From an uncultured Anaerovibrio sp. (lineage in GTDB: Bacteria > Bacillota > Negativicutes > Selenomonadales > Selenomonadaceae), in NCBI GenBank assembly GCA_902786545.1, contig CADACU010000033.1, forward strand, positions 1-32,058: a DNA stretch of 32,058 nt. Direction: 5' to 3'. Below the pieces are notes generated by a model. That model was not told the origin of the DNA and did no database searches. It saw nothing but the letters and a program-made list of their open reading frames with translations. The translations under genes and the position numbers were made by a program. Each line of letters starts with the position of its first letter. Positions within the stretch are counted from its first letter, which is position 1. Positions 1-32,058 of this stretch are shown here, piece after piece.

Positions 1-5
1 GCTTC

Positions 6-98
6 GCGTCGCAACGAGCTGGGAGATATGCTCGCCAGCTGTTGTAGTTTGTTTTCCCCCACCTAAAGAGGTGGGGGACATCTTAAAGCTCGTTATAA
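6..98 (+). repeat. Dispersed hairpin repeat, copy 1
   Basis: This 93-nt element is repeated, diverged, at 9585-9677 in the same orientation. It has two predicted hairpins. The first pairs 17-22 with 35-40, with outer pairs 13-15/41-43 and inner pairs 23-25/31-33. The second is a perfect 9-bp stem (56-64 with 69-77) closed by loop AAAG. No T-run follows on either strand, so it does not look like an intrinsic terminator. It sits just 3' of the coding region at 101-613. A C-rich/G-rich hairpin of this kind is reminiscent of IS200/IS605-family end structures, so it may be a relic or non-autonomous derivative of such an element (inference). It begins near the window edge and may extend further left. 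Confidence 0.7.
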
Positions 99-100
99 AA

Positions 101-613
101 TTACCGCTGGTCATTCAGCTGACTTTTGGCCTGCTGAACCGCCTGAAGGGCATCCCCAACACTTTCAATAACATGATTGAAAACCTGATCTGCGTAGGAT
201 TCCGCACTACTCTTCAGATCAGCTGCATACTGCTCAGTCTCAGTCTTTAACTGCTGGGCCTGGGCCATGGTCTGTTCCATAATCTGTCTTTCCTGAGCCT
301 TGGCCTGCTGAACGATCTCGCTTTCTTCCACGGCCTTCTGGGCATATGATTTAGCCTGTTCTACCGTCTGCGTAGCCTCACGCTTTGCTCCCTCCAGCAG
401 CCGGTCAGCCTCCGCCTGAGCAGCCTGGATAATATCATCACGACGCTTTACGATATCATAGGCATCCTGAATTTCCCGTGGCAACTCACTTCTCAAAACA
501 TCCATCAAGCGAAACAGCTCCACATCGTCAATCATAACCTTATCAACAAACGGAACTCGATTAGAAGACGCTACCAAATTCTCAATTTCCTCTAAAATGT
601 TATCTATTTCCAT
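101..613 (-). CDS. Coiled-coil protein resembling ATPase stator (subunit H/b-like)
   Basis: 170 residues. About residues 55-165 are a long, charged, Ala/Gln/Glu-rich helix with many AQ and EA repeats, typical of coiled coils. There is no signal peptide or membrane segment. Proteins of this kind are often annotated as ATPase or V-type ATPase subunit H-like, from stator-like composition only. No ATP synthase genes lie nearby, so a role in an ATPase is not supported by context. It is the last gene of the rsmD-coaD run, 49 nt after coaD, and probably cotranscribed with it. The N-terminal 50 residues are not repetitive and resemble the short helical head of DivIVA/septum-type coiled coils only vaguely. 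Real function unknown. A hairpin repeat lies immediately downstream. Confidence 0.75.
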   Translation of the reverse strand: MEIDNILEEIENLVASSNRVPFVDKVMIDDVELFRLMDVLRSELPREIQDAYDIVKRRDDIIQAAQAEADRLLEGAKREATQTVEQAKSYAQKAVEESEIVQQAKAQERQIMEQTMAQAQQLKTETEQYAADLKSSAESYADQVFNHVIESVGDALQAVQQAKSQLNDQR

Positions 614-662
614 CGTTCAAAGCCCACTTTCTACGAATACATATTTATACCCTAATAGCATA

Positions 663-1142
663 TCATTTATTGGAAAAACATTCAATAGCCTTTAAGACCG
701 ATTTGGGCACCAAAGTGCTAATATCTCCCCCAAAATGATGAATTTCCCGTACCACAGAAGAACTTACAAAAGAACATTCCGGTTTGGTCAGGAGGAAAAA
801 TGTATCTATTGTCGGGTTCAGCTGATGAATAATCTGAGCCTGTCCCTGCTCGTATTCATAGTCGGTAACTGACCGCAGTCCACGAACAATCACTTTGATA
901 TCATTCTGCACCATATAGTCCGTCAGCAATCCGTCAAAGGATACTACCTGAACATTTTTTACATCCGTAAGAGCTTCCTGCAGAGCCACAACCCGGTCTT
1001 CCACCGGCAAAAAGGACTGTTTCCGCACATTGTTGAACACTCCTACCACCAATGTATCAAATACAGTAGCTGCCCGGCGGATAATATCAATATGTCCGTT
1101 AGTCACCGGATCAAAGCTTCCCGGGAAAACTGCCTTTTTCAT
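663..1142 (-). CDS. coaD: Phosphopantetheine adenylyltransferase
   Basis: CoaD makes 3'-dephospho-CoA from 4'-phosphopantetheine and ATP, the fourth step of coenzyme A synthesis, in the cytoplasm. The 159 residues match the family length of about 160. The nucleotidyltransferase signature is clear: PGSFDPVTNGH at residues 8-18, containing the TxGH-type motif, and FVSSSVVRE near residue 127, equivalent to the ISSSxxR motif. A Shine-Dalgarno AGGAGA lies about 8 nt before the ATG. It starts 17 nt after the end of rsmD, the usual rsmD-coaD pair of Firmicutes, and is very likely in one transcript with it. Confidence 0.97.
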   Translation of the reverse strand: MKKAVFPGSFDPVTNGHIDIIRRAATVFDTLVVGVFNNVRKQSFLPVEDRVVALQEALTDVKNVQVVSFDGLLTDYMVQNDIKVIVRGLRSVTDYEYEQGQAQIIHQLNPTIDTFFLLTKPECSFVSSSVVREIHHFGGDISTLVPKSVLKAIECFSNK

Positions 1143-1159
1143 TATTCATCCATCTCCTG

Positions 1160-1726
1160 TTAATCGATTGTATTGCCACTTTTATACTCAAAAATATTTA
1201 TCTGAGTAGTTTTGCCATATCGCTGATTGCGCAACAGCTTTAAATGCGTCAGATCCGGCAGCTCGTTTTCATCACCACCCTGCTCCACTATCACCAGTGC
1301 CGCCTCATTCAGCAATCTCCCATTATCCAGCTGAGTCAAGGCCCGCTCCCACAGTCCCAAATGGTATGGCGGATCACAAAAAACTATATCAAACCTTTTG
1401 CCTTGGGCCGCCAACTGGTCCATAACGGCAAACACATCGCCTTTAAAAACATCTGCTTTATCCGCCAAATGGGTATGTTCAGCATTAAACCTTATGATAT
1501 CTGCTGTGGCCTTATCAACAAAGGCAGCATACTTTGCCCCCCGGCTTAAAGCCTCCAATCCAAGGCCGCCAGTCCCGGCAAAAATATCCAGTATGGTTTT
1601 CCCCCATACCTCATTTCCAAGAATACTGAACAAGGATTCCTTCACCCGGTCCGAGGTTGGGCGGGTAGCCATCCCCCTCGGTGTTTTCAGCTTGCAACCC
1701 TTGGCCAGGCCAGTAATTATACGCAT
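1160..1726 (-). CDS. rsmD: 16S rRNA (guanine-966 N2)-methyltransferase
   Basis: RsmD methylates G966 of 16S rRNA in the 30S subunit using S-adenosylmethionine. The N terminus has the family pattern MRIITGLAKG, followed by RPTSDRVKESLFSIL. The SAM site is DIFAGTGGLGLEALSRGA, and the catalytic NPPY-type motif appears as CDPPY near residue 118. Another in-frame ATG lies 15 nt upstream at 1741. The start at 1726 is preferred because GAGG lies about 9 nt before it and because the family begins at MRII. It is the first gene of a minus-strand run with coaD and the coiled-coil gene. Confidence 0.95.
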   Translation of the reverse strand: MRIITGLAKGCKLKTPRGMATRPTSDRVKESLFSILGNEVWGKTILDIFAGTGGLGLEALSRGAKYAAFVDKATADIIRFNAEHTHLADKADVFKGDVFAVMDQLAAQGKRFDIVFCDPPYHLGLWERALTQLDNGRLLNEAALVIVEQGGDENELPDLTHLKLLRNQRYGKTTQINIFEYKSGNTID

Positions 1727-1878
1727 AAAAAAAGACCTCATTATCTGTTTTCTTCATTTTAACATAAAATAGTCAATTTTCAGATTAAATTCATCTATTT
1801 TCCATATTTTTTCCATTTTTTTACTGTATTATTTGACCATAGAAAGTTGCAAAACTCGTTTTCATATTCCATCCCTCC

Positions 1879-1910
1879 AAAAGGAACCATTCGCCTGGTT
1901 CCTTTTTTCT
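1879..1910 (+). terminator. Terminator-like hairpin in leader of the DUF4127 gene
   Basis: The 11-bp stem AAAAGGAACCA (1879-1889) pairs with TGGTTCCTTTT (1896-1906) around a 6-nt loop, and the U-tract continues to 1908. The form is a rho-independent terminator on the plus strand, but no plus-strand gene precedes it. It could end a short RNA started near 1835-1865 or act as an attenuator. Confidence 0.6.
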
Positions 1911-1918
1911 TTCCGAAA

Positions 1919-1952
1919 ATTGACATCATCGGCTATTACCAATGATGTCAAT
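1919..1952. promoter_or_regulatory. Perfect inverted repeat, possible operator
   Basis: ATTGACATCAT (1919-1929) and ATGATGTCAAT (1942-1952) are perfect 11-bp inverted arms with a 12-nt spacer. The centre is about 54 nt upstream of the start of transcription expected from TATAAT at 1977-1982. That promoter has no good -35 (TTTCTT at the 17-bp position), so an activator-type binding site is a reasonable reading. The regulator is unknown. Confidence 0.5.
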
Positions 1953-2012
1953 ATTTCTTTTCCCTGCTTTAAATTGTATAATAAGAGAAAATTACACTTT
2001 ATCGAGGACTAT

Positions 2013-3689
2013 ATGAAAAAATTCGCGATTATTGCCGTTATTCTTATTTCCATTACCGGAATAATATATTATCTAACCAGTGACCCACACTACGATGCTG
2101 TACTCCCGGGCCCGGCCAGTACACACAAAATAATACTTATGCCACTGGACAGCCGTCCGCCCTGCACCAAGCTGGTAGCCGATAACGCCCGCACGGCCGG
2201 CATCACTGTCATCACTCCACCTGGCCAGTATATGGATTTTTACACCCAGCCGGGGGATATTGGTAGCCTGCAGAGCTGGCTGGCAACTGAATTAAAAAGC
2301 TCCCAGGCCGAGGAAGCCATTGTTTCCATTGATCAACTGCTGTATGGTGGGCTAATTGCTTCCCGCAACAAAAGCATCTCTGATGAAGATATAAACCGTC
2401 TTGTCGCCTATCTGCGAGAGCTCCATGCCAATAACCCATCGGTCAAGCTGTATGCCTTTGCCATCCTGCCGCGAATGACTCCACCGGACTACATCGAAGC
2501 CTACGAAGACCGGCAGCAGCTGATGGAATGGTCCCGAAGATTTCACCAGTATTTCTGTGAGCCAACAGCTGAAAACTACGAACTGCTATATGCCGCTGAA
2601 CAGGGCCTTTCTCCCGCCCACCTGCAGGCCTATCAGGAAGTATATGAACGCAATTTACGGCTGAACTGCCGACTGGCCTGGCTGATGCAGGAAGGTGTTC
2701 TGCACCAGCTGGTACTGGCTCAGGATGACGGTGAAGAATACAGTCTTCCCAACCTAAAGCTGACTGAATTTATGAGCTATGTCCAGGAACAGGGTATCAC
2801 CACCGATCGGCTGGCAGTAATTCACGGGGCAGATGAGGTTGCTCTTTCAATATTAACAAATATTACCACTAACAAGGTATACAGTACCGATAAAAACCGT
2901 CAGAAAAGCTTCAAGGTTTACCTCGCCTATAATTCCGAGGATGCCGCCGAGGAAATAATGCCATATATGGCCATAAGCAGCCGGGAAACCGCCCTCGAGC
3001 GGCTGGCATTCACCCACTCTCAGGTAGTGACCTCCGTCAACGAAGCTGACTACATTCTCTTCATCAGCTGTGGCAGCAAGGGGAATATGAACAACCGGCG
3101 GAGCAGCATTGAATGGCTGCGAAAGCAGGCTGACCAGGGAAAACACATTGCTCTGGTGGATCTCAGTCAAAAATTTTCCGCTACAGAAGCCCTTTTTCCA
3201 CTTATGCTAAAGGAAAACTATCCAGTGAACAGTCTGATCGCCTATGCCGGCTGGAACACAGCCAGCAATTCCATTGGCACGGCCATTGCCCAGGCCGAAA
3301 TTTATCTTTCATCCCTGGAAACAGCCTCTGACAAGGATACCGCTGTTTATTACAACCTGCATAACCTCAACAATCGGTTCTTGGAGGATTATTACTATTT
3401 GAAGGATATTATCGATGTAGTAAATATTTCGCTGAAGAAAAAGGGCTACGCCAATGTCTATGATTTGGATTTAAACCACAATTATGTATGGAGTGCGGAT
3501 ATGCTGCGGAGCGCCTTGAACCAACGGTTATCCCAGTACAAATATTCCCACTCCTTCAAGGCACCCTTTAGGCTTCCGGAAACCAACACCACCTATGCCG
3601 TGACTGATATATCAATGGATGCTTTTTTCCCATGGCCACGGACCTTTGAAATCAATCTTGATACCGCACTAAAAATCGAAAAGAAATAA
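2013..3689 (+). CDS. DUF4127 family protein, membrane-anchored or exported
   Basis: 558 residues. The first 20 form a hydrophobic segment (FAIIAVILISITGIIYYL) with a short basic N terminus and no clear lipobox, so it is either a signal peptide or a membrane anchor. The mature part starts with the family hallmark PLDSRPPCT at about residue 46, followed by a typical SIDQLLYGGLIASR stretch near 105 and further conserved blocks (LPRMTPPD, HGADEV, GWNTASNS). Function is unknown, although the family is common in Firmicutes. The reading frame is open to 1833, but the ATG at 2013 has GAGG 6 nt before it and opens directly into the hydrophobic segment. It is transcribed away from rsmD. tRNA-Gln follows 76 nt downstream with its own promoter. 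Confidence 0.9.
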   Translation: MKKFAIIAVILISITGIIYYLTSDPHYDAVLPGPASTHKIILMPLDSRPPCTKLVADNARTAGITVITPPGQYMDFYTQPGDIGSLQSWLATELKSSQAEEAIVSIDQLLYGGLIASRNKSISDEDINRLVAYLRELHANNPSVKLYAFAILPRMTPPDYIEAYEDRQQLMEWSRRFHQYFCEPTAENYELLYAAEQGLSPAHLQAYQEVYERNLRLNCRLAWLMQEGVLHQLVLAQDDGEEYSLPNLKLTEFMSYVQEQGITTDRLAVIHGADEVALSILTNITTNKVYSTDKNRQKSFKVYLAYNSEDAAEEIMPYMAISSRETALERLAFTHSQVVTSVNEADYILFISCGSKGNMNNRRSSIEWLRKQADQGKHIALVDLSQKFSATEALFPLMLKENYPVNSLIAYAGWNTASNSIGTAIAQAEIYLSSLETASDKDTAVYYNLHNLNNRFLEDYYYLKDIIDVVNISLKKKGYANVYDLDLNHNYVWSADMLRSALNQRLSQYKYSHSFKAPFRLPETNTTYAVTDISMDAFFPWPRTFEINLDTALKIEKK

Positions 3690-3700
3690 CTTTGTTTTTC

Positions 3701-3730
3701 TTGACAACCTACCCCAAAATAGCGTATACT
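3701..3730 (+). promoter_or_regulatory. Sigma-70 type promoter of tRNA-Gln
   Basis: TTGACA (3701-3706) and TATACT (3725-3730) are separated by 18 bp. Transcription would begin near 3737, directly at a perfect 6-bp hairpin GTTGTG/CACAAC (3738-3743 and 3748-3753) that forms the 5' leader before the tRNA at 3766. Confidence 0.85.
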
Positions 3731-3765
3731 GTGTATCGTTGTGAGCGCACAACTACAAATTATAT

Positions 3766-3841
3766 AGGGGTATCGCCAAGTTGGTAAGGCACTGGATTCT
3801 GAATCCAGCATTCGTAGGTTCGAGTCCTGCTACCCCTGCCA
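3766..3841 (+). tRNA. tRNA-Gln(CTG)
   Basis: A 76-nt cloverleaf with encoded CCA. The acceptor stem AGGGGTA pairs with TACCCCT. The T arm is GTAGG-TTCGAGT-CCTGC. The anticodon stem CTGGA/TCCAG holds loop TTCTGAA, so the anticodon is CTG, reading CAG codons. It has its own promoter and terminator and forms a single-gene unit. Confidence 0.95.
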
Positions 3842-3851
3842 TTGCAAAAAT

Positions 3852-3877
3852 AAAAGAGGCTATCAAGCCTCTTTTTT
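3852..3877 (+). terminator. Terminator of tRNA-Gln
   Basis: AAAAGAGGCT (3852-3861) pairs with AGCCTCTTTT (3866-3875) around loop ATCA, followed by more T. The T-run is best on the plus strand. The poly-A on the left side may let it also stop the minus-strand gene that ends at 3880. Confidence 0.9.
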
Positions 3878-3879
3878 GT

Positions 3880-4746
3880 TTACATATTTTTCGGTTGAAT
3901 AAACAACGCCCGGATAGTGATATTGACCTTTTTGACCGCCATACCAGTCAGCCGTTCCACTTCCTTCTTCACCAGTGCCTGCATCTGCTGTACCAAAGTC
4001 GGAATATGCTTTCCGAAGGAAATGGTCACCGCACAGCTTATCTCCACCCCCTGAGATTCGTAGCCAACGGCACCGTCCCCCTTGTATACATGGCGGACCT
4101 CAACTCCGGCCACCTTATTCACACTGCCACCATCAATGAGAATTCTTCGTACCATGGCCGCAATAGCCGAATCCTCAATGACCAGCTTACCGCAATAGCT
4201 GAATACCGGCCGAACAATGGATTTTTCGCCCAAATGGCGATGCCGCCGCTGCTGATCTGAGCTGCGTTTTACCATTGACTTCAGCGAATCCACTAAATAC
4301 CCGGAAAAATGTGGCTTTAGCTCAATAGTTGGCACTGGCACCACATGCTTACCTTTTTGCAGACGATGCTCCTGCGCCTTTTTCATTTCTGCCTCGGTGG
4401 CAATATCCTCTATATGGATAAACTTGGAAATATCCGGCAACTCCAATGCCTTGGCAATCTTTATTACCATATTTTCCGAAGTCCCCAAAATCAAAATCCG
4501 CTTGGGACTGCTTTCCTTAATGGCCTCCCGCACTTCTTCAGCGTGCCCCGGCAAAACAAAAATCGCCCGTTTTACTGCCAGGACCTTGTTCTGCTCTTTC
4601 TTGGCCGAAGTACCGGCCATTATTCGGCCATCCTTAATATACAGGCCATCATCTATAATGGCATCTGCCTGAGTATTGTGGGCTACCAAAAGGGCTCTGT
4701 GACTTTTCCCCGTTCCACTGGGTCCAACAAATGCAATAACATCCAT
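3880..4746 (-). CDS. P-loop protein fused to an Asp23/Gls24-like domain
   Basis: 288 residues in two parts. Residues 1-110 form a nucleotide-binding unit with Walker A FVGPSGTGKS at about 6-15, followed by DDGLYIKDG. Residues of about 180-285 match the Asp23/Gls24 envelope-stress/alkaline-shock fold (GKLVIEDSAIAAMVRRIL, GVEVRHVY, KVNITI). Known Asp23 proteins lack an ATPase part. The combination suggests an ATP-dependent protein with a cell-envelope or membrane-linked role, but the function is unknown. The start at 4746 is preferred over an ATG 30 nt upstream because GGCGGTGA lies just before it. The next gene upstream (PHP) ends at 4801, 54 nt away, and is probably cotranscribed. Confidence 0.85.
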   Translation of the reverse strand: MDVIAFVGPSGTGKSHRALLVAHNTQADAIIDDGLYIKDGRIMAGTSAKKEQNKVLAVKRAIFVLPGHAEEVREAIKESSPKRILILGTSENMVIKIAKALELPDISKFIHIEDIATEAEMKKAQEHRLQKGKHVVPVPTIELKPHFSGYLVDSLKSMVKRSSDQQRRHRHLGEKSIVRPVFSYCGKLVIEDSAIAAMVRRILIDGGSVNKVAGVEVRHVYKGDGAVGYESQGVEISCAVTISFGKHIPTLVQQMQALVKKEVERLTGMAVKKVNITIRALFIQPKNM

Positions 4747-4800
4747 ACAATCACCGCCTATGCAAAACAGCATCACGCTGTAGAACTCACAAAATATAAA

Positions 4801-5628
4801 TTAAATATTCGGCTCACGATATATCTCAGCCGCATAGCTGTCCTCAATGGAAAACTCTCCCAAATTTTTGGGCATACGGCCTTCTATACCGTGAAAATCC
4901 GATCCGCCGGTTATCATTAGATTATACTTATTGGCCATAGCCACATATCTTTCCGTATCCTCCGGGCTGTGCTTTGGATAAAAGGCCTCCACACCCTCTA
5001 TGCCCTGCTTCAGCAAATGCTCCACCAAAGCATCATCCTTGATTAGCTTTGGGTGGGCCAGTACCGGAATACCACCGCTCTGCTTTATCAGGTCAATAAT
5101 CTCCTCCGGCTGAAGAAGATAATGGGACACATAAGCTGGCCTCCCCTTTTCCAAAACCTCGTCAAAACACTCCTTAACGGTGTGAAAATATCCTTTGCGC
5201 ACCAAAGCCTGGGCTATATGAGACCGGCTGATGGAGGTGCTGTCACCGGCGATTTCCAATACATCAGTCTCTGAAATGTCGTATTCCAGCTCCTGCAACT
5301 TCTGTACCATACTGGAAAATCTGGTCCAACGCCCCTCTACCACATCGTTCAAACGGTCCGTCAAATTTTTATCATAAATGTCGATATTATAGCCCAAAAT
5401 ATGTATTTCCTGGGTTTCGTGGTGTGCACTGAACTCGATGCCCGGAATAATCTTTATTCCTTTGGCCGGGTACAGGCCTGCCTCATAAAGCTGGCAAACG
5501 CCGTTGACCGTATCGTGGTCAGTTATGGCTATATAGTTAAGGCCAGCCTCTTTGGCTGCTTCAATGAGCTCCTCCGGATTCAGCAATCCATCCGAGCATC
5601 TGGTATGTGTATGTAAATCACTTGCCAT
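4801..5628 (-). CDS. PHP-domain phosphoesterase (RNase AM/YciV-like)
   Basis: 275 residues, the usual length of the YciV/TrpH group of the PHP superfamily. All metal-binding motifs are visible: DLHTHTRCSDG at residue 4, ITDHDTVNG at 35, PGIEFSAHH at 62, HILGYNID at 75, LAHPKLI at about 190 and GSDFHG at about 242. Characterised members hydrolyse nucleoside 3',5'-bisphosphates or trim RNA 5' ends (family knowledge), while the substrate here is inferred. Its place downstream of ymdB and rny fits a role in RNA turnover. The operon probably runs rny, unknown gene, ymdB, this gene, P-loop/Asp23. Confidence 0.88.
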   Translation of the reverse strand: MASDLHTHTRCSDGLLNPEELIEAAKEAGLNYIAITDHDTVNGVCQLYEAGLYPAKGIKIIPGIEFSAHHETQEIHILGYNIDIYDKNLTDRLNDVVEGRWTRFSSMVQKLQELEYDISETDVLEIAGDSTSISRSHIAQALVRKGYFHTVKECFDEVLEKGRPAYVSHYLLQPEEIIDLIKQSGGIPVLAHPKLIKDDALVEHLLKQGIEGVEAFYPKHSPEDTERYVAMANKYNLMITGGSDFHGIEGRMPKNLGEFSIEDSYAAEIYREPNI

Positions 5629-5711
5629 TATTTTTCTCTCCGTAAACTTATTTCAGCAATATATATTCTAAATTATCGCTGAAAGTCCTGCTTTATTTAT
5701 GAAGGGATTTA

Positions 5712-6491
5712 TTATTCTTCTTTAATCAACAGTCGTTCCACAGCTACAGCCTTATTGGTGGCATCATCGATTTCCACAATAACGGCCGAGTATACTGCCG
5801 GACCATCGGCCAGGTCAAACCGTACAGGCATACAGCTGGTAAATTTTTTTATAATAATATCCGATTTTACCCCTAGCACCGAGTTCCAAGGGCCTACCAT
5901 CCCCAAATCAGTGATATAAGCTGTACTGTTGGGCAGCAACCGCTCATCCGCAGTCTGAATGTGCGTATGGGTGCCTACCACCACCTGAACCCGCCCATCA
6001 AGATAAAATCCCATGGCCATTTTTTCCGAGGTGGTTTCTGCGTGAAAATCCAGAATCTTTATATCCGCCTGGTCACCAATTTCAGATAATATATCATCAA
6101 TTTTCTGGAAAGGGCAATCCATATCCGGCATAAATGCCCGCCCTGACAAATTGATGACGGCAATATTTTTTGCCTTAAATGGATACAGGCACCAGCCCTT
6201 GCCCGGAGCACCCTCCGGATAGTTAGCCGGTCGTACCAGATACGGCTCATCATCAATCAGCCCTTGGACCTCCCTGTTATCCCAGATATGATTGCCGGAG
6301 GTAACAATATCAGCCCCAGCCGCATACAACTCATCCAGGGATTTCCGGCTCACTCCCTTGCCACCGGCAGAATTCTCCCCATTTACTATCACAATATCTA
6401 TATTATGCTTCTGGCGAAGCTCCTTGGTGTATTTGCCAAAGGCCTTGCGCCCTGGGCGTCCCACCACATCACCAACAATTAGTATTCGCAC
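5712..6491 (-). CDS. ymdB: YmdB-family metallophosphoesterase (2',3'-cyclic nucleotide phosphodiesterase)
   Basis: 259 residues, matching the TIGR00282 family length. Metal-site motifs are complete: ILIVGDVVGRPGRK at the N terminus, NGENSAGGKG, SGNHIWDN, LDFHAETTSEKMAMG and GTHTHIQTADER. YmdB of Bacillus hydrolyses cyclic nucleotides and links to biofilm/motility switching and RNase Y (family knowledge). Two in-frame GTG codons occur. The one at 6491 is chosen because GAGGTGAT lies about 6 nt before it, while the GTG at 6500 overlaps that Shine-Dalgarno. It follows the unknown gene by 15 nt, in the conserved rny-ymdB neighbourhood. Confidence 0.94.
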   Translation of the reverse strand: MRILIVGDVVGRPGRKAFGKYTKELRQKHNIDIVIVNGENSAGGKGVSRKSLDELYAAGADIVTSGNHIWDNREVQGLIDDEPYLVRPANYPEGAPGKGWCLYPFKAKNIAVINLSGRAFMPDMDCPFQKIDDILSEIGDQADIKILDFHAETTSEKMAMGFYLDGRVQVVVGTHTHIQTADERLLPNSTAYITDLGMVGPWNSVLGVKSDIIIKKFTSCMPVRFDLADGPAVYSAVIVEIDDATNKAVAVERLLIKEE

Positions 6492-6506
6492 GGATATCAC
6501 CTCATA

Positions 6507-7025
6507 CTACAGCAAATCATGGTCATAAACCATAACCCGGCCTTCTTCCCGAACGCCCACCATGGATTCAGGAATACGGTTTTCCTTCAAGAATCTAATG
6601 CGATGGTCTATCATTTCCGCCTGGGTAGCCAACAGCTCCTCATCAGCATCCCGATTGTCATCTGATATTATGATAGCACCAAATTTATCCTTCAACAAGC
6701 TAAGCAGCAACCCCACCTCACCATGAGAAAAGGTATCCAGATCCCGATATATATGCAGGGCAAAATCCTGATAGAAAAAGGCAAACTTTGCTCCTCGGGT
6801 ATATTCCAACGAATGGTACAGCTTCAAGCTGTCCACAATAAAGTCCTCTCCGGCAGCCATAGTCTCCTGGTCCGGGGCTTCCTTGACCGAAAGCTCCATT
6901 ATAATTGCTTTACTTTTGGAGTCCAGGGTAATCTTGGAAAACTCTGGATAGCAGATGAGCAATGAAGCCACCAGCTGGATGCTGTCCATATTCACTTCGC
7001 TGTCAGTTCCCTTTGAATAATCCAT
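6507..7025 (-). CDS. Conserved-looking protein of unknown function between rny and ymdB
   Basis: 172 residues, soluble, acidic, with no signal peptide or membrane helix. I do not recognise a family. Visible features are a segment with alternating hydrophobic residues (AKFAFFYQDFALHIYRDL), a helical middle and a C terminus ending EEGRVMVYDHDLL. The start at 7025 is preferred because AAAGGAGGCAGGT precedes the ATG, while the longer frame to 7079 has no good ribosome site. The 15-nt gap to ymdB indicates cotranscription, which points to a role linked to RNA turnover or cyclic nucleotide signalling (inference only). Confidence 0.8.
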   Translation of the reverse strand: MDYSKGTDSEVNMDSIQLVASLLICYPEFSKITLDSKSKAIIMELSVKEAPDQETMAAGEDFIVDSLKLYHSLEYTRGAKFAFFYQDFALHIYRDLDTFSHGEVGLLLSLLKDKFGAIIISDDNRDADEELLATQAEMIDHRIRFLKENRIPESMVGVREEGRVMVYDHDLL

Positions 7026-7226
7026 TTTACCTGCCTCCTTTATCCAATAATATTCACCGCCTGATTCATCGCTATACACGACTTATCCCCATAGAAAAGG
7101 ATGACATACAGGTGACGAAGTTATCTAAAAATTCTATTTTGATTACTGTGCTACTATATTATATAGCGAAATCGGGCTGCCGCAACAACATCACGGACAG
7201 CCCAACATCATTTTCCATTTTAAAAT

Positions 7227-8753
7227 TTATTTTGCAAAATCTACTACACGGGTTTCACGAATGATAGTAGCCTTAATCTGACCCGGATATTCCAGCTCTG
7301 CCTCAATTTTCTTAACGATATCGTGAGCAAGAGCAACTGCCTCCACATCGTCAACCTTGTCTGGTTTAACCATTACGCGGATTTCGCGGCCAGCCTGAAT
7401 AGCAAAGCATCGCTCAACACCAGGAAAGCTCTCTGCAATCTCCTCAAGACGACTAAGACGCTTGAGATAGGTCTCCAGGCTCTCGCGACGAGCACCAGGA
7501 CGAGCGGCAGATACAGCATCGGCAGCGGCCACCAGAACGGCTTCCACTGTCATCGGCTGTTCATCACCATGGTGCGCGGCAATTGCATTGATTACCAGCT
7601 TGGATTCCCGATACTTCTTGGCAACATCAGCACCGATAGTAACATGAGTGCCTTCTACTTCATTATCAATGGATTTACCTATATCGTGAATAAGACCGGC
7701 CCGCTTTGCCAGCATAACATCTACGCCCAGCTCAGCAGCCATCATACCAGCTAAATGTGCCACCTCTACCGAATGGTTGAGTACATTTTGTCCGTAACTG
7801 GTACGATATCTTAAACGGCCCAACAGCTTAATGAGCTCTGGATGCAGTCCATGCACACCAGTATCAAAGGTAGCCTGTTCGCCAGCTTCCTTAATACGCT
7901 GATCAACCTCACGACGGGCCTTTTCCACCATTTCCTCAATCCGGGCCGGATGAATACGACCATCGGTTATGAGCTTTTCCAAAGCAATTCGGGCCACCTC
8001 ACGGCGTACCGGATCAAAGCCGGACAAAATTACGGCCTCTGGTGTATCATCAATAATCAGGTCAATGCCGGTCATGGTCTCGAGAGCCCGGATATTACGG
8101 CCCTCACGCCCAATGATACGCCCCTTCATTTCATCATTTGGTAATGCCACCACAGAGACAGTGGTTTCGGCTACATGGTCAGCAGCACAGCGCTGAATAG
8201 CCAAAGAAATGATATTTCTGGCCTTCTTTTCCGCCTCATCCTTGGTCTGCTGCTCATATTCCTTAATCATAATTGCCTTTTCATGCTTCAGCTCTTCTTC
8301 AACCTCAACCAGAAGCATATTCTTGGCATCCTCAGTAGAAAGACCGGAAATCCGCTCCAGTTCCTCCTTCTGTTTCTCATGAAGTTCGTTGATTTCCACC
8401 CGAACCTTTTCCAGCTTAGCCTCGCGGGAAGCCAGATTTTCTTCCTTCTTTTCCAGTGCATCAATCTTCCGGTCCAGATTTTCTTCCTTCTGAACTATCC
8501 GGCGTTCATGACGCTGAATTTCCGACCGACGCTCACGGGTATCCTTATCAAGCTCCTGACGAAGCCGATGTACATCTTCCTTCGCCTCGAGCATTTTCAT
8601 TTTTTTCGCTGCTTCACCTTTTTCTTCTGCTTCCTTGACAATGCGTCTTGCCTCTTCTTCCGCCGAGCCAATCTGCTTCTCTGCCGCCTGCTTACGCATC
8701 ATATATCCGCCAAAGCCGCCTATAATAAGTGCACCAACAGCTGCAACAACCAT
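7227..8753 (-). CDS. rny: Ribonuclease Y
   Basis: RNase Y is the membrane-anchored endoribonuclease that starts bulk mRNA decay in many Firmicutes. Domains in order: N-terminal membrane helix (about residues 1-18), a long charged coiled coil (25-190), a KH domain with [15 protein letters not shown] near 215, and an HD domain with [12 protein letters not shown] and HDIGKSID near 335-365. The 508 residues fit the usual 510-520. The ATG at 8753 has no ribosome site at normal distance. The strong GGGGAGGTG (8778-8770) lies 16 nt away. In-frame upstream codons are GTT-ATT-ATC-ATT-GAG, so initiation at an ATT or ATC about 9-12 nt upstream is possible. A promoter lies at 8853-8880. Confidence 0.96.
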
Positions 8754-9018
8754 CTCAATGATAATAACACACCTCCCCTGTTAATATTAAGCTTTTCAAG
8801 CATTCATTATCATCAAAACTGACCGTAATAATTTACACAGTCGTACCACTATATTTTACTATAAATGCCCAAGAAGTCAAGCCAAAGGCAATGACAGATT
8901 GATGCATTTATGTGGTCAAGGTGTTCTTGGCAAATGCACCCTTGAACGACACGCAAGCGCTGGGCACGGCTATGGCCTAACATGAATATAGCGTTGAGGA
9001 ACAAAGGTCCGTAACCAT
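8754..9018. other. Intergenic region between dtd and rny with unexplained conserved-looking sequence
   Basis: 265 nt. The left part holds the rny leader and promoter. The part at 8881-9010 is more G/C-rich than usual spacer and has inverted repeats: TGCATTT/AAATGCA at about 8903-8937 and TCAAGGTG/CACCCTTGA at about 8916-8945. Short open frames exist on both strands (plus 8902-8985, 27 codons; minus 8849-8983, 44 codons), rich in Cys/His, without good ribosome sites. It could be a structured RNA, a small dispersed repeat or a decayed gene. I cannot assign it. Confidence 0.35.
8853..8880 (-). promoter_or_regulatory. Likely promoter of rny
   Basis: On the minus strand TTGACT (8880-8875) and TAAAAT (8858-8853) are 16 bp apart. 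Transcription would start near 8847, giving a leader of about 90 nt before the rny start. Confidence 0.6.
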
Positions 9019-9468
9019 TTAACGCTTCCAGTCCGCCGTGTCAAAAAGCAGGGTCACCGGTCCATCATTTTCTGAAACGACCTTCATATCCGCACCAAAT
9101 TCTCCGTGCTCAACGGTAAATCCTCGCCTCTGACAATGGTTCATAAAGCTTTCATATAATGGAATGGCTATATCCGGCTTTCCAGCCCCGGAAAAGCTGG
9201 GGCGACGGCTCTTCAAATCAGCAAACAGAGTAAACTGGGACACCACCAGTAGGCTTCCTCCCACTGTTTCCAGGTTTAAATTCATCTTTCCATCTGCATC
9301 AGAAAACACCCGACAGTTGCAAATTTTTTCCGCCAAAAGCTCTGCCTCAGTTTCAGTATCATCCGGGCCAATTCCCAGCAACACCAAAAAGCCCTTGCCA
9401 ATGGCACCGTTAATCTCCCCCTCAATTTCCACTGATGCCGAATTCACCCTGGTAACAACCGCTTTCAT
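9019..9468 (-). CDS. dtd: D-aminoacyl-tRNA deacylase
   Basis: Dtd removes D-amino acids (and glycine mischarged on tRNA-Ala) from tRNA, a cytoplasmic proofreading step. The 149 residues match the family. The two diagnostic motifs are present: SQFTLFADLKSRRPSF (residues of about 77-92) with the SQFTL active-site sequence, and NDGPVTLLFD near the C terminus carrying the cross-subunit Gly-Pro. A Shine-Dalgarno (AGGAGGAGC) lies right before the ATG. It is often next to relA in Firmicutes, but here it stands alone between the rny control region and the repeat/glycosyltransferase locus. Confidence 0.97.
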   Translation of the reverse strand: MKAVVTRVNSASVEIEGEINGAIGKGFLVLLGIGPDDTETEAELLAEKICNCRVFSDADGKMNLNLETVGGSLLVVSQFTLFADLKSRRPSFSGAGKPDIAIPLYESFMNHCQRRGFTVEHGEFGADMKVVSENDGPVTLLFDTADWKR

Positions 9469-9501
9469 ATGCTCCTCCTAAATCACACAAATAACAATAA
9501 T

Positions 9502-9526
9502 AAAGAGGAGTATATTACTCCTCTTT
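9502..9526 (-). terminator. Probable terminator of the glycosyltransferase gene
   Basis: AAAGAGGAGTA (9502-9512) pairs with TACTCCTCTTT (9516-9526) around a 3-nt loop. On the minus strand the following sequence is T-rich but interrupted (ATTATTGTTATTT). A second perfect 11-bp hairpin without a T-run lies at 9550-9574 (ATTTTTCTTCT/AGAAGAAAAAT). Confidence 0.55.
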
Positions 9527-9584
9527 AGACTTATAACGCCATTGTTCAAATTTTTCTTCTTTCAGAAGAAAAATCTTCCAATTA

Positions 9585-9677
9585 GCGTTTCAACGAGGTG
9601 GAGATATGCTCACCACCTGTTATAGTTTGTTTTCACCCCCACCTAAAGAGGAGGGGGACATCTTCACTTCGTTATAA
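9585..9677 (+). repeat. Dispersed hairpin repeat, copy 2
   Basis: Second copy of the element at 6-98, same orientation. The first hairpin pairs 9596-9601 with 9613-9618 plus outer 9592-9594/9619-9621. Relative to copy 1 one base pair is swapped (C19-G38 becomes G9598-C9616), a compensatory change that keeps the stem. The second hairpin (9636-9644 with 9649-9657) has a single A/A mismatch. Its right half overlaps the end of the glycosyltransferase frame and provides the last 17 residues and the stop codon. Confidence 0.75.
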
Positions 9678-10603
9678 TCCTTTGGTTTGCCCCGACCAAT
9701 AAGGTAGAGCGGCCGATTTTTTACTTCCTCATAAATCCGGGATATGTATTCCCCCATAATTCCCAATACGGTTAGCTGCACGCCTCCAAAGAACAGTATA
9801 CAAGCCGTTATAGTAGCCCAACCGGCCACTGCATCATTGAACACATACTTGGATACCAAAACATGGAGGAATAACAGAAAGCTCAGAAAGCCACAACAAA
9901 CTCCTATATATAATCCCATCCGTAGGGGTAAGCTTGAGAAAGCCATGACCCCATCTACGGCCAGATGAAGCATCTTCCGCGGCGAAAATTTTGAAACTCC
10001 CGCAAACCGCTTTGGTGCCACAAATTCAATGTATGTTTGCTTGAAGCCCATGGAACCAATCATACCGCGAATAAACCGGGCATGCTCCCGATACCGTCGA
10101 AAGGCCACTACCACCTTATGATCCATCAGGCGGAAATCAGCTCCGCCTTCCTGAATATGCACGGTGGACAAGGTATTTAAAATCTTGTAATAATAAGCTG
10201 ATGTAATCTTTTTTAAGGCGGAAACCCCTTCAGTATTTTTGCGAATAGTATGAACCACCTCATACCCTTCTTCCCATTTGGCAACAAGGGTAGGAATCAG
10301 CTCTGGTGGATGCTGCATATCTCCATCCATCATTATTACCGCATCCCCATCGGCATGGTCAAGACCACAGGTGAGAGCCAGCTGATGGCCGGAATTCTTC
10401 GCCAAAAAAATGGACTGCACCCGCTCATCCTTTTCCTCCAACCGGCACAAAATATCCCGGCTACTGTCCTTTGAGCCGTCATCTACAAAAATCAGCTCGA
10501 ATTCATAGTTTAACGATTCAAAGGTCTGGGCAACAGCCTCATAAAAATGTTCTATATTATCTTCTTCATTGAATACAGGTACAACTACTGATATAATCTT
10601 CAT
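9620..10603 (-). CDS. GT2 family glycosyltransferase, polyprenyl-phosphate sugar transferase type (GtrB-like)
   Basis: 327 residues. The N-terminal GT-A domain has VVVPVFNEEDNI, the LIFVDDGSKDSS nucleotide-sugar/metal site, DGDMQHPPELI and the acceptor-site region GGADFRLMDH. Two membrane helices follow (about residues 230-255 and 265-290). The family moves a sugar from UDP- or GDP-sugar to undecaprenyl phosphate at the inner face of the membrane. The divergent gtrA at 10712 encodes the usual partner flippase, together suggesting modification of surface glycans. The last residues, from YNEVKMSPSSLGGG to the end, are encoded by a dispersed repeat, so the native C terminus probably ended just after GRGKPKD. 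Confidence 0.92.
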   Translation of the reverse strand: MKIISVVVPVFNEEDNIEHFYEAVAQTFESLNYEFELIFVDDGSKDSSRDILCRLEEKDERVQSIFLAKNSGHQLALTCGLDHADGDAVIMMDGDMQHPPELIPTLVAKWEEGYEVVHTIRKNTEGVSALKKITSAYYYKILNTLSTVHIQEGGADFRLMDHKVVVAFRRYREHARFIRGMIGSMGFKQTYIEFVAPKRFAGVSKFSPRKMLHLAVDGVMAFSSLPLRMGLYIGVCCGFLSFLLFLHVLVSKYVFNDAVAGWATITACILFFGGVQLTVLGIMGEYISRIYEEVKNRPLYLIGRGKPKDYNEVKMSPSSLGGGENKL

Positions 10604-10711
10604 ATGTAATCTCTTTTCTTATATATTAGCTATAAATTTCACCTAATCATTTTAATAGCTATGTGGCAATTTTTCAATAAATATTTTAATAACGATTAAC
10701 AGAGGCTGCAA

Positions 10712-11113
10712 ATGAATATAATCGACAAGGCAAAACATCATTTTCTTACCAAGGAATTTTTCCTATTTCTGGTGATAGGTTGTATCAATACCTTTAATGG
10801 CACCTTTATTGCCTGGCTCTGCTCCTATCTGACCCCTTACAATAATCTCAATTTCAACATCGGCTATATCATGGGCAATATTATCGCCTACTGGATGAAC
10901 AGTGTCATTATTTTCCACGAAAAGCTGTCTCTGGGCCGATATGTCAAATTCTTTATATCCTATGTACCAAACTACATCATTCAAAACATTATCGTCTTGA
11001 TATTTTACAATTGGCTGGACTTCCCGCCAGTGGTGAGTTACCTTTTGGCCGCCATCCTTGGCATACCGGTAACCTTCCTGATGGTGAAAATATTTGCTTT
11101 CGGACGAAAGTAA
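10712..11113 (+). CDS. GtrA-family membrane protein
   Basis: 133 residues with four hydrophobic helices (about 15-37, 45-65, 73-95 and 102-125), the standard GtrA layout. The motif FFLFLVIGCINTFNG near residue 16 and the N/Y-W stretch NIIAYWMNSVIIF are typical. GtrA proteins are thought to flip undecaprenyl-phosphate-linked sugars across the membrane. The gene is divergent from the GT2 glycosyltransferase, 108 nt away, so the two probably share a control region and a pathway. A strong terminator follows. Confidence 0.92.
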   Translation: MNIIDKAKHHFLTKEFFLFLVIGCINTFNGTFIAWLCSYLTPYNNLNFNIGYIMGNIIAYWMNSVIIFHEKLSLGRYVKFFISYVPNYIIQNIIVLIFYNWLDFPPVVSYLLAAILGIPVTFLMVKIFAFGRK

Positions 11114-11115
11114 GC

Positions 11116-11153
11116 AAAAAGGAACTGCAAAAACGAAATGCAGTTCCTTTTTT
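11116..11153 (+). terminator. Terminator of gtrA
   Basis: AAAAAGGAACTGCA (11116-11129) pairs with TGCAGTTCCTTTTT (11139-11152) around a 9-nt loop, with T continuing on the plus strand. It may work in both directions, since the OMP relic ends at 11161 on the minus strand. Confidence 0.92.
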
Positions 11154-11160
11154 ATTCTGT

Positions 11161-11327
11161 TTAGAAATAATACTTTAATCCCACGCCACCGAAGATGACC
11201 CGCTTCTTCCCCGCAAAGGGAGTACACTTAAGCTCCACGGTCCATAGGTAATTAGGTCGAATTGTGCACCTACTTCTCCCAGAGGCGGCTATCCTTGGTG
11301 GGTAACTGTTATTGGGTTGCATATTGT
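11161..11327 (-). pseudogene. C-terminal relic of an outer-membrane beta-barrel protein
   Basis: The minus-strand frame ending at the TAA at 11161 reads, in its last 30 residues, NYLWTVELKCTPF, then AGKKRVIFGGVGLKYYF followed by stop. Alternating hydrophobic/polar strands and a final aromatic Phe are the signature of the last strands of outer-membrane barrels recognised by BamA. There is no start codon or full-length gene. The frame remains open to about 11327 but the upstream part is not barrel-like, and the stop of the neighbouring gene is directly adjacent. It is most likely a 5'-truncated gene left by deletion. Confidence 0.55.
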
Positions 11328-11693
11328 TTAAAAGCGGTGACGGCGGGCTTTCGGCTTGGCCAAAATTTCTGACCAGATTATGGCCTGGGCCATAGGTGAC
11401 ATCACCCGTGTCCCGGTCTCCACCGCATAAGGCGATGGCTCTTCCTCTACATATTTTTCCGCTTTATTATCACTTATATGTCTGGTTAAATACTCCTGAT
11501 AAGGATTATGCACCTGGGCATACTCCATAGGCTTGTGTGGCCTATGTTGGGGTGGCTCCGGCTCCGGAACAGGTTTTATATCCGGTGGAGTCCAGTCCCG
11601 GGGCATAGGCTTTGCCGGTGGCTTTTTCTTGTCCAGCACATTGCCTACCACCACCAGCAAAACAAAAACTATAATAGGAAGGATATCTTCCAT
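11328..11693 (-). CDS. Small membrane-anchored protein of unknown function, downstream of floA
   Basis: 121 residues. Residues 5-20 are a single hydrophobic helix (LPIIVFVLLVVVGNVL), followed by a basic stretch and a Pro-rich linker (PVPEPEPPQHRPHKP), then an acidic/helical C-terminal part ending in a basic RRHRF tail. No family recognised. It starts 10 nt after floA and is probably in the same transcript. Together with floA and the NfeD-like gene it may belong to a membrane-microdomain unit (inference from context). Confidence 0.75.
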   Translation of the reverse strand: MEDILPIIVFVLLVVVGNVLDKKKPPAKPMPRDWTPPDIKPVPEPEPPQHRPHKPMEYAQVHNPYQEYLTRHISDNKAEKYVEEEPSPYAVETGTRVMSPMAQAIIWSEILAKPKARRHRF

Positions 11694-11703
11694 AGTACTT
11701 CAC

Positions 11704-12714
11704 CTACTTTATAGTCGGCGGAGTCAAGGTACTGTCCGATGCTCCACGGCTAATGCTGTCCCGCATATCAGTATCCGCCTTCACATTATTCAGGTTGTAA
11801 TAATCCATCACACCCAAATTGCCATTTTTCAAAGCCTCAGCCATAGCATGCGGCACCTCGGCCTGAGCTTCTACTACCTTGGCTTCCATTTCCTGGGTAT
11901 ACGCCTTCATTTCCTGTTCCTTGGCTACAGCCATAGCCCGGCGTTCCTCGGCCTTGGCCTGGGCAATCCGCTTGTCAGCTTCCGCCTGATCGGTCATCAA
12001 TTCGGCACCGATATTCCGCCCAACATCCACATCGGCAATATCAATGGAAAGAATTTCAAAGGCCGTACCGGCATCCAGACCTTTCCCCAATACCGTTTTG
12101 GAAATGTCATCCGGGTTGGCCAGCACATCAGTATGACTTACCGAAGAACCTACTGTAGTAACAATACCCTCACCAACACGGGCAATTATGGTTGGTTCGC
12201 CGGCACCACCCACCAAGCGGTCAATATTGGCCCGCACAGTGACTCTGGCCTTAATCTTCAACTCAATACCATTTTTCGCCACAGCGGAAACTACCGGGGT
12301 TTCAATAACCTTTGGATTAACGCTCATCTGTACAGCTTCCAGCACATCACGGCCAGCCAAATCAATAGCGGCAGACCGCTCAAACGGAAGGGGAATCTGG
12401 GCTCTATGGGCGGCAATCAACGCATCAACTACCTTGTCCACATTACCACCGGCCAAAAAATGTGCCTCCAGCTGGTTAACCTCCACGCTAAGGCCAGCTT
12501 TATTGGCTTTAATCAATGGATAAACTATTCTGGAAGGAATAACCTGCCGCAAACGCATACCAACCAGCGTAAATATGCCAACTGACACATTGGCCGCCTT
12601 GGCGGCAATCCACAGCCGAATCGGTACAAAATGCAAAAATACCAGCAAGAAAATAATAAAAAAGAAAATCCACAATCCGCTCATATCCAGCAGAAAATCC
12701 AACACTTCAACCAT
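11704..12714 (-). CDS. floA: Flotillin-like protein FloA
   Basis: FloA forms membrane microdomains and organises membrane fluidity and signalling complexes. 336 residues, the family length. Residues of about 8-32 form a membrane-inserted hairpin-like hydrophobic stretch ([17 protein letters not shown]). An SPFH/prohibitin-like domain follows (35-230; [36 protein letters not shown]), then an Ala/Glu-rich coiled coil (235-300; [19 protein letters not shown]). It follows the NfeD-like gene, the usual nfeD-floA partnership. Confidence 0.97.
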
Positions 12715-12735
12715 AATATCATCCTTTCAAAAGCC

Positions 12736-12993
12736 TCAACGGACAACCACCCTGTTGCCATTGACCGAAACCACTCTTACCTGTTGTCCTTTGGGTATAT
12801 AATCTCCCTCTGAAACCACATCCACCGGTTCACCATCGATAATAACAGTACCGGCTGGCCGTAATTCACGGGATACTATGCCGGTGCAGCCAATCAATTC
12901 CTTGTGTTCTTCAGCACTGACATACCCTTGTTCAGTTTTGGTCTGGTCTTTCAGCACCAGACTGTGCCACAAATCACTTAAAACTCCCAACAC
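12736..12993 (-). CDS. Short NfeD-like protein (C-terminal OB-fold domain)
   Basis: About 85 residues. The C-terminal 60 residues form the NfeD OB-fold domain: GCTGIVSRELRPAGTVIIDG, then PVDVVSEGDYIPKGQQVRVV. The protease and membrane domains of long NfeD proteins are absent. Such short forms accompany flotillin genes and bind or regulate FloA. An ATG-initiated frame from 13032 would overlap niaR. The GTG at 12993 or the TTG at 12990 is a better start, because GGAGGTGAT (13003-12995) lies directly before them. Translation is likely coupled to niaR upstream, and floA starts 21 nt downstream. Confidence 0.85.
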   Translation of the reverse strand: MLGVLSDLWHSLVLKDQTKTEQGYVSAEEHKELIGCTGIVSRELRPAGTVIIDGEPVDVVSEGDYIPKGQQVRVVSVNGNRVVVR

Positions 12994-13019
12994 AATCACC
13001 TCCGGGAGCAGCATAGAAA

Positions 13020-13535
13020 TTACTGATTGCAAAGAATACCAGCTTCCTGCAGCTGATTCCTTATCCGGTCCAAAACCTCCTGCTCCGGCACTTCAATGGT
13101 ATGGAGATGAACCCCTTCTGTGATAAGGGATAAAGGTTTTCCATCACATTCAGCCATCTGCTGCTGAAATACATCCACATCATGACGGGTAGACAACATC
13201 AAATCAGCCCGGATTTCACCATATAATGGATGCTCAACTATAACATCCCGCACATGTCCACCGTTGTCCACAATAATTTCCAGTTCCCGACGCATCAGCT
13301 TGTCATCATGCTTGCAGGCCAGAATAGCCACCAGCCCCAAGCTTTCCTCCTGAGGCATCACATATCCCCGTGGAGTGGCATATATGGTAACACCACCGGC
13401 CCGGATAACGCTTATGTCCCCTACAATTATCTGGCGGCTGACATTAAATTTTTTAGAAAGGAACGCCCCGGTAAGCGGTTTATTGGCTGTCCGCAAGCTA
13501 TCCAGCAGCAGCCGGCGTCTTTCCTGTGTGTCCAT
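13020..13535 (-). CDS. niaR: Niacin-responsive transcriptional repressor NiaR (YrxA type)
   Basis: 171 residues. The N-terminal winged helix (about 5-62) has TGAFLSKKFNVSRQIIVGDISVIRAGG. The C-terminal 3H domain shows the four metal ligands expected from the family structure: His76, Glu84, His143 and His145 (ACKHDD, RRELE and the HLH motif). In Firmicutes it represses NAD synthesis and niacin uptake genes when nicotinate binds. No such genes are present here, so its targets must be elsewhere, or it controls its own operon. The start at 13535 has GGGAGGGA before it, better than the longer frame to 13595. First gene of the run with nfeD-like and floA. Confidence 0.92.
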   Translation of the reverse strand: MDTQERRRLLLDSLRTANKPLTGAFLSKKFNVSRQIIVGDISVIRAGGVTIYATPRGYVMPQEESLGLVAILACKHDDKLMRRELEIIVDNGGHVRDVIVEHPLYGEIRADLMLSTRHDVDVFQQQMAECDGKPLSLITEGVHLHTIEVPEQEVLDRIRNQLQEAGILCNQ

Positions 13536-13593
13536 CAAAATCCCTCCCCACTTCATTGTATTAGAGGTATATGAAAAAAGCAAGGAAAGCAAC

Positions 13594-13619
13594 AAAAAAG
13601 ACTGTCCGAAGACAGTCTT
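13594..13619 (-). terminator. Terminator of the tRNA operon
   Basis: On the minus strand AAGACTGTC (13619-13611) pairs with GACAGTCTT (13606-13598) around TTCG, followed by six T (13599-13594). It lies right after tRNA-Val and just upstream of niaR. Confidence 0.92.
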
Positions 13620-13628
13620 GAAGACAAA

Positions 13629-13704
13629 TGGTGGGCGCTAACGGGATCGAACCGCTGACATTCTGCTTGTAAGGCAGACGCTCTCCCAGCTGAGCTAAGC
13701 GCCC
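13629..13704 (-). tRNA. tRNA-Val(TAC)
   Basis: 76 nt with encoded CCA. Acceptor stem GGGCGCT/AGCGCCC. Anticodon stem TCTGC/GCAGA with loop CTTACAA, anticodon TAC, reading GTA and probably other GTN codons. Third and last of a tRNA-Asn, tRNA-Glu, tRNA-Val unit. Confidence 0.96.
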
Positions 13705-13744
13705 TTGAAATATATAACAGGGATAATTCCCGTTTTTAATGAAA

Positions 13745-13819
13745 TGGTGACGCGTACGGGATTCGAACCCGTGAAGCCGCCGTGAAAGGGCGGTGTCTTA
13801 ACCACTTGACCAACGCGCC
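13745..13819 (-). tRNA. tRNA-Glu(TTC)
   Basis: 75 nt with encoded CCA. Acceptor stem GGCGCGT/ACGCGTC with one G-U pair. Anticodon stem CCGCC/GGCGG with loop CTTTCAC, anticodon TTC, reading GAA and GAG. Two nucleotides separate it from tRNA-Asn. Confidence 0.96.
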
Positions 13820-13821
13820 AT

Positions 13822-13897
13822 TGGCTCCTCGAGCAGGACTCGAACCTGCGACATACGGATTAACAGTCCGTCGTTCTACCGGCTGAACTATCGAGGA
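13822..13897 (-). tRNA. tRNA-Asn(GTT)
   Basis: 76 nt with encoded CCA. Acceptor stem TCCTCGA/TCGAGGA. Anticodon stem ACGGA/TCCGT with loop CTGTTAA, anticodon GTT, reading AAC and AAT. First tRNA of the operon. Confidence 0.96.
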
Positions 13898-13927
13898 ATG
13901 CTCTGTCGTATTTCACCGACAGATGAT

Positions 13928-13956
13928 ATTCTACTATAATGCAAATTATAATGCAA
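13928..13956 (-). promoter_or_regulatory. Promoter of the Asn-Glu-Val tRNA operon
   Basis: On the minus strand TTGCAT (13956-13951) and TAGAAT (13933-13928) are separated by 17 bp. Transcription would begin near 13922, at a 7-bp hairpin TCTGTCG/CGACAGA (13902-13923) that forms the leader before tRNA-Asn, as in the tRNA-Gln unit. Confidence 0.75.
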
Positions 13957-13974
13957 GCACTTTTTTATTTTTTA

Positions 13975-15177
13975 TCAATAATTTTTATCAAGGCAACAAT
14001 TCTTGTATTTTTTGCCACTGCCACAAGGGCATGGATCATTGCGACCGATTTTTTTACCAACACGTACCATAGTAGGGCGAGGCATATCCTCCAGTTCCTC
14101 AAAGGTGTGGCCCTTTAAGGCCCACATTGGCAAAGTCCGGTTGTAGCGTTTTATCAACCCATATAACTCTTGAGTCTCATCTAAATCAGTCACAATCAGC
14201 TTACGGTCCTTCAGGAAGCCCACAATTTCCTGCATACCATAGCCATTCTGCATAATGATATTGATGGTGTGAACCGTTTCGGCCGCCTGAAGCACATCCA
14301 AAGAGCACTTATTCATAAAGAACTGGGCCAGCGCCCGATATGCTCCGGTGGACTCCACATAGGACTCTTCACCGGCATCCCAGGCTTTGTTATATGGAAT
14401 ATCAATAAAATCCAGCTGGGAATTCTTCAAATGCTCCTGCTGAAGGGCCTCCATATTTATCAAATCAACATTTTTCAGTTCATGCTGCCCAACAACCAGA
14501 TTCTTGCACCAGCAGCCACCGTTAAAGAGTACCCCAATAAAATCGGAGAATTCCACTTCCGTGTCAATCAGTTCACCCACTCTGGCATACAGTTGGTCAT
14601 AATCCATAACACCATAATAAAAAATCAGGCCAGCAGACAAACGGGCAATCTCATCGTTTAATGACACCATCTGCTGAAAAGCACCATTGTTAATCTTGGT
14701 GTATTCGGCCTGGATTTCCTCCGGCATATACCACAGCAGCTTGCCATCAGACATGCCGCAGAACATTACACCAATCCCCCGCAGATAATCCAGCCGGTAG
14801 TCCTCAATCTTTAATTCCCCAGCCATACCCTGGTGCTGGCAAACAAAATCAAAAATCGCCTTCTGGTCCTCAAAAATACTTACAAACCACCGCTGGGAGA
14901 ACTTTACAACCTCCGGCAAAATTTCTGCCACCATATCGGCTTTTTTTACCCGGTTAATATTGGTTGCCATAGGCAGATTTAAGTTATATTGAATATCCTC
15001 CAACTCACTTTTGGTCAGGGCGTTCAGCGATGCTTCCAAAGTCAGCTTGGCCGGCAGCTTATGCCGACGCAGACTCTTCATCCGCTCCGCTTTCTGCTCT
15101 GCTGCCATTTTATCAAACTGTTCATCAGAGAATATAAACTCCTGCTCTGTTGATATTTCTTTATTATTATCCGTCAA
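13975..15177 (-). CDS. SEC-C motif protein of unknown function
   Basis: 400 residues, soluble. The C terminus carries a complete zinc-binding SEC-C motif, [17 protein letters not shown], of the type found at the end of SecA and YecA. The rest (helical, with a Rho-N-like [16 protein letters not shown] segment near 53-68) matches no catalytic family I recognise. Such proteins may bind SecB, ribosomes or nucleic acids through the zinc finger. The gene starts 18 nt after the amidase gene and is probably cotranscribed. It ends directly at the tRNA operon promoter. Confidence 0.85.
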
Positions 15178-15195
15178 TTCAATCTACCTCACATT

Positions 15196-16446
15196 TTATC
15201 CAAAGAATTTCCGTATTCCATTCACAATACCAGTCGCTGCTTTTTTAATACCAGCTTCTGAATTCATCAGTCGCTCCTCTTTTTCATTGGAAATAAACGC
15301 CACTTCCAGCAATATGGCTGGCATAGTTGTATGCTTTACCACATAGAAATTACAGCTTCTTATACCACGATGAGCAGTGGACAAAGTCCCGGTAACACCG
15401 TCAGACACATACTGAGCTAACCGTTGAGACGCCTTGGTTCCCTTGCCGTAATAATAGCCGGTAGTGCCGCTTGGCGTGCTGTTAGTGAAGGAATCCATAT
15501 GAATGGAAATAAAGATATCTCCATCATTGTTATTGGCTATGTCACAGCGGGCCTGCAGCTCCTCCGCATCAGAGGCCTTACTCCGTTTACTGGACACCTC
15601 AATATCCCGATTACGGGTCATAATAACCGTGGCGCCCTCGTTGGCCAACTGCTTTTGCAGCTCCTGGGACACCCGCAGGGTAATACTTTTCTCGGTAACC
15701 CCAGTTGGACCAATGGCCCCCACATCGCAACCGCCATGTCCAGGGTCAATAATTATTTTCTTTCCTTTAATACCAGGCGTAAACACAGGCTCCACTACAG
15801 GAACTACCGCTTCCTCCTTGCCGGTGCCGGCTGGCTCATTGTTATTTTTATCAGCTGGTCTGGCCCCGGAATTTACTGTCCCCTCCTCGTTATCAGGATC
15901 CGTAACAGGGGTTGGGCTTGATGTAGCATCCGTATTCTCACCATTTTTCTTGCCAAAATCTATGGCCGCACCGCCAGACCCCTTTTGGAAATTACCAAAA
16001 TCCAGCACAACTCGGTGACCGGCACTGCCGCCCTTTAATGAAAAGAATTTACGGTTATTCTCCCCCAGTGAGCTTTCCACTACCAGCCGTACCGTATCAG
16101 GGTCATGCTGGGCTATCCGGACGCTTTTCACAAACCGGCTGCCCACTGATATGGTCTTTTTTAAGTCCGGTTTTATCCAAGCACTGTGTACATCAATAAC
16201 AATGCGCTGAGGGTTGCTCAAGACACTGGTATCAAATTTCAATTCCTTGGTGCAGTCAATAACCACCCGGGTATGATCCTTATCAGAGCTGACCCGGACA
16301 TCCTTTATCTCAGCCATAGTGGCCATTCGTTCGGCAAATGTGGCCGCCTGCACTGGCTTTCCGCCCCAAAACACCACAAAACCAGCTAAAAGCAGCATTA
16401 TCATCCAAAATCGCAGACACACGCCTTTAGCTTCTATATTATACAT
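15196..16446 (-). CDS. N-acetylmuramoyl-L-alanine amidase with AMIN domain
   Basis: 416 residues. A signal peptide/anchor (about 8-35, ending PVQAATF) is followed by an AMIN domain (about 45-150; EIKDVRVSSDKDHTRVVIDC) that targets peptidoglycan or septum, a low-complexity Asp/Gly/Glu/Pro linker (155-215), and a zinc Amidase_3 domain. Zinc ligands and catalytic residues are visible: IIIDPGHGGCDVGAIG, FISIHMDSF and LLEVAFISNEKEE. It cleaves the amide bond between MurNAc and the stem peptide in the periplasm. The start at 16446 has GGGGGA 8 nt before the ATG, better than an ATG at 16476. Confidence 0.94.
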   Translation of the reverse strand: MYNIEAKGVCLRFWMIMLLLAGFVVFWGGKPVQAATFAERMATMAEIKDVRVSSDKDHTRVVIDCTKELKFDTSVLSNPQRIVIDVHSAWIKPDLKKTISVGSRFVKSVRIAQHDPDTVRLVVESSLGENNRKFFSLKGGSAGHRVVLDFGNFQKGSGGAAIDFGKKNGENTDATSSPTPVTDPDNEEGTVNSGARPADKNNNEPAGTGKEEAVVPVVEPVFTPGIKGKKIIIDPGHGGCDVGAIGPTGVTEKSITLRVSQELQKQLANEGATVIMTRNRDIEVSSKRSKASDAEELQARCDIANNNDGDIFISIHMDSFTNSTPSGTTGYYYGKGTKASQRLAQYVSDGVTGTLSTAHRGIRSCNFYVVKHTTMPAILLEVAFISNEKEERLMNSEAGIKKAATGIVNGIRKFFG

Positions 16447-16503
16447 AATAAAATTCCCCCAAAAACCAATGTACAAGGCATTTTATCATAGAATTCTGAA
16501 AAA

Positions 16504-17283
16504 TTAAAGCATATTCTTTAGGAAGTCCCTGGTGCGATCCTCCTGCGGATTATCGATAACCTGCTGGGCCGTCCCCTGCTCCACGATGACACCGCCATCC
16601 ATAAACACTACATGGTTAGCCGCCTCACGGGCAAAGGCCATTTCGTGGGTTACTACCACCATGGTCATATGCTCAGCCGCTAATTCCCGCATGGTTTTAA
16701 GCACCTCACCAGTCAGCTCCGGATCCAGAGCGGAAGTTGGTTCGTCAAAAAGCATGATATCCGGCTTCATACAAAGAGCCCTGGCAATGGCTACCCGCTG
16801 CTGCTGCCCACCGGACAGTCGGGCCGGATAACAATCCTTTTTATCCAAAAGTCCTACTTTTTTCAACAGAGCCTCAGCCTCTACAGTAACCTCCTGTTTA
16901 TCCCGCTTCTGGACTAATATCGGTGCCTCCAGAAGATTTTGCAGCACCGTCATATGTGGGAAAAGGTTGAACTGCTGAAACACCATTCCCGTACAGGAAA
17001 GGATTTCTCTGGCTTCCTTTTCCGAAACATACTCCGCCACATTTTCCCCATTATTTTGGGCCAGTATCCGATTCTTAATTTCAATTTTGCCGGTGTCGAT
17101 TTCCTCCAACCGGTTGATGCAACGGAGCAGCGTACTTTTCCCCGAGCCTGATGGGCCAATAATGGCCATAACTTGGCCTTTTTTTAATTCCAAATCGATA
17201 CCCTTTAAAACTTCCAGGGAGCCGAATTTTTTATGTATGTCCGTCAAACGGAGCATTACTTCCTTATTTGTCATATTTTCCAT
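16504..17283 (-). CDS. Polar amino-acid ABC transporter ATP-binding protein
   Basis: 259 residues. All ABC motifs are present: Walker A GPSGSGKST near residue 38, Q-loop VFQQFNLFPHMTV, signature LSGGQQQR near 150, Walker B IMLFDEPTSALDPE, and the H-loop VVVTHEMAF. It is closest in pattern to the GlnQ/HisP type for polar amino acids. The start at 17283 is chosen for GGAGG 7 nt before it. An ATG-initiated frame from 17322 lacks one. The start overlaps the end of the permease gene by 20 nt, so translation is coupled. The cognate binding protein gene lies beyond the IS110 element. Confidence 0.95.
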   Translation of the reverse strand: MENMTNKEVMLRLTDIHKKFGSLEVLKGIDLELKKGQVMAIIGPSGSGKSTLLRCINRLEEIDTGKIEIKNRILAQNNGENVAEYVSEKEAREILSCTGMVFQQFNLFPHMTVLQNLLEAPILVQKRDKQEVTVEAEALLKKVGLLDKKDCYPARLSGGQQQRVAIARALCMKPDIMLFDEPTSALDPELTGEVLKTMRELAAEHMTMVVVTHEMAFAREAANHVVFMDGGVIVEQGTAQQVIDNPQEDRTRDFLKNML

Positions 17284-17932
17284 AATGAGCCTCCAGCTTT
17301 TTAAATCCCCAGGTAAGAACAAAGGTCATAATAAGATAGAATACCGCTGCCACAACAAACGGCGTCATATCAAATTCCCGCTGAACAATAGTGCGGGCTA
17401 CCCGCAACAAATCATTCATGGCCAAAATATAAATAAGGGAAGTATCCTTTACCAAATTGATGGTCTCATTGCTAACCGGTGGCAGAACATGACGAATCAT
17501 TTGGGGGATAACTATACGCTGCATGGTCTGGGTATGAGTAAGCCCCAATGTCTTGGCCGCTTCATATTGCCCCCGGCTGATGGACTGAATACCTGCCCGG
17601 AAAATCTCCGCAAAATACGCAGCGTAATTTAAAGTAAACGCCAATAGGGCCGCTGCAATATCCGGCAACATGATTCCCACCATAGGCAGAGCGAAATAAA
17701 CAAACAGCAGCTGGAGCATCAGTGGCGTTCCCCGCATCAGCCAAATGTAAAACTCCATAAACCGGCTAAGGGGCTTTATTTCGGAAATTCGTCCCAGTGC
17801 CGCCAACAACCCCAGGGGCAGGGATGCTATCAATGTTATAAAGAAAATCTGCAATGTCACCTGGGTACCTTCCAGCATCAGTACCACAGTATTTAGCAAG
17901 TTATCCATAAATATCTCGTATAATCCAATCAT
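17264..17932 (-). CDS. Polar amino-acid ABC transporter permease
   Basis: 222 residues (214 if started at the second Met, 17908). About five membrane helices. The EAA loop that contacts the ATPase is typical of the HisMQ type: QYEAAKTLGLTHTQTMQRIV followed by IPQM, and the MRGTPLMLQLLFVYF segment is diagnostic. The ATG at 17932 lies within a 10-bp inverted repeat (17922-17931 with 17942-17951) and has no ribosome site nearby. The ATG at 17908 has a weak GAG 7 nt upstream. The IS110 element ends about 60 nt upstream of the start, in what should be the gap to the binding-protein gene. Confidence 0.92.
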   Translation of the reverse strand: MIGLYEIFMDNLLNTVVLMLEGTQVTLQIFFITLIASLPLGLLAALGRISEIKPLSRFMEFYIWLMRGTPLMLQLLFVYFALPMVGIMLPDIAAALLAFTLNYAAYFAEIFRAGIQSISRGQYEAAKTLGLTHTQTMQRIVIPQMIRHVLPPVSNETINLVKDTSLIYILAMNDLLRVARTIVQREFDMTPFVVAAVFYLIMTFVLTWGFKKLEAHYGKYDK

Positions 17933-17975
17933 CGATGATGGTGATTGGATTTTCCTTTCTCCCGGATTATCCGGG
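17922..17975. promoter_or_regulatory. Two hairpins in the permease leader
   Basis: AATCCAATCA (17922-17931) and TGATTGGATT (17942-17951) are a perfect 10-bp inverted repeat around the first ATG of the permease, and the palindrome ATCATCGATGAT sits partly inside. A second hairpin CCCGGA/TCCGGG (17961-17966 and 17970-17975) follows. On the plus strand it is followed by TTATTTTTT, while on the minus strand no T-run follows. They may control permease translation or be remnants of the original operon spacer. Confidence 0.4.
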
Positions 17976-18008
17976 TTATTTTTTAACCATCTCTGATATA
18001 CTTACTTT

Positions 18009-18185
18009 GGCGCTGTGGATCTGTACCTATAAAACTACAGCTTTGACTGGTATGAGGTGACTCAGACCACAGCTTTTCGTCTATTACTGTTAATCAGTTT
18101 GTTAACGCTCGACGTTTCTATTTACGTGATTACACAGCCGGATTCTCTGTGGAAGACAACTCTGTGGAAGACAACAGCGCCAATT
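18009..18185 (+). ncRNA. Candidate bridge RNA of the IS110 element
   Basis: Family knowledge: IS110 recombinases use a bridge RNA encoded in the leader, with a target-binding loop followed by a donor-binding loop. Here stem GCTGTGG (18012-18018) pairs with CCACAGC (18067-18073), enclosing an inner stem TACC/GGTA (18024-18027 and 18049-18052). The 3' side of the internal loop, TGAGGTGAC (18053-18061), is complementary to nine bases across the right junction (19503-19511). The 5' side, ATCTG, agrees in four bases with the left flank ATCTC. Further 3', AGTTTGT (18096-18102) is identical to the right end (19498-19504), as a left donor guide would be. I could not find a convincing right donor guide. 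The 5' end follows the TATACT by about 7 nt. The 3' end is a guess. Confidence 0.6.
18146..18175 (+). repeat. Tandem 15-bp duplication in the IS110 leader
   Basis: TCTGTGGAAGACAAC occurs twice in direct succession (18146-18160 and 18161-18175), just before the ribosome site of the recombinase. It may be a recent replication slip or part of the bridge RNA 3' region. Confidence 0.85.
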
Positions 18186-18208
18186 TTTCCTTAAGGAGGT
18201 GTTTCACC

Positions 18209-19384
18209 ATGTCTCTATTCTTTGTTGGAATTGATATTTCCAAGTACAAACATGATTGCTGTATTATCTCTTCAGCTGATCAGCAGGTCGTTTCAAAGTT
18301 CACCTTCAAAAACAATAAAGATGGCTTCTCTGAACTTCTAACTACTCTGCATTCTCTCTCCAATCCCAAGAACATAAGAATAGGGTTTGAATCTACTTCT
18401 CATTATGCCCTCAATCTTGAACTCTTTCTTGAGAAAGCCCACCACAGCTTTATGGAAGTTAATCCAGTTCTCATTTCTCAGTACAAGAAGTCCACTACTC
18501 TTCGCAGAACGAAGACGGACCGTATCGATTGTGAATCGATTGCCTGCTGGCTAATGACCGTAGAGTACAAACCCCATCCAAAAGGATTTTATCATGCTTA
18601 TTCTCTAAAGTCATTAACACGTTTACGGGACAAACTTATACGGCAGCGTTCTTTCTATCTCGTGAAGATCACCAATGTCCTGGATCACACTTTTCCAGAG
18701 TTTAAGCCTTTTTTCAATGAGCACTTCAGCAAGACAGCTCTGTATCTGCTAGAAAACTACGGCTCCGCAGAAAAGATGGCACATATGAATACTGCCTCTT
18801 ATGAAAGGCTATATTCTCTTTCTCGTGGAAAGTTCTCTCCTCAACAGTTCCTTGAACTAAAATCTCTTGCAACCAATACCATTGGCGTAAACAATTCCAT
18901 CTTTGAAATGGAGTTGAATACTCTTCTTACGCTTTATAAGGCTATAGCTGAACAGATATGCATTCTTGAGGCCCAAATAACCGAATTAATCGAAGAAATT
19001 CACCCTCACTACATGTCGATTCCGGGAATCGGGCCAATATCGGCAGCTGTCATCTACGCTGAATATGGAGATATCTCCAACTTCTCAAAGCCATCACAAA
19101 TGTTAGCATTTGCAGGGCTAGAGCCTGGCGTAAATGATTCCGGCACAGAAAGCCACGGTGGAAGAATGGTTAAGCGTGGATCTTCACAGCTTCGTTATGT
19201 ACTGATGAACTGTGCTCTACCATTAATCCGCTTTGATGTAATTTTTGCCGCTTACTATGCAAAAAAACGTTCAGAAGGTAAGCCACACAGAGTAGCCTTG
19301 TCCCATGTCGTCAAGAAGCTTGTCAGAGTAATTTTTGCATTGGAGAGGCAGAACACCGACTTCATACCTCAGTCTCTTCGCTGA
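18209..19384 (+). CDS. IS110-family recombinase (DEDD transposase)
   Basis: 391 residues. The N-terminal RuvC-like DEDD domain has Asp9 (FFVGIDIS), Glu61 (RIGFESTSHY), and Asp104 and Asp107 (RTKTDRIDCES). A coiled-coil region (about 230-265) follows. The C-terminal Tnp domain has the helix-hairpin-helix MSIPGIGPISAAVIYAEYGD (about 269-288) and the catalytic serine in GGRMVKRGSSQLRY (Ser325 or Ser326). All key residues are present, so the enzyme is probably active. The start at 18209 has AAGGAGGTG 8 nt before it. An ATG at 18149 is upstream but lies in the duplicated leader. IS110 recombinases cut and paste through a circular intermediate guided by a bridge RNA. Confidence 0.96.
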   Translation: MSLFFVGIDISKYKHDCCIISSADQQVVSKFTFKNNKDGFSELLTTLHSLSNPKNIRIGFESTSHYALNLELFLEKAHHSFMEVNPVLISQYKKSTTLRRTKTDRIDCESIACWLMTVEYKPHPKGFYHAYSLKSLTRLRDKLIRQRSFYLVKITNVLDHTFPEFKPFFNEHFSKTALYLLENYGSAEKMAHMNTASYERLYSLSRGKFSPQQFLELKSLATNTIGVNNSIFEMELNTLLTLYKAIAEQICILEAQITELIEEIHPHYMSIPGIGPISAAVIYAEYGDISNFSKPSQMLAFAGLEPGVNDSGTESHGGRMVKRGSSQLRYVLMNCALPLIRFDVIFAAYYAKKRSEGKPHRVALSHVVKKLVRVIFALERQNTDFIPQSLR

Positions 19385-19485
19385 CTAATATTGTCTCTCA
19401 TCCGATGCCACCTGAAATACAACTTCTTCAGATGGCTTGTTTGCTGTGCAATTTTCACGATTCATTAAAAATCTTCATTTTTTAC

Positions 19486-19491
19486 TTGACT
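19486..19491 (+). promoter_or_regulatory. -35 half of the circle-junction promoter, IS110 right end
   Basis: TTGACT near the right end has no good -10 at the right distance in the inserted state. When the ends join at the shared TC it comes to lie 17 bp upstream of TATACT at 17997-18002. This arrangement fits known IS110 biology, where excision creates a strong promoter for the bridge RNA and recombinase. Confidence 0.55.
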
Positions 19492-19570
19492 GTTTATAGT
19501 TTGTCACCTCAGTACATTATCATTTTTTCGCTTTACCGTGTCAAAGCACTAAGCCTATATATTTTACATC

Positions 19571-19608
19571 AAAAAAGGGACTATTGCAAACAACACAATA
19601 GTCCCTTT
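19571..19608 (-). terminator. Terminator downstream of the ABC binding-protein gene
   Basis: AAAGGGACTATTG (19574-19586) pairs with CAATAGTCCCTTT (19596-19608), a 13-bp stem. On the minus strand it is followed by TTTTTT, making it a strong intrinsic terminator. It would reduce transcription of the permease and ATPase genes relative to the binding protein, a common design in such operons. Confidence 0.92.
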
Positions 19609-19645
19609 GTACCGCCTCTTGGAGAAAGTCAGTTATTCATCTCCA

Positions 19646-20440
19646 TTACTTTTTGATGGTAATGTCCTTGGCGAACCATTTTTCAGAAATCTTTGCCACG
19701 GTACCATCGGCCTTCATCTCATCAAACACCTTCTGAACCTTATCCCGCAGTTCCTTGTTGTCCTTCTTGAAGGCAAAACCAAACTGGGTTACCTCACCGA
19801 TTACAGTGTCAATAGCAGCAATCTTGTCCGGATGCTTGCTGATGTAATAACGGCCGATAATCTCATCGCCAACCACTGCATCAATTCGGCCATTCTCCAA
19901 ATCCATAAATGCATTGATGAAATCAGGATAATACTTTACTTCCTTCATCGATGCCTTCAAACCGGCCTTGTTTTCAAAATACTCCTCGCTGGTACCACCA
20001 CTCTGGGTACCAATTACCTTGCCTGCCAAATCTGCCTCAGAGGCAATCTTGATATCCTTGCCCTTGGCCACAAATACAATCTGACGGTTATCCATATAAG
20101 GGTCGGAGAAAAGCATATTTTCCTTGCGCTTCTCAGTAATATCAAGTCCGTTCCACAGCACATCTACCCGACCGCTCTGGAGCTCAGCCTCCTTGGAGTT
20201 CCAGTCAATGGCCTTGAATTCCACCTTGCAGCCCAGACGCTTGGAAGCCTCTTTCGCCAAATCAATATCAAAGCCCACAATTTCATTTTTTTCGTCCTTA
20301 AAGCCCATTGGTGGGAAATTATCATCCAAACCAACCACTATAGGCTTATCCGCATCTTTTTTGGCACCGTTGGTACCGCAGCCGGCCAATGCGCCAATAG
20401 CCAACACCAGCATCATACAAATCGCTAAAATTTTTCTCAT
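19646..20440 (-). CDS. Polar amino-acid ABC transporter substrate-binding lipoprotein
   Basis: 264 residues. The lipoprotein signal has a lipobox GALAGC at about residues 15-20 with Cys20, so the mature protein is lipid-anchored. The SBP_bac_3 fold is clear: PIVVGLDDNFPPMGF, IVGFDIDLAKEASKRLG, ELQSGRVDVLWNGLDIT and GTQSGGTSEEYF. The substrate (cystine, arginine, glutamine or other) cannot be fixed from sequence. The start at 20440 has AGGGGAG before it, and the frame upstream has no signal peptide. The gene has its own promoter (20483-20512) and terminator. The permease and ATPase genes lie on the far side of the IS110 element. Confidence 0.95.
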   Translation of the reverse strand: MRKILAICMMLVLAIGALAGCGTNGAKKDADKPIVVGLDDNFPPMGFKDEKNEIVGFDIDLAKEASKRLGCKVEFKAIDWNSKEAELQSGRVDVLWNGLDITEKRKENMLFSDPYMDNRQIVFVAKGKDIKIASEADLAGKVIGTQSGGTSEEYFENKAGLKASMKEVKYYPDFINAFMDLENGRIDAVVGDEIIGRYYISKHPDKIAAIDTVIGEVTQFGFAFKKDNKELRDKVQKVFDEMKADGTVAKISEKWFAKDITIKK

Positions 20441-20482
20441 TTTTCTTACTCCCCTTTTAATATTTTTCCAAAAACTAAACAT

Positions 20483-20512
20483 ATTATACTTTAACTCGTT
20501 AATACTTGACAA
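20483..20512 (-). promoter_or_regulatory. Promoter of the ABC binding-protein gene
   Basis: On the minus strand TTGTCA (20512-20507) and TATAAT (20488-20483) are separated by 18 bp. Expected transcription start is near 20476, giving a short leader of about 35 nt without a riboswitch-like structure. Confidence 0.8.
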
Positions 20513-20645
20513 GATAAAATTAGTAAAATGTTTAAAAATCCCCAGATTTTGGTCCCATTTTATAAATTACCCTGTGACAAGCAGGAAAATCCCCCCACTA
20601 TAGCGAACTTAATTCTTGATATCTATTTAATGGGAGGGCGTGTCT

Positions 20646-21710
20646 GTGAAATCACTTAGCCTTGACGAATTAGAGCCTGGAATGGAGCTGGCTCGTACAA
20701 TATTAAACGACGATATGGTTGTTATTCTGTCTGAAAACACCATGTTGACCAAAGCTCACATCACCAGATTGAAATTTTTGGATGTTCCATTTGTATATGT
20801 AAAAGACGAGTATGAACTGAGTCCAAACTATCAAAATGTTATGGCCATGTTCAACCGCAGCAATGCTTTTGCATCCCAGTACAGGGAGGTTGTCCATGAG
20901 GTAAATGACATCTTTTCTTCCACTTTGACCAACAACCAGATTCCGGCGGAAAAAACCAAGGAGCTGGTCAAGGAAGACCTGATGCCTATGGCCAAGCAAA
21001 GTGGTGCCATTGATTATCTCTATGAATTAAATCATATGGCCAACGATGTGTATAACCACTCTATCCGGGTATCCATTTTGGCCGGTGTTATTGGCAAATG
21101 GATGCTGTTGCCGTCCAGAAAGGTTACCGAGCTGATTACCGCCGGTTTCCTCCATGACATAGGAAAGGTTCACTTTCCTGAACGGCTCCAGTCCCGTCAG
21201 CCCGAAACTTTAAAGGGGGAGGATTTTGAAACATACCTTCACCATACCACGGACGGATACAAGATTTTAGCCACCAGTCCGGATTTATCCGAAGATATTA
21301 AATTGGCTGCCCTGCAGCACCATGAAGCTATGGATGGCTCCGGGACCCCTGATGGCATCAAGGGTGATGCGATCAATATGTTCGCCCGGATTATTGCCAT
21401 TGCGGACCTTTATGATAATATCACCACCGAACGGGAAGGCTTTGTGCGTCAGACTCCGTTTGCGGCTATCGCCCGAATTACTGAGCTGATGTACAGCAAA
21501 CTGGACCCGGAAATCTGTGTGCTGATTTTGAAGCATATCAAGGATGCCTTCCTGGGCTCCACTGTTGTGCTGAACAACGGTCTCACCGGTACCATTCTCC
21601 GCTATCCAAATGATATGGCCATTCATCCATTGATCAAGATTGATCAGGACAATATCATTGACCTTAATGAGCATAGGGGCATAAAGATAGTGGAATACAA
21701 TTCAAAATAA
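20646..21710 (+). CDS. HD-GYP-like phosphodiesterase (cyclic-di-GMP type)
   Basis: 354 residues. The N-terminal part (about 1-100) begins KSLSLDELEPGMELART, a module often preceding HD-GYP domains. The HD-GYP domain spans about 125-300, with VYNHSIRVSILAGVIG, FLHDIGKVHFP, HHTTDGYKIL and HHEAMDGSGTPDGI. The GYP tripeptide is GTP here, so activity on c-di-GMP is likely but not certain. The C-terminal 50 residues form a small beta-rich tail. The GTG at 20646 is preferred to the GTG at 20640 because GGGAGGG (20632-20638) is only 1 nt from the latter. A role in motility or surface switching is plausible given the flagellin gene in the window. Confidence 0.9.
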   Translation: MKSLSLDELEPGMELARTILNDDMVVILSENTMLTKAHITRLKFLDVPFVYVKDEYELSPNYQNVMAMFNRSNAFASQYREVVHEVNDIFSSTLTNNQIPAEKTKELVKEDLMPMAKQSGAIDYLYELNHMANDVYNHSIRVSILAGVIGKWMLLPSRKVTELITAGFLHDIGKVHFPERLQSRQPETLKGEDFETYLHHTTDGYKILATSPDLSEDIKLAALQHHEAMDGSGTPDGIKGDAINMFARIIAIADLYDNITTEREGFVRQTPFAAIARITELMYSKLDPEICVLILKHIKDAFLGSTVVLNNGLTGTILRYPNDMAIHPLIKIDQDNIIDLNEHRGIKIVEYNSK

Positions 21711-21761
21711 CATTTTGTGATTATATAAATCCTTTGTGTGTGTTTAATAAGGAGGTATATT

Positions 21762-22310
21762 ATGGCTAAGTTTGTTTGCAGCGTTTGCGGTTATGTCCAC
21801 GAAGGGGATGCTCCACCGGATCAGTGCCCTATCTGTAAGGTGGGCCCGGAAAAGTTCAACAAGGTGGAAGAGGGTTCCCAACAGCTGGCCGATGAGCACA
21901 AGCTGGGTGTAGCTCAGGGTGTTGACTCGGAAATCGTTGATGGACTGAAGGAAAACTTCACCGGTGAATGCACCGAGGTGGGTATGTATCTGGCCATGAG
22001 CCGGGTAGCTGACCGGGAGGGTTATCCGGAAATTGCCGAGGCATTTAAGCGGTATGCCTTTGAAGAGGCGGAGCACGCCGCTAAATTTGCGGAATTATTG
22101 GGAGAAATCCTCACTGACAGTACCGAAAAGAATCTAAAAATGCGGGTAGATGCTGAGTTTGGCGCCTGTGAAGGCAAAAAGAAGCTGGCCGTTCACGCCA
22201 AGAAGCTTAATTTGGATGCCATCCATGACACCGTTCATGAAATGTGCAAAGATGAGGCCCGCCACTGCAAGGGATTTGCCGGTCTCTTAAAACGGTATTT
22301 CGGAAAATAA
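21762..22310 (+). CDS. Reverse rubrerythrin (N-terminal rubredoxin, C-terminal diiron domain)
   Basis: 182 residues. An N-terminal rubredoxin-like iron site (CSVCGY...CPIC, residues of about 5-25) comes before the ferritin-like diiron domain, with ligands in [28 protein letters not shown] and [11 protein letters not shown]. Classical rubrerythrin has the opposite order. Reverse rubrerythrins of anaerobes reduce hydrogen peroxide and oxygen with NADH-linked partners in the cytoplasm. An AAGGAGG lies 6 nt before the ATG at 21762. The ATG at 21738 has no ribosome site. It is followed by a bidirectional terminator. Confidence 0.95.
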
Positions 22311-22322
22311 ATACTACAAACG

Positions 22323-22369
22323 AAAAAGTCTGGGAATGTGTTGTCACACTTTCCCAGACTTTTATTTTT
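22323..22369. terminator. Bidirectional terminator between rubrerythrin and recO
   Basis: A long stem AAAAGTCTGGGAA/TTCCCAGACTTTT with inner pairs GTGT/ACAC spans 22323-22363. T-runs on the plus strand and the A-run on the left side suit both converging genes. Confidence 0.9.
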
Positions 22370-22376
22370 CGCCCAA

Positions 22377-23117
22377 CTAACCTATCTGTTGGATAAACTT
22401 CAATGATTTCATCGGCTTTCCCAAAATATGATACAGGTATTTGAGCAGCAATTCCTCTGCCTGCATCATAATTTGTCCATTGACTGTAAAGGATGGTTTG
22501 TCCTGCCAGCTCAGCTTCAACAACTGACCGATAAACACCCGCATCGCTTCCGGATAATCCAGCATATCCCGGTCATCATCCTGCACCATATCCCGGGACA
22601 CTGCGCCACCGGCTTCAATGGAAAAATAAGCATCCCCAGCTATTTCATCGTTACTTCGTATACACCGTTCGTAGGAAAGCTGCATTCCCGAATATTCCAG
22701 CAGCTGATACGCCGCTGCCAAAGCGCCAATCCTTGGATTGCGAGTACCAAAGGACGCAAATATCTCCAACAGCTTGTCATACATATCTCCCTGTGGGAAT
22801 CGCTCTACTGCCAAATTAGTAGCCAGCTCAGCCACAAAAGCTCCATAGGCCATGGCCGAAAAATCTGCACTCATAGTCTTGTTGGCCTGCTTTAGTGTCG
22901 CCTGCCGCACGGTATCCAGGCGCTCTCCCTTGGTAAGCTGAACACTTACCTCATTAAACATTTGTAAAGCGCCAGCCAATGGGCTTTTGGGCCGACGACA
23001 GCCAAAGGCAGTAGCGACGATCTTTCCATGTTCCTTCGAAAGCAGGGTTACAATTTTATCTGCTTCGCCCCAGTTCTTCACCCCAAGCACCAAGGCATCT
23101 GTCTGATACTGTGCCAT
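22377..23117 (-). CDS. recO: DNA repair protein RecO
   Basis: RecO loads RecA at gaps during recombinational repair, with RecF and RecR. 246 residues, normal size. The N-terminal OB fold has YQTDALVLGVKNWGEADKIVTLL and AFGCRRPKSPLAGALQMF, typical of the family, and the helical C terminus follows. The zinc-type Cys cluster seen in many members is reduced to a single Cys (YERCIRSN). The start overlaps the era stop by one base (TAATG), so translation is coupled. Confidence 0.95.
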   Translation of the reverse strand: MAQYQTDALVLGVKNWGEADKIVTLLSKEHGKIVATAFGCRRPKSPLAGALQMFNEVSVQLTKGERLDTVRQATLKQANKTMSADFSAMAYGAFVAELATNLAVERFPQGDMYDKLLEIFASFGTRNPRIGALAAAYQLLEYSGMQLSYERCIRSNDEIAGDAYFSIEAGGAVSRDMVQDDDRDMLDYPEAMRVFIGQLLKLSWQDKPSFTVNGQIMMQAEELLLKYLYHILGKPMKSLKFIQQIG

Positions 23118-24589
23118 TATTCAAAACCGAATCCTTTTAGGATATTATCCCGGTTGCGCCAATCCTTCTTAACCTTTACCCAAAGATCCAGGAATACCTT
23201 ACCGCCAAGCAGCATTTGAATATCCTGTCGGGACAATGCACCAATTTCTTTCAGCATAGCGCCCTTTTTGCCAATGATAATTCCCTTTTGGGAGTCTCTT
23301 TCCACATAGATTGTTACCCGGACATAATTATCCCCATTGTCCCGCAGCTTCATCTCATCCACATCCACCGCAATGGAATGTGGAACTTCATCTCTGGTCA
23401 GGTGCAGCACCTTTTCCCGCACCATTTCAGCAATAATAAGCCGTTCCGGCTGGTCAGTCACCATATCCTCCGGATAATACTGCGGTCCCTCCGACAAATG
23501 AGACTTTACCTCAGCAAGAAGTCCCTCCAGATTGTTTTCCTCCAAGGCGGAAATCGGTACAGTGGCGGCAAAATTATACTTTTCGTTATAGTTGGTAATA
23601 ATCGGCAACAACGCATCTTTGTCCGCCAGCAAATCCACTTTGTTTATGGCCAGTACCACCGGCTTTTTGGTAGCCTTCAGCCGTTCCAAAATATAATGCT
23701 CCCCGGGACCGAATTTCTCGTTGGCATCAACCACAAAAATAATGGCATCAACCTCCTGCAGCGTCCCCTCCGCCGCCTTGACCATATATTCCCCCAGCTT
23801 GTCGATTGGCTTGTGAATACCCGGGGTATCCAAAAAGACCATCTGGACATCCGGCTTGGTCAATACGCACATAATCCTGTTACGGGTGGTTTGCGGCTTA
23901 TCGGACATAATGGCAATTTTCTGGCCGATGAGACTATTTATCAGGGTGGATTTTCCTACATTTGGCCGGCCAATTACCGCCACAAAGCCTGATTTATAGC
24001 CCTTTGGCAGGTCCTTTTTCGGTGGAGCCGCCAAAGAATTGACATCTATATATGCGGCCTTGTCCTTCACTACATCCGGAGCCTGGGCCAGAGGCAGCTT
24101 CATGTCCTCCTCACCATCATCCCGGCTAATGCCCAGCTTGTGCATTACATACCGCTGTTCCTCTTCCATTTCCAGCCGTTCTTCTTCATCCATATGGTCA
24201 TACCCCATAAGGTGCAGCATACCATGAACCGTTAAAAATGACAGCTCCCGTTTCAGGCTGTGACCATATTCTTTGGCCTGCTCCTGGGCCTTTTCCACCG
24301 ATATTATAATATCCCCCAGCATTTCTGTTTCCGAACCGCCAGAAATTTCCGGTTCCTCCTCCATACTGTCGGCAAAGGCAAAGGATAATACATCTGTCGG
24401 ACGGTCCAGCCCCCGATACTGATTGTTTAACTCATGGATATATTCATTATTAGTCAGGGTGATGCTTACCTCACCATTCTCCACCCCGTATAACGGCCCG
24501 GTAACCTCGGCGGCATGCCGCACAATTTCTTCGATTTCAGCATCTATTTGTAAATTTTCCGGCTCACGGCTAATAATAACATCCATCAT
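23117..24589 (-). CDS. ybeY-era: YbeY endoribonuclease fused to GTPase Era
   Basis: 490 residues in one frame. Residues 1-155 are YbeY, the 16S rRNA-maturation/quality-control metalloRNase, with the zinc motif VHGMLHLMGYDH (His122, His126, His132). About 155-198 is a linker (DDGEEDMKLPLA...KKDLPKGY). Residues 199-490 are Era: G1 GRPNVGKS (207-214), the effector loop SDKPQTTRNRI, G3 DTPG, G4 NKVD, and a KH domain with GIIIGKKGAMLKEIG, binding the 3' end of 16S rRNA. A methionine at residue 163 (24103) with TGAGG 5 nt upstream might give separate Era. No start lies close to the usual Era N terminus. AAGGAGA precedes the first ATG. recO overlaps the stop. Confidence 0.95.
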   Translation of the reverse strand: MMDVIISREPENLQIDAEIEEIVRHAAEVTGPLYGVENGEVSITLTNNEYIHELNNQYRGLDRPTDVLSFAFADSMEEEPEISGGSETEMLGDIIISVEKAQEQAKEYGHSLKRELSFLTVHGMLHLMGYDHMDEEERLEMEEEQRYVMHKLGISRDDGEEDMKLPLAQAPDVVKDKAAYIDVNSLAAPPKKDLPKGYKSGFVAVIGRPNVGKSTLINSLIGQKIAIMSDKPQTTRNRIMCVLTKPDVQMVFLDTPGIHKPIDKLGEYMVKAAEGTLQEVDAIIFVVDANEKFGPGEHYILERLKATKKPVVLAINKVDLLADKDALLPIITNYNEKYNFAATVPISALEENNLEGLLAEVKSHLSEGPQYYPEDMVTDQPERLIIAEMVREKVLHLTRDEVPHSIAVDVDEMKLRDNGDNYVRVTIYVERDSQKGIIIGKKGAMLKEIGALSRQDIQMLLGGKVFLDLWVKVKKDWRNRDNILKGFGFE

Positions 24590-24598
24590 TTTATCTCC

Positions 24599-25606
24599 TT
24601 ATTCATCACGCTGACGCTCTTCGTAACGGTCATAGGCCTCCACAATTCTGGCCACCACATCATGCCTAATAACATCCATGGCTTCCATCTTCACAATCTC
24701 TATTCCCTTGACATTTTTCAATACCTGGGTAGCCTCCAACAAACCGGAGGTAACGCCCCTTGGCAAATCAATCTGCCCCGGATCACCGGTAACCACCATC
24801 TTGGAGCCAAAGCCCAATCTGGTCAAAAACATTTTCATCTGCTTTGAAGTGGTATTTTGGGCTTCATCTAAAATCACATAAGCGTTTTCCAAAGTTCGTC
24901 CCCGCATATACGCCAGCGGTGCAATTTCTATAACCCCTTTAGCCATCAGCTTCTGGTACAGCTCCTGCCCAATGATGTCCTGCAGGGCATCATACAGTGG
25001 CCGCAAATACGGATCCACTTTTTCCTGCAAGTCACCTGGCAAAAACCCCAGCTTTTCCCCAGCTTCCACAGCTGGTCTGGTAAGAATGAGCCGCTCCACT
25101 TCCCGGTTGCGAAGAGCAGCACAAGCCAACACTACCGCCAAATAGGTCTTGCCGGTTCCCGCTGGTCCCACACCAAAAGTAATGGAATTTTTCTTGATGG
25201 CATCCACATACACCCGTTGCCCCAGCGTCTTAGGCCGCACATGCCGCCCCCTGGAGGTGACTAATATAGTATCGCCAAATAGGCTGTGCAAGGCCTCTCC
25301 CTTACCGCCTTTCACCAATCCAATGCTGTACCGAACCTCATGCATGGTGATGGCATTACCCTGACGATACAGGTATTGCAGCTCCCGTATGATTTTGGCT
25401 GCCGGCTCCACCGCCGATGCCTCGCCGCTTATTTCCAGGGCTTCACCCCGACTGATAAACCTGGCATCAAAATTTTCCATCAAAACCCGGATATATTCAT
25501 CCCGTTCTCCCAGCAAAGCCATGGCTTCGCTTCTATCGGCAAATTCAATAATTTCTTCCGCTATATTCTGCAAACAGACACCAGACCACCTTTCAAAATA
25601 CTTCAT
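24599..25606 (-). CDS. phoH: PhoH-family ATPase
   Basis: Up to 335 residues. P-loop motifs: Walker A GVGPAGTGKTYLA near 144-156, RPAVEAGEKLGFLPG, AYMRGRTL, Walker B YVILDEAQNTT, and sensor VVTGDPGQIDLPRGV. PhoH proteins act in RNA metabolism, near YbeY in function. The order phoH, ybeY-era, recO is the usual cluster and the 9-nt gap to ybeY means cotranscription. The ATG at 25606 has no ribosome site and lies at the start point expected from a promoter at 25610-25638. A TTG at 25573 (residue 12, giving MQNIAEEIIEF) follows AAAGGTGG and may be the true start. Confidence 0.93.
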   Translation of the reverse strand: MKYFERWSGVCLQNIAEEIIEFADRSEAMALLGERDEYIRVLMENFDARFISRGEALEISGEASAVEPAAKIIRELQYLYRQGNAITMHEVRYSIGLVKGGKGEALHSLFGDTILVTSRGRHVRPKTLGQRVYVDAIKKNSITFGVGPAGTGKTYLAVVLACAALRNREVERLILTRPAVEAGEKLGFLPGDLQEKVDPYLRPLYDALQDIIGQELYQKLMAKGVIEIAPLAYMRGRTLENAYVILDEAQNTTSKQMKMFLTRLGFGSKMVVTGDPGQIDLPRGVTSGLLEATQVLKNVKGIEIVKMEAMDVIRHDVVARIVEAYDRYEERQRDE

Positions 25607-25609
25607 ATT

Positions 25610-25638
25610 ATTTTACCGCAAGTAGTATTCTAAGACAA
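25610..25638 (-). promoter_or_regulatory. Promoter of the phoH-ybeY/era-recO operon
   Basis: On the minus strand TTGTCT (25638-25633) and TAAAAT (25615-25610) are 17 bp apart. The start of transcription is expected near 25603, inside the first ATG codon of the longest phoH frame. Confidence 0.65.
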
Positions 25639-25655
25639 TGGTATTTTATTTGAGT

Positions 25656-25708
25656 AACAAAAATAAAATCCTCCAAAGGCTTCAAACCCCTCGGAGGATA
25701 TTTTTGTT
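25656..25708. terminator. Terminator after the tandem exported-protein genes
   Basis: ATCCTCC (25668-25674) pairs with GGAGGAT (25693-25699), with flanking AACAAAAAT/ATTTTTGTT (25656-25664 and 25700-25708) extending the stem. A T-rich run follows on both strands. On the minus strand it ends the unit of 26186-26806 and 25727-26173. Confidence 0.8.
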
Positions 25709-25726
25709 GTCTGAAACTAACATAAT

Positions 25727-26173
25727 TTAGTCGCGAAGCTTGCATTGTATCTTTACAATATTGCCGCCCACTACCTTAAATTCCAGCTTTTTTAAATAAT
25801 CTGTACTGTAATAGGTATATTCCGTATCATTATAATCCCTGTCAATTTTATCCGGAGCCCCATAGGTAGCAGTAATAGATGACTCTGGCATACCCACAGT
25901 CAATCCCCCCGGGGTGGCATTGCCGGCAGCAGTAGTCTCTATTTCCTCTACCATGTTCGGATTGTAATCCGAACACTCAATAACAATCCCGTTGGTGAAG
26001 TAAATCTTATCCCCGGCATACTGAGGATTACCAAGCTTCGTTGTAGCATCAGCTACAGAAGAACCAGGAGCCACACCAGAAATCGCTATTCCCTCAGGAG
26101 AAATCATGGCACAACAAACTGCTGAAGCTGCCATGGTAAGACCGGCCACCAATGCTATCATTTTCTTTTTCAT
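25727..26173 (-). CDS. Exported SmpA/OmlA-fold-like protein
   Basis: 148 residues. A signal peptide (MKKKMIALVAGLTMAASAV) ends near a Cys pair (AVCCAMIS). Two copies of a small repeat follow: GVAPGSSVADATTKLGNPQY (about 33-52) and GLTVGMPESSITATYGAPDK (about 89-108). This GxxxxxVxxxYGxP pattern is seen in SmpA/OmlA/BLIP-like domains that attach to surface complexes or bind enzymes. No catalytic motif. It is 12 nt downstream of a related gene, so a tandem pair in one operon. Function unknown. Confidence 0.8.
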   Translation of the reverse strand: MKKKMIALVAGLTMAASAVCCAMISPEGIAISGVAPGSSVADATTKLGNPQYAGDKIYFTNGIVIECSDYNPNMVEEIETTAAGNATPGGLTVGMPESSITATYGAPDKIDRDYNDTEYTYYSTDYLKKLEFKVVGGNIVKIQCKLRD

Positions 26174-26185
26174 ACAACCCCCACC

Positions 26186-26806
26186 TTATTGCAACATACC
26201 ACACACTATCTTTTCTACATGATTTGATTCTATCTCAAAATTCAGTCCTACTGACGGATTATTGGCAGAATGATATATAATGTGGTCACCTACTACGGCA
26301 TTAGGCTGCCCATAAGCCGCTACCACATCATCTACAGACGAACCAACCTTTATGCCTTTTGGAGTACCAAGAGCATTTAAATCGTCTACTTTAATTCGCT
26401 GAACGATTCCATTTGCCACATACAAATCAAATACATTTTTATATTCGTATTTCATCATTCCATCATCTCGGTCAATTTCGTTTGGTTCACCATGTCGTTG
26501 ACGTACCGCATCAATTGACGCCCCATAGGAAATCTGTCCTAAGACCAACTGGTCATCCGTTAAGGTTGCCGCTGCCGAAGGCTGAATCTGCACGCCCCCC
26601 GCTGCTGCTACCTGAGTCTGAGTTGCCGCCGGTATGGTTGTATTACCAGCCGGTGGAACTGTTCCTGCTGGCTGTTGGGTAGTAGCCGGCGGAACTATAG
26701 GAGCCGTATTGGCCACATATAGTGAATGGATAAAGAAATAGGCCACTGTACCACCAATTCCTAAAAACAAAGCTACCACCACTGCCAAAATTGTTTTTTT
26801 GCTCAT
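26186..26806 (-). CDS. Membrane-anchored SmpA-fold-like protein, paralogue of the next gene
   Basis: 206 residues. An N-terminal membrane anchor (about 5-28, KTILAVVVALFLGIGGTVAYF) is followed by a Pro/Thr/Ala-rich linker (about 35-80) and two repeats of the same kind as in the downstream gene: GQISYGASIDAVRQRHGEPN and GIKVGSSVDDVVAAYGQPNA. The start at 26806 has AAAGGAGG before it. A frame to 26929 has no ribosome site. It is likely exposed on the outer side of the inner membrane. Function unknown, though the shared repeats suggest a duplicated pair. Confidence 0.82.
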   Translation of the reverse strand: MSKKTILAVVVALFLGIGGTVAYFFIHSLYVANTAPIVPPATTQQPAGTVPPAGNTTIPAATQTQVAAAGGVQIQPSAAATLTDDQLVLGQISYGASIDAVRQRHGEPNEIDRDDGMMKYEYKNVFDLYVANGIVQRIKVDDLNALGTPKGIKVGSSVDDVVAAYGQPNAVVGDHIIYHSANNPSVGLNFEIESNHVEKIVCGMLQ

Positions 26807-26962
26807 CAAGCTATCCTCCTTTAGCTTTATATCCTCTAAAGGCAATCTCCTTATGCAATAATAATCGGCTATTTTGTCCTCATTTCTTAACATATGTTCG
26901 TGCTCAATGTAGCTAATTCCTTTTTTCAATCAATTAGTTTTTCTGTTTTTACAACGGCCATA

Positions 26963-27253
26963 TTAACCTTTGTAATTCTTTATGGCATTTATAACATCCC
27001 TATGATACAGTGTCTTGCCAATGTCCGCAGCCGTGTAGATATTGCAATCAGACCAGGTATCAGCACCCCAGTTAATCTGCGCTTTAATTCCCAGCTTTTC
27101 CAAGAGTGCTTTCGCCATAGCTTTATCATCTATGGTAATCTCCTGATTCACAGGAGGAGCAAAAAGACTGGGATAATCTTTCTGATAATGATTTTTGAAA
27201 AAAATACCGGATGCACCATAAAAGAACTGCCGCAAAATATGCGACAGTTCCAA
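26963..27253 (-). CDS. Orphan reading frame without a clear start, possibly truncated
   Basis: 96 codons. From about residue 10 on, the residues look like real protein (HYQKDYPSLFAPPVNQE, then DDKAMAKALLEKLGIKAQINWGAD, then DCNIYTAADIGKTLYH). The first codon is TTG at 27253, within the terminator hairpin of the flagellin gene, and there is no ribosome site. No ATG occurs near the beginning of the conserved-looking part. It is either a 5'-truncated gene or a protein starting at an unusual codon after AGGAG near 27145. I do not recognise the family. 156 nt of mostly A/T-rich spacer separates it from 26806. Confidence 0.4.
   Translation of the reverse strand: MELSHILRQFFYGASGIFFKNHYQKDYPSLFAPPVNQEITIDDKAMAKALLEKLGIKAQINWGADTWSDCNIYTAADIGKTLYHRDVINAIKNYKG
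27222..27250 (-). terminator. Terminator of the flagellin gene
   Basis: On the minus strand GAACTGTCGC (27250-27241) pairs with GCGGCAGTTC (27233-27224), 10 bp with one G-U, followed by TTTT. Confidence 0.75.
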
Positions 27254-27257
27254 ATTA

Positions 27258-30227
27258 TTATTGTAGTAAGCTCAGCACCATAGAGCTGTTCTTGTTGGAC
27301 TGGCTGAGCATTGCCTGACCGGATTGAGCCAATATCTGGGCCGTTGCCAGACTCATGGCACTTTTAGCCATATCTGTATCGCGAATGGTACTTTCACTGG
27401 ATTGGGTATTTTCCTCCTGAGTAATAATATTGTTATCCGTCATTTCCAAACGGCTAATCTGAGCCCCCACTAAAGTATTTGCCCCCGTCAGATAATCAAT
27501 AGCCATATCCAGATAACCTCTGGTAGTTTTCGTTACTGTTTGGCCATTTTCTATTTTTGTACTAACAGTCCCCAAGAGAAGCTCCCGACTCTCCTTCGTC
27601 ATTACATTATAATCTTCTATCCCCCCATACTCTTCCACATAATCAAACAGGTGATCCAAAGATGTCTGGGGAATTCTCACATGGATATTTTGGCTGGACC
27701 GGTCAGTATGATGAATCACCAAATCATTTACATAGATATCCTTATCGATTTTAATAACATCATCCATGGTTTGGTCGGCCAGTTTGGCACCCTTTTCCCG
27801 TAAGGCAGGATACATTGTATTGTACGGATATGACAGAACATCAAATGGCCTTGTATCATAAATGGTTACAGTGCCCTTTTCCACATTGCCAGCCACAGCC
27901 AACATATGGGGATGTCCATCTCGTATAGTTTGAATAGCCTGTCCTGCTTGGGTACGGACAGCTTCAACAAAGGACTCTAAATCCGTTACATGAGCAAGGT
28001 TAATAACATCCACCCTCACGGTCATAATATCTGCCCCCGATGAACCACTGGCTGGACGAAATTCCTCTGACTCATCACTGCCATCATAAAAATAGAAATT
28101 AACCCATTGCTCCGGACAGGTAGAACAATAAACCCGAAATCCCTTACCTACCAAATCTTCTGGCAGCTTTGGATTTTTTTCATCAAAAACCTTTTTAAAA
28201 TCTATAGTATATTGAGCCAGCTTACTTTCACTAATTTTCAGTGTCAAGTCGTTACCGCTTTCGCCAATATAACCAGCCTTTGCGATTAAAGCTTTAGTTC
28301 CTGCTCCACCATCGCTTCCATCGGAAAAATGCCTGCTGTCTCTCGATGTCATTAAATTTATAAAGGCATCTGCTATACTGGTACCCTCTTCTACAGCCTG
28401 CCGCAATATCTTCAAATCAACATCATATACTGTACCATATTGTCCAGGCTTGTTTTGCTGAACTGCTTCCATGGAATTCGGTTCTGTTGTGTCAATAAAA
28501 CCATAGTAACTCCCATTAGTAGACTTTAAGCATTTTCCTACCAAAGCATCCACAAATTCAGTTAATTTATCCTGGTCGGTGGTATCATAGGCTGTCAAAT
28601 CCATGGTATAGCTTGCTTCCTTGCCAGGCAGCGTCTCGATTGGCCCTTTTGGTATACCACCAGATGAAAGAGATACGGAACTGGTATCCAATGCCGTAAT
28701 TCCTTCATATTCTACAGGTGTACCTGGTACTGCTGGGATTGCAGTTTTCGCTTCAATCCCATTCTTCACATCAATATAATAAGAACTACCTTTACCAGTA
28801 GTCTCCAATGTCAGCACACCACCAGACATTGTAAGAGTAACACCAATAGTGGAACCAGCTTTAGGGTCTCCGATTTCTCTCCAAGCCTTTAATTGAGTTT
28901 TAGATACGCTGGCATTTTTCCCAACTACCCAAACGCCTTCACTATCCTGATGTAAGCCAGAACTACCGTCCTCAAATCTAAGATAGACGCTATTATTTAT
29001 TGTAATACCAGTGCCTGCTGTTATACTGGTAATATTCTTCGACAAAACAGCAGAAGTGGCATCCTTGGTTTTCTCATACCAAGCCTCTTTATCAATCACA
29101 GTTTTTTCCAAATCTGTAGCAGGATCCCGTTCCTTATGCGTTATAGCTGGATGATGTATACCTTCCTCAGCAGTTCCATAAACGGTCTCATCGGAAAATA
29201 CATTGGTGCCATTTGCTGCCGTACGACCATTATGGGCTGGCTCACCACCAACAGTGGTTGTACTGGCTGCTTCACTGTAACCAGATACATATTCTCTGTT
29301 ATTAGCCGCATTATTAGTAGTAAATGTGATTTTAGAGTCCTCAACAGAAGCACTGGCTACCGGTGATTTTCCTGAAAGGGTGTTGGCAATTTTTGCAGCA
29401 ATCTCCTCTGTTGTACTTAACCCACTAATATTAATCTTTTCCGCATTTTTATAATTCTTACTGGTATCAGTTGTCAACACATAGTTATATCCACCACAAG
29501 AAAATCCCTTCCCATTTAAATCGCCCACCAAATAGCTGCTCAAATCCCAAGTAAAGGTAGCAGGTGTAATCTCCTGTGGATCATGCTGAATATACTCATT
29601 ATTCACGCCACCAGCTAAATTTACGCTGGATTTATCTCCCAAAAGTGGCTCAATCATAGACTCATGGGTGCCATAACGTGAAAAAACATCAAAGGGACCA
29701 AAAATACCATCCAAATCATCATATACATCATCTATAAAATTATATTCTGATTCTGGAATCCTTATAGGCTTATCCAGCACCTTCCACGAGGACATTTTTC
29801 CTGCCTTGGTATTGCCTACCAAAAGGAGCTTACCATTAAAGGTGGTTTCCCAGGCTATCTGCTGTATCTCATCAAAGCTCTGGTTCAGTTCCTTCTGAAT
29901 AGTAGCTCTGTCTATATCAGTATTGGTATCATTATGGGCATCAATAACCTTTTCTTTGATTTTTTTCATTATATCAAGCTGACTCTGAATAGCCCCCTCT
30001 GCTATTCGAAGCATTGACGAACCCTTCTGAACATTCTGGTCATCCTGATCCAATGCCCGTATACGTACTCGCATTTTCTCAGAAATAGCATAACCGGAAG
30101 CATCATCTCCCGCATTGCGTATCTTTTCCCCCAAAGCTAGTTCACCAGCAGCCTTGGACTTCTTCTTTGTATTTTTATGTAACTCCCCCAAAATCATATT
30201 TGAGGAAATGTTATTTGCAATTACCAT
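27258..30227 (-). CDS. Giant flagellin with expanded variable region
   Basis: 989 residues, about twice the common size. The N terminus (1-150) is typical D0/D1: VIANNISSNMILGELHKN, LALGEKIRNAGDDASGYAIS and KGSSMLRIAEGAIQSQ. The C terminus (about 890-989) is the matching D1/D0: GAQISRLEMTDNNIITQEEN, MSLATAQILAQSGQAMLSQ and VLSLLQ. About 700 residues between are surface-exposed in the filament. Three related segments in it carry a (V/L)VGKGF-like core with a nearby Cys (about 224-314, 539-629, 672-791). A CSTC pair occurs in the third. No HExxH protease motif is present. The start at 30227 has GGGGGAAAGG before it. No other flagellar gene is in the window. Confidence 0.95.
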   Translation of the reverse strand: MVIANNISSNMILGELHKNTKKKSKAAGELALGEKIRNAGDDASGYAISEKMRVRIRALDQDDQNVQKGSSMLRIAEGAIQSQLDIMKKIKEKVIDAHNDTNTDIDRATIQKELNQSFDEIQQIAWETTFNGKLLLVGNTKAGKMSSWKVLDKPIRIPESEYNFIDDVYDDLDGIFGPFDVFSRYGTHESMIEPLLGDKSSVNLAGGVNNEYIQHDPQEITPATFTWDLSSYLVGDLNGKGFSCGGYNYVLTTDTSKNYKNAEKINISGLSTTEEIAAKIANTLSGKSPVASASVEDSKITFTTNNAANNREYVSGYSEAASTTTVGGEPAHNGRTAANGTNVFSDETVYGTAEEGIHHPAITHKERDPATDLEKTVIDKEAWYEKTKDATSAVLSKNITSITAGTGITINNSVYLRFEDGSSGLHQDSEGVWVVGKNASVSKTQLKAWREIGDPKAGSTIGVTLTMSGGVLTLETTGKGSSYYIDVKNGIEAKTAIPAVPGTPVEYEGITALDTSSVSLSSGGIPKGPIETLPGKEASYTMDLTAYDTTDQDKLTEFVDALVGKCLKSTNGSYYGFIDTTEPNSMEAVQQNKPGQYGTVYDVDLKILRQAVEEGTSIADAFINLMTSRDSRHFSDGSDGGAGTKALIAKAGYIGESGNDLTLKISESKLAQYTIDFKKVFDEKNPKLPEDLVGKGFRVYCSTCPEQWVNFYFYDGSDESEEFRPASGSSGADIMTVRVDVINLAHVTDLESFVEAVRTQAGQAIQTIRDGHPHMLAVAGNVEKGTVTIYDTRPFDVLSYPYNTMYPALREKGAKLADQTMDDVIKIDKDIYVNDLVIHHTDRSSQNIHVRIPQTSLDHLFDYVEEYGGIEDYNVMTKESRELLLGTVSTKIENGQTVTKTTRGYLDMAIDYLTGANTLVGAQISRLEMTDNNIITQEENTQSSESTIRDTDMAKSAMSLATAQILAQSGQAMLSQSNKNSSMVLSLLQ

Positions 30228-30334
30228 TTGCCTTTCCCCCAAAACGTACAACCTAAGCACAAAACTCCGATTATGTTAAGACTACTTTAGCAAATATACA
30301 TTTAAAAGTGTTGTACTCTGAGTCCAATATTCCG

Positions 30335-30365
30335 AAAAAAAAGAGTCGCTGCAGCGCAACGACTC
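30335..30365 (-). terminator. Terminator of the DUF3791 gene
   Basis: On the minus strand GAGTCGTTGC (30365-30356) pairs with GCAGCGACTC (30352-30343), 10 bp with one wobble, followed by eight T (30342-30335). Confidence 0.92.
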
Positions 30366-30417
30366 CTCTAAATCTATGGCAAACTTATAGTTCAACTGCA
30401 AATTTGACAATTATTAT

Positions 30418-30615
30418 TTATTCCATCATTAGCTCCTGCACTAGATATTCATCACTCATGCAGTGCATATCAGATATTCCTTCGCTTATAAGCTGATATA
30501 GCTGAGAATGATAAAATATAGTCAAAGCATCCATCAACGAAATATTTTTTCTTTTTGCCAACAGGGCTACTATCCTCGAATATTTCATTTGCAACAACAC
30601 AGGATCAGCGTTCAT
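30418..30615 (-). CDS. DUF3791 family protein
   Basis: 65 residues, single domain, all helical. The pattern DPVLLQMKYSRIVALLAKRK, ISLMDALTIFYHSQLYQL, SEGISDMHCMSDEYLVQELM is diagnostic of DUF3791. In Firmicutes such genes often sit in a pair with DUF3990 or other DUF3791 genes and have been suggested to be part of toxin-antitoxin-like units. No partner is adjacent here. The start at 30615 has GGGAGTG 6 nt upstream, while the longer frame has none. It follows the exported-protein gene by 72 nt and has its own strong terminator. Confidence 0.88.
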   Translation of the reverse strand: MNADPVLLQMKYSRIVALLAKRKNISLMDALTIFYHSQLYQLISEGISDMHCMSDEYLVQELMME

Positions 30616-30687
30616 AGCGTTCACTCCCAAATTTCCCCTTTTATTACCCTTTTCATACGTTTTCCACCAACTCATAGCAAAGTAGCT

Positions 30688-31320
30688 CTAATACACATAT
30701 CCATTAGATGCCTGGATTACATTGTCATTAAAATCTCTTAGGTCAACATATCTCTTTGTTCTTATCTGCTCCAAACAATCCATTATCCCTGCTACAGCCT
30801 TTTCCCAACCATTTTCTTCCCCGGTGCTATATGGAGGTATTTTATCGGCTATCGTTATCTTCTTCGGAAATTTAGTAACCCGTCTCCATTTGGCCTCCCA
30901 CAAGCCTTGGCTATGTGGCTTGGCCCCATACACTCTTTCTATGTTGAACTGCTTTGTTTTGGGATTTATTGTCACCCACATAATGTAGTCCATCATTTCA
31001 TCAAAACGGTCATGATTGTTGTCTTCTAGGAAAAGGCAAGCCCTTACACGTCCCGTAGCATTATCAAATCTCACTGAATTCTTAAAGAGGCTGATCCCAT
31101 AGCTGTCCCATATTCTATCACCATCTGCCGCCCTCCCTATAGGCATCATATGGGAGCCTACACTTTGTGGAATTCCTGCAGGAATTTTTTTCATATAAAC
31201 TGGCACCTGCCCTGTTGATGAGGCTGATGAAGTTACTGTCCATGAAGCCTCCGTCAGTGAATGTCCACAAAATAATGTTATTGTTAACACACATAATATT
31301 GACAATATCCGTTTAAACAT
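30688..31320 (-). CDS. Exported protein of unknown function
   Basis: 210 residues. A signal peptide (RILSILCVLTITLFCGHSLTEA) is cleaved near Ala25. The mature part has no known catalytic motif. A segment DDRFDEMMDY-like (NNHDRFDEMMDYIMWVTINP) followed by KTKQFNIERVYG is typical of small secreted proteins that are multiplied in Negativicutes genomes. A good ribosome site (AAGGAGGGG) precedes the ATG. It starts 22 nt after the end of the next exported-protein gene, so probably one operon. Function unknown. Confidence 0.8.
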   Translation of the reverse strand: MFKRILSILCVLTITLFCGHSLTEASWTVTSSASSTGQVPVYMKKIPAGIPQSVGSHMMPIGRAADGDRIWDSYGISLFKNSVRFDNATGRVRACLFLEDNNHDRFDEMMDYIMWVTINPKTKQFNIERVYGAKPHSQGLWEAKWRRVTKFPKKITIADKIPPYSTGEENGWEKAVAGIMDCLEQIRTKRYVDLRDFNDNVIQASNGYVY

Positions 31321-31342
31321 ATAACCCCTCCTTACTGCTTAT

Positions 31343-31879
31343 TTACAGCCCTAAGACCCTGTAAAAATCCTCGGATATTACTCTATTCCCACCATAGCCT
31401 GTAGTGCTACCAAAGAAGCGCATATTATATGCAGCTGCAAAAGCTGCTTCGGCGGAATAAGGGATAAGCGGATGACCATCAGCAACAGAATGGACCTGAT
31501 AAATATCCCAATATTTCCAAACACCAGCACTACCTAATACCCATATTGCTTTAGTATCGTAATCATACCTAAACTTCATCAGTCTTTGGTCACTGTGCAC
31601 CTTATATGGTCCCCCAATATAAGTACCATGGGCTCTGTAATAATCCTCAGAAAATTGCACACCTACAACATTGATAGCGATTTGATAATGAGGCGGATTA
31701 TATATTTCAACTACACATGACGACATATCTACATATTGCCCTCCGCCCATGCGCCCACTCACTAAAACATATTTTCCATCATATAGTGTCCCAGGATATG
31801 GAGAGCCCCAAGCTCCGGCATTGGCATTGGGCAATAATAAACTCACTACAGCAAAAACTAGTAAAAAGATTTTTTTCAT
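31343..31879 (-). CDS. Exported protein of unknown function
   Basis: 178 residues. Signal peptide MKKIFLLVFAVVSLLLPNANA, cut before GAWGSPYPG. The mature part is rich in Tyr, Gly and Trp, with VLVSGRMGGGQYVDMSSC and AIWVLGSAGVWKYWDIYQV. No domain recognised. The start at 31879 has GGGAGA before it, better than the frame to 31909. First of a pair of exported-protein genes. Confidence 0.8.
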   Translation of the reverse strand: MKKIFLLVFAVVSLLLPNANAGAWGSPYPGTLYDGKYVLVSGRMGGGQYVDMSSCVVEIYNPPHYQIAINVVGVQFSEDYYRAHGTYIGGPYKVHSDQRLMKFRYDYDTKAIWVLGSAGVWKYWDIYQVHSVADGHPLIPYSAEAAFAAAYNMRFFGSTTGYGGNRVISEDFYRVLGL

Positions 31880-31972
31880 AATAGGTTCTCCCACAAAACA
31901 CCTAAACATTTAACAAGCCATTACCAATTGACTATGACAAAACAGCCCGAAATTTCTTCATTATGGCCACAT

Positions 31973-32058
31973 TTAAATATTTCTAATACTAATATAAGAC
32001 ACCCGCTGACTGGCTGGATTTACTGCAAAGCGCAGGGTGCTGCCCCCTGGACCGACAT
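31973..32058 (-). CDS. C-terminal end of a further exported-type protein, cut by the window edge
   Basis: The frame enters at the right edge and ends at the TAA at 31975-31973. The 27 residues read VGPGGSTLRFAVNPASQRVS, then YISIRNI. The F-A-V-N-P-x-x-x-x-V pattern resembles the VTINPKTKQF segment of the exported protein at 30688-31320, suggesting a paralogue. The coding call rests on this similarity alone. Confidence 0.45.
   Translation of the reverse strand, partial: VGPGGSTLRFAVNPASQRVSYISIRNI

Follow-up and report, generated by a model that had tools for sequence, protein, structure and literature searches.

A probable IS110 bridge RNA whose target loop appears to read translation-initiation signals

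Elements of the IS110 group carry a long non-coding leader ahead of the recombinase gene, and the locus described here raises the question of what such a leader encodes in nature and what site it is aimed at. The window, the whole stretch of 32,058 nucleotides from an uncultured Anaerovibrio sp. that was analysed, holds one element of this family, and an initial annotation made from its letters had proposed a bridge RNA with readable guides. IS110 bridge RNAs and their reprogramming are established (PMC11208160, PMC11208158, PMC11187229). We conclude that the leader very probably encodes such an RNA, directing the recombinase, and that its target loop is written for the translation-initiation region of genes. 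Comparison among relatives carries the case for the element's ends, the target and apical stems, the class of target, the way the guides suit flanks and ends, and the constancy of CA as the right core. Absent from the initial annotation was the apparent identity of the right target guide with a Shine-Dalgarno sequence, the element lying between that sequence and the start codon.

The element, its recombinase and its promoters

The ends of the element were fixed through relatives aligned at other sites, where the left end reads CGTATAATCC and the right end AGTTTGT, and they agree with those implied in the initial annotation (Table 1). In L070, another genome of the genus, the homologous site is free of the element and runs continuously as CATAAATATCCCCTTTTT. 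A DNA search found a single copy in the element's own draft genome; its nearest named relative, in Anaerovibrio lipolyticus DSM 3074 (L002), has 98.5% DNA identity over 17917-19509. Scanning genome contigs once yielded sixty-four relatives; viral contigs, scanned twice, each time added one and the same further relative (L094 and L109, on one contig), and the family search around G087 covered 2 genomes.

The recombinase matches the NCBIfam model NF033542, 'IS110 family RNA-guided transposase', at 220 bits against a cut-off of 140, and has PDB matches to 9t56 (ISCro4) and 8wt6 (IS621). Both a RuvC-like DEDD domain and a Tnp domain with a catalytic serine are present; the serine and all but one of the four acidic residues could be placed, the glutamate being left unnumbered. 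If a two-residue offset of the PDB chain is assumed, D104 stands opposite D102 and S311 opposite S241 as these residues are given for IS621, and D9 and D107 presumably correspond, under the same assumption, to D11 and D105. Stops interrupt the frame used in 4 of 30 recombinase genes (L009, L013, L037 and L040). The long non-coding region lies upstream of the gene in the IS110 group and downstream in the IS1111 group; here 292 nt of non-coding sequence ahead of the recombinase start codon and 120 nt past the stop give the IS110-group layout. Rfam at its gathering threshold returned four tRNAs and no other match in the whole window.

Two promoters may serve the leader. Joining the ends would yield TTGACT-17-TATAAT, and the same boxes occur in relatives, pointing to a putative junction promoter at the circularised ends of the kind known for IS110 elements (PMC11208160). 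The hexamer TATACT, inside the element, probably acts as an internal promoter for the bridge RNA. All 42 close and all 12 more distant leaders, which are related and not independent, have a -10 hexamer 5-9 nt (in most cases 6) ahead of RNA position 1, and TG precedes it in 28 and 7 of these, respectively; when the upstream 50 nt were shuffled by letter, a hexamer anywhere in them was found in 15.7 (maximum 24) close and 5.0 (maximum 9) more distant leaders. With a -10 box directly before the RNA, a resident element may make bridge RNA without circularising.

Table 1. Coordinates of the element, the putative bridge RNA and its guides, and the displaced gene in the window
Feature	Position	Strand	Remarks
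IS110-family element	17917..19504	+	Ends fixed via relatives aligned at other sites
Element termini	17917..19504	+	Left CGTATAATCC, right TTTATAGTTTGT
Cores	17915-17916; 19505-19506	+	CT left; CA right
Recombinase	18209..19384	+	391 aa, intact; Pfam PF01548 and PF02371
-35 box TTGACT	19486..19491	+	Right end; putative junction promoter with TATAAT 17919-17924, 17-bp spacing
-10-like hexamer TATACT	17997..18002	+	TG at 17994-17995; 6 nt ahead of RNA first base
Putative bridge RNA	18009..18181 (about)	+	Limits from conservation, likely end clamp 18009-18012 / 18178-18181 and upstream -10 box
Target-binding loop	18013..18072	+	Outer stem 18013-18023 / 18063-18072, bulged A 18019; covariation
Target-loop apical stem	18038-18040 / 18047-18049	+	Three pairs; covariation
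Left target guide TAT-AAAAC-TA	18028..18037	+	TAT faces start codon (CAT on this strand); next five bases face spacer
Right target guide TGAGGTG	18053..18059	+	Core complement 18058-18059; pairs with CACCTCA 19505-19511
Candidate target-loop handshake guide AC	18060..18061	+	Would pair with right-end GT 19503-19504
Donor-binding loop	18087..18137	+	Outer stem 18087-18094 / 18129-18137; conserved, no two-sided changes
Donor-loop apical stem	18104-18107 / 18113-18116	+	Covaries
Left donor guide AGTTTGT	18096..18102	+	Identical to right end 19498-19504
Right donor guide TACGTG	18123..18128	+	Reverse complement of CACGTA (core CA plus 17917-17920); left end CA then CGTA
Candidate donor-loop handshake base A	18129	+
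Target gene	17264..17908	-	Start codon 17906-17908; Shine-Dalgarno split off at 19505-19510

Structure of the leader RNA

The initial annotation had placed the RNA at 18009-18185 around a stem of GCTGTGG (18012-18018) and CCACAGC (18067-18073). The stem matches letter by letter; the RNA probably runs from the proposed start to about 18181, a span that includes a 15-bp tandem duplication in its 3′ part, CTCTGTGGAAGACAA (18145-18159 / 18160-18174), absent in the near-identical L002. Forty-two distinct leaders of close relatives align with few gaps and conserve the two-loop plan, the donor loop repeating the plan of the target loop; in L026 the apical loop of the donor side holds an extra UUCG hairpin. 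The lack of a conserved stem-loop in related leaders had been named as grounds for giving up the bridge-RNA reading, and in these 42 leaders pairing is kept in 97.7% of pair cells.

Among the close leaders, two-sided changes occupy 26 cells compared with 8.6 after shuffling (0 of 500 shuffles); the end clamp accounts for 23 of them and the target stem for 3, so that covariation is thin on close relatives alone; the number of pairs changed on both sides (3) was reached in 233 of 500 shuffles. When distant relatives are included (19 leaders, with the donor outer stem and the clamp excluded from the structure), 96.9% of cells pair and two-sided changes affect 10 of the 17 pairs that make up the target stem and the apical stems of the two loops, in 35 cells against 9.2 shuffled (0/500), and the 15 further pair types were reached in 290 of 500 shuffles. 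Two stem-loops with internal loops are thus found across relatives, the donor outer stem being suggested by its conservation: 92.9% of its cells are paired in the close leaders, with zero two-sided changes and one pair that fails in 15 of the 42.

Folding and alignment had been proposed together as a check, and they gave different answers: the relatives' covariation bears the structure out, whereas single-sequence folding energy was not significant (z -1.25 and -1.13) and produced a different fold. We retained the structure backed by covariation. An alternative that pairs the two ends of the RNA was tried and rejected. Close relatives by themselves do not separate it from the main fold, and once distant relatives are included it pairs in 85.4% of cells against the 96.9% of the main fold, with 29 two-sided cells against 13.3 expected. 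The end-joining fold nevertheless appears to have partial support, and because its outermost part covaries (5 of 7 pairs), a short end clamp in the bridge RNA is likely.

The covariance model R1, built on the close leaders, recovers the bridge RNA in distant relatives and matches in 9 of 299 genomes of the phylum, the window's own genome among them. L027, whose shorter loop was missed by the search pattern, stands outside A1 and the guide tests and is kept in the leader alignment; L058 is excluded from A1 and from the close-relative tests; and the fetched stretches of L007, L038, L039, L044, L048 and L052 contain no readable bridge RNA.

Guides, flanks and translation start signals

In 35 of the 51 relatives with enough left flank, an ATG lies 4-12 nt outside the left end on the minus strand and opens at least 100 codons, a signature missing in the other 16 insertions and present at 2.9% of 20,400 random left-flank positions; right flanks read outward have it in 0 of 46. 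The right flank reads CACCTC in 40 of 49 loci and CACCT in 46 of 49 (right-flank counts are without L040, whose right end was not located, and loci cut by contig ends were dropped where the flank was needed). Taken from the minus strand, CACCTC becomes GAGGTG, which is a Shine-Dalgarno sequence. Several loci share one genome but occupy different sites. With a start codon on its left and a Shine-Dalgarno on its right, the element separates these two signals of a gene that faces it, in fixed orientation, as with IS900. In the window the displaced gene looks like an amino-acid ABC-transporter permease, a name drawn from its sequence and its neighbours.

Two further repeats border this arrangement. 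A perfect 10-bp hairpin at the left end (17922-17951) is followed by the near-invariant TCCTTTCTCC, whose minus strand gives GGAGAAAGGA ahead of the displaced gene. We guess that GGAGAAAGGA, behind the terminal hairpin, could be a substitute Shine-Dalgarno that the hairpin keeps near that gene; the idea stays a guess because the spacing is long, although the hairpin folds (z -0.98). An inverted repeat, AAAGGGACTATTG/CAATAGTCCCTTT (19574-19608), between the binding-protein gene and the element, is likely a terminator or attenuator of the transporter operon.

The exact complementarity of TGAGGTGAC (18053-18061) to GTCACCTCA (19503-19511), read in the initial annotation as a guide to the right junction, holds, and this nine-base match is the right target guide together with the core and the putative handshake guide. 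In 35 of the 42 loci that have both parts, the combined segment, GAGGTGAC, is complementary to all 8 bases across the right junction, and in 41 it is so for at least 7; the left donor guide (7 nt), also recognised from the outset, is identical with the right end in 40 of these loci. The matches are therefore not due to chance. The next base of the right guide varies, and pairing with the flank of its own copy is seen in 21 of 42 loci, compared with 8.6 expected (0/20,000 shuffles). Guide and flank are altered together in L009 (GAGATG/CATCTC) and L043 (GGAGTG/CACTCC); L012 has the flank CACTCC beside an unchanged guide, a fit of 6/8. Parallel changes link the left donor guide to the right end in L041 (AGTTAGT) and L043 (AGCTAGT). 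The two loci whose left donor guide departs from the right end, L005 and L024, have a right end of GA, not GT, and a target-loop handshake of T, not A, so that the handshake changed in both readable loci with a changed end, perhaps in one event.

The right donor guide, reported at first as not found, is present. It reads TACGTG in 39 of 42 leaders and CACGTG in L024, L042 and L051, where the left end is unchanged and one mismatch results. The usual donor-loop handshake base, A, requires a T before the left core, and 44 of 53 flanks have one; in the three leaders with CACGTG the handshake base fits the flank in L024 only (1/3). The left core is CA in 39, CT in 7, TA in 5 and AA in 2 of 53 loci, and all 49 right cores read CA. 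IS621 top strands are cut after the core (PMC11208158), and a varied left core beside a constant right one is expected if strands are cut and exchanged as in IS621, with the target supplying the left core and the donor the right.

Some ten bases, not the four allowed it initially, make up the left target guide (TATAAAACTA, 18028-18037), which in most loci has the form TAT-nnnnn-TA. CAT lies opposite TAT in 31 of 51 loci when the best of three registers is taken per locus. In the window copy the fit to the flank CATAAATATC (17906-17915) is shifted by one base from the commonest register, with 6 identities, one U.G pair and 3 mismatches. Comparing other insertion sites, as had been suggested at the start, gives 179 matches between the five variable bases and their own left flanks against 147.8 expected (n=51), a total above that of every one of 20,000 shuffles; with one locus per distinct RNA (n=37) the figures are 124 and 102.8. 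The signal is found in two registers one base apart, and the next two registers are without it. A fixed single register was rejected for this reason, the two-register fit being unlike what is expected of a rigid guide; insertions at some off-target sites are tolerated, according to Durrant et al. (PMC11208160).

Guide conservation mirrors the target. TAT (UAU in the RNA) has an entropy of 0.15 bits and GAGGTG one of 0.08, compared with 1.34 for the five positions that face the spacer: bases matching a signal are nearly frozen and those facing the spacer hypervariable. Over 237 close pairs the five spacer-guide positions differ at 0.554 per site and the remaining RNA, with other variable guide-side columns excluded, at 0.031. 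For the 22 closest pairs among 26 of the 30 recombinase genes (the four with stops dropped), fourfold-degenerate sites differ at 0.31 and the guide at 0.44, and the spacer guide thus evolves at or somewhat above the neutral rate.

A more distant branch, made up of L097-L107 (found by the model), L058 and L108, has a CT core and a site shifted by a few bases, and here the left guide carries the Shine-Dalgarno (CUCCU and similar). Left guides agree with their own flanks at 55 of 66 positions over 11 loci, with 39.5 expected (0/20,000), and distinct guides alone at 43 of 54, with 29.7 expected (7/20,000); L102 fits poorly (1/6). This test is without L100 (contig-end flank), L108 (a circle) and L096 (close-type ends), and the register of L103 was set by eye. 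Right donor guides and left ends, compared by eye, correspond in L097 (CUAG/CTAG), in L100 and L102 (CGAG/CTCG) and in L098 and others (CAAG/CTTG), and mismatch in L106. Target guides therefore track the insertion site and donor guides match the element's ends, the right one by eye in distant lineages.

Several of these relatives merit separate mention. In L098, L099, L101, L104, L105 and L107 the left end, (C)TTGTAT, restores AAGG ahead of the target gene, whose ribosome-binding site may in this way survive insertion. L108 (NZ_OY725734.1), a circular 'plasmid' record of 1563 bp from Monoglobus pectinilyticus, contains an IS110 relative and nothing else. It is probably an element that had circularised and was captured during assembly, but its junction has 5 bases (CACCT) beyond a simple joining of the ends. 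Four Lactobacillales plasmid relatives, L110-L113, were examined and left out of the counts: annotated minus-strand genes start near the left end in L111, L112 and L113 (L110 is ambiguous), the guide TACCTCC of L111 equals its own flank by eye, and R1 matched L110, L111 and L113, not L112. L112 lies on an Enterococcus faecium plasmid, immediately upstream of a sat4 gene.

Interpretation and comparison with known systems

The conserved stem-loops and the guides that track flanks support the bridge-RNA reading of the initial annotation, as do the order of target and then donor loop, the sense of the guides and the position in the leader, all as in IS621. We propose that the RNA would pair both with the joined ends of its element and with the site in the chromosome, thereby directing the recombinase. 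One target guide would carry the Shine-Dalgarno GAGGTG(A), the other would read the start codon, CAT, through UAU with one U.G pair, and the part of the left guide past UAU would read the spacer, which varies among lineages. Insertion would take place at the 3′ edge of the Shine-Dalgarno with the element facing the gene, the element would excise as a circle, and the RNA would be produced and bound by the recombinase. For the window's bridge RNA with joined ends, the predicted target is CATAAATATCACCTCAG.

One competing account accepts the bridge RNA and sees in the gene-start site a side effect: such regions happen to fit the guide, and damaging insertions elsewhere were lost. Start regions are AT-rich and tolerate insertion, and the left flanks are AT-rich like the guide. 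Against this, position and orientation are exact, with a start codon on the left in 35 of 51 loci and on the right in none of 46, and a nearly invariant guide segment reads the Shine-Dalgarno bases; and when flanks are shuffled among these same AT-rich sites, the fit is gone. We regard this account as improbable.

Accounts in which the RNA does not choose the site fare worse. That the recombinase protein recognises it, the leader being an mRNA leader that controls recombinase translation, would suit a leader placed upstream of the recombinase's own Shine-Dalgarno, yet guide bases go with flanks and ends copy by copy, and the family is RNA-guided where tested (PMC11208158) and by its NCBIfam name; we give this very little credence. 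Agreement of guide and flank in each copy might also arise if the matching leader bases were copied from the site at insertion and guided nothing. Identical leaders stand beside different flanks, however, for example in L020/21/23/25, L030/31, L037/46/47/53/54, L059/60, L061/62 and L063/64/65, so that a guide rewritten at each insertion was rejected, and of the three accounts this is the one we find hardest to credit.

Returning to a bridge RNA written for translation starts, we favour, with moderate confidence, a wider view in which an IS110 branch of the Bacillota evolved guides that read such starts, with Shine-Dalgarno and start segments fixed and a spacer segment that drifts at or above the neutral rate, opening new genes. 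The branches differ in which guide holds the Shine-Dalgarno. Aiming at a near-universal motif may let one guide serve many genomes; because the ribosomal anti-Shine-Dalgarno is nearly universal, the guide should be valid in almost any bacterial host. Generality and specificity would go together in such a guide RNA, with bases held constant wherever the target is universal and free elsewhere. The collection also offers a natural series of guides and targets, with handshake-base changes and one-base register shifts, from which pairing rules of bridge recombinases could be drawn.

As far as IS621 is described in the material available to us, the likeness extends to where the RNA lies in the recombinase leader, to its internal loops, of which the target loop precedes the donor loop, to the sense of all four guides, the catalytic residues, the putative junction promoter and perhaps the handshake bases. 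The two differ in core and target: IS621 has a CT core and targets REP elements, whereas the present element has a CA core and a target made of Shine-Dalgarno and start codon. A -10 box lies directly before the RNA in 54 leaders here and goes unmentioned in those portions of the IS621 accounts. The seekRNA of IS1111/IS110 elements is likewise an RNA from a non-coding region that guides target choice (Siddiquee 2024, PMC11187229), although the parts of that account available to us describe no ribosome-binding-site target. A search of titles and abstract openings, covering few subscription papers and no bioRxiv preprints, yielded no paper that joins a bridge RNA to a Shine-Dalgarno or start site, and the accessible parts of PMC7823733, PMC7288454, PMC11187229, PMC3196728 and PMC1525189 gave no such link.

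The nearest precedent for the target is IS900 of Mycobacterium avium subsp. paratuberculosis, an IS110-family element with the target motif CATGNNNNNNTCTCCTT (PMC8141618), said to 'target translation initiation signals' in the 1997 title of Doran et al., as it appears in the reference list of the same paper. No guide RNA is described in the portion of PMC8141618 that we could draw on. In CATGNNNNNNTCTCCTT, start codon, spacer and Shine-Dalgarno follow one another in the same order as here, and the motif is nearer to the site of the distant relatives, whose left guide carries CUCCU, than to that of the window's clade. That an IS110 element targets translation starts was thus already known from IS900; what is new here is a guide RNA apparently aimed at such a target, which would probably explain at the level of RNA why some IS110 elements, IS900 among them, land on translation start signals, as was observed long ago.
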